Shown here one piece after another: positions 1 through 64,000 of a DNA stretch of 64,000 nt; the stretch's first letter is position 1; each line of letters starts with the position of its first letter. The notes below the pieces were generated by a model. The model was given only the letters and a program-made list of their open reading frames with translations. It ran no database searches and had not been told where the DNA came from. The position numbers were made by a program, and so were the translations under genes. This DNA comes from Meiothermus cerbereus DSM 11376 (GTDB lineage Bacteria > Deinococcota > Deinococci > Deinococcales > Thermaceae): assembly GCF_000620065.1 (NCBI RefSeq), contig NZ_KK211061.1, positions 106,585 to 170,584 on the forward strand. Reading direction: 5' to 3'.

Positions 1-108
1 CCTAAGCTGTACGGCACCACCGAGCGGTTTTTAGAAATGTTTGGGCTGGAAAGCCTGGCCGACCTGCCCCCGCTGGGGGAGGGCCCGGTGCTGCTTTTGC
101 GCAGCTAG
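1..108 (+). CDS. scpB: ScpB, C-terminal fragment
   Basis: The window opens inside this gene, and only the last 35 codons and a TAG stop are present. The visible residues, starting PKLYGTTERFLEMFGL and continuing to a SLADLPPL motif, match the conserved C-terminal end of segregation and condensation protein B. ScpB is the winged-helix partner of the SMC-ScpA chromosome-condensation complex in the cytoplasm. The stop codon is embedded in the start of a family-A repeat, so nothing else of this transcription unit follows directly. The identity rests on a short but characteristic segment. Confidence 0.75.
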   Translation, partial: PKLYGTTERFLEMFGLESLADLPPLGEGPVLLLRS

Positions 109-195
109 AGCGCTCTTGATAACAGCATTGCTTTGTCCTGCACAGCACAGTTGCCACCCGGAAGGGAGGCAACGTCTGTACGATAAAGCGGTTTC
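107..195 (+). repeat. Repeat family A, copy A1
   Basis: It begins with the palindrome AGAGCGCTCT, overlapping the scpB stop, and carries the family core (TTGCTTTGTCCTGCACAGCA, then a GCC..CCC/GGGAGGC hairpin and a GTCTGT motif). It shares this core with copies near 7452, 59430, 61437 (inverted) and 63224. Its right edge is uncertain. Confidence 0.7.
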
Positions 196-286
196 CACCA
201 AGAGCACAGCGAGCTTATTTCCGCCCCCAGTACCCGCCCTGGGCGGCGCCATAATGCGACGGGCCTGCGTGACGGCGGCCCTTCTA

Positions 287-292
287 TATAAT
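287..292 (+). promoter_or_regulatory. -10 box upstream of the ComB-like gene
   Basis: A perfect TATAAT lies about 45 nt before the GTG start at 337. A weak -35 candidate (CTGCGT, 265-270) is 16 nt upstream. A GGGAGG ribosome site (321-326) then precedes the start codon, so this gene appears to have a leadered mRNA. Confidence 0.5.
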
Positions 293-336
293 GCCCCAGG
301 AAGGGTGCGCGATGCACTAAGGGAGGCTATTACGCT

Positions 337-1071
337 GTGACGCTTCGGGTAGATTTAGTTCCCAAACCCCCATATCCCCAGCCGGTACTGGTAGTGGACG
401 TGTTTTATGGCAGCGCGGTGGGTGTTTTACTGGCTGCCGGAGCCCAGGAGGTCTGGGTTGCCAAGAGCGTGCGGGCTGCTTTAGTACTGGCTGAGGGCGG
501 TGCGCTGCTTCTGGGCGAACAGGAGGGTCTTCCGCTGGAGGGGTTTCATGGCGGAATCTCGTTGCAGAATTTGCCGGGGCTTCGGGTCGAGGGAAAATCC
601 TGTGTTCTGCTGGCCCCGCCACTGGCCGAGTCGTTGGAGCAGGTGCCGCCGCAGAGCGCCCTGGCTTATTTTCGCAACGCCAGAGCGGCGGTGGCTTACG
701 TCGCTGAGCAGCACATAGACACCGTGGTTGCCGCAACCCAGGCCCGGCTCGAGCCCAGCCTGGCCAATACCGTTGTGGCAGGTTTTATAGCCAAGCGCCT
801 GTACCAATCCCTGGGAAAGGAAGGTGCGCTACAGGAAGGCGCCCGGCTGGCTACTGCCCTGCTCAAATCCTTCCCAGACCCGCAAGAGGCGCTGGTGCAG
901 TCCGACCTGGGTAAACAACTTTACCGTGCAGGCCGTAGTGAAGAACTGGCCCTGGCTAGTTTGGTTAGCGTAGAAGAGGTAGTCCCCAGGCTAAGGCAAG
1001 TACGGCTGCTGGAGGCAAAGCAGTACGGCCTGACCAAAGATCGCTTTGGTTTTTGTTTTCAAGCGAGGTAG
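337..1071 (+). CDS. ComB-like protein, degenerate paralogue of 2-phosphosulfolactate phosphatase
   Basis: The 244-residue product aligns along its length with the canonical ComB encoded at 6651-7406: the same MxLRxDLVP opening, VVDV at residues 19-22, a GE motif, and similar size. It has lost most of the family signatures. The DVIRATT loop is DVFYGSA here, the GNSP motif is absent, and the CTTNGT segment is replaced by LLAPP. It therefore probably lacks phosphatase activity or uses another substrate. The start is GTG with GGGAGG about 10 nt upstream. It is followed after 3 nt by the glycosyltransferase gene, so the two are likely co-transcribed. Family membership is well supported; function is unknown. 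Confidence 0.7.
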   Translation: MTLRVDLVPKPPYPQPVLVVDVFYGSAVGVLLAAGAQEVWVAKSVRAALVLAEGGALLLGEQEGLPLEGFHGGISLQNLPGLRVEGKSCVLLAPPLAESLEQVPPQSALAYFRNARAAVAYVAEQHIDTVVAATQARLEPSLANTVVAGFIAKRLYQSLGKEGALQEGARLATALLKSFPDPQEALVQSDLGKQLYRAGRSEELALASLVSVEEVVPRLRQVRLLEAKQYGLTKDRFGFCFQAR

Positions 1072-1074
1072 GGC

Positions 1075-1827
1075 GTGCGCCGCGTAGAAGTTCTGGGTAC
1101 CCCAGTTGACCTGGTAGACCTCGAGCAAACCCTAAACTGGATCGAAAGCAAAATATCTCATCCTGAGCCCCACTGCGCCCAGATCATCACCACCAACCCC
1201 GAGGCCGTGGTGCGCGCTCAAAGCGAGCCTGCCCTCAAGCAAGCCCTTCAGGAGTGCGAGCTGATTACGGCCGATGGGGTTGGGATTGTCTGGGCGGTGA
1301 GGCTCCTTACGGGGCACCGCCTCACCGACCGGGTGCCGGGTTCGGAGATCCTGCCCGCGGCCTTTGCGCGCTTTGGGCCCCGCTTGCGTGTCTACTTTTT
1401 AGGAGCTGCCCCTGGGGTAGCCTTGCGCGCAGCGCAGAACGCTAAAGCCCGCTGGGGAATCCAGATTTGTGGGGTTCAAGATGGCTTTTTCACCGATGAA
1501 GAGGCCGTAGTGGAGGCCATCCGGCAGGCCCAGCCCGACTTGCTGGTGGTGGGAATGGGCGAACGACAGGACACCTTTATTCATCGTAACAAGGCCCGGC
1601 TGGGGGCCAGGGTGGCCATTGGCGTGGGCGGCATGATTGACGTACTGGCCGGAGAGGTTAAACGGGCTCCTGCCTGGGCACAACGGCTCAAGATTGAATG
1701 GCTGGTGCGCATAGCGCTAGACCGCCGACGCTGGGGCCGGTTTCCCCGGCTGCTGCATTTCGTGCGCCTGGTTTTAGGGGAAAAGCTTTGGCCTCAATCG
1801 GTGGGCAGCAGGGGTAGAGGTGAATAA
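1075..1827 (+). CDS. WecG/TagA/CpsF family glycosyltransferase
   Basis: The 250-residue protein shows the family pattern: an early TTNPE motif (about residues 38-42), a TADGVGIVWA segment, the RVPGSE motif, a YFLGAAPG segment, and the DLLVVGMGERQD and GVGGMIDVLAGEVKRAP segments near the C-terminus. Relatives transfer N-acetylmannosamine or a related sugar onto undecaprenyl-diphospho-GlcNAc at the inner face of the membrane during cell-envelope glycan synthesis. The start is GTG, 3 nt after the ComB-like gene. Which glycan it builds cannot be told from this window. The 3' flank has a weak CCTGGC...GCCAGG inverted repeat without a T-tract. Confidence 0.85.
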   Translation: MRRVEVLGTPVDLVDLEQTLNWIESKISHPEPHCAQIITTNPEAVVRAQSEPALKQALQECELITADGVGIVWAVRLLTGHRLTDRVPGSEILPAAFARFGPRLRVYFLGAAPGVALRAAQNAKARWGIQICGVQDGFFTDEEAVVEAIRQAQPDLLVVGMGERQDTFIHRNKARLGARVAIGVGGMIDVLAGEVKRAPAWAQRLKIEWLVRIALDRRRWGRFPRLLHFVRLVLGEKLWPQSVGSRGRGE

Positions 1828-1879
1828 AGCCTGGCACTACCCCATAAGTTGCGCCAGGGTAGATTGACAAAACCCGCGG

Positions 1880-2010
1880 AATGATATGAACCCCGCCTGA
1901 ATCGCTCCGTTAGGGAGAGGTTAGGGCACCATCTTTTTTCAGGCTGTTTCTACCCGCGCTTCAGGCGGGGGCCCCAGAAAAAGACCAAATCAAAGACATT
2001 TCTTATGAGT
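1880..2010 (-). repeat. Repeat family C, copy C4 (inverted)
   Basis: Read on the minus strand, this is a full copy of the ~125-bp family-C element: an ATAAGAAAT...GTCTTT lead-in, then GGGGCCCCCGCCTGAAG, about 75 nt, and GATTCAGGCGGGGTTCAT. The two CCCGCCTGAA/TTCAGGCGGG arms form a long-range stem. It matches copies at 35072, 50124 and 59509. Together with C5 it fills the 409-bp gap between convergent genes. Confidence 0.75.
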
Positions 2011-2084
2011 CTATGGACATCGGCCAGGCAGCCATGCTGCGGGCGGAGGCAGATCGAGCCCGCAGATCTCCAGCGCATACGAAC

Positions 2085-2180
2085 CCAAACGCGCAGCTCA
2101 AACCCGGCGGGATCTCCCCGCTGCTTCAGGTAGGAGCCCCAGCAAAAGAACCAACCCCGGACATTTCTTTTCTGCGGGGC
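2085..2180 (-). repeat. Repeat family C, truncated copy C5 (inverted)
   Basis: Only the first half of the family-C element is recognisable on the minus strand (AAAAGAAATGTCC, then GGGGCTCCTACCTGAAGC). The second TTCAGG arm is missing or diverged. It lies 75 nt from C4 in the same orientation, consistent with a decayed tandem copy. Nothing else is recognised between 1828 and 2236. Confidence 0.55.
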
Positions 2181-2236
2181 TGGTCGTAGCCAGGGCATCG
2201 CCTACCAGTACCCAGTACAGCAGTTGTGCATTGGTG

Positions 2237-3163
2237 CTACAGGTTCTCGGGGAACAGCCGGATGGGGGTGCGGTTTACGATGTTGTCCAGCACCTTCTGC
2301 AAGGCGGTATCCCGGATGGCTTGCTCCAGTCCACCCCTGACCTGTTCAAAAGACTGGAAACTGGCGGCCTCGACGCGGTTTAGCAAGATGATGTGATAGC
2401 CAAACTCGGTTTTGACTGGGGTCTTGGAGCTTTCTCCGGGTTTTAACGCGGTCAGGGCTAGCTCGAAGGGGGCTATATAGGTGCCTCTGGGTTCGCAGCC
2501 GAGGTTGCCGCCTTCGTCTTTGCTGCCGGGATCTTGTGAAAGCTCTTTGGCTAGGTCGGTAAACTTTTCACCCTTGCCCAGCCGGGCAATTACCTGATTG
2601 GCTTCTTGGGCCGTGCCAACCAGAATGTGTGAGGAGCAGTACCGCACTGGCACAACAAACTGCTGCTTGGAGACCAGGTAGAGCATCCGCAGCGCAGGTT
2701 CGCTGACCTGCAACCGCTGGAGCAGATGCTCGAGGTAGGCGTTATAAGTCAGAGCTTCGTAGACCAGCTCGTAGTAGGCCTCGATACCAGGAATACCGGC
2801 CTCGTTTAGGGCCTGGATAAACTCTTCCTCGTTCTCGAAGTCGGCTTTTACCTCCTCGATGGCTGCGTCTATATCCGTTTTTTGGGCGGCAAAGCCCGCT
2901 GTTTCAGCCGCAAGAACGATGGCCCGGTCACGGGCCATCCGATCCAGGAAGCGGGGCTTAAACTCGGCCAGTGCTGCTTCTGCTTCCGGGCTGTAGGTCT
3001 GGCCGCGCTGCCGCAAAAAATCGCGCACAAACAAACGGAACTGCAGGTCAAACTGGCTTTTGGTAATGGAGGAGCTGGCCACAGTGGCTACGACTGGGTT
3101 GGGCTGGGCCATAGCCAGCGAGCCTAGTGTCAAAAACAGCAACAGTACATGTTTCAGCTTCAT
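2237..3163 (-). CDS. Secreted parvulin-type peptidyl-prolyl isomerase (SurA/PrsA-like)
   Basis: The 308-residue protein starts with a classical signal peptide (MKLKHVLLLFLTLGSLAMA, cleavage before Q20). A SurA-type chaperone region with VATVASSSITKSQF near the mature N-terminus follows, then one parvulin domain at about residues 170-265 (SSHILVG..., DPGSKDEGGNLG, FGYHIILL). Such proteins assist folding of exported or outer-membrane proteins in the periplasm. A GAGG ribosome site precedes the ATG. It converges on the glycosyltransferase gene across a repeat-filled gap. Chaperone versus isomerase role is inferred from family. Confidence 0.85.
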   Translation of the reverse strand: MKLKHVLLLFLTLGSLAMAQPNPVVATVASSSITKSQFDLQFRLFVRDFLRQRGQTYSPEAEAALAEFKPRFLDRMARDRAIVLAAETAGFAAQKTDIDAAIEEVKADFENEEEFIQALNEAGIPGIEAYYELVYEALTYNAYLEHLLQRLQVSEPALRMLYLVSKQQFVVPVRYCSSHILVGTAQEANQVIARLGKGEKFTDLAKELSQDPGSKDEGGNLGCEPRGTYIAPFELALTALKPGESSKTPVKTEFGYHIILLNRVEAASFQSFEQVRGGLEQAIRDTALQKVLDNIVNRTPIRLFPENL

Positions 3164-3406
3164 CTACACACCTCTAGGGCAGCATATTCTCAACCCGCCA
3201 TATGGCTTGCGATGGTTGCAGAACTGCTTGTGGGGTTATGCTAACACGTTCTGGGCTCCACCGTGTTTACAGCGAGCAAAACCGCCCTGCCCAGGATCGG
3301 GCTGCACAGGATAGAATCGGCAGGTGTGCAAGAGTTTTGATGTTTCGAGCAGTTTGGGTGTTTGGCTGGGTTTCAGACCCTACGGTCTGGGGTGCGGGGC
3401 CAGCGC

Positions 3407-4714
3407 ATGAGTAAAGCAGTCATCATCGGTGGGGGGCTTTCGGGATTAACCGCGGCCTACTGGGCCAGCCAAGCCGGGCTCGAGGTCAGCCTGCTCGAGG
3501 CCACCCACAACCTGGGCGGCCACAACCAGACGGTGAAGCTGGAAGGCTGGGCGCTTGAGCTGGGCGACGGGTATTTCGACGAGCAGCCCAGCACCCTGTT
3601 CACACTATGCACCGAGCTGGGCCTAAAGCCACAGCCACTTCCCAGCCTAAAACGGGTGGTTCGCTCCAGGGGACAGGACTGGGTTCTGCCCCCCGGTCTG
3701 AACCCGGCTACCGGCTATGGCCTGCATCGGCTGGTGGAGCTGCCCTTTGGCCGCCGGGTCAAATGGCGGCTTGGCACCGAACGCCTGGCGCCCCCCGCAT
3801 TGGTTAAAGATGAGCCACTGGGTGCTTTTTTTCGCCGGAGGTTGGGCCCGGAGGTGTGGGAGGTGCTGGAGCCATACCTGGGTGTGCTGCTGGGCGGCCC
3901 GGCAGAGGAGGCTTCGACGCCCGAAGCTTTTGCTGCCCTGCTGCAGCTCGAGCGCCAGGGGGGTCTGATGGTGGGTAGCCGCCGGCTCAAGTCGGAGGGC
4001 CGCTGGCACCTGGCTGCTGGAATGGGCAGTCTGATCCAGGCCCTGGCCAACCACCTGCAAAAAGCCCGGATTCTTACCGGCCAGGAGGCCCTGGCCGTTT
4101 CCCGCGATGCAGGCCGCTGGCAGGTGCATCTGCGGGGAGGCAGCCTCGAGGCGGATGCAGTTGTGGTCGCGCTCCCGGCCCCTCGAGCAGCCCAGGTTTT
4201 CCGTCCGACAGCCCCGCAAATGACCACCCTGCTCAACCAGTTCCCCTACCAGCACAGCGCCAGGGCGTATCTGCTCTACCGACACCCCCAACCGGACATC
4301 GAGCCAGCCGAATACTACTGGGCCCAGGCGGAGGGTTATGCGGGCTGGGCCCTGCGGCAAACCCAGCTCAACCCGGAGCTGAGCCTGGCCCGCGTGCAGT
4401 TCGTTGGAGATGTGGCCCGTTCTACCGATGCCGAGCTTTCTCGCCTGGCCCAGCTCGACACCAGCCGCCACCTGCAAACCCCAATACGCCCCCTGGCCGC
4501 CTGGGTTTTCCGCCAGCCGCGCTCGAGGCCCCAGTTCACCCAGGGCCATACCCGCCGGGTCGAAGCCCTCGAGCGGGCCCTGGTGCATGCGCCCGGCCTC
4601 TTCCTTACCGGGGGCTACCTGGCTGGCCCTGGTCTGGCCCACCAGATCCAACACAGCCATAAGACCGTTCAGCACATGCTTAACTTCCTGGCCCTCTCGG
4701 CCCCCCAGGAGTAA
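3407..4714 (+). CDS. FAD-dependent oxidoreductase, protoporphyrinogen oxidase/phytoene desaturase-like
   Basis: The protein is 435 residues from the ATG at 3407. An upstream TTG-initiated extension lacks family residues, so this ATG was chosen. It opens with a dinucleotide-binding Rossmann motif (GGGLSGLTAAYWASQAGL, then the LLEA acidic residue and LGGHNQT). The C-terminal FAD segment (LFLTGGYLAGPGLAHQIQ) is typical of the amine oxidase/HemY/CrtI superfamily. Possible roles are heme synthesis or carotenoid modification; no pathway neighbours decide between them. The TAA stop abuts a family-B element. Confidence 0.7.
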   Translation: MSKAVIIGGGLSGLTAAYWASQAGLEVSLLEATHNLGGHNQTVKLEGWALELGDGYFDEQPSTLFTLCTELGLKPQPLPSLKRVVRSRGQDWVLPPGLNPATGYGLHRLVELPFGRRVKWRLGTERLAPPALVKDEPLGAFFRRRLGPEVWEVLEPYLGVLLGGPAEEASTPEAFAALLQLERQGGLMVGSRRLKSEGRWHLAAGMGSLIQALANHLQKARILTGQEALAVSRDAGRWQVHLRGGSLEADAVVVALPAPRAAQVFRPTAPQMTTLLNQFPYQHSARAYLLYRHPQPDIEPAEYYWAQAEGYAGWALRQTQLNPELSLARVQFVGDVARSTDAELSRLAQLDTSRHLQTPIRPLAAWVFRQPRSRPQFTQGHTRRVEALERALVHAPGLFLTGGYLAGPGLAHQIQHSHKTVQHMLNFLALSAPQE

Positions 4715-4839
4715 TACCGGATTCAAAAAGATAATCTTCAAACAAAAAGCGCTAAGAGGCTATCTTTTTGAATCCTAGAGCACTCCCTTTGGTCGGGTTA
4801 GTTCGTCACCGTTCGGTGACGAACTAACCGAATCTGGTA
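4715..4839 (+). repeat. Repeat family B, copy B1 (125 bp, short form)
   Basis: A MITE-like element with imperfect 10-bp terminal inverted repeats (TACCGGATTC ... GAATCTGGTA, one mismatch). Inside are two perfect hairpins: GGATTCAAAAAGATA paired with TATCTTTTTGAATCC, and GTTAGTTCGTCACCG paired with CGGTGACGAACTAAC. It is nearly identical to B2 at 12929-13053 and lies directly after the stop codon of the flavoprotein gene. It encodes no transposase. Confidence 0.9.
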
Positions 4840-4922
4840 TAAAAAGCCGTAGGGGCTGGGGGACAACCTGCTTTACCAATCTACCGCCGCATGTCTGTCC
4901 GACCTTTCCAGGGCAGGCCTGT

Positions 4923-5579
4923 TCAGCCCAGCCGTATTTCCGGGAGGCCTTGTACCAGGTGTTCGTCGTGGGTGGCAATGATAACGGCGGTGCCCAGGTC
5001 TTTGGCTAAGTTGAGCATGAGTTCCCAAACCTTCTCGGCATTGCGCCGATCCAGGCTGCCGGTAGGCTCGTCGGCCAGGAGCAGCCTGGGCCGGTTGTAG
5101 AGGGCCCGGGCCACCGCGATTCGCTGCCGTTCGCCGCCGGAGAGGGCTTTGGGGCGCAGCTTGGCTCGGTTTGGCAGCCCAATCCGCTGCAACAACTCCT
5201 GGCCCCAGGCTGTATCTACCTCGCCTGCCAGGTATCCGGGAACCAGGATGTTCTCCAGCGCCGTGAGCTCGGCTTGCAGGTAGTGATGCTGAAAAACCAG
5301 GCCAGTGAAGCGCAGCCTGCGCTGGGCCAGCTCCTCTTCTTGTGCGCGAATGCTCTGCCCCTGCCACCTGATCTCACCTTGCTGGAGGTTCAGCAAGCCA
5401 GCCAGCAGGTGTAAAAGGGTGGTTTTGCCACTGCCCGAGGGGCCCAGAATTACCCGAACCTCGCCCTTATGCAGCGAGAAGCTGAGGTTCTGGAATAGCT
5501 TGACTTCGTCGTAGGAAAAGCTCAGGTCGGTGACTTCCAGCACCGGCGTGTTGTCTGCTATTGGCAAAGCGTTACGCAC
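4923..5579 (-). CDS. ABC transporter ATP-binding protein, LolD/MacB type
   Basis: The 218-residue nucleotide-binding domain contains Walker A GPSGSGKTT (about residues 45-53), signature LSGGERQRIA, Walker B LLLADEPT and the ATHDEH switch histidine. Its size and the FQHHYL Q-loop resemble LolD/FtsE/MacB-type ATPases, which partner with FtsX-fold permeases in lipoprotein or envelope export. No partner permease is in the window. The GTG at 5579 lies 8 nt after a TACACT box, suggesting a leaderless mRNA. A later GTG (5543) would also preserve the domain. Its promoter overlaps that of the divergent Crp-family gene. Confidence 0.8.
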   Translation of the reverse strand: MRNALPIADNTPVLEVTDLSFSYDEVKLFQNLSFSLHKGEVRVILGPSGSGKTTLLHLLAGLLNLQQGEIRWQGQSIRAQEEELAQRRLRFTGLVFQHHYLQAELTALENILVPGYLAGEVDTAWGQELLQRIGLPNRAKLRPKALSGGERQRIAVARALYNRPRLLLADEPTGSLDRRNAEKVWELMLNLAKDLGTAVIIATHDEHLVQGLPEIRLG

Positions 5580-5593
5580 CCTTGTAGAGTGTA
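5561..5593. promoter_or_regulatory. Overlapping divergent promoters of the ABC ATPase and Crp-family genes
   Basis: Plus strand: TTGGCA (5561-5566), 18 nt, TAGAGT (5585-5590), 7 nt, then ATG at 5598. Minus strand: TACACT (5593-5588), 8 nt, then GTG at 5579. The two -10 boxes overlap by 3 bp, so RNA polymerase could probably occupy only one at a time. Both give leaderless mRNAs. Confidence 0.5.
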
Positions 5594-5597
5594 CCTG

Positions 5598-6275
5598 ATG
5601 TTGGCTGACACACAGGTACTTGCCAAGACCCCCCTATTTCAAGGGGTACCTCCTCAGGCGCTCGAGGTAGCCCGGGAGGCCTTTGTTACCCGCAACTACC
5701 CAGCGGGTAAACTGATATTTGAAGCAGGAGATATGGGGGCCGCGCTCTATATTGTGCAAAGCGGCCAGGTTCGTATCTTCCGAACCTACCTGGATGGCCG
5801 TGAGCGGATGTTTGCTTACCTGGGTCCTGGGGAAGTGTTTGGGGAGATGAGCCTGCTGGATGACCAGCCCCGCAGCGCCTCGGCGGAAACCACCCTGGAC
5901 TCGGTGCTCCTGGTCTTATACCAGGATGCCTACTGGAGCCTGGTGCGCAAATGGCCGGAGATCTTGCACAACCTGGCGACCATCCTGGCAAGGCGTTTGC
6001 GTGAGGCCGACCTCGAGCTCGAGGTGCTTTCCTTTGAGGAGGCCCGGGGCAGGGTGGCCTACGCCCTGACCAAGCTGCGCAAGCAGCGGTATGGCGATGG
6101 GCTCAAGATGAAGCTGACCCACCAGGAACTGGCCCAGCTCTCCGGGACCAGCCGCGAGACAGTAACTCGAGTGCTGCACACCTTGCGGGAAGAAGAGCTG
6201 GTGAAGGTGGGCTCGGGCTATGTGGAAATTCTCGACCCAGCAGGGCTAGAAGAAGTTTTGTTCGGATTGCGCTAA
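5598..6275 (+). CDS. Crp/Fnr family transcriptional regulator
   Basis: The protein is 225 residues from the ATG at 5598. The cyclic-nucleotide-binding fold runs from about residue 10 to 125 (PLFQGVPPQAL, GEVFGEMSLLDDQPRSASAET). A dimerisation helix follows, then a Crp-type winged helix (LTHQELAQLSGTSRETVTRVL). The GEMSLLD...RSASA segment resembles the cAMP pocket, but ligand binding is not proven. Thermus relatives include Crp and SdrP. A GTG 9 nt upstream is in frame; ATG is preferred because TAGAGT lies 7 nt before it. Confidence 0.85.
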   Translation: MLADTQVLAKTPLFQGVPPQALEVAREAFVTRNYPAGKLIFEAGDMGAALYIVQSGQVRIFRTYLDGRERMFAYLGPGEVFGEMSLLDDQPRSASAETTLDSVLLVLYQDAYWSLVRKWPEILHNLATILARRLREADLELEVLSFEEARGRVAYALTKLRKQRYGDGLKMKLTHQELAQLSGTSRETVTRVLHTLREEELVKVGSGYVEILDPAGLEEVLFGLR

Positions 6276-6650
6276 GCCAGCCTCGGGCGGGATAGCCACG
6301 CATCGGGCAGCCTGCTGCAGCAAAAATACTGGCCCTGCTTCGACCCGCTCGTTGGTGCGGTCAAGGTTATCTATCGCTGTGGGGACGGGGTTTCCTCTGA
6401 GGGCTCTTTACACAGCCGTGGGGTTATCCATTATGATTCCCTTCGTCCTCATCTATGTCTCAGCTTGCGCCCCCCCTTTTTGCCAACCAGCTCGCCGGTG
6501 CGCTGGTGGTTTTTGCTGCCTGGGCGACCGACGCCGGCAAAAAGCAGCCACCTCACAGCCTTTTGACCGCTGGACATGGTGAGGTTTTAGACCCCCTGCA
6601 TCAAGCCGACCCAGGGCTGTGGGGAGAGACCTTCTTTTGAGGCGAGAGAT
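6276..6650 (+). other. 375-bp gap upstream of comB
   Basis: It holds no repeat family and no recognised RNA gene. A candidate promoter, TTTACA (6407-6412), 19 nt, TATGAT (6432-6437), could serve comB. A GAGGCGAG ribosome site (6639-6646) precedes the comB ATG. A possible 61-codon open frame (6455-6640) is listed separately. Confidence 0.4.
6455..6640 (+). CDS. Possible small protein ahead of comB
   Basis: A 61-codon frame starts at ATG 18 nt after a TATGAT box and ends in TGA only 10 nt before the comB start, with the comB ribosome site overlapping its end. It has an alanine/valine-rich stretch ([12 protein letters not shown]) too short to call a membrane helix with confidence. There is no ribosome site before it and no family is recognised. 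It could be a translationally coupled leader frame or chance. Confidence 0.25.
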
Positions 6651-7406
6651 ATGCGCTTACGGGCTGATCTAGTTCCCCAGGACAACCTGAGCTACCCCGA
6701 TGTGGTGCTGGTAGTAGACGTGATTCGGGCCACAACCACCGCGACGGCCTATTTAGAGGCGGGGGCCAGCGCTTTGTACTTCACCTCCAGCCTGGAAAGC
6801 GCCCGGGCCTTCCGCGACACCGATGTGATACTGGCCGGTGAGGAAGGGGGACTCAAACCCGCAGGTTTTGACTACGGCAACTCGCCGAGGGAAGCGCTGG
6901 AGGCGCCGGTGGGCGGAAAAATTGTGGTGATGTGCACTACCAACGGCACCCGTACCGCACACCTGGCCTCCCGTAGCGCCAAACACGTGCTGCTGGCCTC
7001 GCTCTATAACGCCCACGCCGCAGCCCGTTTGGCGCACCAGCTTGCTACCGAGGAAGTTGCTATTTTGTGTGCGGGCAAAGAAGGGCGGATTGGGCTGGAC
7101 GATGTGTATACCGCAGGTGTGCTGGCTGAGTTTTTGCAGATTATGGGTTCTTATGAACTCGAGGATGGGGCGCTTACAGCCCTTACCACGCGCCGGGCCT
7201 ACCCCGATCCACTCGAGCCCCTCCACCTGTCCGGTGCTGCCCAGGCCCTGCGCCAGGTGGGACTCGAGGCCGATGTGCCTTTCTGTGCCCAGATTGCAGC
7301 CTCGCCTGCGGTGGCGATGCTTGAAGGGCGGGTGGGGGAGGCCCTTATTTTCACACGAGCCCAGCGCCCGACCAACAGCAGCTCGAGCCAGGTTCCGGCC
7401 CTATAG
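6651..7406 (+). CDS. comB: 2-phosphosulfolactate phosphatase
   Basis: The 251-residue protein carries the ComB hallmarks: [11 protein letters not shown] (residues 21-31), AGEEGG near 62-67, YGNSPREA near 75-82, [10 protein letters not shown] near 94-103, and the [12 protein letters not shown] motif. ComB is a Mg2+-dependent enzyme that removes phosphate from (R)-2-phospho-3-sulfolactate. It was defined in coenzyme M synthesis but is also widespread in bacteria that make no coenzyme M, where its role is unclear. No other sulfolactate-pathway gene is visible here. A degenerate paralogue lies at 337-1071. Confidence 0.85.
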
Positions 7407-7451
7407 TGGAGGCCTCAGGGAAAAGAACATGCAAAGCCCTATCAGGATATA

Positions 7452-7545
7452 GCGCGTTCTTCATAACTTGATTGCTATGTTCAGTACAGCACAGTGGCCT
7501 CCCGGATGGGAGGCCATGCCTGTGAAGAGTGCGATAGTCTGGGCC
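7452..7545 (+). repeat. Repeat family A, copy A2
   Basis: The copy contains AACTTGATTGCTATGTTCAG, a GTACAGCACAGTGGCC segment, the GGCCTCCC/GGGAGGCC hairpin and the CTGTGAAGAGTGCGATA tail shared with A5 at 63224. It lies between the convergent 3' ends of comB and asnS. Confidence 0.7.
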
Positions 7546-7574
7546 AAAGCGGAGTGCTTTGGGTGAGGTTTTTT

Positions 7575-8897
7575 TCAGGGTCGCATCCGGGTGTACATGC
7601 GCGGGAACGGGATGGCCTCGCGGATGTGCTCAATGCCGCAGATCCAGCGCACGGTACGCTCGAGGCCGATGCCAAACCCCGCGTGTGGCACGGTTCCATA
7701 TAGCCTCAGGTCCATATACCAATCAAAGACTTCTTCGGGCAGGTTGTGTTCGCGAATCTTCTGGCGCAGCAGCTCGGGGTCGTGGATGCGCTGTGAGCCC
7801 CCGATAATCTCGCCCACACCCTCGGGGGCCAGCATGTCGGCGTTGAGTACCAGGCGTGGGTCGCTGGGGTCGGGCTGCATGTAGAAAGCCTTGATGGCTG
7901 CCGGATACTTTTCCACAAAAATGGGCCGGTCGAACTGCGCGGTGAGGGCGGCTTCGTGCGGGGCGCCAAAGTCGTCGCCCCACTGCAGGGGGGTGAGCTC
8001 GAGTTCGGGCCTCTGGGCCAGCTGGTTGACCATCTCTACCGCCTGGGTATAGGTAATGCGAGGGTACTTGCCCTGTGCGGTGCTCTCCAGCACGGTTGTA
8101 TCGCGCTCGAGCAGCTCGAGCTCGAGCTTTTTGTTTTCCAGTACCCGTCCCACCAGGTAGATCACCAGCTCCTCCTGTAGCTGCATGTTCTCCTCGTGGG
8201 TCATGAAGGCCACTTCCGGCTCAACCATCCAGAACTCCAGCAGATGCCGCCGGGTTTTGCTGCGCTCGGCCCGGAAGGTGGGGCCAAAGGTGTAGACCTT
8301 GCCAAAGGCCATGGCCCCGGCCTCGGCATAAAGCTGGCCCGACTGCGAGAGGTAGGCCTTCTCGCCGTCGAACAGGTCTACCTCGAACAGGTCGGTGGTG
8401 CCCTCCACGGCGTTGGGGGTCAGGATGGGGGCATCCAGCCGGACAAAGCCCCGGGCGTGAAAGAAGTCGTGGATGGCCCGCTCGAGCTCATCGCGCACCC
8501 GCAGCACCGCCCAGGCCCGGCGGTGGCGCAGATACAGGTGGCGGTGGTCCATCAGGAAGTCTACCCCGTGCTCCTTGGGGGTGATGGGGTACTCCCGACT
8601 GGGCCGGGCAATTACCTTTAGCCCTCGCAGCGAAAGCTCATAGCCCCCTGGTGCCCGGCTGTCGGCGCGCACCAGCCCCTGCACCTCCAGGGCGGTTTCC
8701 TGGGGTAGGTGGTCGGCCTCCTCAAACTGTTCGTCGGGCAGCTCACCCTTGAACGCGGTGGCCTGTAGGAAGCCGGTGCCATCGCGCAGCTGCAAAAAGT
8801 GAATTTTGCCCTTGGAGCGCCGGCTGGTGAGCCACCCCCGGATGCTGACCTCTTGGCCGTCGTATTTTGCGATTTCTTCAATGAAAACCCTTTGCAC
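7575..8897 (-). CDS. asnS: Asparaginyl-tRNA synthetase
   Basis: The 440-residue class IIb synthetase matches the length of Thermus AsnRS. An N-terminal OB-fold (residues 1-100, [24 protein letters not shown]) binds the anticodon. Class II motif 1 is near residue 140, motif 2 contains [22 protein letters not shown], and motif 3 contains [13 protein letters not shown]. It charges tRNA-Asn in the cytoplasm. Motif 2 and the C-terminal region favour AsnRS over AspRS, although the two are related. The start is GTG, 6 nt after a TAGAAT box, so the mRNA is probably leaderless. Confidence 0.9.
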
Positions 8898-8903
8898 AGG
8901 GTG

Positions 8904-8933
8904 ATTCTAACCATAAATACCAGATTTGGTCAG
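8904..8933 (-). promoter_or_regulatory. asnS promoter, leaderless type
   Basis: On the minus strand: CTGACC (8933-8928), 18 nt, TAGAAT (8909-8904), then 6 nt to the GTG start of asnS. This spacing leaves no room for a ribosome binding site. Confidence 0.55.
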
Positions 8934-9033
8934 TTTTCTGACCCAGGTCGGTAAGCTGGCCCAACCGCGGAACCCTGTGCCCACGTGCAGAGGCGAGCCA
9001 ATTTCATCTCACCCCCGCGCTCCCGATTTGCGT

Positions 9034-9039
9034 TATGAT
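9034..9039 (+). promoter_or_regulatory. dnaE -10 box
   Basis: TATGAT sits 9 nt before the ATG at 9049, placing transcription start at or next to the start codon. No convincing -35 box is seen. The spacing supports the choice of this start over in-frame codons upstream. Confidence 0.45.
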
Positions 9040-9048
9040 ACCTGCGTA

Positions 9049-12000
9049 ATGGCTACCGACCTAAATCCACAGAACCGGCATAACCCCAGTACCTGCCCAG
9101 CTTGTAAATTTGCCCACCTGCACCAGCACACCCAGTTCAGTCTGCTGGATGGGGCGGCGAGGCTCAAAGACCTGCTCAAGTGGGTCAAGCAGGTCTCGCC
9201 CGAGGAGCCCATGCTGGCCATGACCGACCACGGCAACATGTTCGGGGCGGTGCAGTTTTACAAATATGCCAGTGAGATGGGGGTCAAGCCCATTATCGGC
9301 TACGAGGCCTATGTGGCGGCGGAATCGCGCTTCGACCGCAAGCAGGGCAAGGGGCTGGACGGGGGCTACTTTCACCTCACGTTGCTGGCCCAGAATATGG
9401 AGGGCTACCAGAACCTCTCCCGCCTGGCCAGCCGGGCCTACCTCGAGGGCTTCTATGGCAAACCCCGCATCGACCGCGAGATCCTGCGCGAGCACAACGC
9501 TGGCATTATTGCGCTGTCGGGCTGTCTAGGGGCCGAGATTCCGCAGTTCATCCTGCAGGAGCGCTTTGAGGACGCCGAAAAACGCCTGCAGGAGTACCTC
9601 GCGATTTTCGGCCCTGAGCGCTACTTTATCGAGATTCAAGACCACGGCCTGGCCGAACAACACAAGGTGAACAAAGTTTTGAAGGAGTTCGCCGACAAGT
9701 ACGGCCTGGGCCTGGTGGCCACCAACGATGGCCATTACGTAAGAAAAGACGACGCCGAGGCCCACGCGGTGCTGCTGGCGGTGCAGTCCAAGGCCACCTG
9801 GGACGACCCAAACCGCTGGAAGTTCCCCTGCGACGAGTTTTACGTCAAGAGCCCCGAGGAGATGCGCCAGACCTTTGACGACGAAAAAGAGCTCTGGGGC
9901 AGCCGCATGGACGAGCTCTTCGACAACTCGGTGAACATCGGGCGGATGTGCAACGTGGAGCTGGTGCCCAAAAAAGTGCAGTACCGCATCCCCAAATACC
10001 CGCTGCCCGAGGGCCGTACCGAGGTGATCTATTTCCGCGAGCTCACATTTAACGGGCTGCTCAAGCGTTACCCCGAACGGGTAACCCCTGAGCTATACCG
10101 GGAGTTTCTGCGCAAGATAGGTCGTCCGGTGCCGCATGGCGATGGGGAGATGCTGGCTTTGGAGCTGGCCCGCATCGAGGACCTCGAGGCCACCCGGGCC
10201 CACCTGCCCGAACTAAAGGAAGGTATCGAATGGGATGGGTGGGCCATTCTGTCCCGTGCCATCTACGAGCTCTCGGTGGTGGAGCGCATGGGTTTTCCGG
10301 GTTATCTGCTTATCGTGGGCGACTTCATCAACTGGGCCAAGGACCACGGCATCTCGGTGGGGCCGGGCCGCGGCTCGGCGGCGGGTTCACTGGTCACCTA
10401 TGCTACCCGCATTACCAACATCGACCCCCTGGCCTATAACCTGCTTTTTGAGCGCTTCCTCAACCCGGCCCGGGTTTCCATGCCCGATATCGATACCGAC
10501 TTTTCCGACGTGCGCCGGGGTGAGGTGATTGAGTATGTGCGCCAGCGCTACGGCGACGAGATGGTCGCCCAGATCGGTACCTTTGGTACGCTGGCGGCCA
10601 AAGCCGCCATCAAAGACGCGGCGCGGGTGTTTGGGCTGCCGGTCAAAAAGGCTGACGAACTGGCCAAGCTCATTCCGGTGACTTTTGGCAAGCCGATGCC
10701 GCTGGACAAGGCCGTGGAAGCCATCCCCGACCTGCGGGCCGAGATGGAGAAAGACCCGCTGGTCAAGCGGGTGCTCGAGGTGGCCCAGAAGCTCGAGGGC
10801 CTTTCGCGCCAGAGCAGCGTGCACGCCGCCGGGGTGGTCATCTCCGACGTACCCCTGCGCGACTACATTCCTTTGATGCGGGCTGGGGACACCGGGGCCA
10901 AGGTGACCCAGTACGACATGGGTTCGGTGGAGGCCTTGGGGTTTTTGAAAATGGACTTTTTGGGCCTGCGGACGCTTTCCTTCCTGGATGAGTGCAAACG
11001 CATCGTCAAAGAGTCCAAAGGGGTCGAACTCGATTTTGATAACCTGCCCATCGATGATTCCAAGACCTTTGAGCTGTTGGGCCGGGGGGAGACCAAGGGG
11101 GTTTTTCAGCTCGACTCAGCTGGCATGACCAGTGCGGTGCGGGGCCTCAAGCCGCGCCGCATCCAGGACATTATCGCCCTGGGCGCCCTTTATCGGCCCG
11201 GCCCCATGGAGAACATTCCCACCTACATCCGCCGCCACCACGGGCGCGAGGAGGTGAGCTATCCGCAGTTCCCCAACGCCGAGAAGTACATCCGGCCCAT
11301 CCTGGAAGAGACCTACGGGATTCCGGTTTACCAGGAGCAAATCATGCAGATCGCCACTGCTGTGGCCGGCTACAGCCTGGGCGAGGCCGACCTGCTGCGG
11401 CGGGCCATGGGCAAAAAGAAGATGGAGGAGATGGTCAAGCAGCGGGCGCAGTTCAAGGAAGGGGCGGCCAAAAAGGGCATTCCCGCCGACGAAGCCGACC
11501 GTCTGTTCGACCTGCTCGAGGCCTTCGCTAACTACGGCTTCAACAAAAGCCACGCGGCGGCTTACGCCATACTGACCTACCAGACTGCCTACGTAAAAGC
11601 CCACTTCCCGGTAGAGTTTTTTGCTGCGGTGCTCACGGTCGAACGCCACGACTCCGATAAAGTGGCGGAGTACATCCGGGCAGCCCGCATCGCCGGGGTG
11701 GAGGTGCTTCCCCCCGATATCAACCAGTCGGGCTTTAGTTTCCGGGCGCTGGAAAAGAGCGTGCTGTTTGGGCTGTCGGCAGTAAAAAACGTGGGCGAAA
11801 CGCCCACCGAGCTTATCCTCAAAGAGCGCGAGCGAGGGGGGCCTTACAAATCGTTGCCGGACTTCCTGCGGCGGCTCGATGGAACCGTGGCCAACAAGCG
11901 GGTGGTGGAGTCGCTGATTAAGGCCGGGGCTTTTGATGCTTTTGGCCCTCGAGGCCCCATGCTGGCGGCGCTTGACGACCTACTCAAGTGGGCCCAGTCC

Positions 12001-12909
12001 GAACGCGAGCTGGCCCAGTCGGGCATGATGGGGCTTTTTGGTGAGGCGCAGGAGCCCGTAATCCCCAAGGCCCCGCTGCTGGATGCCTTAACCGAGCTTC
12101 GCATGGAAAAAGAGGCCCTGGGCATCTATGTAACTGGGCATCCGCTTTCACGCTACGAGGGGCTGCGGGAAGCCGCAAGCTGTACGGTGGAGGAGTTGCC
12201 TCAGGCTTTTGCCGAACACCAAGGCAGCCGCAACCTGGCAAACGGCGGCGATAGCCGTCTGCCCCGACAGGGGATGGTCTTGGTGAACAGCGGCGATAGC
12301 CGTCTGTCCCGACAGGGGATCGCCCAGCGGGTGCGATTGCTTTTGGCAGGCATGGTGGAGGGTATTGTGCGCAAGCCGACCAAGTCGGGTGGAATGCTGG
12401 TGCGCTTTACCCTGGCGGACGAGACCGGGGCGGTAGAGGTGGTGGCCTTTGGCCGGGCCTACGACAAAATTTCCCCCCGCATCGCCGAGGACGCCGCGGT
12501 GCTGGTGCTGGTGGAGGTGGAGCCCGAGGGCGAGGGGGAGAGCCTGCGGGTGGTGGCGCAGGATGTGTTTCCTTACAGCGAGCTCGAGGGCCTGCCCAGG
12601 GTGCTGGAGCTCGAGCTAGACCTGGCCTTGCTCGACGAAGAAAAACTCCTGGAGCTGCGCAGCCGACTCGATGAGGCCTCCGGGCCGCTGCCGGTACAGC
12701 TCAAGGTGCGGGGGCCGGGGGGCTGGGCCATGATCGAAGCCCGCGAGGTCAAGGTGAGCGAGCAGGCTCCTGGGTTGTTGCAAGACCTGGACTGGCTCGA
12801 GGCCCGCTTGATTCCCGACCGTGAGATGCTGCTGGGCTATGGCAAGCCGGCCGAGGGCAACTTTAGGAACCAAAAAGGATCGGATCAGGGGCCGGTGGTT
12901 CCGTTCTAA
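9049..12909 (+). CDS. dnaE: DNA polymerase III alpha subunit
   Basis: The protein is 1286 residues from ATG 9049; the 41 in-frame codons upstream lack conservation. Domains in order: PHP domain (HLHQHTQFSLLDG, MTDHGN, residues ~20-290), palm with catalytic acidic motif MPDIDTDFSD (~residue 480), the SVGPGRGSAAGSLV loop, thumb/fingers (YRPGPMENIPTYIRRHHG, YGIPVYQEQIMQIA, YGFNKSHAAAY), then an OB fold (~1095-1170). It closely resembles Thermus DnaE, the replicative polymerase. No intein is present. Residues 1062-1091 are a 15-residue in-frame tandem repeat just before the OB domain, which Thermus aquaticus DnaE lacks. Confidence 0.95.
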   Translation: MATDLNPQNRHNPSTCPACKFAHLHQHTQFSLLDGAARLKDLLKWVKQVSPEEPMLAMTDHGNMFGAVQFYKYASEMGVKPIIGYEAYVAAESRFDRKQGKGLDGGYFHLTLLAQNMEGYQNLSRLASRAYLEGFYGKPRIDREILREHNAGIIALSGCLGAEIPQFILQERFEDAEKRLQEYLAIFGPERYFIEIQDHGLAEQHKVNKVLKEFADKYGLGLVATNDGHYVRKDDAEAHAVLLAVQSKATWDDPNRWKFPCDEFYVKSPEEMRQTFDDEKELWGSRMDELFDNSVNIGRMCNVELVPKKVQYRIPKYPLPEGRTEVIYFRELTFNGLLKRYPERVTPELYREFLRKIGRPVPHGDGEMLALELARIEDLEATRAHLPELKEGIEWDGWAILSRAIYELSVVERMGFPGYLLIVGDFINWAKDHGISVGPGRGSAAGSLVTYATRITNIDPLAYNLLFERFLNPARVSMPDIDTDFSDVRRGEVIEYVRQRYGDEMVAQIGTFGTLAAKAAIKDAARVFGLPVKKADELAKLIPVTFGKPMPLDKAVEAIPDLRAEMEKDPLVKRVLEVAQKLEGLSRQSSVHAAGVVISDVPLRDYIPLMRAGDTGAKVTQYDMGSVEALGFLKMDFLGLRTLSFLDECKRIVKESKGVELDFDNLPIDDSKTFELLGRGETKGVFQLDSAGMTSAVRGLKPRRIQDIIALGALYRPGPMENIPTYIRRHHGREEVSYPQFPNAEKYIRPILEETYGIPVYQEQIMQIATAVAGYSLGEADLLRRAMGKKKMEEMVKQRAQFKEGAAKKGIPADEADRLFDLLEAFANYGFNKSHAAAYAILTYQTAYVKAHFPVEFFAAVLTVERHDSDKVAEYIRAARIAGVEVLPPDINQSGFSFRALEKSVLFGLSAVKNVGETPTELILKERERGGPYKSLPDFLRRLDGTVANKRVVESLIKAGAFDAFGPRGPMLAALDDLLKWAQSERELAQSGMMGLFGEAQEPVIPKAPLLDALTELRMEKEALGIYVTGHPLSRYEGLREAASCTVEELPQAFAEHQGSRNLANGGDSRLPRQGMVLVNSGDSRLSRQGIAQRVRLLLAGMVEGIVRKPTKSGGMLVRFTLADETGAVEVVAFGRAYDKISPRIAEDAAVLVLVEVEPEGEGESLRVVAQDVFPYSELEGLPRVLELELDLALLDEEKLLELRSRLDEASGPLPVQLKVRGPGGWAMIEAREVKVSEQAPGLLQDLDWLEARLIPDREMLLGYGKPAEGNFRNQKGSDQGPVVPF
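12232..12321 (+). repeat. Two 45-bp tandem repeats inside dnaE
   Basis: Copies at 12232-12276 and 12277-12321 share the 28-nt core GGCGATAGCCGTCTG-Y-CCCGACAGGGGA and encode NLANGGDSRLPRQGM and VLVNSGDSRLSRQGI. Copy 2 is bounded by GGCGAT...ATCGCC and has an internal CTGTC/GACAG stem, so it resembles a palindromic mobile repeat inserted in frame. Confidence 0.85.
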
Positions 12910-12928
12910 GGAGGGCAGCCTCCTCTAA

Positions 12929-13053
12929 TACCGGATTCAAAAAGATACTCTTCAAACAAAAAACATCAAGGGGCTATCTTTTTGAATCCTAGAGCACTCC
13001 CTTCGGTCGGGTTAGTTCGTCACCGTTCGGTGACGAACTAACCGAATCTGGTA
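12929..13053 (+). repeat. Repeat family B, copy B2 (125 bp, short form)
   Basis: It is nearly identical to B1 (4715-4839), with TACCGGATTC...GAATCTGGTA ends and both internal hairpins. It lies 19 nt after the dnaE stop and runs into the 3' end of the arylformamidase gene on the other strand, supplying that gene's final codons and TAG stop. Confidence 0.9.
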
Positions 13054-13864
13054 TAAAAGATGCCCACACCGGGCTGTCTGGATTGGCGAGTTCGTCCAGG
13101 ACGTTGAAGTGGTGTCGGCCCGGTACCGACCTTACTTCGCTGCAATTCTCGGGCCAGGCTGCCTTCAGCAGGTGGCTTTGGTGGTGGAACTCGCTGGACT
13201 CCAGCGCGCCCACCGCCAGCACCAGCGGGGCCCGCAGGGTGGGGGTTTTGTAGACAGGACTGCAAGCCCTGGCGCTTTCCACATCGAGCCTTAGATCGGC
13301 GTTGAACGACACTTGAATCAACGGCTCTAGATCGAACAAACCGCTAATGGAGATGCCCCCGGCAATGGCTTCTGAGGGGAGGCTATAGCGATCCCAGGGG
13401 GTGGCGAACATCTCGGCAGTCAGGTGCCCCCCTGCGGAGTGCCCGCTGATCAGCAGGGGCACTCCCTCCAGGCCATACCGTGGGGCCGCCTGGTAGAGCC
13501 AGGCCACCGCCCGCCGACATTGTTCGGTGATCTGGCCGATGCTCACGGCTGGGCAGAGCGCATAGTTAAGCACCGCCAGGCTTATGCTCCGGGCCACCAG
13601 CGGCGGGGCCAGCCAGGAGAAATCGTCCTTGTCGAAGGCCCGCCAGTAGCCGCCGTGGATGAAGACCAGCAGGTAGCGGCTGTTCTCAGCCAGAAAGAGG
13701 TCGAGGGTCTCGTTGGGGCCGTCGCCGTAGGCCAGGTTGCGCTGGTGTGGCAGGGTATCGCGGGCAACTTGGGCTGCCTGGGCCCAGCGCCGGAAGTATT
13801 CCGGGGCCTCCGGCACCGTTAGGCGGGGGCTGTACTCGAGTTCGTACCAGGAAGGCTCGCTCAT
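12989..13864 (-). CDS. Arylformamidase (N-formylkynurenine formamidase), alpha/beta hydrolase type, repeat-derived C-terminus
   Basis: The protein has 291 residues. It carries HGGYW (70-74, oxyanion hole), the nucleophile elbow GHSAGG with Ser143, and His252 in GRHHFNVLDEL as likely catalytic base. This pattern fits the alpha/beta-hydrolase formamidases that convert N-formylkynurenine to kynurenine and formate. Tryptophan dioxygenase and kynureninase in the same cluster support this over a general esterase. The start is set by an ATGA overlap with livF. Residues 271-291 (IPDSVSSSPNGDELTRPKGVL) and the stop are encoded by repeat B2, so the native C-terminus has been replaced after the catalytic His. 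Confidence 0.75.
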   Translation of the reverse strand: MSEPSWYELEYSPRLTVPEAPEYFRRWAQAAQVARDTLPHQRNLAYGDGPNETLDLFLAENSRYLLVFIHGGYWRAFDKDDFSWLAPPLVARSISLAVLNYALCPAVSIGQITEQCRRAVAWLYQAAPRYGLEGVPLLISGHSAGGHLTAEMFATPWDRYSLPSEAIAGGISISGLFDLEPLIQVSFNADLRLDVESARACSPVYKTPTLRAPLVLAVGALESSEFHHQSHLLKAAWPENCSEVRSVPGRHHFNVLDELANPDSPVWASFIPDSVSSSPNGDELTRPKGVL

Positions 13865-14571
13865 ACGCTCAGGTACTGTTTCCAAACCTCGGGCCGGGCC
13901 TTCAGGCTGGTGGAGTCGCCCTGCCAGACCACCCGGCCTTTCTCCAGGATGGTGTGCTGGTCGGCCAGGGCCAGGAGGCGCTCGAGGTACTTGTCAATCA
14001 CCAGGATGGTCTGGCCGCTTTCCTTGAGTAGGCGCAAGACCCGCCAGATCTCCTCCCGCAACAATGGGGCCAGGCCCTCAGTGGCCTCGTCCAGAATCAA
14101 AAGCCGGGGGTTGGTCATTAGGGCCCGACCAATGGCCAGCATCTGCTGCTCGCCCCCGGAGAGCTGGGAACCCAGGTTGTTGCGACGTTCCTCTAGGCGT
14201 GGGAAGAGTTCCCAGACCCGTGCAAGCGTCCAGGGGTTTGGGCTTTGGTTGCGGTTGGCTGCGAAGGCGACCAGGTTCTCCTCCACCGTAAGGTTGGGAA
14301 AAATCTGTCGCCCCTCGGGAACTATAGCAACGCCCAGGGCCGCGATCTGCTCGGGGGCCAGGGCTTCGATGAACCGCCCGGCTAAGCGAATCCGTCCCTT
14401 ACGGGCGGGGGTCAGGCCCAGGATGGATCGCACGGTGGTGGTTTTGCCCATGCCGTTGCGGCCCAGCAGGGTGGCCACCTGGCCTTCCTCCACCCGTAGG
14501 TTCACCCCGAACAACACCTGGCTCTGACTGTAGAAGGTTTCCAGGTTTTCTACCTCGAGCAAAGCGCTCAC
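13861..14571 (-). CDS. livF: Liv-type branched-chain amino acid ABC transporter ATPase LivF
   Basis: The 236-residue ATPase has Walker A GRNGMGKTT (~residues 36-44), signature LSGGEQQML, Walker B LLILDEATEGL, and the VPEGRQIFPNLTV segment characteristic of LivF. One oddity is VIDKYLERLLALAD, where a Lys (VIDK) replaces the usual switch-region sequence VEQ. It forms a cytoplasmic heterodimer with LivG to energise the LivHM permease. Its ends overlap livG and the formamidase gene by 4 nt each (ATGA). Confidence 0.85.
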   Translation of the reverse strand: MSALLEVENLETFYSQSQVLFGVNLRVEEGQVATLLGRNGMGKTTTVRSILGLTPARKGRIRLAGRFIEALAPEQIAALGVAIVPEGRQIFPNLTVEENLVAFAANRNQSPNPWTLARVWELFPRLEERRNNLGSQLSGGEQQMLAIGRALMTNPRLLILDEATEGLAPLLREEIWRVLRLLKESGQTILVIDKYLERLLALADQHTILEKGRVVWQGDSTSLKARPEVWKQYLSV

Positions 14572-15320
14572 GCTGTATCCCCCTCCTCGCCCAGGTAGGC
14601 TTTGTGCACCTCCGGGTTGGCCCGGATTTCCGCCGGGCTCCCCGAGGCGATCACTTGACCGTAGACCAGTACCGAGATGCGCTGCGCCAGCCGGAAGACC
14701 GCGCCCATGTCGTGCTCGACCAGCAGGATGCTGTGCTGCTGCGCCAGGCGAGCAATCAGCTCAACCATCTTTTCCGATTCCTCCAGGCCCATCCCGGCCA
14801 TGGGCTCGTCCAGCAGCAGGAGTTTGGGACGAGAGGCCAGGGCCAGGCCTACCTCGAGGGCCCGCTGCTCCCCGTGGGAGAGTCGGCCCACCACCACCTC
14901 GAAGCGCCGGGCCAGCCCGATCTGTTCGGCCACGGCCAGGGCCGCTTCGGTCAGGTGCTTTTCCCGTGCGGCCGGCTGCCAGAAACGGAAGCTGCTGCCC
15001 GAGCGGGCCTGCACGGCCAGCTCGAGGTTGGCCCGAACGGTTTGGTTCTTGAACAGGTTGGTGATCTGGAAGGTGCGGGCCAGGCCCCGGTGCACCCTCA
15101 GGTGGGCGGGCAGATGGGTGATGTCTTCACCCTGGAAGCGCACCCGCCCACCGCTGGGCTTGAGCACGCCGGTGATCAGGTTGATCAGGGTGGTCTTGCC
15201 GGCCCCATTAGGCCCGATCAGGGCGTGGATCTCGCCTGGGGCCACGCTCAGGCTGCAGTTGTTTACCGCCAGCAGACCGCCAAAGTGCCTGCTGAGCCCC
15301 ACCAACTCCAGCAGGCTCAT
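14568..15320 (-). CDS. livG: Liv-type ABC transporter ATPase LivG
   Basis: The 250-residue ATPase has Walker A GPNGAGKTT, the LivG segment GLARTFQITNLF, signature LSHGEQRALEV, Walker B LLLLDEPMAGM and switch VEHDM. It pairs with LivF. It overlaps livM by 4 nt at its start and livF by 4 nt at its end, so the permease and ATPase genes are translationally coupled. Confidence 0.88.
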   Translation of the reverse strand: MSLLELVGLSRHFGGLLAVNNCSLSVAPGEIHALIGPNGAGKTTLINLITGVLKPSGGRVRFQGEDITHLPAHLRVHRGLARTFQITNLFKNQTVRANLELAVQARSGSSFRFWQPAAREKHLTEAALAVAEQIGLARRFEVVVGRLSHGEQRALEVGLALASRPKLLLLDEPMAGMGLEESEKMVELIARLAQQHSILLVEHDMGAVFRLAQRISVLVYGQVIASGSPAEIRANPEVHKAYLGEEGDTA

Positions 15321-16231
15321 ACCTTCCTCCGCAAAAGCCCGGCCAGGCCCTGGGGGGCAAAGAGCACAATCAAAAGCAGGATCACCCCCACCCCAAGCTG
15401 CCAGTGAATGGTCAGGTCCTGCAGCACCTCTTCCACCAGCGAGAGCACCGCTGCCCCCAGCACCCCACCCCAGAACTGGCCCACCCCACCCAGGATGACC
15501 ATCATCATCAGGTGGCCGGACTGCTGCCAGGCCAGCAGGCTGGGCGAGACGTACTGGGTGTAATGGGCCATCAGCACCCCGGCCAGGCCCGCTATAGCCC
15601 CGGCCAGTACAAAAGCCACTAGCTGAAAGCGGAAGACCGGATAGCCCAGGGCCAGGGCGCGGGACTCGTTTTCCCGGATGGCCTGCAAGACCCGCCCAAA
15701 CCTCGAGTGCACCAGCCTGTGCATCAAATAAAGCGCGGCCAGCAGCACCCCCAGGGTCAGGTAGTACAGCGTGGTGTCGTTCAGCTCAAAAAGTCCAAAC
15801 TCCGGTCGCCGGGCCCTGAGACCGTCCTCGCCGCCATACTGCTTGAAGGAGACCACCAGGTAGTAGATCATCTGGGCGAAGGCCAGGGTGATCATGATGA
15901 AGTAGACCCCTCGCGTGCGCAGGCTGATGACCCCGATCAGGAGGGCTAAGAGTCCGCTCAAGCCCACTGCTGCTACCCAGATGACCCAGGCCGAGGTGAC
16001 GCCTTCGCGCATCAGTATGGCCACCGCGTAGGCACCCAGGCCAAAGTAGGCCGCGTGTCCGAAGCTCACCATCCCCCCGTAGCCCAGAATCAGGTTCAGG
16101 CTGCTGGCGGCCAGGGCGTAGACCATAATTTTGGTGAGGAGGCCCTGGTAGAACTCGAGGCCCGTAGCAGCAGCGATGGGGGGGAAGGCCAGCAGCAGGC
16201 TTAGTAAAACCACGGGAAAGAACCAGCGCAT
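15317..16231 (-). CDS. livM: Liv-type ABC transporter permease LivM
   Basis: The 304-residue membrane protein has about eight hydrophobic segments and the LivM signatures YALAASSLNLILGYGGMVSFGHAA (near residues 38-61) and LVHSRFGRVLQAIRENESRALALGYPV, the coupling helix that contacts the ATPases. The start is ATG, 9 nt after livH. With LivH it forms the inner-membrane channel. Confidence 0.88.
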   Translation of the reverse strand: MRWFFPVVLLSLLLAFPPIAAATGLEFYQGLLTKIMVYALAASSLNLILGYGGMVSFGHAAYFGLGAYAVAILMREGVTSAWVIWVAAVGLSGLLALLIGVISLRTRGVYFIMITLAFAQMIYYLVVSFKQYGGEDGLRARRPEFGLFELNDTTLYYLTLGVLLAALYLMHRLVHSRFGRVLQAIRENESRALALGYPVFRFQLVAFVLAGAIAGLAGVLMAHYTQYVSPSLLAWQQSGHLMMMVILGGVGQFWGGVLGAAVLSLVEEVLQDLTIHWQLGVGVILLLIVLFAPQGLAGLLRRKV

Positions 16232-16240
16232 CCTGCCCCC

Positions 16241-17161
16241 CTATGTCCGTACCGGAAAGAGCCCCTGTGGCTTCAAAAAAAGCACCACCGCCATCAGCAG
16301 ATAAATCAGGATCGAGGCCAGGGCTGGCCCCAGGTTGGAGGCCACTTCTGGCGAGGCCACCTGGGAGAGCAGCAGCGGCAGAAAAGCCCGCCCGGCGGTG
16401 TCCATCAAGCCCACCAGCAAAGCCCCTACCAGGGCCCCCTTGATGGAGCCGATGCCGCCAATCACGATCACCACGAAGGCCAGAATCAAGATGCTCTCAC
16501 CCATGCCGATCTGCACAGCCAGAATGGGTCCCAGGAAGGCTCCGGCGATGGCAGAGAGCCCGGCCCCCACCCCAAACAGCAGTGTGAAGAGGGGCTTGAT
16601 GGGCACACCCATAGCCTGAGCCATCTCGCGGTTGGAAGCCCCAGCCCGAAGCCACATGCCTACCTTTGTGCGGTTAACCAGCCAGAACAAAAGCAGCGCT
16701 ACCAGAAGCCCGACCCCGATGATGACCAGGCGAAAGGCCGGGTAGTACAGGCCGGGCAGAATCTCCACCGGCCCAGAAAGCGCCTCAGGTGCTGAGAGCA
16801 ACAGGGGTTGCGAACCCCAGATCATCCGCACCACCTCGTTGATGATGAGAATCAAGGCAAAGGTGGCCAGCACCTGCGAAAGGTGGTCGCGCCGGTAAAG
16901 CTGGCGCAGCACGCTGAGCTCGAGCAGCATCCCGACCAAGGCAGTGCCCAGCACGGCCAGTGGCACGGCCAGCCAGAAGTTGCCGGTGGCCCCGACCAAA
17001 GTAGCGGTCAGGTAGGCCCCGATCATATACAGCGAGCCGTGGGCCAGGTTGATGGTGTCCATGATGCCCAACACCAGGGTCAGGCCGGCTGCTAGCAAAA
17101 AGAGCATCAGGCCAAACTGGAAACCGTTTAGAACCTGTTCTGCGAATAGGGTTGGTGGCAT
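16241..17161 (-). CDS. livH: Liv-type ABC transporter permease LivH
   Basis: The protein is 306 residues from ATG 17161; a TTG two codons upstream is also in frame. It carries the LivH signatures NGFQFGLMLFLLAAGLTLVLG, DTINLAHGSLYMIGAY and the coupling segment RAGASNREMAQAMGVP, plus VIGGIGSIKGALVGALLVG near the end. It is predicted to be an integral membrane protein. It follows livK after about 27 nt. Confidence 0.88.
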   Translation of the reverse strand: MPPTLFAEQVLNGFQFGLMLFLLAAGLTLVLGIMDTINLAHGSLYMIGAYLTATLVGATGNFWLAVPLAVLGTALVGMLLELSVLRQLYRRDHLSQVLATFALILIINEVVRMIWGSQPLLLSAPEALSGPVEILPGLYYPAFRLVIIGVGLLVALLLFWLVNRTKVGMWLRAGASNREMAQAMGVPIKPLFTLLFGVGAGLSAIAGAFLGPILAVQIGMGESILILAFVVIVIGGIGSIKGALVGALLVGLMDTAGRAFLPLLLSQVASPEVASNLGPALASILIYLLMAVVLFLKPQGLFPVRT

Positions 17162-17188
17162 AGGCAATAGGGAGGTGCTGCTGTTGGC

Positions 17189-18352
17189 TTATCTTAACCT
17201 GCACCTGTCCACATAAGCATCGCGGTGGTTGGTGAAGATGGTACCCACCTGGCGGTTTACAATCTCGCCCCCTGGCTGTTGGATGACCTGACGCAGGTAA
17301 TAGTTCTGGATGGGGTAACCGTTGGGGCTAAAGCGGATAAATCCACGGGTGCTGTTGAACCCCGCTAGCATGGCCTTGCGCAACTCGTCTTTCTTGCTTA
17401 GGTCGCCCCCTACGGCTTTGATAGCGCTGTCCAGCAACAGCGCTGCATCGTAACCCTGTGAGGCGTATAAGGTGGGGATGCGGCCATAGGTTTTGCGGAA
17501 GTCCTCCACGAAGCGCTGGTTGATGGGGTTGTTGAGTTCTAAAGTCCACTGCGAGCTATTGTAGATGCCCACCAGGGCCCGGCCCACGGCTCGAATTACG
17601 TCGGCGTCTGCCGAAAAGCCTGGCAGGAAAAGGGGAATTTCCCGCAGCAGGCCGGACTCGGCGTACTGCTTAATGAAATTCACGCCCATAGCCCCCGGCT
17701 CGAAGGCGTAAACCGCTTTGGGTCGCGTCGCGCGAATCTGGGCGATCTCCGCCGAGAAATCGAGCTGGTTCAGCCGGTGGTAGACTTCGGCCACCACCCG
17801 GCCTTTAAAGTAGCGCTTGAAGCCAGTAAGAGCGTCGCGCCCGGCGGGGTAGTTGGGCGCTAGCAAAAAGACGTTCTCGAAGCGCCGGGTCTGCACATAC
17901 TGGCCCATGGCCTCGTGCAGATTGTCGTTTTGCCAGGCTACGTTCACGAAGTAGGGGCTGCACTGCTCCCCAGCATACTCCGAGGGACCGGCGTTGGGGC
18001 TAATGTAAAAGGTCTTTTCCTCGAAGATGGCGTCGCCCACGGCCAGGAGGATGTTGGAGAAGATGATGCCGGTGAGGAAGTCTACCCGGTCGCGCTTGAG
18101 CATGCGGTCTACGGCCTGGCGGGCTACGTCGGGGTTTTGCTGGTCGTCTGCCACGATAACCTCTACCGGCAGGCCCCCAAGCTGGTTGTTGAGGTGGCGC
18201 AAGGCCAGGTTGAAGCCATCGCGAACGTCGATCCCCAGGGCTGCCCCTCCGCCCGAGAGGGTGCTGACAAAACCGATTTTCACACTGCGCTGAGCCAGAC
18301 CTAAAGAACCAATTGCACCCAAAAGAACCAGTAGCCAGACCAACTTTTTCAT
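17189..18352 (-). CDS. livK: Liv-type substrate-binding protein
   Basis: The 387-residue protein has a signal peptide (MKKLVWLLVLLGAIGSLGLA, cleavage before QRSVKIGFV) and a type I periplasmic binding fold (SGGGAALGIDVRDGFNLALRHLN, VEVIVADDQQNPDVARQAVDRML). Members of this family bind branched-chain amino acids, amides or aromatic acids. Co-localisation with tryptophan and anthranilate degradation genes suggests an aromatic ligand such as tryptophan, kynurenine or anthranilate, but the sequence alone does not show it. It has a strong GGAGGAGG ribosome site and its own candidate promoter, and it heads the second half of the cluster. Confidence 0.85.
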   Translation of the reverse strand: MKKLVWLLVLLGAIGSLGLAQRSVKIGFVSTLSGGGAALGIDVRDGFNLALRHLNNQLGGLPVEVIVADDQQNPDVARQAVDRMLKRDRVDFLTGIIFSNILLAVGDAIFEEKTFYISPNAGPSEYAGEQCSPYFVNVAWQNDNLHEAMGQYVQTRRFENVFLLAPNYPAGRDALTGFKRYFKGRVVAEVYHRLNQLDFSAEIAQIRATRPKAVYAFEPGAMGVNFIKQYAESGLLREIPLFLPGFSADADVIRAVGRALVGIYNSSQWTLELNNPINQRFVEDFRKTYGRIPTLYASQGYDAALLLDSAIKAVGGDLSKKDELRKAMLAGFNSTRGFIRFSPNGYPIQNYYLRQVIQQPGGEIVNRQVGTIFTNHRDAYVDRCRLR

Positions 18353-18428
18353 CTTGCCTCCTCCGGTGTGTTCAGATGGATTTTCACTTCAGCCATAAGC
18401 TTGACCTCTGCTTGTAGGGTTGCTATGG

Positions 18429-18457
18429 AGTGTAACCTTGGGGGCTTCTGCATACAA
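18429..18457 (-). promoter_or_regulatory. Candidate livK promoter
   Basis: On the minus strand: TTGTAT (18457-18452), 17 nt, TACACT (18434-18429), then about 75 nt to the livK ATG. It lies in the only sizeable gap (126 bp) in the cluster, so livKHMGF and the formamidase gene may be transcribed separately from the upstream catabolic genes. Confidence 0.45.
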
Positions 18458-18478
18458 ATCAACCTTTCAGTGGGTGGT

Positions 18479-19306
18479 TCAAAGCAAGGTGCGTACCTGC
18501 CAGAGCTCCGGGAAAAGCACAATCTCGAGGGCCCGCTTGAGATAAGCCACCCCGGCGGTGCCCCCGGAGCCTTTTTTGTGGCCGATGGTGCGCTCGACGG
18601 TGGTGAGGTGGCTAAAGCGCCAGCGGCGGAAATTGACCTCTACATCCACCAGTTTTTCTGCCAGGTAGTACAAATCCCAGTAGCGTTCAGGCTGCCGGTA
18701 GACCGTAAGCCAGGCCTCGGCCACGGCTTCCTGGGGTTCGTAGGGTTTGGCGAAGTCGCGCTTTAGCACGGCCTCGGGCAGCGCAAGACCGCTCTGGGCC
18801 AGCAAGCGAAGTGCCAAGTCGTACAGGCTGGGGGCGCGCAAGGCGGCCTCGAGCCTCCGGTACTGCTCGGGTTTGTGCTGGTGGGGTTTTGTCATGAAGG
18901 GTTCTTTGTTGCCCAGCAAGAACTCGATCAGGCGGTACTGGTACGACTGAAACCCCGAGGCCCGGCCAAAAGCCGAGCGGAATTGGAGGTAGTCCGAGGG
19001 GGTCATGGTGGCCAGCACCTCCCAGCTGGCGCTCATCTGCTCCTGGGCCCGGCAGACCCGGGCCAGCATTTTGAGGGCCGGATCCACGATGCCCTGCTGC
19101 AGCAGCCCCATGGCGCTATTCAGCTCGTGGATGATGAGCCTCATCCAGAGCTCCTGTACCTGATGAATAACGATAAACAGCATCTCGTCGTGGGCCTCGG
19201 TGAGGGGTTGCTGGGCGGCCAGAAGTGTCTCCAGACGCAAGTAGTCGCCATACGACAGGTCGTGTCTGAAGTCGGTGTGGGCGGCTTGGTAGGTGGTGTC
19301 TTTCAT
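18479..19306 (-). CDS. kynA: Tryptophan 2,3-dioxygenase
   Basis: The protein is 275 residues from ATG 19306. The ATG shares its first base with the kynureninase TGA stop, so an in-frame codon 14 residues upstream is rejected. Family motifs are visible: YGDYLRLETLLAAQQPL, HDEMLFIVIHQVQELWMRLI with the distal substrate-pocket histidine, SGFQSYQYRLIEFLLG, and RFSHLTTVERTIGHKKGSGGTAGVAYL with the heme-ligating histidine and the KxGxGGTxG loop. It inserts O2 into L-tryptophan to give N-formylkynurenine, the first step of the pathway encoded here. Confidence 0.93.
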   Translation of the reverse strand: MKDTTYQAAHTDFRHDLSYGDYLRLETLLAAQQPLTEAHDEMLFIVIHQVQELWMRLIIHELNSAMGLLQQGIVDPALKMLARVCRAQEQMSASWEVLATMTPSDYLQFRSAFGRASGFQSYQYRLIEFLLGNKEPFMTKPHQHKPEQYRRLEAALRAPSLYDLALRLLAQSGLALPEAVLKRDFAKPYEPQEAVAEAWLTVYRQPERYWDLYYLAEKLVDVEVNFRRWRFSHLTTVERTIGHKKGSGGTAGVAYLKRALEIVLFPELWQVRTLL

Positions 19307-20535
19307 CAGGTCACCTTGGCCCTTTCCTGGAAACGCGCTTCCCTCCAAAGCCCGCTTTGCATGACCTGGGCCAGCCTTTGCACCGCCTGGTAGACATCCT
19401 CAAAGCGCAGGTAAAGCGGTGCGAAGCCAAAGCGCAGGATGTCGGGGGCGCGGAAGTCTCCCACCACCCCCTGGGCAATCAGGGCCTGCATGACGGCATA
19501 GCCTTCCGGGTGTCGGTAAGCCACCTGGCTGCCGCGCCGGGCGTGCTCGAGCGGGGTGGCTAGCTGGAAGCCGTAGCGGGCGGCCAGGGGCTCCATTAAC
19601 CGGATAAAGAGGTCGCTGAGCTGGAGCGACTTCTGCCGCACCAGGGCCATGTCTACGCCCTCGAAGACCTCGAGGGCCGCCTCCAGGGCGCTCAGTGAGA
19701 GAATGGCAGGGGTGCCCACCGTCAGGCGGCGTAGGTCTTGGGCTGGCAGGTATTCGGGGCTAAAGGCAAAGGGGTCGGCGTGCCCCATCCAGCCGGTCAG
19801 GAAGGGACGGGTAGCCGCCTGGTGTCGCCGGGCCACGAACAGAAAAGCCGGTGCACCAGGGCCTCCGTTCAGATACTTGTAGCCGCAGCCCACCGCAAAA
19901 TCTACTTGCGCCTGGTTCAGGTGCACCGGAAAAGCCCCGGCGCTGTGGGCCAGATCCCACACCACCAGCGCGCCTTTTTGCTGGGCCAGCCGGGTCAGGT
20001 GGGCCATCTCGTAGCGGTAGCCCGTGCGGTAGTCCACCTCGGTGAGCAGCAAGACCGCCACCTCTTCGTCCAGACTTTTGTCTATCTCCTCTTTGGACAC
20101 CAGCCGCAGTTCATGGCGCTTTAGCAGCTCGGTGATGCCCTGGGCGATGTAGAGGTCGGTGGGAAAGTTGGCGATGTCGGAGAGGATCACCTTACGCCCC
20201 GGGCGCAGCTCGAGCGCAGCCAGAAGCACCTTAAAGAGGTTCACCGAGGTGGAGTCGGCCACCACCACCTCGTCCGGTTCGGCCCCAACCAGCCGGGCGA
20301 TGCGGGCCCCCACCCGCTGGGGCAGGTCAATCCAGCCGTGGGTGTTCCAGCTTTTGATCAGGCTCTGGCCCCACTCTTGCTGTACCACCTGCGCCAGGCG
20401 GGCCACCACCCGTTTGGGCAGGGCCCCCAGCGAGTTGCCGTCCAGGTAGATGACCCCTTCGGGCAGCAAAAACTCGTCCCGCTTAGGGGCCAGGGGGTCG
20501 ACTTGGTCGAGGGCTTGTATCTCGGCGAGAGTCAT
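19306..20535 (-). CDS. kynU: Kynureninase
   Basis: The 409-residue PLP enzyme has the family motifs YLDGNSLGALP near the N-terminus, SWNTHGWIDLPQRVG, ADSTSVNLFK, VVWDLAHSAGAFPV with the PLP-contacting Asp, and GCGYKYLNGGPGAPAF, in which the Lys forms the Schiff base. It hydrolyses L-kynurenine to anthranilate and L-alanine. An AGGAG site precedes the ATG, 8 nt after the Rid gene, and the TGA stop overlaps the dioxygenase start. Anthranilate is the substrate of the ligase encoded just upstream. Confidence 0.93.
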   Translation of the reverse strand: MTLAEIQALDQVDPLAPKRDEFLLPEGVIYLDGNSLGALPKRVVARLAQVVQQEWGQSLIKSWNTHGWIDLPQRVGARIARLVGAEPDEVVVADSTSVNLFKVLLAALELRPGRKVILSDIANFPTDLYIAQGITELLKRHELRLVSKEEIDKSLDEEVAVLLLTEVDYRTGYRYEMAHLTRLAQQKGALVVWDLAHSAGAFPVHLNQAQVDFAVGCGYKYLNGGPGAPAFLFVARRHQAATRPFLTGWMGHADPFAFSPEYLPAQDLRRLTVGTPAILSLSALEAALEVFEGVDMALVRQKSLQLSDLFIRLMEPLAARYGFQLATPLEHARRGSQVAYRHPEGYAVMQALIAQGVVGDFRAPDILRFGFAPLYLRFEDVYQAVQRLAQVMQSGLWREARFQERAKVT

Positions 20536-20543
20536 AGGTCTCC

Positions 20544-20957
20544 TTACTCGGGGATGACCGCCGTGGCCTCGATCTCCACCCTGGCGCGGTCTTCGATGAG
20601 GGCCCGGACTTCCACCACCGACATGGCCGGGTAGTGACGGCCCATAATCTGGCGGTAGATCTGGCCCAGGGCCTCGAGCTGGGCTAGGTACTCCTCTTTG
20701 CTCAAAATAAACCAGGTGAGTCGCACGATGTGCTCTGGCTTCCCACCGGCCTCAGCCAGGGTCTCGACGATGTTTTGCAAGGCCTGGCGGGTCTGCTCGA
20801 CGAAGTCGTCGGACTCAAAGACACCCTGGTGGTTCCAGCCGACCATGCCAGCCAGGAAGACCATGCGCCCCTTAGCTGCGATGCCGTTGACATACCCCTT
20901 AGGCGCTTTCCATCCAGGGGGTTGCAGGACTTGCCAGCGATCCTCGAGCTTTTCCAT
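20544..20957 (-). CDS. Rid-family (RidA/YjgF) deaminase-like protein
   Basis: The 137-residue protein has the Rid fold (GRMVFLAGMVGWNHQG, EQTRQALQNIVETLAEAGG, HYPAMSVVEVRALI, VEIEATAVIP). In canonical RidA the segment reads ARSCVEV and its Arg binds the carboxylate of imino acids; here the position is Met112. The protein therefore belongs to an Arg-lacking Rid subgroup. Its location 2 nt after the aminobenzoate-CoA ligase gene suggests it hydrolyses the enamine/imine made when 2-aminobenzoyl-CoA is dearomatised. That substrate is a CoA thioester without a free carboxylate, which fits the lost Arg. The role is inference. Confidence 0.75.
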   Translation of the reverse strand: MEKLEDRWQVLQPPGWKAPKGYVNGIAAKGRMVFLAGMVGWNHQGVFESDDFVEQTRQALQNIVETLAEAGGKPEHIVRLTWFILSKEEYLAQLEALGQIYRQIMGRHYPAMSVVEVRALIEDRARVEIEATAVIPE

Positions 20958-20959
20958 AG

Positions 20960-22568
20960 CTACACCCTTTTCTCTTCGGCTTCTTTGCGAAGCAGGTACC
21001 GCTGTAGTTTACCGGTCTGGGTGCGGGGCAGGCTCGAGCGGAACTCGATGGCCCTCGGATACTTATAGGGCGCAATTTTTTGCTTCACGAAGTCCTGCAA
21101 GTCCTTCACTAGCTCGGCGGAGGGGTTGAGGCCAGGCTGCAGCACCACATAGGCTTTTACAATCTGACCCCGTTCAGGGTCTGGGACGCCCACTACCGCA
21201 CACTCCGCCACTGCGGGGTGGAGCAGTAGGGCATCCTCCACTTCGGGGCCGGCGATGTTGTAGCCTGCCGAGATGATCATATCGTCGCTGCGGGCCTGGT
21301 AGACAAAGTAGCCTTGCTCGTCCACCAAGTAGGTGTCCCCGGTGATGTTCCAGCCGTTCTGCACATAGTTGCGCTGTCGTTCGTCGGCCAGGTAGCGGCA
21401 GCCAGTGGGGCCCTTTACAGCCAGGCGGCCAATCTGGCCAGGGGGAAGGGGGTTGCCCGCTTCGTCCAGCACACAGGCCTGGAAGCCCGGCACGGGCTTG
21501 CCGGTGGCTCCTGGCCTGGCCGCTTCCTCGGTGTGGGAGATGAAGATGTGCAGCATCTCGGTGGCCCCGATGCCGTCGATGAGCTCGAGGCCGGTGGCCT
21601 CCTTCCAGAGCCGACGGGTAGAAGCCGGTAGTGGCTCGCCCGCTGAAACACACTTGCGCAGCGAGGAGAGGTCGTACTGCTGGGCCAGGGGCGCCATGGC
21701 CCGGTAGGCGGTGGGGGAGGTGAAGACCACGCTGGCCCTGAACTCGGGGATGGCCGCCAGCAGAAGCTCGGGGCTGGCCCGCTCCAGCAGCACGCTCTGA
21801 GCCCCGATCCGCATGGGGAAGAGCACCAGGCCACCCAGCCCATAGGTAAAAGCCAGAGGCGGACTGCCGATAAAGACATCCTCCGGGCTAGCCCGCAAAA
21901 TGTATTTGCCAAAGGTATCGCAGATGGCCAGCAGGTCACGATGAAAGTGTACGCAGCCCTTGGGCTTGCCGGTGGTGCCGGAAGTGAAGGCGATGATGGC
22001 TGGGTCATCGCTGGCGGTGTCTACGTTCTGGAAAAACTCCGACTTACCCGCCATTAAGGCTTCCAAGCTACCCCCTTCGCCCCAGTAGACCACCTGTTTT
22101 AGGGTGGGGCAGTTCGGCAGGGCGTTGTCCAACTCCTCGCGCAAGCGCCCGTCGCATAGGGCGTGCGAGACCTGGGCTTTGGTCACCACCTCGGTGAGTT
22201 CCTTGGCCCGCAGGAGCGGCATGGTTGTGACCGCAATGCCCCCAGCCTTCATCACCGCAAACCAGGCTGCTACCAGCAGGGGGTTGTTGGGTGCCCGCAA
22301 CAATACCCGGTTGCCCGGCACCAGGCCCATTTCTTGGGTGAGCACCTGGGCCATGCGGTTGGCCTGCTCGAGCAGCTCGCCGTAGGTCCAGCACAGCCCG
22401 TTGGCCCGCACGCAAGGCCGGTCGGGGTGCTGGGCCGCCATCTGATCCAGCAGCTCGCTGGCGCAGTTCAGCCGCTCGGGGTACTCTAGCTCCGGCAGTG
22501 AGAAAATCAGCTCAGGCCACTGTGCTTTGGGTGGCAGGTTGTCGCGGGCAAAGGTGTCTAGGTGGGCG

Positions 22569-22579
<11 letters not shown>
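20960..22579 (-). CDS. 2-aminobenzoate (anthranilate)-CoA ligase
   Basis: The 539-residue ANL-superfamily ligase has the adenylation signature [17 protein letters not shown], then [18 protein letters not shown], the [11 protein letters not shown] motif, and the C-terminal catalytic lysine in [14 protein letters not shown]. The CVHFHRD and FTYGLGG segments resemble benzoate/2-aminobenzoate-CoA ligases rather than fatty acyl-CoA synthetases. It would activate anthranilate from kynureninase to 2-aminobenzoyl-CoA with ATP and CoA. Its ATG overlaps the end of the acyl-CoA dehydrogenase gene by 11 nt. Substrate choice rests on family resemblance and context. Confidence 0.83.
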
Positions 22580-23765
<1,186 letters not shown>

Positions 23766-24605
23766 TCAATCCCCCTCGAAAACCGGCGTCTCTTTGGCCA
23801 CAAAGGCCTGGTAAGCCCGGTGGAAGTCCTGGGTGGTCATGCACAAAGCCTGGGCCTGGGCCTCGGCCTCGATGGCCTCGTCTAAGCCCATGCTCCACTC
23901 CTGGTGCAGCATTTTCTTGGTCATGGCGTGGGCGAAGGTGGGGCCTTTGGCCAGCTCGAGGGCAAACTGCTGGGCTTCCTCCAGTAGCTGCTCTGGCGCA
24001 CACAGCCGGTTGAAGAAGCCCCAGGCCAGGCCCTCCTCCCCGCTCATGGCCCGGCCTGTGTACAAAAGCTCGGCGGCCCGGCCCTGCCCGATGATGCGCG
24101 GCAGCATGGCGCAGGCCCCCATATCAGCGCCCGCCAGCCCCACCCGACTGAACAGGAAAAGGGTTTTGCTCTGGGCGGTGCCAAAGCGGATGTCCGAGGC
24201 CATGGCCAGAATGGCCCCGGCTCCCGCACAAACCCCGTCCACCGCGCTGATGATGGGCTGGGGGCAGGCCCGCATGGCCCGCACCAGGTCGCCGGTCATG
24301 CGGGTGAAGGCCAGCAGGCTGGGGGTATCCATCCGGGTCAGGGGGCCGATGATCTCGTGGACGTCGCCGCCCGAGCAGAAGTTGCCCCCGGCCCCGCTGA
24401 GCACCACCGCCCGCACGTCCTCGGCGTAGGACAAAGCCCGGAAGAGGTCGCGCAGCTCGGCATAGGACTCGAAGGTCAGGGGGTTTTTTCGCTCAGGCCG
24501 GTTCAGGGTAAGGGTAGCCACCCGGCCCTCGACCTGCCAGCGGAAGTGCTGGGCCGGATAGTCGGCCAGGGTACAGGCCCCATCCACCCGCCGCTTCTCT
24601 TTCAT
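23766..24605 (-). CDS. Crotonase (enoyl-CoA hydratase/isomerase) family protein with non-standard active site
   Basis: The 279-residue protein has the crotonase fold: [10 protein letters not shown] (78-85) and the CAGAGA oxyanion segment (127-132). The two glutamates of rat crotonase (Glu144, Glu164) appear replaced by Ile132 ([12 protein letters not shown]) and Arg154 (FSRVGLAG). An Asp161 in the [17 protein letters not shown] motif is the only nearby acid. It may therefore be a hydrolase, lyase or ring-cleaving crotonase rather than a simple hydratase. Its ATG overlaps the MarR stop (ATGA). Confidence 0.8.
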
Positions 24606-25087
24606 CGGGCCTCCTTTTCGTTCAGGTGTTGCTTGAGCTTGCCCAGAAGGGCGTAGAGGGTCTCTTTTTCCTCGCTCGAGAGCCCCTCGAATAGCTCGAT
24701 CACCCAGCCCTCGTGCACTGCTGCCATCTCCCCAAACAGGCGCTGCCCCTCGGGGGTGAGCTTGACCACGAAGGAGCGCCGGTCGCTTTTATCTACCTCG
24801 CGCCGTACCAGACCTTCGGCCTCGAGCTGGTCGGTAATCCCCGTGATGTTGCCGGTCGTGACCATCATCCGCTTTGAAAGTTCGCTCATCTTCAGGCCCT
24901 CCGGGTGGCGCTCGAGCTGGGCTAAGAGGTCGAAGCGGGGCAGGGTGGTCTTGAAGTTTTCCCGCAGGCGGCTGCGGATTTTACTGGTGATGCGGTTGGT
25001 GCAGGTGAGCATCCGTAGCCAGAGCCTGATGGCCTGGTGGTGGTCGTTGGCCAGGCGGGTCTCGAGGTCTTTTTCCATCGTGAGCAT
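24602..25087 (-). CDS. MarR family transcriptional regulator
   Basis: The 161-residue winged-helix protein has the MarR core: [55 protein letters not shown](V) spans the recognition helix and wing, at about residues 52-106, flanked by dimerisation helices. MarR proteins near aromatic-acid genes usually repress until an aromatic acid or its CoA thioester binds; here a pathway CoA thioester is the natural candidate. The gene is inside the operon it probably controls, abutting the SDR stop. A second ATG three codons in is also possible. Confidence 0.85.
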
Positions 25088-25858
25088 CTACACCTCTCCT
25101 CCTGCAATGGCGATGGCCTGTCCGTTAATGGCTGCCGATTCCGGCAGGCACAGCCACAGTACGGCCTGCGCGACTTCCTGCGGCTCCACCAGCCGCCCCT
25201 GGGGGTTGGCACGGGTCAGCTCGGCCCGGGCCTCCTCCGTGCTGCGCCCGGTTTTCTGCGCGATCTGGGCCAGGCTGGCCTCGAGCAGGCCGGTCTGGGT
25301 GTAGCCGGGGCAGACCGCGTTGACGGTGATGTTTTTTCTGGCCAGCTCGAGCGCCAGCGAACGGGTCAGGCCGATCACCCCGTGCTTGGCCGCACAGTAG
25401 GCGCTTACGTAGGGGTAGCCCTTGAGTCCGGCGGTGCTGGCGATGTTGACGATGCGGCCCCAGCCTGCCCCCAGCATCCCCGGCAGCGCGGCCTGGGTGC
25501 ACAAAAACGTTCCGGTCAGGTTCACCGCCAACATCCTTTCCCATAGCCCCAGATCGGTTTTGGTGAAGGGCTGGCTCTCGGCCTGCCCGGCGTTGTTGAC
25601 CAGGATCGATACGTCCCCCAGCGCACACGCTGCGCCGCCGAAGGCCCTCTGCACATTCTCCGGATCGGTTACGTCGCAGGTTTCCACGTGAACCTCGGTG
25701 GCGAGCTTCCCGGCCTGCGCTTCCAACTGCGCCCGGTTGCGCCCCATCAGCGTGAGCCTGGCCCCGGCCTGGGCCAAAGCCGCCGCGATGGCGGCCCCAA
25801 TGCCGCGCCCAGCGCCGGTCACGACGGCGTGTTTTCCCGCGAGCGACTGCGTGTTCAT
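25088..25858 (-). CDS. Short-chain dehydrogenase/reductase, probable 3-hydroxyacyl-CoA dehydrogenase of the aminobenzoyl-CoA pathway
   Basis: The protein is 256 residues from the ATG at 25858, which overlaps the upstream stop as ATGA; a longer in-frame extension only mirrors the neighbouring gene. It has the SDR cofactor motif TGAGRGIG (residues ~13-20), NNAG, and the catalytic Ser...Tyr-xxx-Lys ([21 protein letters not shown]). The cluster has no other hydroxyacyl-CoA dehydrogenase, so this is the likely enzyme oxidising a hydroxyl on the alicyclic CoA intermediate. Fold assignment is firm; substrate is inferred. Confidence 0.83.
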
Positions 25859-28182
25859 CGGATGGCCAGCTCCTCGGCCCGCTCGAGCGAGGCCCGGGCC
25901 AGGTTGCGCTCGATCTGGGCCTTGCCCGAGAGGTACTGTTTGGGCCAGCCCACCTCGGTGTAGCCCAGCCGCGCGGCCTGGTTCAGGGTCCAGTGGGGGT
26001 CGGCCAGGTGCGGGCGGGCGATGGCGCACAGGTCGGCCCGCCCGGCGGCGATGATGGAGTTCACGTGGTCGGCCTCGTAGATGGCCCCCACTGCCATGGT
26101 GGCGATGCCCACCTCGTTGCGGATGCGGTCGGCGAAGAGGGTCTGGTACATCCGCCCGTACACCGGCCTGGCCTGGCGGGTGGTCTGCCCCGAGGAGACA
26201 TCGATCAGGTCGCACCCGGCCTCCTTGAACAGGCGGGCAATCTCTACCGCGTCGTCGGGGGTGTTGCCGCCGGGGGCCCAGTCGTGGGCGGAGATCCGCA
26301 CCGAGATGGGCAAGTGCTCAGGCCAGACCGCGCGCAAAGCCCGGAAGACCTCGAGGGGGTAGCGGCAGCGGTTCTCCAGGCTCCCGCCATACCCATCGGT
26401 GCGGTGGTTGGTGAGGGGGCAGATGAAGGCCGAGAGCAAATAGCCGTGGGCACAGTGCAGCTCGAGCCAGTCGAAGCCCGCCTCCACCCCCCACAGCGCG
26501 GCCTGCACGAAGTCGGCCTTGACCCGCTCCATGTCTTCCAGGGTCATCGCGCGGGGAATCTGATTATTGGGGCCGTAGGGGATGGGCGAGGGGGCCAGCA
26601 GCGGCCAGTTGCCTTCCGGCAGGGGCTCGTCCTGGGCCTCCCAGCCCACCTGGGTCGAGCCCTTGGGCCCGGCGTGCCCCAGCTGGAGCCCGATCTTGGC
26701 ATCGCTGTGCTGGTGCACGAAGTCCACGATGCGCTTGTAAGCCAGCATGTGCGCTTCGCTGTACAGCCCCGCACAGCCCGGGGTGATGCGCCCGTCGGGT
26801 GAGGGGGCGGTCATCTCGGTGAAGACCAAAGCAGCCCCACCCAGAGCCCGCGCCCCCAGGTGCACCAGGTGGAAGTCGTTCACCAGCCCATCTTTGGCCG
26901 AGTACATGGCCATGGGCGAGACCACCACCCGGTTTTTGAGCGTAAGGCCCCGCAGCCGAAAGGGCGTAAACATGGGCGGAATGGGCCGGGCGGGCAGGCC
27001 GGATTTTTGCGCCAGCCAGGCCTCGTAACCCTCGAGGTACTTGCGGTCGCGCAAGCGCAGGTTCTCGTGGGAGATGCGCTGGGAGCGGGTGAGCAGGCTA
27101 TAGGCGAACTGCTCGGCTTCAAAGTGGCTGTAGCGCTCCACGTTCTCGAACCACTCGGTGGAGTTGCGGGCGGCGTTTTGCAGCTTCAGCACCTCTATCT
27201 GCCGCACCTCCTGGTAGGTTTCCAGCACCTCCTCGAGCTTATCCGGGGTATCGCCCAGCCGCTCGAAGGTGCGGGCCAGCTCGATGGCGTCCTCCAGGGC
27301 CAGCTTGGTGCCGCTGCCAATCGAGAAGTGGGCGGTGTGGGCGGCGTCGCCCATCAACACCACCGGCACCTTGCCGTTCCAGTGCACCCAGCGCTGGCAG
27401 ACCACCCGGGGAAACTTGATCCAGATGGCCGAACCGCGCAGGTGAGCGGCGTTGGACATCAGTTTGTGCCCGCCCAGATACTTGGCGAAAAGCCGCTCAC
27501 AGAAGGCGATGCCCTCCTCCTGGCTCATCTGGCCCAGGCCCGCCTTCTGCCAGACCTCTTCGGGTGTCTCCACGATGAAGGTCGAGGTGTGTTCGTCGAA
27601 CTGGTAGGCGTGGGCCTGGAACCAGCCCCACTCGGTCTTTTCGAAGGCAAAGGTGAAGGCCGGAAAAGGCTGGTGGGTGCCCAGCCAGACGAAGCGGCAC
27701 TTACGCAGTTCGATGTCGGGCTGGTAGGTAGGTTCGTACTTTTTGCGGATGCGGCTGTTGATGCCATCGGCGGCGATGACCAGGTCGGCCCTGTACTCCC
27801 TGGCAATGGCTTCATCGTCGGCGACTTCGGTCTGAAAGACCAGATGAACCCCTAACTCGCGGCAGCGGTCTTGCAGGATGTTCAACAGCCTCTGCCGCCC
27901 AATGCCAATGAAGCCGTGGCCCGAGGAGCAAATCGTGCGCCCCTTGAAATGCACTTCGATGTCATCCCAGTGGTGGAAAGCCCGGCTAACCTGGAGGTAG
28001 GTGGGGTAGTCGGCTTTTTCCAGGTTGCCCAGGGTCTGGTCGGAGAAGACCACCCCCCAGCCGAAGGTATCGTCCGGGCGGTTGCGCTCGAGCACCGTGA
28101 CCTGGTGGGCCGGGTTCTGCTTTTTCATCAGCAGGGCGAAATAAAGCCCCGCTGGCCCTCCGCCGATGCAAACTATCCGCAT
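25855..28182 (-). CDS. 2-aminobenzoyl-CoA monooxygenase/reductase (anthraniloyl-CoA monooxygenase), bifunctional
   Basis: The 775-residue two-domain flavoenzyme. Residues 1-~390 are an aromatic-ring monooxygenase: FAD Rossmann motif [13 protein letters not shown], the DG segment [13 protein letters not shown], and [22 protein letters not shown]. Residues ~400-775 are an Old Yellow Enzyme-type reductase: [50 protein letters not shown] and RISAHDW. This fusion is diagnostic of the Azoarcus evansii enzyme, which monooxygenates and then reduces 2-aminobenzoyl-CoA, destroying aromaticity. Salicylyl-CoA hydroxylases share the fusion, but kynureninase and the aminobenzoate ligase nearby favour anthranilate. 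It is the first gene of the operon. Confidence 0.88.
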
Positions 28183-28273
28183 GGCTCAAACCCGTCCACT
28201 GCAAAAGGTTGTGGTGGCTTGCAAAAGCGCCTCATACTTCCCGACCCCGGTTACCTCAGCGGTATTTTGTTTA

Positions 28274-28315
28274 GGTATAAAATATTTAGATTTGATGTAA
28301 AAAATTGTATTAGAT
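28274..28315 (-). promoter_or_regulatory. Catabolic operon promoter with imperfect palindrome
   Basis: On the minus strand: TTTACA (28301-28296), 16 nt, TATACC (28279-28274), in a strikingly AT-rich island. An imperfect inverted repeat (28290-28315; arms ATTTGATGTAA and TTGTATTAGAT around AAAA, 7 of 11 pairs) covers the -35 box and is a candidate operator for the cluster's MarR protein. The 5' leader to the ATG at 28182 would be about 85 nt. Confidence 0.5.
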
Positions 28316-28327
28316 ACCACAATCAAC

Positions 28328-28353
28328 CACCCCGCCCGTAAGCGGGGTGTTTT
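28328..28353 (+). terminator. GC hairpin with T-tract on the plus strand
   Basis: ACCCCGC-ccgtaa-GCGGGGT is followed by GTTTTTT, an intrinsic terminator as read on the plus strand. No plus-strand gene ends here. On the minus strand, which would carry the end of the S8 protease transcript, the stem is preceded by A's but not followed by a U-tract. Its role is uncertain. Confidence 0.45.
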
Positions 28354-28381
28354 TTGGGCTGCGGCGGGAATGGGGATGAGT

Positions 28382-30784
28382 TTACCGCTCGAGCAGTCTT
28401 TTGAAGGCCTCGAGGACTGGCTTGTGCTCGAGCTCAGCGGTCGTGCCGGAGACCAGCTCGAGGCTCAGGTTGATGTTGCTGGCCGGTGGCCGGACCAGGG
28501 CCACCTGGCGGCCCACCAGGTACACCCCAAAGTAATCGCCGCTGTCCACGGTCTGGTTGCGGTTGATGTCCTTCCAGCCGGCCACTGCATAGGAACCGGC
28601 CTCTAGCCCTGGGATGGTGTAGTTGCCGGTGCGGGTATCGGCGCTGAGGGTGACCCCTTTGGAGCGGTTGACATCGAAATCGCTGCCGGTCCAGAAGAGG
28701 GCAGCCATGAACGCATCCTTCAGGGTGGGTAGATTGGCGGTTCCCACCGTGAGCACCAGCGCGGCATTCACGGTCTGGCTGCCCGCACTGCCCTGCACCA
28801 CCATGGGGTACTGGCCGGGCGGCACCGTAGCGGCCACGCTGAGGGCCAGGGTGGCGGTGGCACCGGTGGAGGGGTTAGGGGTGAAGGTGCCGCTCACCCC
28901 GGCGGGCGCGCCCTGAAGGCTCAGGGTAACCGCCCCGGTAAACCCTCCTACCCGCTCGATACCCACGACCACCTGGGCCGTACCGCCGGGTGCTACGGTA
29001 AGGCTGCTGGGGGTGGTGCTCAGGGTAAAAGAGCCCACAGGTGCCCCGGCCAGAGCCTGCAGGGCGGCATGGGCATCCACCAGTCCAGCCCCGCAGTCGG
29101 CGGCGGTGATCCCGGGCGGGGGGGTGGGGCGCCTGGCGTCGGTCTCGCCCTGGCACTGGGTCTGGGTGAGGGGACGGGCGGTGCGCCGCAGGATGTCGAG
29201 GGCCTCGGCGCGGGTCAGGCTGGGTCGGGCGCTTTTCATCAGGGCGATCAGGCCGGCCACATGGGGGGCAGCCATCGAGGTGCCGTGGTAAAAGACGTAG
29301 TTGAACTGGTTGTTGGGGTCGGACTTAAGCGGGCTCAGCACCCCACCGCCGCTCTGGATGCCGTTCAGGTTAACCGAGACATTCCCACCGGGGGCCATCA
29401 CATCGATGCGCGTGCCAAAGTTGGAGTAGGGGGCGCGACCGCCCGAAGGGCCGGTTGCGCCGACGGTGATTACACCGCTACAACTGGCTGGAGTAAAGTT
29501 GGCTGCGTTCTGAGCGTTGTTCCCTGCCGCTGCCACAATAATGACTCCGGCAGCATTGATGCGGTTGATGACATCCTGGTAGAGCGGGGTCTGGCTACAG
29601 GGCCGGGCCCCGCCCAGGCTCATGTTGATGATGGCCGCTTTGTTGGGGTTGGCAGGTGCGCCCTCCACCGGCAGCGCGGCTGCCCACAGCATTCCATCGG
29701 TGATGTCCACCAGGGTGCCACCCTGTACGCCCAGCACCCGCACCGGCAGCAGCCGGGCGCCCCAGCTCACCCCGGCTACGCCCAGGTTGTTGTCGCTGCG
29801 GGCCAGGATGGTTCCGGCCACGTGGGTGCCGTGGTAGCTGCTCTGGGTAGGTTCTGACAGGTCGCCGGAATCCTCCGGGTTGTTGTCGCGCCCGTTGCCG
29901 TCGCGGGCATTGTTGGGGTCGGAGATCATGTCGAAACCGGGCAGGATGCGGTCTGGGTCGAAATCGGGGTGTTGCAAAAGCTGACCGGTGTCAACTACCG
30001 CGACCGTGACGGGGTTGGTCTGGCCGCGCTCGGTATCCCAGGCCTGGGGCAGGTTGATGGCGGGATAGTGCCACTGCTGGGGGTAGAGGGGGTCGTTGGG
30101 GGTACGGGCGGGGTAGAGCATATAGTTGGGCTGGGCATACTCGATCTCGGGCCGGGCGGAAAGCTCGGCCACCGCGTTCAGAACACCCTGGGCATCGAGC
30201 GGCGCCTGGAAAAGCGCGGTGCGCTCGAGCGAAAGACCCCGCACCCGTTGCAGAACCGCTCCGCTCGCTTGCAGCGCCTGCAGGCTTTGCAGGCTGACCC
30301 CCGCCTTGAACTTGACGATCACCTGCCCGGGTACAAAGTCGGTATCGGCTGCCGACGCGCCTCCAGTGCCGATGCTAACCGTGCCGGAGATGCTACCCCC
30401 GCTGCCGCCCGGCGGCCCGCCGCCAGCCTGCACATTCAGGCGGAAGGTAGCGGTGTTGCTGGCTGCGCCGCTGGTGCCACGCACCACCGCATCGTAGGTG
30501 CCGCTGGCGACCCCCCCACCCACCAGCACCGTGAGGAGGCTGGTGTTCGCGGTGCTGCTGACGCTGGGGGGGTCGAAGCTGCCGGTGATGCTGGGCGGCA
30601 CACCCTCGAGCGCAAGCACCACCTGGTTGGTTGCGCCCGGCGCGAAGGCCACGGTCACGGTAGCGGTGGCAAAACTGCCCACGGTCGCGGTCATCCCCGG
30701 TACGGACAGGCTGAAATTGGGGGTGCCGCCGCCGCCGCAGGCGCTCACGAGAAACACAAACCACAAGGCTGCCCATCGGTACAT
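28382..30784 (-). CDS. Secreted S8 (subtilisin-like) serine protease, lipoprotein
   Basis: The 800-residue protein has a lipobox (FLVSAC, Cys16), so it is likely a lipid-anchored export product. A Gly/Pro linker and an inhibitory pro-region of fervidolysin type (VPGQVIVKFKAG) precede the catalytic domain. The triad is Asp ~265 (VAVVDTG), His ~317 (YHGTHVAG) and Ser ~502 (HGTSMAAPHVAG). Ig-like/beta-sandwich segments with PSxTGATATL-type repeats occur before and after the protease domain, and a C-terminal domain contains DINRNQTVDSGDYFG, a possible Ca-binding loop. A GGAGG site precedes the ATG. It is the last gene of a four-gene minus-strand set. Confidence 0.88.
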   Translation of the reverse strand: MYRWAALWFVFLVSACGGGGTPNFSLSVPGMTATVGSFATATVTVAFAPGATNQVVLALEGVPPSITGSFDPPSVSSTANTSLLTVLVGGGVASGTYDAVVRGTSGAASNTATFRLNVQAGGGPPGGSGGSISGTVSIGTGGASAADTDFVPGQVIVKFKAGVSLQSLQALQASGAVLQRVRGLSLERTALFQAPLDAQGVLNAVAELSARPEIEYAQPNYMLYPARTPNDPLYPQQWHYPAINLPQAWDTERGQTNPVTVAVVDTGQLLQHPDFDPDRILPGFDMISDPNNARDGNGRDNNPEDSGDLSEPTQSSYHGTHVAGTILARSDNNLGVAGVSWGARLLPVRVLGVQGGTLVDITDGMLWAAALPVEGAPANPNKAAIINMSLGGARPCSQTPLYQDVINRINAAGVIIVAAAGNNAQNAANFTPASCSGVITVGATGPSGGRAPYSNFGTRIDVMAPGGNVSVNLNGIQSGGGVLSPLKSDPNNQFNYVFYHGTSMAAPHVAGLIALMKSARPSLTRAEALDILRRTARPLTQTQCQGETDARRPTPPPGITAADCGAGLVDAHAALQALAGAPVGSFTLSTTPSSLTVAPGGTAQVVVGIERVGGFTGAVTLSLQGAPAGVSGTFTPNPSTGATATLALSVAATVPPGQYPMVVQGSAGSQTVNAALVLTVGTANLPTLKDAFMAALFWTGSDFDVNRSKGVTLSADTRTGNYTIPGLEAGSYAVAGWKDINRNQTVDSGDYFGVYLVGRQVALVRPPASNINLSLELVSGTTAELEHKPVLEAFKRLLER

Positions 30785-30796
30785 AGCACCCTCCTG

Positions 30797-31216
30797 CTAC
30801 TGCTGGTTGTAGGTGGAGGGAACGGTGAACTGGGTGGGGGAATTGGGCCGGGTAACGGTAAAGGTAAAGCGGTACTGGCCGCTAATTTTGAGGTAGCAGG
30901 TGTTCGGCGGCTGCAAGGCCAGCCGCTCGCTGGGGATGACCAGGGCGCCCCCCAGGTTGACATCGAAGTTACCAAAGGAAGGCCCGATGGCGTGGGTAAT
31001 GTTGACGCTGAGGAGCTGCATGTTTTCGCTGGGGGCGGCCAGGAACTGCAAACAGGGCCTGATCTGGCCGCCAAAGTTGCCGTTGGTCTCGAGGGCGAAG
31101 ATGCTGATGGTGGGGGTAGCGGGTGGGGGTGGGGGAGGGGCGGTGTTGCTGCTACCGCAGGCGCTGAGCACCCCCAGGACCAGCCATAGACCGGTGTGTT
31201 TGAGCCATGTGTTCAT
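30797..31216 (-). CDS. Small lipoprotein of unknown function
   Basis: The 139-residue protein has a lipoprotein signal peptide ending LSAC (Cys20), then a Ser/Pro-rich linker with a PPPPPP run, and a compact domain of unknown family with two further cysteines (PCLQF and NTCYL) that could form a disulfide. AAAGGAGG precedes the ATG. It lies 12 nt upstream of the protease gene and 29 nt after the barrel gene, which suggests co-expression at the cell surface. Confidence 0.75.
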   Translation of the reverse strand: MNTWLKHTGLWLVLGVLSACGSSNTAPPPPPPATPTISIFALETNGNFGGQIRPCLQFLAAPSENMQLLSVNITHAIGPSFGNFDVNLGGALVIPSERLALQPPNTCYLKISGQYRFTFTVTRPNSPTQFTVPSTYNQQ

Positions 31217-31245
31217 ACTGCCTCCTTTGAGCTACTGCTTATGAG

Positions 31246-31767
31246 TCAGAAAAAGATGTTGGCGCCCACCCTGAGCCCGATGGTGGTGCCGCTGATGGGC
31301 ATCGAGACCGCCGAGCCCCCGGCCGTCCCGGTGACCGAGCCGGTAGCGAAACCTGGCCGGGCCTCGGCGAAGAGGGCAAACTGGCGGTTGAGCAGATACT
31401 CCACCCCCAGCACCCCGTTGCCCTCAAATACGATTCCCGAGACCGAGGCCCCCTGCACCAACCCGCTCAGGAAGCCCAGGCCAACCCCTGCGCCGATGTA
31501 AGGGTTGATGGGGGAGTTGGGCGTGGCGACCAGGTACAGGCCATCCGCCCCGAATCCAAAGCCGGTCAGACCCCCTCCCGAACTAAAGGAAAGCACGCCC
31601 CTGGCCCCAAAGGCCGGGGTGAAGGTGGCCCCGAACTGCACCCCAAAGGTGGCGGTGCTGTCGTTGAGGGCGAAGGCAAAGGTTCCCCCCAGGTAGGCGC
31701 GCTGGGCCAGACCTTGACCCCAAAGACCGAGGACAATCAGAACCAGGGACAGCAGGATTTTTCTCAT
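31246..31767 (-). CDS. Small outer-membrane beta-barrel-like protein
   Basis: The 173-residue protein has a signal peptide (cleavage after LWGQGLA). Its mature sequence alternates hydrophobic and small polar residues in Gly-rich strands (YIGAGVGLGFLSG, ALFAEARPGFATG) and ends in a terminal Phe-Phe, a common outer-membrane barrel signature. It contains no cysteine. AAGGAG precedes the ATG. It resembles small eight-stranded barrels of the OmpW/OmpX size class, but no specific family is claimed. Confidence 0.7.
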   Translation of the reverse strand: MRKILLSLVLIVLGLWGQGLAQRAYLGGTFAFALNDSTATFGVQFGATFTPAFGARGVLSFSSGGGLTGFGFGADGLYLVATPNSPINPYIGAGVGLGFLSGLVQGASVSGIVFEGNGVLGVEYLLNRQFALFAEARPGFATGSVTGTAGGSAVSMPISGTTIGLRVGANIFF

Positions 31768-31803
31768 AGTATTTGCTCCTTATGGGCTCTAGAAGCACAA
31801 AAT

Positions 31804-31992
31804 TTAGCGGGTGTCGGGTGGTTTTGGCCGGAACTGCTCCATCCAGTGCAGGGCGGCCTCGAGGCTATCGGTCTGGGCCTCCGCGCCGCTTTGCACATGG
31901 CGCACCTGGTAGCGTTGGCTGCCACCGGGAAGCAGCCAGCAGCGAACCAAGAAAGTGGTACGCTGCTTGGGCAGGCGTTTGGATTTGTGCAT
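31804..31992 (-). CDS. Small hypothetical protein (62 aa)
   Basis: It starts at the ATG preceded by GAGGAG at good spacing. The basic N-terminus (MHKSKRLPKQR) is followed by FLVRCWLLPGGSQRYQVRHVQSGAEA and SLEAALHWMEQF, a pattern reminiscent of small single-domain proteins with an R-x-V-x-H-V-x-S-G core and a final SLE-x-A-L helix. Function is unknown. It sits between the barrel gene and the divergent SARP-type regulator and may belong to the same regulated set. Confidence 0.6.
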   Translation of the reverse strand: MHKSKRLPKQRTTFLVRCWLLPGGSQRYQVRHVQSGAEAQTDSLEAALHWMEQFRPKPPDTR

Positions 31993-32071
31993 ACAACGCT
32001 CCTCAGCAGCCTCATGGGGCCATAATTCCGCAGGGCCCTTACCGGTCACTTACTGGCGCTTACTGCCTTGC

Positions 32072-32077
32072 TAAGAT
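32072..32077 (+). promoter_or_regulatory. -10 box of the SARP-type regulator gene
   Basis: TAAGAT lies 8 nt before the ATG at 32086, typical leaderless spacing. A weak TTACTG (32050-32055) is 16 nt upstream. Confidence 0.4.
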
Positions 32078-32085
32078 GAAACAAG

Positions 32086-35073
32086 ATGTCCGCGCAACCG
32101 CGCCTGCGCATTGGTTTACTGGGCCAGTTTCGCTTGAGCCTGGACGACCAGGTCTTGCCCATCCTGGCCCAGCGTAGGAAGGCCAGCGACATCATCAAGC
32201 TGCTGGCCCTGCAGCCCAAGCAGCGCCTCCACCGCGAACAGGTGGTGGACGCCCTGTGGCCCGATCTGGACCAAAAGGCGGGCATGAACAACCTTCACCA
32301 GAACCTCTACCACGCCCGCCGCATGCTCGAGCCGGGGCTTTCAAGAGGAGCCAGACCGCGCTTTCTGACCTTCGAACACGAGACCCTGGTGCTATATGCC
32401 AGCGGCCCGCTCGAGGTGGATTACTTTGCGTTCCTGCGCGGGGTAAGCCAGGCCCGCAGGCAGGGCGATGCGGCCCTCTACGAGGCTGCGGTGGCGCTGT
32501 ACCAGGGCGATTTGTTGCCCGAAGACATCTACGAGGACTGGACGGAGCCCCAGCGCGACGAGGCCCGTTCGCTGTACCTGGCTGCCCTGCTTGAGCTGGC
32601 CCGGCTTTTGGAGCAGCAGGACGAACTGCTCCGGGCGGGGCGTTACCTCGAGCAAGCCATTGCCAAAGAGCCGACCGCCGAAGCGGCCCACCTGGCCCTG
32701 ATGCAGATCTACGCCCGCACCGGGCGACAGATGGAGGCCATTCGACAGTTTCAAACCCTGCGCGAAGCCCTGGTACACGAACTGGGCGAGGAGCCCGACG
32801 AGGGCACCCGGGCGGTCTACGAGCAGATTCTGCAGCAGTTGCCTAACCTAAAAGAACGCGCGCTGTCCGCCGAGCCCAGACCCGCCCGGCCAGGATGGGT
32901 GCCGGCAGCTTTGTCGCCCCTGGTGGGCCGCGAAAGAGAGCTGGAAGAGACCCTGCAGCTATTGTCCGGTACCCGCTGCCTGACCCTAACGGGGGCTGCC
33001 GGTTCAGGAAAAACCCGCCTGGCACAGGAACTGGCCTCGAGGTTGCAGGGGCAGTACGAAGGGGGGGTCTGGTGGGTGGAGCTGGTAGCCCTGAGCAACG
33101 CTCAGATGATACTGCCGGCCATCGCCCAGACCCTGGGGGTGCACGGCACTTCTGAGCCCCTAAAGAGCGTCCTCGAGCGGTTGCAGGGTAGCAAAGCCTT
33201 GCTGGTGCTGGACAACTGCGAACACCTGATCGAAGGCTGTGCCGAGACGGCCATTCAATTGCTCAAATCGCTTCCAGGGCTGCAACTGCTGGCAACCAGC
33301 CGGGAGTCGCTGGGGATTGAGGGAGAGATGGCCTGGGTAGTAGCACCGCTGCAGGTGCCCGCTCCCGAAGCCGACGGCTACCCGGAGGCGCTGGAACGCT
33401 GCGAGTCGGTGCGATTTCTGCTGGGGCGGATTCGGCAGCGCCAGCCTCACTTTCAGCTCGACGGGCACAACGCGGATTACCTGGCGCAAATCTGCCGCCG
33501 ACTGGAGGGACTGCCGCTGGCCCTGGAACTGGTGGCGACCTGGGTTGGGACGCTCTCGCTGGAGCAGATTGTCGCGCGCCTGGACAACAGCCTGCGCCTG
33601 CTGACCCGGGGCCACCGGGGTGTAGAGCGGCACCACCAGACCCTGGAGGCAGCCTTGGAGTGGAGTTATGCCCTGCTGGGCGAGCCGGAGAAAAACCTGT
33701 TTGTGCGGCTTTCGGTGTTTGTGGGGGGCTGGAGGCTCGAGGCTGCTGAAATGTTGTGCGCCGACCAGGGTATGGGGGCGGGTGAACTGGCAGAATGGCA
33801 TGCCAGGCTGGTGCGCACCTCGATGGTCATGCGGTTTGAGGAGGGTTCCCAGCCGCGTTTTCGCATGTTGGAGCCGGTTCGACAGTTCGCCCAGGCCCGG
33901 CTTGAGGCCCTGGGTCTGGCCGAGGCAACCCAAAAACGTTTGCTGGAATGCTATCTGGCCGAGGCTACCCGCATTGCCCCCAAGCTAACCGGGGCGGAAC
34001 AGGCCCAATGGTACAGCCACCTCTCCAGAGAGTACGAAAACATCCGGGCGGTTTTGCAGTGGGGCCAGTCCTGCCAGCTTGAGCTGGGTTTACAGCTCGC
34101 AGCGCGGCTGTGGCGCTTCTGGCAGGTCAAGGGTCACGCCCAGGAGATGCGGGCCTGGTTCGAGGAGGCCCTGCCCCAGGCCAGGCAAGTTCCTCCGGCT
34201 GTGTTGGCCGAAGCCTACAACGCAGCAGGAATCATGGCCCGCACCTGCGGCCTCTACGACCGCTCCTTCGAGTACCTGACGCAGGCGCTGGCCCTGCGCC
34301 GTGCGCTGGCAGATCGGCGGGGGGAGGCCATTGCGCTCAACAACCTGGCCGTGAGTGCCCGCGACCAGGCCGATTACCCCAAGGTCGAACACTACGGCCG
34401 TCAGAGCCTGGCCATCGCCCGCGAGATCGGCGACCGGAACCTCGAGGCCCTGGGCTTGATGAACCTGGGGGTTGCGCTGCGCGGACAGGCCCAGGATGAA
34501 GCAGCTCGCGAGCATTTTCGGCAAAGTCTGGCAATTTTTAGCGAGTTGGGCGAAAAGCGGTCGGTGGCTGCCCTATACAACTATCTGGGCGGACTGGCCC
34601 AGGATCAGGGCCGCTGGCAGGAAGCCCAGCAGCTCTACCAGCAGAGCCTCGAGCTCAACCAGGAGTTGGGCGATTTCTGGGGGCTGGGCATCTCCACCCA
34701 CAACCTGGCTGCCCTTCGATACGAGCAGCAAGAGTACGCCCAGGCCTGGGAAGCGTTGCAACAGAGCCTGGCCTACTACCGCCGGGCGGGGGTGCGGCAC
34801 GGTCTGAACGAATGCTTCGAAACTTTTGCCAGGCTGGCCCATAAGCGGGGCGAGCTCGAGCAGGCGGCCTGGGCTTTGGGGGTTTTGGAATACCTCGAGG
34901 ACGCCATGGGTGTGGTGGTGTCCTCCCAACGCCGGGACCTGCGCGAGCGGTTGGCGGAAGAACTCCGTCTGGCCATGGGCCAGGCGGCGTATATGCAAGC
35001 ACGCCAGCGAGGCCGCAGGAACACACTGGAAGATGCCTACCAGCACATCCTGGGTCGGACGCCCCAGGTTTGA
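32086..35073 (+). CDS. SARP/AfsR-type regulator: winged helix, BTAD, NB-ARC ATPase, TPR
   Basis: The 995-residue protein has an OmpR-like winged helix at residues ~5-100 (LGQFRLSLDD, KQRLHREQVVDALWPD) and a bacterial transcriptional activation domain at ~105-255 (VDYFAFLRG, ALVHELGEEPDEGTRAVYE). An NB-ARC ATPase follows at ~285-600, with Walker A GAAGSGKTR near 303-311, Walker B LLVLDNCEH and GLPLALEL. TPR repeats occupy ~690-970 (ALNNLAVSARDQADYPKVEHYGRQSLAIAREIGDR). This STAND architecture senses a ligand or partner and activates nearby genes in Streptomyces. The divergent small protein/barrel/lipoprotein/protease genes are plausible targets, by inference. Confidence 0.85.
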   Translation: MSAQPRLRIGLLGQFRLSLDDQVLPILAQRRKASDIIKLLALQPKQRLHREQVVDALWPDLDQKAGMNNLHQNLYHARRMLEPGLSRGARPRFLTFEHETLVLYASGPLEVDYFAFLRGVSQARRQGDAALYEAAVALYQGDLLPEDIYEDWTEPQRDEARSLYLAALLELARLLEQQDELLRAGRYLEQAIAKEPTAEAAHLALMQIYARTGRQMEAIRQFQTLREALVHELGEEPDEGTRAVYEQILQQLPNLKERALSAEPRPARPGWVPAALSPLVGRERELEETLQLLSGTRCLTLTGAAGSGKTRLAQELASRLQGQYEGGVWWVELVALSNAQMILPAIAQTLGVHGTSEPLKSVLERLQGSKALLVLDNCEHLIEGCAETAIQLLKSLPGLQLLATSRESLGIEGEMAWVVAPLQVPAPEADGYPEALERCESVRFLLGRIRQRQPHFQLDGHNADYLAQICRRLEGLPLALELVATWVGTLSLEQIVARLDNSLRLLTRGHRGVERHHQTLEAALEWSYALLGEPEKNLFVRLSVFVGGWRLEAAEMLCADQGMGAGELAEWHARLVRTSMVMRFEEGSQPRFRMLEPVRQFAQARLEALGLAEATQKRLLECYLAEATRIAPKLTGAEQAQWYSHLSREYENIRAVLQWGQSCQLELGLQLAARLWRFWQVKGHAQEMRAWFEEALPQARQVPPAVLAEAYNAAGIMARTCGLYDRSFEYLTQALALRRALADRRGEAIALNNLAVSARDQADYPKVEHYGRQSLAIAREIGDRNLEALGLMNLGVALRGQAQDEAAREHFRQSLAIFSELGEKRSVAALYNYLGGLAQDQGRWQEAQQLYQQSLELNQELGDFWGLGISTHNLAALRYEQQEYAQAWEALQQSLAYYRRAGVRHGLNECFETFARLAHKRGELEQAAWALGVLEYLEDAMGVVVSSQRRDLRERLAEELRLAMGQAAYMQARQRGRRNTLEDAYQHILGRTPQV

Positions 35074-35196
35074 CAAGAAATGTCCGTGATTCGTTCTTCT
35101 TGCCGGGGCCCCCACCTGAAGCACTGGCGGGAGCAACCCGCAAATCTGGAAGGTTGTGACCTGCTCTAAACAGAATGCTTCAGGTGGGGTTCCTAT
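35072..35196 (+). repeat. Repeat family C, copy C3
   Basis: It begins at the TGA stop of the regulator gene (TGACAAGAAATGTCC), then GGGGCCCCCACCTGAAGC, a diverged middle and GCTTCAGGTGGGGTTCCTATG. The arms carry compensating changes relative to other copies (CACCTGAAGC/GCTTCAGGTG instead of CGCCTGAA/TTCAGGCG), which argues that the stem is maintained. Confidence 0.75.
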
Positions 35197-35199
35197 GAC

Positions 35200-37458
35200 C
35201 TATCGCGGTAGCTGCCGCCAGACCTTCTCCGGGGTGAGGGGCATATCCAGATGGGCGATGCCCAGTGCGTCCAGCACCGCATTGACCACCGCCGGAGTGG
35301 CCGCAATGGCCCCCGCCTCGCCCACGCCCTTCACGCCCAGGGGGTTGGTGGGGGAGGGGGTCTGGTGGTGGTGTGGCTCGATGGGGGGAATCTGGTCGGC
35401 TTTGGGCAGGGCATATTCCAGGTAGCTGGCGGTGCGGTTCTGTCCTTCCTGGTCGTAGACGATGCCCTCGAGCAAAGCCTGCCCGATGCCCTGGGCGATG
35501 CCGCCGTGCTGCTGACCCTCAAAAAGCAGCGGGTTGACCACCACCCCGCAGTCGTCCACCGCGATGTAGCGGAGGATTCTGACCTGGCCGGTCTCGGGGT
35601 CTACCTCGACCATGGCCAGGTGGGCCCCAAAGGGATAGTTGGCCTCTCTAAGGGAGAAGCTGGCGTGGCCCTCGAGCCCCGGCTCCAGACCCGCGGGCAG
35701 TTTGCGGGGGTTGAAGGCAGCAGCAAGAATCTGCTCAAGTCCAACCGCTTTGTCGGTGCCGCGCACCCCCCAGCCCTGCTCGAGCAGCTCGATGTCTTCG
35801 GGGGCCGCCTCGAGCAGGTGGGCCGCGATGCGAACCATTTTGTCGCGCACCAGCTCAGCGGCCTTCAGCACCGCCGAGCCCCCCACCGAGAGGGTGCGGC
35901 TGCCCGCCGTGCCCATGCCATAGGGAATAGCCAGGGTATCGCCCTGCACCACGCGAATGCGCTCGGGCCAAAGGCCCAGCCGCTCGGCCACAATCTGCAC
36001 AAAGGCGTTCTGGGTGCCCTGGCCGTGGGGTGAGGTGCCGGTGAACACCACTGCGCTGCCATCGGGATTAACCCGCACCCCGCCGGTGTCCCAGCCATAG
36101 CCGGTAATCTCGACGTAGCTGCAAAGCCCCAGTCCCACCAGGCGGCCCTGGCTTCGGGCCTGGGCCTGTTCTGCGCGAAGCTGCTGGTAGTTGCTCACCT
36201 CGAGCAGCTTGTCCAGCACCTCGAGGTAGGCCCCGGAGTCGTATTTGGCCCCGGTACGGGTTTTGTAGGGGAAGGGGCCAGCAATAAAGTTCTTGCGGCG
36301 AATCTCGGCGGGGTCGAGCCCCAGCTCGCGCGCGCCCATGTCCATCAGGCGCTCGAGGTAATAGGTGGCCTCGGGCCGCCCGGCCCCCCGGTAGGCTCCG
36401 GTGGGGGTGGCGTTGGTGTAGACGGCCTGGAGCTCGAGCTCCAGCGCCGGTATTTCGTAGGGGCCCTGGAGCATCAGGATGGTGCCAGGGGCGTTGCCCA
36501 GGGTGGTCTCGAGGGCGTAAGCCCCCAGGTCGGCCAGCACCCGCCCGCGCAGGCCCAATATTTTTCCTTCGGCATCGAAAGCCATCTCCAGCTCGGCCAC
36601 CTGGGCCCGCCCGTGGATGGTGGCATTAAAGCTCTCGCCGCGCCCTTCCACCCAGCGCACGCTCTGGCCCAGGTGTCGGGCCAGGTAGGCCACCAGGATT
36701 TCCTCGGGGTAGACGTTAATCTTGGCCCCAAAGGCCCCGCCCACATCGGGGGTGATGACCCGCACCTGATTCTCGGCCAGGCCCAGCCTTTCGGCTACGG
36801 CACTGCGCAGGTCGTGGGGCATCTGGGTACTCGACCAGAGCGTAAGCGCCTCGCGGATGCCGTCCCAACTCGCCAGCACGCCCCTGGGCTCCATCGCGCT
36901 GGGGGCCACCCGCTGCTGTACCAGCCGCCCGCGTACCACCTTGTGAGCTTGGGCAAAAGCCGGGGCCACCTCACCCGCGACGGTTTTGCGCGTGAGGGCG
37001 ATGTTGCTTTGTAGGTGAGGGTGAATGGCGGGGGCCGAGAGGGCCTGCTGCGGCTCGGGGTAGGCCGGGAGGGGTTCGTAATCCACAAACACCTGCTGGG
37101 CTGCATCCTGGGCCAGGGCCTCGGAGGTCGCCAGCACGGCCACCACCGGCTCTCCCACGTACCGCACCCGCTCACGCGCCAGCATCGGATGCAAAACGCC
37201 TTGGGCATCGCGCGGCAGCGAGGCCGGGGCAAAGAGCTCGGGAAGGTCGCTTGCGGTATACACCCCGACCACTCCCGGTAGTTTTGTGGCTTCGGAGGCA
37301 TCTACCGAGACCAGCCGGGCATGGGCATAGGGGCTTCGCACCAGGGCCAGGTGCAGCAGATGCTCGGACTTCAGGTCGGCCAGGTACTGCCCCTGGCCCC
37401 GCACCAGCTTGCCGTCCTCCAGGCGCTTCATGGGTTGACCAATGTAGCGGTTCGACAT
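35200..37458 (-). CDS. Molybdenum hydroxylase (xanthine dehydrogenase/CoxL family) large subunit, orphan
   Basis: The 752-residue protein has the family signatures IGQPMKRLEDGKLVRGQGQYLAD at the N-terminus, ARERVRYVGEPVVAVLA, TPDVGGAFGAK (molybdopterin contact), TGAYRGAGRPEATYYLERLMD, and the C-terminal KGVGEAGAIAATPAVVNAV with the conserved Glu near the Mo centre. The AYRGAGR loop is the form II type, not the VAYRCSFR loop of true aerobic CO dehydrogenase. Medium (FAD) and small (2Fe-2S) subunits normally sit beside it, but none is present. The substrate is unknown. A TAACAT box 6 nt before the ATG suggests a leaderless mRNA. Confidence 0.83.
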   Translation of the reverse strand: MSNRYIGQPMKRLEDGKLVRGQGQYLADLKSEHLLHLALVRSPYAHARLVSVDASEATKLPGVVGVYTASDLPELFAPASLPRDAQGVLHPMLARERVRYVGEPVVAVLATSEALAQDAAQQVFVDYEPLPAYPEPQQALSAPAIHPHLQSNIALTRKTVAGEVAPAFAQAHKVVRGRLVQQRVAPSAMEPRGVLASWDGIREALTLWSSTQMPHDLRSAVAERLGLAENQVRVITPDVGGAFGAKINVYPEEILVAYLARHLGQSVRWVEGRGESFNATIHGRAQVAELEMAFDAEGKILGLRGRVLADLGAYALETTLGNAPGTILMLQGPYEIPALELELQAVYTNATPTGAYRGAGRPEATYYLERLMDMGARELGLDPAEIRRKNFIAGPFPYKTRTGAKYDSGAYLEVLDKLLEVSNYQQLRAEQAQARSQGRLVGLGLCSYVEITGYGWDTGGVRVNPDGSAVVFTGTSPHGQGTQNAFVQIVAERLGLWPERIRVVQGDTLAIPYGMGTAGSRTLSVGGSAVLKAAELVRDKMVRIAAHLLEAAPEDIELLEQGWGVRGTDKAVGLEQILAAAFNPRKLPAGLEPGLEGHASFSLREANYPFGAHLAMVEVDPETGQVRILRYIAVDDCGVVVNPLLFEGQQHGGIAQGIGQALLEGIVYDQEGQNRTASYLEYALPKADQIPPIEPHHHQTPSPTNPLGVKGVGEAGAIAATPAVVNAVLDALGIAHLDMPLTPEKVWRQLPR

Positions 37459-37504
37459 GAGGTTATGTTACCCACAAATCCCAGAAGAATGTGGATTGGG
37501 GGCG

Positions 37505-37510
37505 TATGCT
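37505..37510 (+). promoter_or_regulatory. -10 box of the acetamidase/formamidase gene
   Basis: TATGCT lies 9 nt before the ATG at 37520, consistent with a leaderless transcript. The divergent promoter of the molybdenum hydroxylase gene shares this 61-bp gap. Confidence 0.4.
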
Positions 37511-37519
37511 GGGGGCGTT

Positions 37520-38455
37520 ATGCCCACCCATGTCTTCGAGCCGACTTATTACCACCACACCTTCGGCACTCACCCGCCAGTACTATATATCGCGCCGGGC
37601 GATACGGTACGAACCACCTGCGTGGATGCGGCGGGTCAGGATCGGACCCTGCAGCAGGTAACCCCCAGGGGCAACCCCATGACCGGGCCTTTTTACGTCG
37701 AAGGGGCTATGCCGGGCGATACCCTGGTGGTGCGGCTGGAACAGCTCAGGCCAAACCGTAACCAAGCCTGGTCGGGGGCAGTCCTGGCCGCCAATGTGGT
37801 CGACCCCGAGGATGTGCCTGTGCTGGCCCAGGCCCGGGGTTCCGGGCGCTGGCTGGACTGGGAGGTGGATCTTGCGAGCAATACCGCACGGCTGCGTTCG
37901 ACGGTGAGGGGCCTGGAGGGCCTCGAGCTCCCGCTGGAGCCCATGCTGGGCTGTTTTGGAGTGGCGCCCAGCCGGGGCGAGGCCATCTCCACCGCCACTT
38001 CTGGGCCGCACGGTGGCAACATGGACTACCGGGGGTTCAAAGAGGGAGTCACGGCTTATTTTCCTGTGCAGGTGGAAGGGGCCCTGTTTTTCCTTGGCGA
38101 CGGACACGCCTTACAGGGGGACGGCGAAATTGCCGGAACCGGCCTCGAGATTTCCATGGACGTGCAGTTTTCGGTAGACCTCATCAAAGGCCAGCATATC
38201 CGCTGGCCCAGGGGAGAGGACAGGGAGTACATCTTCACCGTGGGCAACGCCCGACCCCTCGACCAGTGCGTGCAGCACGCTACCAGTGAGATGCTGCGCT
38301 GGCTCACCACCCAGTACGGGCTGGATATTCAGGGGGCCTCGCAACTGCTGGGCCAGTGCGTGCGCTACGATCTGGGCAACGTCTTCGACCCGGCCTACAC
38401 CATGGTCTGCAAAATGCCTAAAAAGCTGCTACAGCGCTTGCCTACGCGCAGCTAG
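37520..38455 (+). CDS. Acetamidase/formamidase family amidohydrolase
   Basis: The protein is 311 residues from ATG 37520; upstream in-frame codons overlap the divergent promoter and lack conservation. It shows family features: YIAPGDTVRTTCVDA, NPMTGPFYVEGAMPGDTLVVRLE, MLGCFGVAP, SGPHGGNMDYRG and FFLGDGHALQGDGEIAGTGLE with the metal-binding Asp/His. These enzymes hydrolyse short amides to ammonia and the acid. Formate from the kynurenine pathway is released by a different enzyme fold, so no direct link is claimed. It is divergent from the molybdenum hydroxylase gene. Confidence 0.83.
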   Translation: MPTHVFEPTYYHHTFGTHPPVLYIAPGDTVRTTCVDAAGQDRTLQQVTPRGNPMTGPFYVEGAMPGDTLVVRLEQLRPNRNQAWSGAVLAANVVDPEDVPVLAQARGSGRWLDWEVDLASNTARLRSTVRGLEGLELPLEPMLGCFGVAPSRGEAISTATSGPHGGNMDYRGFKEGVTAYFPVQVEGALFFLGDGHALQGDGEIAGTGLEISMDVQFSVDLIKGQHIRWPRGEDREYIFTVGNARPLDQCVQHATSEMLRWLTTQYGLDIQGASQLLGQCVRYDLGNVFDPAYTMVCKMPKKLLQRLPTRS

Positions 38456-38458
38456 GGG

Positions 38459-39367
38459 CTACTTAGGCATGGTGCGCCGCAGCAAGTCCTGGATAATCTG
38501 GGCGATTTGAATACCCTCAAACTGGGCCTCTTCGGTTAGGAGCAGCCGGTGGGAGAGGGCCGGCATGGCCGCACTGCGCAGGTCTTCCCAGTCGAGGTGG
38601 GCGCGGCCCTCGAGGTAGGCCAGGGCTTTTGCCAGAGCCAGCCAGGCCTTGGCCCCACGGGGTGAGAGCCCCATGCGCAGGTGCTTCTCTTCGCCCGCTA
38701 GCTGCGCGGTGTTGGCAATGGCCTCGAGGGCGGGCTGGCTGACCACAACCTGCTGCGCTTCGGCGCGGGCTCCCAGCAGGTCCAGTCCTTCCACCGGCTG
38801 GGGCACCGCAGGTTCTTCTGAAAGAATCCGGATCCAGGTGGTTCTGGGCGGGGCCTGTACGGTAATCTTGGCCATAAAGCGGTCGAGCTGGGCCTCGGGC
38901 AGGGGGTAGGTGCCCTCGAGCTCCAGCGGGTTCTGCGTGGCCAGCACGATGAAGGGCTCGGGCAGGGCATAACGGGTTCCGCTCACCGTCACGCCCCGCT
39001 CCTGCATGGCTTCCAGCAGGGCCGACTGGGTCTTGGGGGTGGCCCGGTTGATCTCGTCGGCCAGTACCACCTGGGCGAATATGGGCCCCCGACGAAAAAC
39101 AAACCTTCCGTTCTCCAGGATCTCGGTTCCGGTCACATCGGCGGGCAGCAGGTCGGGCGTGAACTGAATGCGGCGGTAGGAAAGGCCACTGGCTTCGGCA
39201 AAGGCCCTGGCCAGGAGGGTTTTCCCCAGCCCCGGTAGCCCTTCCAGAAGCGCGTGTCCGCCCGCTACGGCGGTAGCCAGCAGCTCGCGGATGACCTGCT
39301 CCTGCCCGAACAGAACCTGAGAAAGCGCAGTTTGTAAGACCGAAAGTTGAACTCGAGCCTCGCTCAC
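38459..39367 (-). CDS. MoxR-type AAA+ ATPase
   Basis: The 302-residue protein has Walker A GLPGLGKTLLARAFA (~residues 44-58), the MoxR segment RIQFTPDLLPADVTGTEI, Walker B VVLADEINRATPKTQSALLEAM, and sensor 1 FIVLATQNP. MoxR ATPases act as chaperones for metalloenzyme or VWA-protein assembly. The neighbouring orphan molybdenum hydroxylase and the VWA protein at 50520-51941 are possible clients, but neither link is shown. The start is GTG. It converges with the amidase gene with 3 nt between stops. Confidence 0.88.
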   Translation of the reverse strand: MSEARVQLSVLQTALSQVLFGQEQVIRELLATAVAGGHALLEGLPGLGKTLLARAFAEASGLSYRRIQFTPDLLPADVTGTEILENGRFVFRRGPIFAQVVLADEINRATPKTQSALLEAMQERGVTVSGTRYALPEPFIVLATQNPLELEGTYPLPEAQLDRFMAKITVQAPPRTTWIRILSEEPAVPQPVEGLDLLGARAEAQQVVVSQPALEAIANTAQLAGEEKHLRMGLSPRGAKAWLALAKALAYLEGRAHLDWEDLRSAAMPALSHRLLLTEEAQFEGIQIAQIIQDLLRRTMPK

Positions 39368-39431
39368 AGGCTCATACTACCCGCCACGCATCACAGATCG
39401 ACAGGTTCTAACCCGCATTTGGGAATATAAC

Positions 39432-39460
39432 TTGACCCCTGGGGCCTTGCCGGTCAGAAT
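39432..39460 (+). promoter_or_regulatory. tsaD promoter, leaderless type
   Basis: TTGACC (39432-39437), 17 nt, CAGAAT (39455-39460), then 6 nt to the GTG start at 39467. Confidence 0.6.
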
Positions 39461-39466
39461 CGGGTT

Positions 39467-40453
39467 GTGTGGATTCTGGGCATCGATACCTCCTGCGACG
39501 ATACCGGTGTGGGCCTGGTGCGCGATGGGAGTGTGGTGGTCAACCTGGTGGCCTCACAAACCCTGCTACACCAGCGCTACGGGGGGGTGGTGCCCGAGCT
39601 GGCTTCGCGCGAACACACCCAGGTCATCGATGGTCTGGTACAGCAGGCCCTGACCCAGGCGGGCATCGGGGTATGCGACCTCGAGCTGATTGCCGCGACC
39701 CGGGGGCCCGGCTTAATCGGGGCTTTGCTGGTGGGCTACACCTACGGCAAGGGGCTGGCCTTTGCCCTGGGAAAGCCTTTTGTGGCGGTGCACCACCTCG
39801 AGGGCCACATCTACGCCGCGCTGGCCCAACACCCCGAGGTTGAACCGCCTTTTCTGGCCCTGGTTGCCTCGGGGGGCCACACCCACCTATTTGAGGTTAG
39901 AAGCTGGGGTGAATACAAACTGATTGGTGCAACCCTCGACGATGCGGCAGGGGAGGCTTTCGACAAGTCGGCCCGGCTCTTAGGGCTGGGCTATCCGGGG
40001 GGGCCGGAAATCGAAAAACTTGCCCGACAGGGCGATGCCAGCAAGGTTCCACTCGCAGTACCGCTCCAGGGTCAGGAAGGTTTTGCTTTCAGCTTCTCTG
40101 GGTTAAAAACGGCCGTGGCCAGGGCTTTGGAAAAAGGCTATGCCCCGGCTGACATTGCCGCTAAGTTCCAGCAGGTTGTGGTCGAGCACATTGTTCAGGT
40201 CGTGACCAGGGCGGCCCAGCATACGGGCCTCACCACCTTGTTGGTAACCGGAGGGGTGGCGCAGAATGCCACGCTCAGGGCCCGCTTGCAGGCGGCAGGC
40301 CTTAGGTTGCTTTTTCCCCCTAAGGGCCTTGCCACCGATAACGGCGCCATGATTGCCCTGGCGGCCTGGCGTACCCGCTCGTGCATCCCACAAAGCCAGC
40401 TAAGCCTTCCGGCTGCGGCCTACCTGCCCCTGAGCGCATCCAACCCTACCTAA
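39467..40453 (+). CDS. tsaD: tRNA N6-adenosine threonylcarbamoyltransferase
   Basis: The 328-residue ASKHA-fold protein has ILGIDTSCDDTGVGLV at the N-terminus, RGPGLIGALLVG, the metal-binding HHLEGH motif, ASGGHTHL, DDAAGEAFDK and VTGGVAQNATLR, followed by a DNGAMIA motif. TsaD transfers threonylcarbamoyl from the AMP intermediate onto A37 of ANN-decoding tRNAs, working with TsaB and TsaE. The start is GTG behind a well-formed leaderless promoter. Confidence 0.93.
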   Translation: MWILGIDTSCDDTGVGLVRDGSVVVNLVASQTLLHQRYGGVVPELASREHTQVIDGLVQQALTQAGIGVCDLELIAATRGPGLIGALLVGYTYGKGLAFALGKPFVAVHHLEGHIYAALAQHPEVEPPFLALVASGGHTHLFEVRSWGEYKLIGATLDDAAGEAFDKSARLLGLGYPGGPEIEKLARQGDASKVPLAVPLQGQEGFAFSFSGLKTAVARALEKGYAPADIAAKFQQVVVEHIVQVVTRAAQHTGLTTLLVTGGVAQNATLRARLQAAGLRLLFPPKGLATDNGAMIALAAWRTRSCIPQSQLSLPAAAYLPLSASNPT

Positions 40454-40464
40454 GACGCTTTGGC

Positions 40465-41148
40465 TCACTTACGTAAAGCCACCAGCTCGGTCACGGTTTC
40501 GCCGTCGCGGGTTTTCTGGATGTTCTTGACCAGGCCCACATTCTCGGCGTACCAGCTTGTGCCCTGGCTTTCGAAGTTAAGCGGTAGGCTCAGCGGTCCG
40601 GCGCTGGCCCGCATCCGGGTTACAAAGGTGGTTTGTAGCTTGTAGGCCATAAAGCGGCCTGCGGGGGTGGTGATGGTTTCCTGGGCCACCACCCGGTAGG
40701 TGGTCTCGAGGGTACCGCTAACCTGGAAGCGCAAAGGGCCCTGCTGCCCATTACCCCGTATCTCCAGCACCAGCTTCCAGCTGCTGCCAATGCCCCAGCG
40801 GTCGTAGTCAGGGATGGCTACGCCAGTTACCTTTACTACGTCCAGGTCGTAGCTGATGGGCTGTGCTCCGGCTTCTACACGTCCGCCGCCCTGGGTGCCA
40901 AAGTCTGCCGGAGCGATGCCTTCTAGGGTACAGCGGTAGGTGGTTTCTTCCTTTCCGCTTGGGCCTTGGCGCACCTGGACAAAACTGCTGTCGGTGATGC
41001 TGGTTTTGCGGATCGAATAGGTGCTCGAGCGTTCGCCCGTTACCCGGTACTGCCATTCCCAGCCAGGGCGGGTGGGGGAGAAAGGCTGGTCGCAAAGCTG
41101 GGCCAGGGCAGAGCTACCCAGCAGCAGGGCCAACACCAGGGTGCGCAT
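40465..41148 (-). CDS. Secreted protein of unknown function, DUF3108-like
   Basis: The 227-residue protein has a signal peptide (MRTLVLALLLGSSALA, cleavage before QLCDQ). The mature part contains WEWQYRV, a YDLDVVKVTGVAIPDYDRWGIGSSWKLVLEI region, and ITTPAGRFMAYKLQTTF...WYAENVGLVKNIQ. That last arrangement is typical of periplasmic beta-barrel-like DUF3108-type proteins and lipoprotein carriers. No catalytic motif is seen. It converges with tsaD with 11 nt between stops. Confidence 0.65.
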   Translation of the reverse strand: MRTLVLALLLGSSALAQLCDQPFSPTRPGWEWQYRVTGERSSTYSIRKTSITDSSFVQVRQGPSGKEETTYRCTLEGIAPADFGTQGGGRVEAGAQPISYDLDVVKVTGVAIPDYDRWGIGSSWKLVLEIRGNGQQGPLRFQVSGTLETTYRVVAQETITTPAGRFMAYKLQTTFVTRMRASAGPLSLPLNFESQGTSWYAENVGLVKNIQKTRDGETVTELVALRK

Positions 41149-41329
41149 GGCTCTAGTTTATGCCTACTGCCGTGTGCCAGGCCAGGCTTTTCCTTTTTTT
41201 GCCCAATAGCCCGCTTTGGCTGGTTTCTTCCTGACAACAAAACGCCAGATGTTTGGATGCTTCCGGCTGGGGCGCAGGTAGGAGGGTGCGAGCTATTCTC
41301 ATCCAGACGGGGTACAATCGCAGTTGGTT

Positions 41330-44356
<3,027 letters not shown>

Positions 44357-44443
44357 CCCAGGATGCCCACCGCAAGCTGGCTGAAGGGGCTTCAGGCTTA
44401 CCGCTGCGCTCTGAAAAAGACAAACGCGGCCTGGTTTCGGGCG

Positions 44444-44449
44444 TACACT
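44444..44449 (+). promoter_or_regulatory. -10 box of the first metallophosphoesterase gene
   Basis: TACACT lies 8 nt before the ATG at 44458, in leaderless spacing. Confidence 0.4.
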
Positions 44450-44457
44450 GAGGTGTA

Positions 44458-45333
44458 ATGCTGACCCGACGGCGTTTCCTGACCCTGCTGGGCTGGGCAG
44501 GCCTGGGCCTGACTGGCACTGGGGGGCTTGCGTTCAGCGCTTCCTACCAATTTGAAGTTAGTCGCCATCGGCGGGTGTTGTCAGGGTTGGAACGGCCCCT
44601 GCGGGTTGTTCAGCTAAGCGACCTGCATTATGGCCCCTGGATGCATGCGGCCTCGGTGCGGGCCTGGGTGCAGGCGGCCAATGCCCTGAACCCCGATCTG
44701 ATCGTCATCACTGGCGACCTGATCGATTCTGGGCTGCGCCTGGACAGGCTCAAGGGACTTTACCGGGCCATCACCCCCGATTTCGAGCAGTTGTCGGCTG
44801 CGCTCGGGATGCTGCGGGCACCCCTGGGGGTGTACGCCATCTGGGGCAACCACGACAACGGCCAGCCCGCAGTTAAGCGCTACCTGAGCCAGCAGTTGCC
44901 CAAACACGGCGTAACCGTGCTGGTCAACCAGGGCTTGTGGGCTCGAGACGACCTTTACCTGAGTGGGGTGGACGATTTCTGGGCCGAGGAGGCCAACCCC
45001 AGCGTCTCGCTAAAGGGCTATCGAAAGGGCAAGGCCAGCCTGGCCCTGGTCCATAACCCCGATTTTTGGGAGTACTACCAGGGTCTGCCGGTAGACCTGG
45101 TTTTGAGTGGCCATACCCACGGCGGTCAGGTCTACCTGCCGGGCATTGGGGCCCCCTGGACGCCATCGAAATATAAACAGCGCTATCTGGCGGGCTGGTA
45201 TGAGAAAGGCCCTGGTCCTGGACGTGCTCCGGTCTGGGGTTATGTTTCGCGGGGGCTGGGTACCTCGGTACTGCCGCTGCGGCTAAACGCCCCTGCCGAG
45301 CTGGCGCTGTTTGAATTCACACCAGAAGCCTGA
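44458..45333 (+). CDS. Exported metallophosphoesterase, YaeI-like, with Tat-type signal
   Basis: The 291-residue protein begins MLTRRRFLTLLGWAGLGLTG, a twin-arginine export signal. The calcineurin-like metal motifs follow in order: LSDLHYG (D-x-H), VITGDLID (GD), IWGNHD (GNHD), and SGHTHGG (GHxH). It resembles YaeI/YkuE-type enzymes that act on phosphodiester lipids such as UDP-2,3-diacylglucosamine or on teichoic/phospholipid substrates. The substrate here is unknown. A paralogue follows in the same direction. Confidence 0.83.
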   Translation: MLTRRRFLTLLGWAGLGLTGTGGLAFSASYQFEVSRHRRVLSGLERPLRVVQLSDLHYGPWMHAASVRAWVQAANALNPDLIVITGDLIDSGLRLDRLKGLYRAITPDFEQLSAALGMLRAPLGVYAIWGNHDNGQPAVKRYLSQQLPKHGVTVLVNQGLWARDDLYLSGVDDFWAEEANPSVSLKGYRKGKASLALVHNPDFWEYYQGLPVDLVLSGHTHGGQVYLPGIGAPWTPSKYKQRYLAGWYEKGPGPGRAPVWGYVSRGLGTSVLPLRLNAPAELALFEFTPEA

Positions 45334-45450
45334 AGCCTTTTTTTGCCTGAAGGCCCAGTCCAGGCGCTAGCGAGCAAAGCTGGCTTGGTGTTCACACCCC
45401 TGCTGGCAAAAAGCAAATCGAGCAGAGGTTTTATCAGTTAGGATATCGGG

Positions 45451-46266
45451 GTGATCTTCGGCTATAACTTCATAGTTCAGCAGTGCCGGCGGCCCTTGCG
45501 GGGTTTATCGGCCCCTTTACGGGTGGCCCATCTTTCCGACCTGCATATTGGTTTCTTTATACGCCAGGGCTCGGTGAGGCGCTGGGTGGATGCCACCTTG
45601 GCCGCGGGCCCCGATCTGATTGTGATTACGGGCGACCTTACCGACGCGGACCTCGAGCACCAGGTGCTGCCGACTTTGTCCGAACTCGAGCGGCTCAAAG
45701 CCCCTTTGGGTACCTGGGCGGTCTGGGGCAACCACGACTACCGCTTTAGTGGCTACCAAGCCAGATACCCTAGGCAAAGCGGGCTACCCAGAAGGCCAAA
45801 GGCGAACCCTCCGCGGGTGCCCATGCTGCCCCCGGTGGAACTGGAAAAGCGCCTGCAAGAGCTGGGAATCGGCTTTTTGCACAATGCTGGCGTTCAGTTG
45901 CGGGACGACTTATTTCTGGCTGGCGTCGAGGATCTGTGGCACGGCGAGCCCAATGTAGAGCAAGCCTTGGCCCATTACACCAGCCCCTCAGCCTGCCTGC
46001 TCATCTGCCACAACCCCGACTACCTCTACCAGGTACCCCGGTCGGTTGACCTGGCCCTGTGTGGCCACACCCACGGGGGGCAGGTTGTGCTGCCGTGGTA
46101 CGGCCCTGTTTTTACTTCCTCGCTCTACGGGCAAAAGTTTGCGGGCGGCTGGGTAGACGACCCTGTCCCGGCCTTTATCTCGCGGGGCCTGGGCCTTTCC
46201 ACTGCACCCATTCGGGTGGCCTGCCCGGCCGAGCTGGTGATTCACCACTTTACCCCGCCTGCATAA
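45451..46266 (+). CDS. Metallophosphoesterase, paralogue of the preceding gene
   Basis: The 271-residue protein has the same motif series (LSDLHIG, VITGDLTD, VWGNHDY, GHTHGGQ) but no Tat signal, so it probably acts in the cytoplasm or at the membrane face. A basic, proline-rich insertion (PRQSGLPRRPKANPPR) follows GNHDY. The start is GTG, 6 nt after a TAGGAT box (45439-45444). Its TAA stop overlaps an ATG (TAATG) in the frame of the next gene. Confidence 0.8.
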   Translation: MIFGYNFIVQQCRRPLRGLSAPLRVAHLSDLHIGFFIRQGSVRRWVDATLAAGPDLIVITGDLTDADLEHQVLPTLSELERLKAPLGTWAVWGNHDYRFSGYQARYPRQSGLPRRPKANPPRVPMLPPVELEKRLQELGIGFLHNAGVQLRDDLFLAGVEDLWHGEPNVEQALAHYTSPSACLLICHNPDYLYQVPRSVDLALCGHTHGGQVVLPWYGPVFTSSLYGQKFAGGWVDDPVPAFISRGLGLSTAPIRVACPAELVIHHFTPPA

Positions 46267-46286
46267 TGGGTGCAGGGGGGATAAGC

Positions 46287-46781
46287 ATGTGGTGGCTCAT
46301 CGCGCTGCTGAACCTGGGTGTCTGGCTGCTAACCGCAGCTCTCTACACCAGTCTGCCCGAGCAGATTCCTGGTCATTTTGGTCTTTATGCTCGGCCTACC
46401 CGCTGGGACAGTCGGGAGACCATCTGGCTACTGCCCCTTATCGCAACGCTGATGGCCCTTGGCCTGTACGGACTTAACCGAACGATTCTGAAGTATCCAG
46501 GCCTGATAAACCTGCCCAACAAAGACGAGTTTATGCGCTTGCCACCGAGTTCTATGCGGTGGGTGGTACAGCGCCTGAGCCTCCACCTGACAGGACTGAT
46601 GGCTACCTTGCAGCTATTGCTTGGCTTCCTGGTGTGGGGTACTGCACAGGTTGCCAGCGGGATTTCAAGCCATCTTTCAGGGGCGATCTGGTTGTTTCCT
46701 CTGGCTGTGGCAGTGCAGGTGGGGTGGCTGGTGTTTGATTTGCAACACAGTGTGGCGTGCGAACATCAGCGCACCTTATAG
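46287..46781 (+). CDS. DUF1648-domain membrane protein
   Basis: The protein is 164 residues from ATG 46287, which has a GGGGGG ribosome site. An in-frame ATG at 46266, overlapping the previous stop, has none. Hydrophobic segments are at about 2-20, 45-65, 95-120 and 130-150, with the DUF1648 motif LPEQIPGHFGLYARPTRWDSRE after the first helix. Such proteins occur as small integral membrane proteins or as the N-terminal part of SdpI-like immunity proteins. No function is claimed. Its 3' end overlaps tyrA on the other strand by 16 nt. Confidence 0.7.
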   Translation: MWWLIALLNLGVWLLTAALYTSLPEQIPGHFGLYARPTRWDSRETIWLLPLIATLMALGLYGLNRTILKYPGLINLPNKDEFMRLPPSSMRWVVQRLSLHLTGLMATLQLLLGFLVWGTAQVASGISSHLSGAIWLFPLAVAVQVGWLVFDLQHSVACEHQRTL

Positions 46782-47845
46782 CCGATGCCCCCCAGAATCT
46801 GGCGGGCCTGCTCGCGCTCCTCGGGGGTGGCAAAGCCCATGCGGATGGCCCCACCCTCGTCCCGGATGGCCAGCACCTCGAAGTTTTTGATGTTGACCCC
46901 GGCGTTGCCCAGGGCGGTGGAAACTGCGGCAATTTGCCCGGGTTTGTCGGGAACCTGCACCACCAGTTCGTTCATCACCGGCAGCAGGCTGCGTTTGACG
47001 ATGGGCAGGGAATCGCGGGTGCGTTTGGCTTCCTGGGCCACCTCGAGCAGATTTTCGGGGCGCTCGAGCAGGTTTTCCAGCTCCAGCAGGATGGCCCGCA
47101 GGTCTTCGATGGCTTCGCGCAAGGCTTGTTTGTTGGCCACCACCATATCGCGGCTCATGCGGGGCGAACCCGAGGCCACACGGGTCAGGTCGCGAAAGCC
47201 CCCAGCGGCCAGGAACATCAGCAAGTCTTGATGGGGGTCTTGGGCCACCAGCTGGTTGAGCCCTACCGCCAGCAAATAGGGCAGGTGCGAGATGCGGGCT
47301 ACCAGCCGGTCGTGTAGTTCGGGGGCGATCTCGAGGGGATAGGCCCCCAGGTTTTGCACCAGGGTGCGGATGGTAACGAGCGCCTCAGGAGCCGTGCTGG
47401 GGGCAGGGGTGATGACCCAGACGGCATTTTGCAACAAGCCTGCATGGGCCGCTTCTACCCCGGCTTTTTCGCTACCGGCCATGGGGTGCGAGCCCACAAA
47501 GTTGGGCAAAATGCCGGTCAGGGCCTGTACGACGGGCTGCTTAACGCTGCCCACATCGGTCCAGACGGTATGAGGGCTAGAAAACTGCGCCAGCTTCTGA
47601 CCTTCGCTGACTAGCACCCCCACCGGGGCGGCCAGTACACCCAGGTCGAGGTCGGCTACCCAGCTTCCCGGCGAAGCGTGCACCCTGTCCACGACCTGAA
47701 GGGCCAGGGCATCCTCGAGGGCCCCAGGGTCGGGGTCGTAGGCGTGAATCTCCTCGGCCAGGAAGCGCTCGCGCAAACCCAGAGCTACACTGCCGCCCAG
47801 CAGGCCAATGCCAAAAATGCCAACTTTGCCAAACAAAGGCTTCAT
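46766..47845 (-). CDS. tyrA: Prephenate dehydrogenase with C-terminal ACT domain
   Basis: The protein is 359 residues from ATG 47845, the second of two adjacent ATG codons. The NAD-binding motif GIFGIGLLGGSVALGL (residues 9-24) starts the Rossmann domain. VGSHPMAGSEKAGVEAA and HLPYLLAVGLNQL carry the conserved catalytic histidines. The ACT domain (~290-359, ELVVQVPDKPGQIAAVSTALGNAGVNI) suggests allosteric feedback by tyrosine. It oxidatively decarboxylates prephenate to 4-hydroxyphenylpyruvate. It follows aroF by 82 nt on the same strand, so it is probably under the aroF attenuator too. Confidence 0.9.
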   Translation of the reverse strand: MKPLFGKVGIFGIGLLGGSVALGLRERFLAEEIHAYDPDPGALEDALALQVVDRVHASPGSWVADLDLGVLAAPVGVLVSEGQKLAQFSSPHTVWTDVGSVKQPVVQALTGILPNFVGSHPMAGSEKAGVEAAHAGLLQNAVWVITPAPSTAPEALVTIRTLVQNLGAYPLEIAPELHDRLVARISHLPYLLAVGLNQLVAQDPHQDLLMFLAAGGFRDLTRVASGSPRMSRDMVVANKQALREAIEDLRAILLELENLLERPENLLEVAQEAKRTRDSLPIVKRSLLPVMNELVVQVPDKPGQIAAVSTALGNAGVNIKNFEVLAIRDEGGAIRMGFATPEEREQARQILGGIGYKVR

Positions 47846-47927
47846 CATAGGGAAAGTCTGGGGTCTTGGGCCCGAAAGTAGAAGACCGTCCAAAGGGATG
47901 GATGCCGATGTGCTGAGGGGTACCGGC

Positions 47928-48965
47928 TTAGACGGGTTTTAGCTCCTGGGTCAGCCTCTTTCCCAGTGCGGGCAGAAGGGCCTTAACCCTGCTCATCATA
48001 TCGGCAAACTGGGCTTCGTTGAGCTGCTGGGCTGCGTCGGACTGGGCTTTTTCGGGGTCGGGGTGGGTTTCCACAATCAACCCATCGGCCCCCGCAGCCA
48101 GGCCAGCCAGCGCCAGGGGGGTCACCCAGTCGCGCTTACCGGCGGCGTGCGAGGGGTCTATCCAGACCGGAAGGTGGGTCAGGCTTTTGAGTACCGGCAC
48201 TGCGGAGATGTCCAGGGTGAAGCGGGTGGTTTTCTCGAAGGTGCGGATGCCGCGCTCTACCAGAATCACCCGCATGTTGCCCTGGGCCAGCACATACTCG
48301 GCCGACATCAAAAACTCCTCTAGGGTCATGCTCATGCCCCGTTTGAGCAATACCGCCCGGCCCGACTGCCCCGCGGCTTGCAGCAGAGCAAAGTTTTGTG
48401 CGTTCCGTGCGCCAATCTGGAGCACATCGGCATAGGTGGCCACCAGGTCGACCTGCTCCGGCGAGACCACCTCGGTTACGATGGGCAGGCCGGTTTTCCT
48501 ACGGGCTTCGGCCAGGATTTCCAGCCCTTCCTGGCCCAGGCCCTGGAAGCTATAAGGCGAGGTGCGGGGCTTGAAGGCCCCACCCCGAAGCATCTGGGCG
48601 CCGTGTTTTTTGACATAGTGGGCGGCGGTGAGGGTCTGCTCGAGGCCCTCCACCCCGCATGGCCCTGCGGCAATCATCACTTCACCACCCCCGGTGGCCC
48701 CGGTGTTCCAGCGCAAGACGGTGGGCTTGGGCGAGACCTCGAGCGAGGCCAGCTTGTAGGGCTTGGAGATGGGAATAACGTCTTGTACAGCAGAAAGCGC
48801 ACGGAAGTGCTCAATCAGCTCTGGGGTAGGCCCTTTGCCAATAGCCCCGATCAGGGTGGTGTGCTCCCCCTCGGACACGTGGGGCCGGTAACCCACCCGG
48901 CGTACTTCCGCCACCACCGACTCGATCTCTTGAGGCCCCGAACCATGTTTCATAATTATCAGCAT
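47928..48965 (-). CDS. aroF: DAHP synthase (3-deoxy-7-phosphoheptulonate synthase), type I-beta with N-terminal regulatory domain
   Basis: The 345-residue protein has an N-terminal ferredoxin-like regulatory domain (residues ~1-70, MLIIMKHGSGPQEIESVVAEVR...), as in Thermotoga and Thermus-type enzymes, and then the catalytic barrel: MIAAGPCGVE, RGGAFKPRTSPYSFQG, VTEVVSPEQV, LKRGM and WIDPSHAAGKRDWV. It condenses PEP and erythrose 4-phosphate, the entry step to Phe, Tyr and Trp. AAGGAGGG precedes the ATG. The 5' leader encodes an aromatic-rich peptide and an intrinsic terminator just before this start, so it appears to be controlled by attenuation. Confidence 0.93.
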   Translation of the reverse strand: MLIIMKHGSGPQEIESVVAEVRRVGYRPHVSEGEHTTLIGAIGKGPTPELIEHFRALSAVQDVIPISKPYKLASLEVSPKPTVLRWNTGATGGGEVMIAAGPCGVEGLEQTLTAAHYVKKHGAQMLRGGAFKPRTSPYSFQGLGQEGLEILAEARRKTGLPIVTEVVSPEQVDLVATYADVLQIGARNAQNFALLQAAGQSGRAVLLKRGMSMTLEEFLMSAEYVLAQGNMRVILVERGIRTFEKTTRFTLDISAVPVLKSLTHLPVWIDPSHAAGKRDWVTPLALAGLAAGADGLIVETHPDPEKAQSDAAQQLNEAQFADMMSRVKALLPALGKRLTQELKPV

Positions 48966-48983
48966 CGCCTGCCCTCCTTGCGC

Positions 48984-49017
48984 AAAAAAACTTCCGGGGA
49001 GCTTTAGTCCCCGGAAG
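48984..49017 (-). terminator. Attenuator terminator in the aroF leader
   Basis: On the minus strand: CTTCCGGGGA, loop CTAAAGC, TCCCCGGAAG, then seven T's. It is a perfect 10-bp stem ending 18 nt before the aroF start codon. The upstream sequence CCCCGTGAG (49054-49046) can pair with its 5' arm CTTCCGGGG at 8 of 9 positions (one a G-U pair), giving a candidate antiterminator. Confidence 0.85.
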
Positions 49018-49035
49018 CAGCAGCGCTATAGACGA

Positions 49036-49122
49036 CTACGCAGGCCTCACGGGGCGTACAGGCCAATAAAAATACCCAAAAAAGCGGGCATTCTGGCTTG
49101 CGGAACCCCTCGAGGTCTGCAT
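49036..49122 (-). CDS. aroF leader peptide (28 aa) with aromatic codon run
   Basis: ATG 49122 opens a 28-codon frame ending in TAG (49038-49036). Residues 14-20 are Phe-Phe-Gly-Tyr-Phe-Tyr-Trp, flanked by MQTSRGSASQNAR and PVRPVRPA. The ATG lies 9 nt after a TATGCT box, so translation would be leaderless. Ribosome stalling on these codons when charged tRNA-Phe, -Tyr or -Trp is scarce would cover the 5' arm (GGCCT, 49064-49060) of a competing hairpin and favour the antiterminator. Six aromatic codons among seven, ahead of a perfect terminator and DAHP synthase, is unlikely to be chance. Confidence 0.8.
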   Translation of the reverse strand: MQTSRGSASQNARFFGYFYWPVRPVRPA

Positions 49123-49131
49123 ATGTCCGTG

Positions 49132-49161
49132 AGCATAGCGGGCTGTCCTTGTGTTTGTCAA
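49132..49161 (-). promoter_or_regulatory. Promoter of the aroF leader
   Basis: TTGACA (49161-49156, perfect consensus), 18 nt, TATGCT (49137-49132), then 9 nt to the leader peptide ATG. The upstream thioesterase gene's TGA stop lies inside this -35 box. Confidence 0.7.
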
Positions 49162-49565
49162 CTTCCGCGTATGGGGGTGATGGCCAGCGTGCAGCGCGAG
49201 ATGCAGACTAAGCGCCCCTGCTCATCGCGAATTTCAATGCTCCAGACGGCAGTGGTGCGGCCCGTGTGGAGCGGGGTTGCGCTGGCCGTTACCTTGCCGG
49301 ACTGCACGGAGCGCAGGTGGTTGGCATTGATCTCCAGTCCAAAGCTGGTATAGCCTTCAGGTGCCGCCAGGTATGCGCCGATGCTAGCTACGGTTTCGGC
49401 TAGCGCCACCGAAGCGCCCCCGTGCAGGTAGCCAAAAGGCTGGTGCAGCTTGGGGGTAACTTCCATCTCGGCCACCACTTTTTGCGGGGAGGCCTCCAGA
49501 ATGTGGATGCCTAGGGTTTTGACCAGTGAATCGCGCTCGAGGTGTGTGGGGTCGGTCTTGCTCAT
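49158..49565 (-). CDS. PaaI-type hotdog-fold thioesterase
   Basis: The protein is 135 residues from ATG 49565, which is 7 nt after a TAGGCT box; nine in-frame codons further upstream are not conserved. The hotdog signature FGYLHGGASVALAETVASIGAYLAAP with the catalytic Glu/Asp position, then GLEINANHLRSVQSGKVTASATPLHTGRTTAVW, identifies the PaaI/YdiI-like acyl-CoA thioesterase family. It hydrolyses aryl- or acyl-CoA esters; the substrate is not known. It is divergent from ssrA. Confidence 0.82.
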   Translation of the reverse strand: MSKTDPTHLERDSLVKTLGIHILEASPQKVVAEMEVTPKLHQPFGYLHGGASVALAETVASIGAYLAAPEGYTSFGLEINANHLRSVQSGKVTASATPLHTGRTTAVWSIEIRDEQGRLVCISRCTLAITPIRGS

Positions 49566-49626
49566 GAGCAATAGCCTACCGCACCTTCTCAAAAAGAAAA
49601 AAACCTGTTACAATATGCATTTGCCT

Positions 49627-49982
49627 GGGGGCGTTCTGGTTTCGACAGGGGCCTTTGAAGGCAGTACGGCGTGTCGAGGTAGCCCATGGCCTCGTAAAAA
49701 TGGGCAAAGCCATAACTGGCAACGTTCGTAGCAACAGCTACGCTCTCGCTGCTTAAGTCAGCGACGTTCTTCAGAAGCCCAGCCGATGGCGTACTGAACG
49801 AACGACCTAAAGTCGGCTAGCTTGCGGCAAGGCTCCGTAGCCAAAAGCGAAACCTCTTCGGAGCTTGGTTCAGGCCCGCTGTTGGTGGCGACAGCCTGGA
49901 CGACAACTAAACACCAACTACACACGTAGAAGTCTGCTGGATGGGTCTTTGGACGGGAGTTCGAACCTCCCCGCCTCCACCA
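49627..49982 (+). ncRNA. ssrA: Transfer-messenger RNA
   Basis: The 5' end GGGGGCGTTCTGGTTTCGAC and the 3' end GGAGTTCGAACCTCCCCGCCTCCACCA form the tRNA-like domain with the CCA end encoded. The tag reading frame gives A-ITGNVRSNSYALAA followed by TAA; the YALAA ending is the protease-recognition tag that marks stalled-ribosome products. A promoter with TTCTCA, 17 nt, TACAAT (49609-49614) lies just upstream. Ends are inferred from the acceptor-stem pairing (GGGGGCG with CGCCTCC, allowing one mismatch). Confidence 0.92.
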
Positions 49983-49986
49983 AGCG

Positions 49987-50016
49987 CCACTCATGCAATC
50001 GCATGAGTGGTTTTTT
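49987..50016 (+). terminator. ssrA terminator
   Basis: CCACTCATGC, loop AATC, GCATGAGTGG, then six T's: a 10-bp perfect stem immediately after the tmRNA 3' end. Confidence 0.9.
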
Positions 50017-50123
50017 ATGAACCCTACCTGAGGCTTTTCGTTTTGTGCAGGACAAAAGAACCCTTCAAATACGCTCACTTTGCTTCTTGGCAAAAACAGG
50101 CGGCTGGAATCCAGCCAGACTAA

Positions 50124-50248
50124 CTGTGACAAGAAACGTCTTCGATATGTTCTTTTTACGGGGCTCCCGCCTGAAGTACAGGTAGCAACAGCCTGAAAAA
50201 CGGTGGTACTCCAACAGTCCCTAACGGAACGATTCAGGGGGGGTTATG
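50124..50248 (+). repeat. Repeat family C, copy C2
   Basis: TGACAAGAAACGTC, GGGGCTCCCGCCTGAAG, then GTAGCAACAGCCTGAAAAA and GATTCAGGGGGGGTTATG. It lies 107 nt after the ssrA terminator and is directly followed, with no spacer, by family-B copy B3. Confidence 0.75.
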
Positions 50249-50249
50249 A

Positions 50250-50405
50250 TACCGGATTCAAAAAGATAATCTTCAAATAAAAAGCGCTAAGAGGCTATCT
50301 TTTTGAATCCTAGAGCACACCCCTCGCTGCGCTCGGCGAAGAAAGCGTATCCCTTCGGTCGGGTTAGTTCGACACCGTTCGGTGACGAACTAACCGAATC
50401 TGGTA
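50250..50405 (+). repeat. Repeat family B, copy B3 (156 bp, long form)
   Basis: It has the same termini and hairpins as B1 and B2, but with 31 extra bases between the two hairpins, including CGCTGCGCTCGGCGAAGAAA. This long form is shared with B4 at 61534. It adjoins family-C copy C2. The rest of the gap to 50519 holds nothing recognised. Confidence 0.88.
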
Positions 50406-50519
50406 TGAGATGCTGTCTTCGCTATTTTTGCCACCGCAGCAAAACGAACAGCGGGTGCCACGCTCTCCGGCAGTTGTCCAGCATGCTGCCATTCCTGTTT
50501 TTGCGGTGGAAGCGGCGCA

Positions 50520-51941
50520 CTAGGGGGCACTGGGGGATACCTGGGTTTCCAAACGTCTGTGCAGTACCCGATACTGGAAAAAGTAAAACTCTGCCGCCAA
50601 CAAGAGTGCGGCCAGCAAGGCCAGCCAGGGAGCCATCTGTACAGTGCGTGTGGGGGGTAGGGGCTGGTCGGGGCTGGGGCGGGGCAGCAGGGTTTCGCTG
50701 GGGTCTAGCAGGCCGCTTTTGATCTCGCCCCGGGGTGCGACCAGGTTGTAGAGCAGAACCGGAAAGGCCGGCAGGTTTTGCAGGCGCTCGGCAGGGGGCA
50801 GGTACACCCCAGCCTGGTGATACCAGGCCAGAACCTGGCCGGTGGCACTAATGGCCAGAGGCCGCCAGCCAGGGGCCTGGGGGGGAGGGGGAATGGGGAG
50901 GCTGTAGCCCACCAGTTCGGCCCCCCGCAAATAGGGGAGGGTACGCTCCACATCGAATACTGTAGCCTGCCCGCTGGCCTGTTCGGCAAAAAAAACCGTG
51001 AAGCGGGTAGGCTCGCGCCGGGGGGTACCCACCTCGAAGGCCAGTTCGCCGGGGCTGCCCCGGCTGGTGCCCAGCAAGGCCAGGAGGCGCTCGAGGGCCG
51101 GTGAGCGGCCCGAAAGCTCTACCCGCACCAGTCGCCTGGAAAAACGGGCCTGGTTATCCAGGGCCAGGGTATCGTTGCCCACGATGCGGGCGCTGGGTGT
51201 GGCCGAGGGCACTTCCAGGCTGCTATAACCACTGGCGGGCACCTCGAGCGCATACCGCTGGCCATCCACCAGCAGCTCGCCCCGCCACAGCCCAGGCCCC
51301 GCGTTGGCTACGGCCACAAAACCAGGCCCAATGGCGGTGATGCCTACATTGCTGCCGTTGCCGGCCACGTTGAGGTAGCCATCGGTTTCAGGTGGTGGGG
51401 CCTGGTCGGCGATGGTCAGCACCCGGGCCCCAGGTAGCAAGGCCCGCCCCCGCGCAATGGCGAGCTTAAGGTTGCTGCTGGCGGCTTCGGGCTGCAGGCC
51501 CTCGAGGGTGGCCAGCAAACTTCGCCCTGGGGCCGGGCCAAAGGTTTGCACCTGGCTTCCGGCCACCACCAGAACCGCTCGAGGCGAAGCCGCCAGGCGC
51601 TCGCGGGCCAGGGTTTTGGCGCGCTCGAGGCGGCTGGGGCTTACGTCGGTAGCGGCCATGGAGGCCGAGGCGTCCAGCACCAGCACCAGCTCGCCCGGGC
51701 GATCCAGCGAAATTCGGGGTAGGGCCAGGGCCAGCGTTGTCAGCAAGGCTGAAAGCAGCAGCAACAATAGCCGCAGATCAAAGCGCCGGCGAGCCCGGCC
51801 TTTGCGTAAGGCTTTTTGCCACAGCCAGAGCCCCGCCACTTTGCGCACGGGGGGCTGCCTGCGCCGGTACCACAGCCAGACCAGTCCCAACACCGGGGGT
51901 ATCAGCAGCAACAGCCAGGGCAAAGCAAAAGCCACCTGCAC
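50520..51941 (-). CDS. VWA-domain membrane protein (BatA/aerotolerance-type)
   Basis: The 473-residue protein has an N-terminal BatA-like region with two membrane helices (residues ~3-22 and ~58-75), separated by the basic QKALRKGRARRRFDLRL stretch. A von Willebrand A domain follows with the MIDAS sequence LVLDASASMAATD (Asp-x-Ser-x-Ser), then a periplasmic beta region and a C-terminal helix (APWLALLAALLLAAEFYFF). Such proteins usually pair with MoxR ATPases; the MoxR gene here is 11 kb away. The start is GTG, 6 nt after a TATGCT box (51953-51948). Confidence 0.78.
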   Translation of the reverse strand: MQVAFALPWLLLLIPPVLGLVWLWYRRRQPPVRKVAGLWLWQKALRKGRARRRFDLRLLLLLLSALLTTLALALPRISLDRPGELVLVLDASASMAATDVSPSRLERAKTLARERLAASPRAVLVVAGSQVQTFGPAPGRSLLATLEGLQPEAASSNLKLAIARGRALLPGARVLTIADQAPPPETDGYLNVAGNGSNVGITAIGPGFVAVANAGPGLWRGELLVDGQRYALEVPASGYSSLEVPSATPSARIVGNDTLALDNQARFSRRLVRVELSGRSPALERLLALLGTSRGSPGELAFEVGTPRREPTRFTVFFAEQASGQATVFDVERTLPYLRGAELVGYSLPIPPPPQAPGWRPLAISATGQVLAWYHQAGVYLPPAERLQNLPAFPVLLYNLVAPRGEIKSGLLDPSETLLPRPSPDQPLPPTRTVQMAPWLALLAALLLAAEFYFFQYRVLHRRLETQVSPSAP

Positions 51942-52061
51942 CCTCTTAGCATAGGCGCTTTGGCCTAAATCAAAGCGTGCTGGTCAACCAATGCCAACCA
52001 AGCACGCCGGATTCCAACCCACTCCGCACGGATGAGCCCGGGCGCAGGGCAGGTCTTGCTG

Positions 52062-53492
52062 CTACCACCGCACCTCGTAAAAGCCCCGGCTAACCAGGCT
52101 GTTGCCCTCTACCACCGCATAGGAAAGCCCCAGGCCAAAGCGCTGGCCGGCCAGCTCGAGGAAGCGGGTAAGGGACTGGGCAAGGTCGCGCTCGAGCGCA
52201 CCGCCCTGGTTCCCGATGGTTTGGGGCAACAGGTCGCGTAGCGAACTAAGCTGCTGCTGCAGGATGGCACCCTGTTTGCTGAAGGTATAGCCCACTGCAT
52301 TGGCGGGAATGCGCACGCGGAAACGCTGAAAGCCGGGTTCGTTGCGCCAGGGTGGGTTCTTGCTGGCGGCTAGGGCGCTTTTGCTGGTGGCTATTACCAG
52401 CCGACTGGGCTCGAGCTTGTAGTAAAGAACCCCCATCAGCCCCACCTCCACCGCTTTGAAGTCGCCTTCGTTGCCCAGCACCCTAAAGCCACCCTGCCCC
52501 TCAGGGCTTGCGAAGGCGGCCAGGCTTTGCAAAAGCGCCAGCAGGTTGGCCTCGGCGGTTGCGGGGTCGCGTAACTCCCAGTAAATCAGACTGTGGCCCA
52601 GTATGGCCTCGCTGCGCCCGTCTGAAGCAGGGGGCGGCCCTGGCACCGTGACGCTGGCAAAGCGTGCACCAAATGCCCTCAGATCGAGATTTAGCCGCAC
52701 ATCAAACTCGCGCAGCAAGCCCGGCAGGTAAGCACCAAAGCGGCTCAGGTCAAACACCCCGGTCGAGACCGCGTAGCCCTGGGGAAGGTCTGCGGCGTTG
52801 TAGGGCCGCTCTTTGGGCAGCAGCAGGCTGGCCAGGGCGGGGTCGGCGGCGGGGTTCAGATCCAGACGAATTTCTTCGGTATAGCCTCCGGGGGTGAGCT
52901 GAATGGCATAGCTAAAGCGACGGATGGTGCGGGCTGCGCCATTGGTTCGTGGGGGCAAGCCCAGACTGCCTATCAGGTCTTGCGGAGGGGCTGCCCACAG
53001 CACGATGTCCCCCCGCACCGGGGCTTGCAGACCTCGGCGGTTTTGCAGGAACAGGCGGGCATATTTGGGTGAGGCAAAAAACACCAGCTCGCGGCTGAAG
53101 CCTGTCTCGACATCGCGGTCACCCCCCACCAGCCAGCCGCCCTGGGGGCGCAGGCCTTTGGTATCGCGACGCAAGACCTTCATGGCCTCGGCGCTGGGGC
53201 GGGCTATCACAAAAAACCCGTCGGAATACAAAGCTGCCGCCAGGCCGCCTGCGGCAATTCCCAGTAGGGCAGCATCGGAGCCTGCTTGTTGCCGCAGCTC
53301 ACGGTTAAGCAAGGCCTCCATCCCACTTTGCTTCCAGTCGGCAGCCAGCCCACGCAGGCTTTGGCTGCCGCGCAGGTCGTTCAGGTAAAAGCCGGCTACA
53401 GCGCCCTGTGGGGCCAGCGCAAGCAGGTTTTGGGCCAGGGCAGAGCCCAGCAGAAGCAGCAAAAAGATCAACGGGCGAACCATAGCCTTCAT
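52062..53492 (-). CDS. Secreted protein of unknown function, DUF3352-like
   Basis: The protein is 476 residues from ATG 53492. It has a signal peptide (MKAMVRPLIFLLLLLGSALA) followed by NLLALAPQGAVAGFYLNDLRGS, the opening seen in DUF3352-type exported proteins that have repeated alpha/beta units. Later segments (GVLYYKLEPSRLVIATSKSALAASK) match the pattern of that group. No enzyme motif is seen, and the assignment is tentative. It ends 120 nt upstream of the VWA gene's start on the same strand. Confidence 0.6.
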   Translation of the reverse strand: MKAMVRPLIFLLLLLGSALAQNLLALAPQGAVAGFYLNDLRGSQSLRGLAADWKQSGMEALLNRELRQQAGSDAALLGIAAGGLAAALYSDGFFVIARPSAEAMKVLRRDTKGLRPQGGWLVGGDRDVETGFSRELVFFASPKYARLFLQNRRGLQAPVRGDIVLWAAPPQDLIGSLGLPPRTNGAARTIRRFSYAIQLTPGGYTEEIRLDLNPAADPALASLLLPKERPYNAADLPQGYAVSTGVFDLSRFGAYLPGLLREFDVRLNLDLRAFGARFASVTVPGPPPASDGRSEAILGHSLIYWELRDPATAEANLLALLQSLAAFASPEGQGGFRVLGNEGDFKAVEVGLMGVLYYKLEPSRLVIATSKSALAASKNPPWRNEPGFQRFRVRIPANAVGYTFSKQGAILQQQLSSLRDLLPQTIGNQGGALERDLAQSLTRFLELAGQRFGLGLSYAVVEGNSLVSRGFYEVRW

Positions 53493-53582
53493 GGTACTCG
53501 CCCGCATCTGGAAAATGCACTGTTTTTGCCCTGACGGGATGGTTTGGATAATTGCCGTTTGCTAGATCTGGCCGGGAGCTGG

Positions 53583-55553
53583 TTAGGCTTCGGTCTTCTG
53601 CCGTTCGGCAATCACTTTTTGCGCCAGGTTGGGGGGTACCTCGGCGTAGTGGGAGAACTCGAGGCTGTATGCACCGGTTCCCTGGGTAAGCCCCGAGAGG
53701 GTGCGGCTGTACTCGAGCACTTCCACCAGAGGGGCTTCCGCACTAACCACCGCCAGGGCGCCCTCCTGATCCATGCCCAGGATGCGGCCCCGGCGCGACT
53801 GCAGGTCTGACAGAATATCGCCTACTTTATCCTGAGGCACAAAAATCTTGAGGGTGTAGATGGGTTCCAACAAGGTGGGGCTGGCCTGGGCCACCACGTT
53901 TCTGAAAGCCAGCTGGGCGGCCAGCTGGAAGGCCATGTCGGAGCTGTCCACGTCGTGGTAGGAGCCATGGTAGACCACCGCCCGAAAGCCAATGACTGGA
54001 TAACCGGCCAGGGGCCCGCTTTTGGCGGCTTCCTTGATGCCCATCTCCACCGATTCCATGTATTTGGTGGGTATCACCCCGCCGGTTATCTCCCAGACGA
54101 ACTCGTAGTCGGGGTGGGGTTCCAGCCTGAGCCACACATCGCCATACTGCCCGTGCCCGCCGGTTTGCTTCTTGTGCTTGCCCTGCCCCTCGGCCTTCTT
54201 GCGGATGGTCTCGCGGTAGGGAATCTTGGGAGGCCGGGTGATGATTTTTACCCCGTAGTCGGCCAGGCGTTCTTTGGCGGTCTCGAGGTGCAGGTCACCC
54301 ATGCCCCACAGAATCTGCTCGCCGGTTTCGGGGTTGCGCTCGAACTTCAGGCTGGGGTCTTCTTCCAGCAGCTTGCGCAAGGCATCGCCTAGCTTGGCCT
54401 CGTCGCTGCGCGACTCGGGGGCAATGGCCACCATCGCCACCGGGTCGGGTAAGCGGGCCGAGGGAAACTCGGGGCGCTCCCCCTGCCAGAGCTCCATGCC
54501 TTTGTGTAGGTTGTCGGCTTTTGGCAGGGCCAGAATGGTCCCGGCCTCGGCCTCCTCGAGCTCGATCAGGTCCTTGCCCTTGGCGGTGTAGATATGGGCC
54601 AGCCGAACCGGGCCATTGTCCGACTGGAGGGTGTCGCCCACCCTGATCTTGCCCCGGTACAACCGCGCAAAGGCCACCTGTCCCATGAAGGGGTCTACCT
54701 GCACCTTGAACACTTTAGCCGCTGGGCTGCCCTGGCCCCAGCGCTCTTCGGGGGAGGGGAGGGCCTCGAGGAACAGGTCGAGCAGCATATCCAGCCCAAT
54801 GAGCGCACCGGAAGAACCAATGGCTACCGGAAACACCTGGCCTTTGCGCACGGCCTCATGGAAAGCTCTGGAAAGGGCCACTTCCTCGACTTCTCCGCCC
54901 TCGAGGTACTTTTCCAGCAGGCTTTCGTCGGTTTCGATGATGGCCTCACGGGCTTCGCTACGGTACTTTTCCACCTGGGCCTTCTGGTCTTCGGGAATGC
55001 TGGTTACCACCGGGCGGCCTTTGTCGTAGCGGAAGGCGCGGTCGTGCAGCACATCGATCAAGCCGACCCACTGCCCGTTTTCGTATAGCGGCAGGTGGGC
55101 CGGGATGATGTGCCCCAGGGTGGAGCGCAGATCCTCGAGCAGGGCAAAAAAATCGCCCCCCTTTTCCAGCTTGCTCACCACCACCATGCGTGGCAGCTCC
55201 AGGCGTTCGGCTACCGTCCAGGCCCGCTCGGTTCCAATCTGTACGCCAGTTTCGGCAGATACCACCACCACCGCCGAATCGGCGGCCTCCAGTGCTCCGC
55301 GAATTTCGCCCACAAAATCGGTATAGCCTGGCGCATCGAGTAGATAAATTCGATGCCCTTGGTAGGTTAGGGGCAACACCGCCGTTCGAACCGAGATTCG
55401 GTGTGTTTTTTCCTCTGGCGTATAGTCCGAGGTGGTGTTGCCCTCTTCTACCTTGCCCATGCGATCCTTGCCCCCGGTGAAGTATAGAAGTGCTTCTCCG
55501 AGGGTGGTTTTTCCGCTGCCGCTGTGCCCCACAAGGGCTACAGTGCGAATCAT
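53583..55553 (-). CDS. Elongation factor G-like GTPase (EF-G-2 type)
   Basis: The protein is 656 residues from ATG 55553, which is preceded by AAGGAGG; upstream in-frame codons are rejected. The GTPase domain has P-loop GHSGSGKTTL (8-17), switch II DAPGYTDF and the SKLEKG motif in place of the usual NKxD. Domains II-V follow, with domain IV GGHGQYGDVWLRLEP. The length and the altered G4 motif fit the Thermus EF-G-2 group, which is GTP-binding but distinct from the canonical translocase; the role of this paralogue is not settled. Confidence 0.85.
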   Translation of the reverse strand: MIRTVALVGHSGSGKTTLGEALLYFTGGKDRMGKVEEGNTTSDYTPEEKTHRISVRTAVLPLTYQGHRIYLLDAPGYTDFVGEIRGALEAADSAVVVVSAETGVQIGTERAWTVAERLELPRMVVVSKLEKGGDFFALLEDLRSTLGHIIPAHLPLYENGQWVGLIDVLHDRAFRYDKGRPVVTSIPEDQKAQVEKYRSEAREAIIETDESLLEKYLEGGEVEEVALSRAFHEAVRKGQVFPVAIGSSGALIGLDMLLDLFLEALPSPEERWGQGSPAAKVFKVQVDPFMGQVAFARLYRGKIRVGDTLQSDNGPVRLAHIYTAKGKDLIELEEAEAGTILALPKADNLHKGMELWQGERPEFPSARLPDPVAMVAIAPESRSDEAKLGDALRKLLEEDPSLKFERNPETGEQILWGMGDLHLETAKERLADYGVKIITRPPKIPYRETIRKKAEGQGKHKKQTGGHGQYGDVWLRLEPHPDYEFVWEITGGVIPTKYMESVEMGIKEAAKSGPLAGYPVIGFRAVVYHGSYHDVDSSDMAFQLAAQLAFRNVVAQASPTLLEPIYTLKIFVPQDKVGDILSDLQSRRGRILGMDQEGALAVVSAEAPLVEVLEYSRTLSGLTQGTGAYSLEFSHYAEVPPNLAQKVIAERQKTEA

Positions 55554-55758
55554 GGTTAACCTCCTTGCGGTTCTTAGTATATAGGCAGGGGGGAGACAAA
55601 AATCCCACAACCCCTGGAACCCCAGCAAAAAGCACCGACATCTCTTATTGGGTGCTGTTTGCAAAATCTCCGCAAAACCGCCATCTGTGCTAGACTCGCT
55701 TTTTGCTACAGGGGCTAGTAAAAATGCCTGAAGCCCCACTGAACTGAGGGAGCCTCCC

Positions 55759-56379
55759 ATGATCGAGTTTGCCACCAAGGCCTTTGTGACCTTTTTTGTG
55801 CTGATAGACCCCATCGGCCTGATACCACTTTTTTTGGGTCTGGTGGGCACGCGCAGCTATCAGGAGCAAAAGAGAATTGCGCTGCGCGCGACCCTGGTGG
55901 CAGGCCTTCTGGTGCTGGGTTTTGCTGTTGTGGGTGGGGCCATTTTGCGCTACCTGGGCATTAGCCTCGAGGCCCTCAAGGTGGCAGGGGGGCTGCTTTT
56001 ATTCAAGATTGCCCTGGACATGATTAATGCCCAGCTCGAGCGCGAGACCGACGAAGAGCACGCCGAATCGCAAGCTCGATCCGATATTTCGGTTTTTCCC
56101 CTGGCCATTCCACTGATTGCCGGGCCCGGTACCCTGGCCAGCGTGCTGATCCTGACCGGGTCGGCCCCGGCGGGGATTTGGGGCTTTCTGCTGGTACTGG
56201 CTATGGCGGCGCTGGTTTTGCTTATAACCTACTGGTCGCTCAGGGCTGCGCTCAAGTTCTCGAGCTCGCTGGGACGCACCGGCATCAATGTAATTACCCG
56301 TGTTCTGGGGATTTTGCTGGCGGCCCTGGCGGTGCAGTACGTGGCCGATGGGGTGCGGGTCTTGCTAAAGCTCGAGTGA
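55759..56379 (+). CDS. MarC family integral membrane protein
   Basis: The 206-residue protein has about six membrane segments and the family motifs FFVLIDPIGLIPLFLGL (residues 12-28), GGLLLFKIALDMI and FPLAIPLIAGPGTLASVLIL. The function of MarC proteins is not established; early claims about multiple antibiotic resistance were not upheld. A GGGAG site precedes the ATG. Its 3' end overlaps the GGDEF gene on the other strand by 15 nt. Confidence 0.85.
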   Translation: MIEFATKAFVTFFVLIDPIGLIPLFLGLVGTRSYQEQKRIALRATLVAGLLVLGFAVVGGAILRYLGISLEALKVAGGLLLFKIALDMINAQLERETDEEHAESQARSDISVFPLAIPLIAGPGTLASVLILTGSAPAGIWGFLLVLAMAALVLLITYWSLRAALKFSSSLGRTGINVITRVLGILLAALAVQYVADGVRVLLKLE

Positions 56380-57705
56380 GTCCCGCAGGCGACGCTTGTC
56401 TGCGTACATTGCCGCATCAGCTAGCTGGAGAGCCTCTGTTAGAGGCATGGTGGGGCGGATGGCTACGGCGCCGGCGCTAACTTCTACCTGAATACCCATG
56501 CGCACCCGCTGCACTGCCTCCGGCACTTCATCGAGCGACAAGGCCAGGTGCAGGCTCACAAACTCGTCGCCGCCAATGCGGAAAACCTGATCCTCCTGAC
56601 GAAAAGTGCTGCGTAGCGCGGTGGCCAGAGCCTTGATGGCCTGATCGCCCGCAGCATGGCCGTGCTGATCGTTGACCCGCTTAAGGCCGTCCATATCCCA
56701 GTAAATCAGCGTAAGGGGCAGGCCAAGCCGCTCGGCCTGGGCTTTTAGTTTTGGGAAACCCTCTTCCAGGGCATGCCGGTTGCCCAGACCAGTCAGGGCG
56801 TCGCTGAGGGCCAGCCCGGACAGGTGGTGGCGGGTCAGCAAGCCATAGAGCACGGTGGCCGCCTGAAGGGCAAAGGTCTGGGCAATGGCCAGACTCTGGG
56901 GCGGGAAGGCCTCGGTGGAGCTGAACGAATCCAGGTTAAGGGTGCCCATCACCTGGCCTTGCAGCACAATCGGAACCGTTACGGTGGCCTTCAGTTCCGT
57001 CAGCTTGCCGACTCGGTGGAACATTTCCAGCTCATCGGGAACTTGCTGCTGGGTTCGTTCGTGGATGTGGGGGGCGACCAGCAGCCGGGGCTGGCCCAGC
57101 AGCCAGGCTTCTTCCCCCAGGCCATACCAGGCCAGCTCCTGCTGGTAGTCGAGGGCGTGCTGCATCAAGCTCGGGTCAAAGCCAATTTGGGCTACGAAGC
57201 GAAACCTGCCATCCTCCAGCAGGGTCAGGCTGCCAGCTTCGGCCCCTGGCACCACTTCGACAGCTGTCTTGAGAACCCGAGCGAGGATGTCCTCAAATTT
57301 TTCTTCCTGGGTCAGCAGGCTGGAGAGCACCTCCAGCGAGGTGGCGTAGGCCAGGGCCTGGTTGTAGGTCTGGGTAACCTCGTGCAAAATGCACAGTTGC
57401 CCGTTTTTATAGGGCGCCAGACTAACCTGGAACCAGCGCCCTTGTTTTCCCGCAAGACCCCAAAGCCCTGGCCGAAAGCTGTTCTGTGGGGGGTCGGCTG
57501 GCTCGAGCCTACCAAAGCCCCGCACCACAGGTTGAAACCAGCTTTCCAGGGGTTTGCCTGCTGGGCTGGGGTCAGGAATTAACGCCACGGCTGCCGGGTT
57601 GCACCAACCCACCTGTCCCTTCTCATCCAACCAGACCACTGGCTCGGGAAGCTGGTTCAGCCAGTGCAGTATGTCTGGCGCAGGGAAGAGGGCGGGCGTG
57701 CTCAT
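56365..57705 (-). CDS. PAS-GAF-GGDEF protein, probable diguanylate cyclase
   Basis: In the 446-residue protein, residues ~12-115 look like a PAS-type sensor (LNQLPEPVVWLDEKGQVGWCN) and ~130-290 a GAF domain (ILARVLKTAVEVVPGAEAGSLTLLEDGRF). Residues ~300-446 are a GGDEF domain with SDALTGLGNRHAL, WDMDGLKRVNDQHGHAAGDQ and the intact active site RIGGDEF. It would make cyclic di-GMP in response to a signal bound by the sensor domains. No EAL domain is present, and an RxxD inhibitory site is not evident. No c-di-GMP effector is visible nearby. Confidence 0.85.
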   Translation of the reverse strand: MSTPALFPAPDILHWLNQLPEPVVWLDEKGQVGWCNPAAVALIPDPSPAGKPLESWFQPVVRGFGRLEPADPPQNSFRPGLWGLAGKQGRWFQVSLAPYKNGQLCILHEVTQTYNQALAYATSLEVLSSLLTQEEKFEDILARVLKTAVEVVPGAEAGSLTLLEDGRFRFVAQIGFDPSLMQHALDYQQELAWYGLGEEAWLLGQPRLLVAPHIHERTQQQVPDELEMFHRVGKLTELKATVTVPIVLQGQVMGTLNLDSFSSTEAFPPQSLAIAQTFALQAATVLYGLLTRHHLSGLALSDALTGLGNRHALEEGFPKLKAQAERLGLPLTLIYWDMDGLKRVNDQHGHAAGDQAIKALATALRSTFRQEDQVFRIGGDEFVSLHLALSLDEVPEAVQRVRMGIQVEVSAGAVAIRPTMPLTEALQLADAAMYADKRRLRDSLEL

Positions 57706-57753
57706 AATGGTGGGCTATGCGGGTGTATGGTTGCGGCCAGGGGCAGCTCCGGT

Positions 57754-59325
57754 TTAGGTGACTGCGCCCAGCAGCAGTTCGCGGGCGTGCTCGAGGGCTG
57801 CTTCGGAGTAGCTGCCCGAGAGCATCCGGGCCAGCTCGCGTACCCGCTCCTCGTCCTGTACCGGCTGCACCTGTACCCCTGTAGGGTGTTTGACCACCCG
57901 GTAGTGGTTTTGGGCCCGTGCCGCGATCTGCGGGAGGTGGGTCACTACCAGAACCTGGCGCTCACGGGCCAGCCGGGCCAACCGCTCGGCCACCTGCCAG
58001 GCTGCTTCGCCGCCCACACCAGCGTCCACCTCGTCGAAAACCACCGTTTCGGCCTCGCTGCCGGTCAGCAGGGCCAGGGCCAGCATTACCCGCGACAGCT
58101 CGCCGCCCGAGGCGGCCTTTTCCAGTGGGGCCAGGCCCAGGCCGGGGTTGGCCGAAAAAAGTAGCTGGATCTCCTCGAGCCCATCGGGGCCCGGATGCTC
58201 CAGCGGCGTCAGGCTCACTTTAAACTCCGCTGCCGGCATACCCAGGGCCCGGATTTCCTCACTGACTTTGCGCGAGAGGCTGTCTGCTGCGCGGGAACGG
58301 GCCTGCGAAAGCTGTCGACCCGCCTCCAGAAGGGTGTTCCAGGCAATTTCTTTCTGGGCATAAAGCTGGCTCAGGCGGTCTTCGGCCCCCTCGAGCTCCA
58401 CCAATTCCCGCCGGGCGGCCTCGGCGAACCCCAGGATGGCCGGAATGCCCTCGCCGTATTTGCGCCCGAGCTTCTCGATAAGGGCCAGGCGGGCCTCCAC
58501 TTCGTCGAGGCGCCGGGGGTCGGCCTCGAGGTTCTCCAGGTAGTCTTCTAGCTCGCGGCTTACTGCCCGCAGCGCGTCCAGGGCGCCCTCGAGGTCGCGG
58601 CTCAGGTTTTCTAGTTGAGCGTCAAAGCGGCCTGCCGCTTTGATCTCCCTCGAGGCCAGGGTAACCAGCCCCAAAGCATCCCCCTCTCCGCTCAGCACCC
58701 CAACGGCTGCCGAGACCCGCTCGCGCAGGGTCTCGAGGTGGCGTAAGCGCTCGGCTTCTTGCCTGAGCTGCTCTTCCTCGCCCACCACCAGCCGGGCCTG
58801 GTCTATCTCTGCAGTTTGAAAGCGCAAAATATCCAGTTTGCGCTCACGCTCGCGTGCAGCGGCTTCCAGACGCTCAGTCTCGCTTATGATGGACTGATAC
58901 TGTGCGTAGGCGCTCTGGTAGCGCTCCAGCAGACCTGGCTCGATCTGCGAATCGAGCAGCCTGCGCTGGGCTTTTCGGCTGAAGAGGGTCAGGGCTGCGT
59001 GCTGGGCGTGGATGCTCAGGTGCTGGGCGGTTTCCTCGCTCAGCTCTCTGAGGCTCACCACCTCGCCCTCGATGCGGGCGGTGCTGCGGCCCTGTGTAAC
59101 CTTGCGCGAGAGGCTCTTGCCATTAATAAAGGCCGTTACCAGCAGGGTGTCGGCCCCAGGGCGCATCAGGCCCTCGGCCTTTTCGCCTAGCAGTAGCGAT
59201 AGGGCATCCACCAGCACACTCTTACCCGCACCAGTTTCGCCTGTGAGCACGGTCAGCCCAGGGCTAAACTCCAGCGCCACCCGCTCCAGTACCGCTAAGT
59301 TTTGCACCTCGAGGCGTTCCAGCAT
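57754..59325 (-). CDS. recN: DNA repair protein RecN
   Basis: The 523-residue SMC-like ATPase has N-terminal MLERLEVQNLAVLERVALEFSPGLTVLTGETGAGKS with the Walker A motif, a central coiled coil (~150-360, LEAAARERERKLDI and similar), and a C-terminal ATPase half with LASGGELSRVMLALALL (signature) and VVFDEVDAGVGGEAA (Walker B), ending with a VTHLPQIAARA switch. RecN acts at double-strand breaks in recombination repair. Confidence 0.92.
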   Translation of the reverse strand: MLERLEVQNLAVLERVALEFSPGLTVLTGETGAGKSVLVDALSLLLGEKAEGLMRPGADTLLVTAFINGKSLSRKVTQGRSTARIEGEVVSLRELSEETAQHLSIHAQHAALTLFSRKAQRRLLDSQIEPGLLERYQSAYAQYQSIISETERLEAAARERERKLDILRFQTAEIDQARLVVGEEEQLRQEAERLRHLETLRERVSAAVGVLSGEGDALGLVTLASREIKAAGRFDAQLENLSRDLEGALDALRAVSRELEDYLENLEADPRRLDEVEARLALIEKLGRKYGEGIPAILGFAEAARRELVELEGAEDRLSQLYAQKEIAWNTLLEAGRQLSQARSRAADSLSRKVSEEIRALGMPAAEFKVSLTPLEHPGPDGLEEIQLLFSANPGLGLAPLEKAASGGELSRVMLALALLTGSEAETVVFDEVDAGVGGEAAWQVAERLARLARERQVLVVTHLPQIAARAQNHYRVVKHPTGVQVQPVQDEERVRELARMLSGSYSEAALEHARELLLGAVT

Positions 59326-59429
59326 ACCTGGAAATCAGGGTACCACATTGGTTTTGTTGATATCAGAATAGGGCTGGGTTTAGTTACGCGACAGCCTCCG
59401 CTGCGAACCCTGGCTGAAGAATTCTGTTT

Positions 59430-59515
59430 AGAGCGCTCTGTGCAATTATTGAACCGTGGAAAACTTGATTGCTTTGTCCTGCATAGCACATTTGCCTCCC
59501 GGAAGAGCGGGTCAT
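59430..59515 (+). repeat. Repeat family A, copy A3
   Basis: AGAGCGCTCT, then AACTTGATTGCTTTGTCCTG, CATAGCACATTTGCC and TCCCGGAAGAGCGGG. It is truncated after the hairpin, where family-C copy C1 begins. Confidence 0.65.
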
Positions 59516-59635
59516 AAGAAATTCTTTGATTTGTTCTTTACTTTGGGGCCCCCGCCTGAAGTGTGGGTAGCAACAGCTCGGAAAGCCAGGGTGCTCTGAG
59601 CTACCCCTGACGGAACGATTCAGGCGGGGTTCATA
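59509..59635 (+). repeat. Repeat family C, copy C1
   Basis: TCATAAGAAATTC, GGGGCCCCCGCCTGAAG, GGTAGCAACAGC, a diverged middle, and GATTCAGGCGGGGTTCATA. The two arms CCCCGCCTGAA and TTCAGGCGGGG pair perfectly. With A3 it fills most of the 408-bp gap between recN and argR. Confidence 0.8.
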
Positions 59636-59733
59636 TTTCCAGATTTGCAGGTTGCCCCAGGAGCTTTGTCTGTAAAAGTTGGGGGGGTCTAATGTTCCGG
59701 GGTTGCTGAGATGGGGCCCGGCTTTGGATAGCC

Positions 59734-60192
59734 TCAGGCTAGGAACGCTTCGAACTCTTCTTGCAAGGCTTGGGCGGCTTGAATGGTGCGGCCCACCACC
59801 AGAATTGAATCCTCGCCCGCAATGGTGCCCACAATATCGTCGCGTCGGAGCCGGTCAATCAGAAGGGCGATGCCCGAGGCGTGGCCCTCCGAGACCTTGA
59901 GCACCACGATGTTCTCTCCCCGATCCACATCCCGCACAAAGGTAGGAAAAATACGCCGGAGCTCTTCTATGACATCTTCGCTGAGCTCGAGGTGGGCCAG
60001 GGCGTATTTGTGTTTCCCTCGCCCAAGTGGAACCCGTACCAGACGCATTTCGCTGATGTCCCTGCTCACAGTGGCCTGGGTTACGTCGTAGTTCATCTTT
60101 CGCAGCCGCTCCACCAGCTCGGCCTGGGTGGAAATACTCTCCCGGCTAATGATTTCCTGGATGGCTCGATGCCGCTGTTCTTTGCTTGCCAT
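59734..60192 (-). CDS. argR: Arginine repressor
   Basis: The 152-residue ArgR/AhrC protein has an N-terminal winged helix ([47 protein letters not shown]) and a C-terminal oligomerisation and arginine-binding domain with the [12 protein letters not shown] motif. It represses arginine synthesis and activates its breakdown when arginine is bound as a hexamer. A well-formed promoter lies upstream; no arg biosynthetic gene is in the window. Confidence 0.93.
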
Positions 60193-60218
60193 AGCGACTC
60201 CCTGAGTACCGATTTGCG

Positions 60219-60248
60219 ATTATACAGGGTAAGTATGCCATGTTACAA
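60219..60248 (-). promoter_or_regulatory. argR promoter
   Basis: On the minus strand: TTGTAA (60248-60243), 18 nt, TATAAT (60224-60219), then 26 nt to the ATG. A GGGAG site (CAGGGAGTCGCT) precedes the start. No clear ARG-box pair was recognised over it. Confidence 0.6.
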
Positions 60249-60358
60249 GGAAAAGGGCGATTCTGAGGCCTTATTTTTCAGTTTCCGATTTTTTGTTACA
60301 TGCATGAAGATGCGGGCTGCTCGAGGCCAGCCCGCATGCACCGCAATCGAAAAAAGGA

Positions 60359-60667
60359 CTATTCCGCTGGTTCGGCGACTTCACGTGGGTACATCTGGTC
60401 GAGGAACTTGGCCAGACGGTCTTCGGCGATTAAATTCTCACCGATTACAAGCCGCCCGCTCTTGAGCTCCTGCATGGCCCAGGTAACTGCGTTGGGGTCG
60501 GGTTTTTCGCCTTCCAGGGTGCGCATGCGCGGGTACTCCTCGGGGCTCAGCACCGTGTTCTTGAAGTTATAGCGCAAAAGCTGCTGGGCTCGCTTGGCCG
60601 TTACTACGGTCAGGCGGTACTTGGAATCGGTAAGGGCCAGAAGGGTGTCAATGCCGGGTTCTGCCAT
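60359..60667 (-). CDS. rpoZ: RNA polymerase omega subunit
   Basis: The protein is 102 residues from ATG 60667, which is preceded by GAGG; in-frame codons reaching back into gmk are rejected. It resembles Thermus omega: [31 protein letters not shown], then a tail containing [37 protein letters not shown]. Omega chaperones the beta-prime subunit in the RNA polymerase core. It follows gmk by 49 nt, an arrangement common in bacteria. Confidence 0.9.
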
Positions 60668-60716
60668 AGGTATACCTCTGCAACTAAGTTCTGATTGTAC
60701 AACATAGTTGGGGTTT

Positions 60717-61388
60717 TTATTTTCCCACTTCGCCAGCCGCGCGCCGTATGCGCTCGAGTTCATCGAGCTCGCTTTCCAGGGCGGGGTCTTTCGAAAGGGC
60801 GCGTGCAATGGCCTCGGTCATGCGAGGTTGCAGCAGCCGCTCGGCCTGTATGATGGCGGCAAAATCGGAGACGGCCTTGTCGAGCTGGTCGTTGACCAGC
60901 ACATACTTGAACCGATCGGCCATGCGGATTTCTTCTTCTGCCCGCTCCAGCCGCTTGGCGATTTTGCTCAGGCTGTCGGTGCCGCGCACCAGCAACCTGC
61001 GCCGCAACTCGGAAAGGGAAGGCGGAATAATGAAGACCAGGATTGCTTCCGGCATGGTTTGCTTGACCTGCAAAGCACCCTGAACCTCTATCTCCAGCAA
61101 AACATCCTGCCCCCTGTTCAGGGCCTCCTCGACGGGCTCCCTGGGGGTGCCGTAGTAGTCGTCTACGTACTGCGCCCATTCCAAAAAACCGTTTTGCGCT
61201 ATTTTGTTTTCAAACTCGGCCTTGCTGACAAAGTAGTAGTCCACCCCGTGGCGCTCACCCGGCCTGGGTGGGCGGGTGGTCATGGAGATGGAATAGTACA
61301 TGCGGTGATATTCCAGCAGCCTTCCGCGGATGGTGCCCTTGCCCACCCCCGAAGCCCCGGTCATGACAAAAAGATTCCCACGCGGCAT
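60717..61388 (-). CDS. gmk: Guanylate kinase
   Basis: The 223-residue protein has P-loop [10 protein letters not shown] (residues 10-19), the GMP-binding segment [46 protein letters not shown] and [13 protein letters not shown]. It phosphorylates GMP to GDP with ATP. A TGATAGGAT extended -10 box lies 9 nt before the ATG, consistent with a leaderless mRNA. Confidence 0.93.
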
Positions 61389-61436
61389 AACTGTGGCATC
61401 CTATCAAAGCTGGGGGTTTAGCGCTACCTATGCCTG

Positions 61437-61516
61437 GCTGAAGCGCTTATTGCACCCTTCACAGCAGGCAACTGTGCTGTGCCGGACAAAGCAATCAAGT
61501 TGTGAGCACTCTAAAG
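61437..61516 (-). repeat. Repeat family A, copy A4 (inverted)
   Basis: Read on the minus strand: CTCACAACTTGATTGCTTTG, TCCGGCACAGCACAGTTGCC, then TGCTGTGAAGGGTGCAATAAG. The GGGAGG hairpin arm present in other copies is deleted here. It lies 17 nt from family-B copy B4. Confidence 0.7.
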
Positions 61517-61533
61517 AAGTTTTGGTGCAGTTA

Positions 61534-61689
61534 TACCGGATTCAAAAAGATAATCTTCAAACAAAAAGCGCTAAGAGGCTATCTTTTTGAATCCTAGAGC
61601 ACACCCCTCGCTGCGCTCGGCGAAGAAAGCGTATCCCTTCGGTCGGGTTAGTTCGTCACCGTTCGGTGACGAACTAACCGAATCTGGTA
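61534..61689 (+). repeat. Repeat family B, copy B4 (156 bp, long form)
   Basis: It is nearly identical to B3 (50250-50405), including the 31-bp central addition. Together with A4 it fills the 376-bp gap between gmk and the GH13 gene, with about 75 bp left for the promoter of the latter. Confidence 0.9.
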
Positions 61690-61764
61690 TTACACTTGAG
61701 TTCTGGCCGATAAGGTTTAGACTAACCCCTGGCAACGTGCAAGCGTTTTCTTGCAGGAGTTTGA

Positions 61765-63222
61765 ATGACACCAGAGTGGGTCAAAGACGCGGTTTTTTAT
61801 CAGATTTTTCCGGATCGCTTTCGCATAGGGCAAGGACCTGCGGGCCATCCTGCGCCGGTACAGGGTGCTTTTGAGGCCTGGGATGCGCCACCCACCCTGC
61901 GTGGCTTTAAGGGGGGCAACCTCTGGGGGGTTATCGAGAAGCTCGACTACATCCGGCAGCAGGGCTTCAACGCGCTTTACTTCTGCCCAATTTTTGCCTC
62001 AACCGCTAACCACCGCTACCACACCAGCGACTACTTCCAGGTAGACCCCATTCTGGGGGGTAATAGAGCTTTGCAGAAACTGGTAGAAGAGGCCCACCGG
62101 CGCGATATAAGGGTGGTGCTGGACGGGGTTTTTAATCACTGCGGGCGGGCTCATTTCGCTTTTCAACACGTTATGGAAAACGAGGCGGCCTCGCCTTACC
62201 GCGAGTGGTTCCATATCCAAAAATTTCCCCTGAACGCCTATTCCAAGCATGCCAATTACGCAGCCTGGTGGAACAACCCCGAGCTACCCAAGTTTAACAC
62301 CGCCAACCCGGAGTGCCGCGAGTATCTGCTGTCGGTGGCGGAGTATTGGTTTCAGTATGGCATAGACGGCTGGCGCTTGGATGTGCCCAACGAGATTGAC
62401 GACGACGAATTCTGGCGTGAGTTCCGCCGCCGGGTCAAGGCCCAAAACCCAGAAGCCTATATCGTGGGCGAGATCTGGGATGACGCCAGCCGCTGGTTAA
62501 AAGGCGACCAGTTCGATGCGGTGATGAATTACCCCTTGGGGCGTGCCATTCTGGGTTTTGTGGGCGCAGAGGTTCTGGACAAGGATTTGGCGGCCAGGAG
62601 CGGACTGGGGCGTTTGGAAAGCCTGGGGGCCATGGCCTGCCACCACCGCCTCGAGGATCTCTTTCGGCGCTACAGCTGGGACATCGTGACCGCTCAGATG
62701 AACATTATGACCTCGCACGACACCCCGCGCATCTTAAGCCTCCTGCGGGGCCAGCTCGAGCTGGTGCAGCTGGCTTTTGCCATGCTCTTTACCCTACCTG
62801 GTGCACCCACGGTCTATTATGGCGACGAAATAGGCATGGCTGGAGGCCATGACCCCGACAACCGCCGGGGCATGATCTGGGATGAGGCGCGCTGGCACAA
62901 ATCCCTGCAGCAAACCATTCAACAGATGTCGGCCCTGCGCCAGTCGAGGCCGGCGCTGCGGCGGGGGCGCTACCAGTACCTTTATGCCCAGGACGCTCAC
63001 CTGGCCTTTGCCCGTACGTTTGAGCAGTCCAGCCTGGTGGTGACCATTAATGCTTCGTCCGAACCCTGGCGCATCAACATTCCGCTACACGGGCTGTGGC
63101 CGCGGGGTGAGCAGGCCATAGACTTGCTGTCAGGCAAAATGGGTCGTAGTGTGGGGGGGTACCTCGAGGATGGCATTCTGGAGCCTTTTAGCCTGGCTGT
63201 GTGGCAGACCCTCGAAGCATAA
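61765..63222 (+). CDS. GH13 glycoside hydrolase (neopullulanase/cyclomaltodextrinase/alpha-glucosidase type)
   Basis: The 485-residue protein begins directly with the alpha-amylase barrel (WVKDAVFYQIFPDRFRIG), without the N-terminal domain of many GH13_20 enzymes. Conserved regions: GVFNHCG (I), DGWRLDVPNE with the nucleophile Asp (II), GEIWDDA with the acid/base Glu (III), and SHDTPR with the third Asp (IV). It would hydrolyse or transfer alpha-1,4/1,6 glucans or cyclodextrins. No signal peptide is seen, so it is probably cytoplasmic. AGGAG precedes the ATG. Confidence 0.85.
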   Translation: MTPEWVKDAVFYQIFPDRFRIGQGPAGHPAPVQGAFEAWDAPPTLRGFKGGNLWGVIEKLDYIRQQGFNALYFCPIFASTANHRYHTSDYFQVDPILGGNRALQKLVEEAHRRDIRVVLDGVFNHCGRAHFAFQHVMENEAASPYREWFHIQKFPLNAYSKHANYAAWWNNPELPKFNTANPECREYLLSVAEYWFQYGIDGWRLDVPNEIDDDEFWREFRRRVKAQNPEAYIVGEIWDDASRWLKGDQFDAVMNYPLGRAILGFVGAEVLDKDLAARSGLGRLESLGAMACHHRLEDLFRRYSWDIVTAQMNIMTSHDTPRILSLLRGQLELVQLAFAMLFTLPGAPTVYYGDEIGMAGGHDPDNRRGMIWDEARWHKSLQQTIQQMSALRQSRPALRRGRYQYLYAQDAHLAFARTFEQSSLVVTINASSEPWRINIPLHGLWPRGEQAIDLLSGKMGRSVGGYLEDGILEPFSLAVWQTLEA

Positions 63223-63223
63223 T

Positions 63224-63335
63224 AGAGCGCTCTTCAGAAACATTGAGCTGCTCACAACTTAATTGCTTTGTCCGGCACAGCACAGTTGCCTCCCAAATGG
63301 GAGGCCACGTCTGTGAAGGGTGCGATAACCCGACC
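63224..63335 (+). repeat. Repeat family A, copy A5
   Basis: It starts with AGAGCGCTCTT one base after the GH13 TAA stop. The core is AACTTAATTGCTTTGTCCGG, CACAGCACAGTTGCC, the GCCTCCC-aaat-GGGAGGC hairpin, then CACGTCTGTGAAGGGTGCGA. It is the most complete copy in the window. Confidence 0.75.
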
Positions 63336-63570
63336 CCGGACACATGTCAGGGCTGGCCGCAAGCCAGTGGGGCCGCTTTCTGTTCTCAACAGATAAAACC
63401 CAAGATGGAGCCACTACTTATGGTATATATTCACAAAAGAGCCCCTATATTCTGAATGCGCATCTTGATTTTTCTCTGCTGACAGCTTTATTATGCTGGC
63501 ATCCAAATTCCGCAAATGTCGGTTGACCCCTTGCCAGGATTACACAACAGGTAGTAGTATCGAGCGCGGA

Positions 63571-63615
63571 AACCCCCATATCTAGTGCCACACGGCGTGG
63601 CTGGGGGAGTTCTTG
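63571..63615 (+). promoter_or_regulatory. Structured nrdJ leader with NrdR-box-like site
   Basis: 63573-63588 (CCCCCATATCTAGTGC) matches much of the NrdR box pattern acaCwAtATaTwGtgt. The same stretch forms the 5' arm of a nested stem: CCCCC (63573-63577) with GGGGG (~63604-63608), and inner GCCAC/GTGGC. The region lies shortly before the GGAGGA ribosome site. Nothing else was recognised in 63336-63634. No cobalamin-riboswitch B12 box was seen. Confidence 0.35.
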
Positions 63616-63634
63616 CCTAACATTGGAGGAGTCC

Positions 63635-64000
63635 ATGAATAGCTTTAAACCCGCACTTTTTGACGACCATGCCCAGGCAATTGCCAAACGTCAATACATG
63701 CAGCCTGGTGATGGGGATATATATGGAATGTTTCGTCGGGTGGCTGCCTGGGTGGCCTCAGCCGAAAGGTCTGAACAAGATAAACAATACTGGAGCGAGC
63801 AGTTTTACCAGTTGATGGCCTCCAAGCGCTTCTGTCCGGGGGGGCGGGTGCTGGCGGGTGCGGGAACCCAGCACGGCAATGTCCTCAACTGTTTTGTGCA
63901 GGGGGCGACCGAACATGACCCCAGTAGCTTTGAAGGCATCATGGAAGTGGCCACCAAGCTGGCCCTGGTGACCAAGGTGGGTGGGGGCAATGGGGTTAAC
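63635..64000 (+). CDS. nrdJ: Class II (adenosylcobalamin-dependent) ribonucleotide reductase, N-terminal fragment
   Basis: The first 122 codons are present, running off the window edge. GGAGGA lies 4 nt before the ATG. The segment FCPGGRVLAGAGTQHGNVLNCFVQG, followed by SFEGIMEVATKLALVTKVGGGNGVN, is the conserved beginning of the catalytic barrel, with the Cys that takes part in the redox pair (NCFV). Class II enzymes convert ribonucleotides to deoxyribonucleotides using vitamin B12 and are standard in Thermus relatives. Family assignment from the N-terminus is good; any intein further in cannot be excluded. Confidence 0.83.
   Translation, partial: MNSFKPALFDDHAQAIAKRQYMQPGDGDIYGMFRRVAAWVASAERSEQDKQYWSEQFYQLMASKRFCPGGRVLAGAGTQHGNVLNCFVQGATEHDPSSFEGIMEVATKLALVTKVGGGNGVN

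Follow-up and report, generated by a model that had tools for sequence, protein, structure and literature searches.

A dispersed hairpin repeat lies in tandem and in frame within dnaE of a Meiothermus species

REPs lying within genes are known from several bacteria; replication and repair genes host many of them, and one has been described in the DnaE of R. conorii (in the passages of PMC3733652 drawn on here). RPEs, including RPE-4/RPE-6 and RPE-1, are scattered palindromic repeats that occur outside genes as well as, in frame, within many unrelated ones (same passages of PMC3733652), with a length given as about 150 bp in the sections used of PMC10969869. CGTC-tagged REPs (Di Nocera et al. 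2013, PMC3733652) are presented in those passages as hairpin repeats of 20-40 bp with an unpaired CGTC at one end and a single stem of 8-9 bp that starts with A/T pairs and encloses a loop of 4-5; no dedicated transposase is known for them, some are intragenic, including in replication and repair genes, head-to-head dimers predominate, direct (HT) dimers are negligible and clusters are rare. Finally, MITEs such as RUP, NEMIS, ERIC and Nezha, described there as 70-300 bp long with terminal inverted repeats of 15-30 bp, are short elements, non-autonomous and able to form in-frame fusions with genes (PMC3733652).

The repeat studied here, found in tandem in dnaE of a Meiothermus species, resembles RPEs in being palindromic, dispersed and in frame in unrelated genes as well as present outside genes, but its units measure 38-44 nt, stand in direct tandem, prefer a CC-NCYN target and occur in the Thermaceae; by the description of RPEs excerpted above, it is a family separate from them. 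With the GTAG REPs associated with RAYT it has in common a hairpin unit, dispersed copies and some intragenic ones, but its units are without the GTAG end and Y1 presence is mismatched with repeat presence. Unlike a CRISPR array, with its unique spacers of about 30 nt, it has spacers of 1-7 nt. The CGTC tag of CGTC REPs stands 5'. CGTC is also found near one end of the Meiothermus units, which are similarly short and in part intragenic; compared with the CGTC REPs as characterized in those passages, however, the units have 2 hairpins, the CGTC lies 3' of the second hairpin, there is no CCA tail, and the arrays (29 of 2-6 units) run in direct tandem and not as head-to-head dimers. The short internal hairpins likewise differ from the 15-30 bp terminal inverted repeats that the same source gives for MITEs, and which the Meiothermus unit does not have; at 38-44 nt the unit is also shorter than the 70-300 bp of MITEs.

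We analyzed a window of 64,000 nucleotides from a draft genome of 3,034,817 bases, which represents one strain of the species. Within the dnaE ORF of this window (Table 1), whose true start may be an ATG somewhat 3' of the listed TTG, positions 12236-12275 and 12281-12320 hold 2 direct 40-nt copies that are 90% identical, 45 nt apart and in frame, and a 29-nt core allowed up to 3 mismatches found not even one match in any of 100 shuffles of the window. An in-frame tandem repeat had been proposed at this place by the sequence-only reading, as 45-bp copies spanning 12232-12321 and adding about 30 residues; the tandem arrangement and the 45-nt spacing stand, whereas the bounds move to 12235-12327 and the units are of 44 nt. 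Codon alignment confirmed a clean insertion of 31 codons, which is absent from all 36 other aligned DnaE loci (29 from family genomes plus 7 from other contigs, 2 sets that overlap in species); within the alignment this genome alone has it, and the orthologs show an undisturbed empty-site junction, CGCAAC/CGGGTG. A wider DnaE search gave matches in 49 of the 50 family genomes, with none in G009, and the matches from genomes outside the alignment likewise break at this point. Unit 2 is counted as 44 nt and not 43 because the loop of its hairpin 2 has 4 nt. The palindromes proposed from the letters need slight correction in the light of the family: GGCGAT, taken with ATCGCC as a boundary, is an arm of hairpin 1 plus its loop, and the CTGTC/GACAG stem is a chance alternative in copies with a GACA loop.

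Table 1. Features of the dnaE locus (positions in the window)
Feature	Position	Strand	Basis
dnaE (DNA polymerase III alpha subunit), carrier of the insertion	8926..12909	+	ORF list; homology to 2hpi/3e0d and Thermaceae DnaE
Insertion relative to every aligned ortholog, 93 nt, 31 codons, encoding LANGGDSRLPRQGMVLVNSGDSRLSRQGIAQ	12235..12327	+	codon alignment, 36 other DnaE loci
Repeat unit 1, 44 nt, further from family consensus	12237..12280	+	covariance model R1, 51.7 bits
Repeat unit 2, 44 nt, near consensus	12282..12325	+	covariance model R1, 68.2 bits
Hairpin 1 of unit 2, ACAGCGGC-GATA-GCCG-T-CTGT	12287..12307	+	fold; family covariation
Hairpin 2 of unit 2, CCC-GACA-GGG	12308..12317	+	alignment, fold

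The insertion had also been placed directly before the OB domain, at a short linker of Taq DnaE, and the structural comparison agrees, as the match to Taq DnaE (2hpi/3e0d) stops at residue 1039 and resumes at 1042, with 2 residues between. The ortholog alignment shows an interdomain linker here, and its length varies. When the last 334 residues of DnaE were modeled with AlphaFold2 (38-row alignment, mean pLDDT 79.3), pLDDT fell below 50 for residues 112-141 of the fragment, with an OB-fold strand beginning at 145, and the insert is predicted to be a disordered linker just before the OB fold.

The suggestion that the element would be RPE-like, with copies of its core elsewhere in the genome, was borne out. 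Searching the genome with the dnaE region by blastn returned 31 places at E<=10 and 16 at E<=0.001, and a covariance model built from 20 units returned 56 dispersed matches at E<=1. Across the 50 family genomes, matches at E<=0.01 were obtained in 23, corresponding to 15 of 18 Meiothermus genomes, both of g2, both of g3 (presumably Calidithermus) and 4 of 27 of g4 (which we take to be Thermus); at this threshold there were none in Meiothermus G006, G007 and G010 nor in g5. The 4 g4 genomes had a single marginal match each (E 0.002-0.01), which we took as chance. In the class-wide search at E<=1e-5, 19 of 111 genomes in 3 of 31 genera were positive, and beyond Meiothermus and 2 related genera the rest of the 111 genomes gave no match. 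Carriers include the sequenced type strains M. ruber DSM 1279 (G004) and Allomeiothermus silvanus (G018). Regarding carriage by phages, a 19-nt core had no exact match in IMG/VR and a six-unit array had no blastn match in a phage collection. Assignment to a known RNA family was considered for locus L248 only and set aside, as its 3 Rfam matches at E<=1 all fell under the gathering score. An apparently intergenic element occupies the same site in 4 species (L197:1501-1589, L271:1077-1119, L273:1038-1080, L282:1010-1052), just 5' of an apparent ribosome binding site and start codon, and could possibly be a retained regulatory hairpin.

Units of the family come in 2 forms. The long ones, of 43 or 44 nt, follow GGTGAACAG-CSGC-N4-GCSG-T-CTGT-CCC-N3/4-GGGGATCGTCC, and the short ones, of 38 nt, keep both ends and have a shorter first stem; the conserved ends are GG and TCC-like. 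The pairing conserved in the family is ACAG-CSGC(N4)GCSG-T-CTGT followed by CCC(N3-4)GGG. In stem 1, 97.3% of cells are paired across 20 sequences and 10 cells are changed on both sides, a result that none of 500 shuffles reached, whereas stem 2 says nothing on covariation because it hardly varies. A wider set, from which 17 units of deviating length were excluded, comprised 49 distinct long units, with 97.4% of their stem positions paired versus 80.9% with partners swapped, and 43 short units, with 82.6% versus 66.7%. Single units fold modestly better than their shuffles (z -1.0 to -2.4). The unit can fold into 2 short hairpins, the first of which covaries. Within arrays the units are near-identical, the spacers are mostly of 4 nt, and successive copies typically repeat at a distance of unit + 4 nt.

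We consider it very probable that the dnaE feature represents 2 tandem copies of this dispersed, hairpin-forming, non-coding DNA repeat, inserted in the lineage of this Meiothermus species. An enzyme acting in trans would move the element by recognizing its hairpin and target, although no transposition event was observed and no mobilizing enzyme found; the element would insert without regard to genes, and survival would be limited to insertions that leave the reading frame intact within a tolerant loop or linker. Arrays would then gain or lose whole units, as in dnaX, and the DnaE insert would be a tolerated disordered linker with no new function.

Other genes carry the repeat in the same manner. 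Codon usage indicated coding-like sequence in one frame on both sides for 18 of 99 arrays, and ortholog alignments yielded 14 insertions with clean empty sites, amounting to 13 positions in 12 genes. In the same genome as our dnaE these are dnaE itself, the copper ATPase, trpD and the gene of L245; elsewhere they are found in Pgm (G014), DegT (G016), topA (G017) and an AMP ligase (G015), in cse1 at the same position in G018 and G021, in cse2 at 2 positions in G021 and G005, in the gene of L254, where G016 has 2 units and G008, at the identical site, has 1, and in the gene of L248 (G014) with 6 units. The in-gene copy proposed for L234 was dropped, its insertion not being clean in the alignment; L284 and L294, flagged as in-gene candidates outside the ortholog alignment, were likewise dropped, and L237 and L268 were set aside for weak coding signal. 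Several inserts interrupt Pfam domains, for example HAD (504-768) around 588-635, DegT (14-391) around 174-188, Topoisom_bac (63-521) around 347-359, and also PGM_PMM_I, Cse1 and Cse2. The 2 Cascade genes carry the element in 3 genomes (L256, L266, L275), at one shared cse1 position and 2 cse2 positions, a recurrence that may reflect chance, site preference or operon transfer.

To characterize the junctions, we used the 99 arrays (97 with distinct flanks) minus those with odd ends or neighboring units, which left 72. The element prefers sites that read CC-NCYN up to its left end: CC stands at -6/-5 in 49 of the 72 arrays against a background of 0.108, and, taken singly, position -6 is C in 63 arrays, -5 and -3 are C in 53 each, and -2 is C or T in 67. 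On the right side G is found at +5 in 43 arrays and at +6 in 36, and GG together in only 21 (background 0.112). Because the units open with GG and close with CC, every junction takes on the look of a fresh CCNNNNGG site, which would account for the direct arrays and their period of unit + 4. The 4-mers on the left and right agree at 128 of 288 positions versus 98.9 by permutation (0 of 2000 as high), and at least 3 of 4 bases match in 15 arrays versus 8.5 (25 of 2000 as high), so that a target-site duplication is only partly supported. At the empty sites, flanking 4-mers are identical for cse1 of G021 (GTCT) and cse2 of G005 (CCCT), near-identical for topA and cse2 of G021, and different for the AMP ligase, the copper ATPase and trpD. 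A simple four-base duplication holds at some sites only and was rejected as a general rule.

The AMP ligase and copper ATPase junctions bear on a finer form of our explanation, in which a circle of unit + 4 nt would recombine at CCNNNNGG through a site-specific recombinase, leaving one flank native and the other from the donor. Both genes keep the inferred native 4-mer on one side and have an unlike 4-mer on the other, which in the ATPase is the array's own spacer; however, the same 4 nt on both sides of the cse1 and cse2 insertions in G021 and G005 fit simple target duplication, and we regard the circle as a possibility that is rather to be doubted. With similar reserve, we suggest tentatively that the repeat might belong to a previously undescribed class of mobile hairpins, with unit + 4 nt as the module and an unrecognized enzyme as the mover. 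Each insertion would regenerate the element's own CCNNNNGG target, and tandem growth would then be built in. The module lengths, 44 + 4 = 48 nt and 38 + 4 = 42 nt, are multiples of three, and a 43-nt unit needs a 5-nt spacer to fit a gene; if the class is real, the 38- and 44-nt forms would be frame-neutral by length and pre-adapted to life inside genes, and would continually supply these thermophiles with new protein segments. In this genome, 44-nt units occupy 3 of 4 coding long-type loci versus none of 13 non-coding ones (Fisher p 0.006, leaving out the 44-nt locus L234, of unclear status, which counted as non-coding gives p of about 0.019 by hand calculation), and the fourth coding locus combines a 43-nt unit with a left spacer of 5 nt. 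The lengths of the verified inserts, also multiples of three, are no test because these cases were chosen for an open frame, and 44-nt units also occur commonly outside verified genes in the other genomes, so the frame preference is not general.

A short hairpin unit in dispersed copies would also be expected of a REP moved by a RAYT (Y1) transposase, like the GTAG REPs of Proteobacteria, and a Y1_Tnp gene is present in 19 of the 50 family genomes, our own included. Among these 50 genomes, in which Y1 was the transposase considered, its presence does not track repeat copy number: G012, G013, G015, G016 and G017 have 9 to 19 repeats with no Y1_Tnp match, and G006 and G010 have Y1_Tnp with no repeats. 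Together with the missing invariant GTAG end, this makes mobilization by RAYT unlikely.

Alternatively, the repeat could be retained because the proteins benefit from the peptide or linker it encodes, in line with the many inserts that lie in housekeeping proteins still intact. This we hold to be very unlikely, as many copies lie outside any coding frame and the orientation relative to the gene is mixed, with peptides that differ by frame (VNSGDSRLS, GEQAREGSVP, DDPLSGQ, GRSPSGQ); the use of both orientations and several frames indicates an element acting at the DNA level.

Variation in unit number brings in local tandem duplication or slippage of host sequence with no mobile element. dnaX carries a variable-copy array of the family in its tau linker, where 14-residue units (L287, L299, L377, L380) number about 4 in M. 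ruber G004, 2 in G013, 2 in G012 and 1 in G017, and 5 further genomes show none (12 loci were given and 9 returned output). Such variation, and the near-identity of units, speak for slippage, which is likely responsible for array growth; as the sole cause it is refuted and highly implausible, leaving unexplained the unit at unrelated loci, the clean insertions of single units and the common target preference. An old DnaE-specific loop common to the Thermaceae and merely repetitive-looking, which the variable length of this interdomain linker might favor, has practically no chance of being correct and is ruled out by the 0 of 36 other loci with the segment in the DnaE alignment and by the same DNA in unrelated genes and between genes.

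Returning to an inserted, dispersed repeat, searches of the open-access full-text literature listed no paper that, judged by title and abstract, describes this Meiothermus family. The sequence-only reading, which knew of no similar process here and named Rickettsia as precedent, was too narrow on precedent, in-gene palindromic repeats being known well beyond Rickettsia and in the DnaE of R. conorii (PMC3733652, passages cited above). The names Meiothermus, Thermus and Deinococcus occur at no word start in the main text of PMC3733652, one passage of which mentions D. radiodurans, and the repeats mentioned in the portions used of the Meiothermus genome papers PMC3035268 and PMC3035272 are CRISPR only. 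Elements of this kind are known; what appears to be new is the lineage-restricted family, together with its arrangement in direct tandem arrays and its preferred target. Gene invasion by small palindromic DNA, best known from Rickettsia, thus occurs also in free-living thermophiles, where it affects core machinery (dnaE, dnaX, topA, the copper ATPase and Cascade subunits). The CC-NCYN target and the 42/48-nt module yield concrete predictions, and because M. ruber DSM 1279 and Allomeiothermus silvanus are carriers, repeat movement and any effects on proteins could be tested directly.

Some copies lie in or near transposase genes of insertion sequences (L284:1085-1122, L232:1158-1195, L042:1501-1538), and insertion sequences may help to carry repeat copies between sites. 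One insertion sequence occurs in Allomeiothermus silvanus (G018) in about three dozen near-identical copies, which match a transposase fragment.
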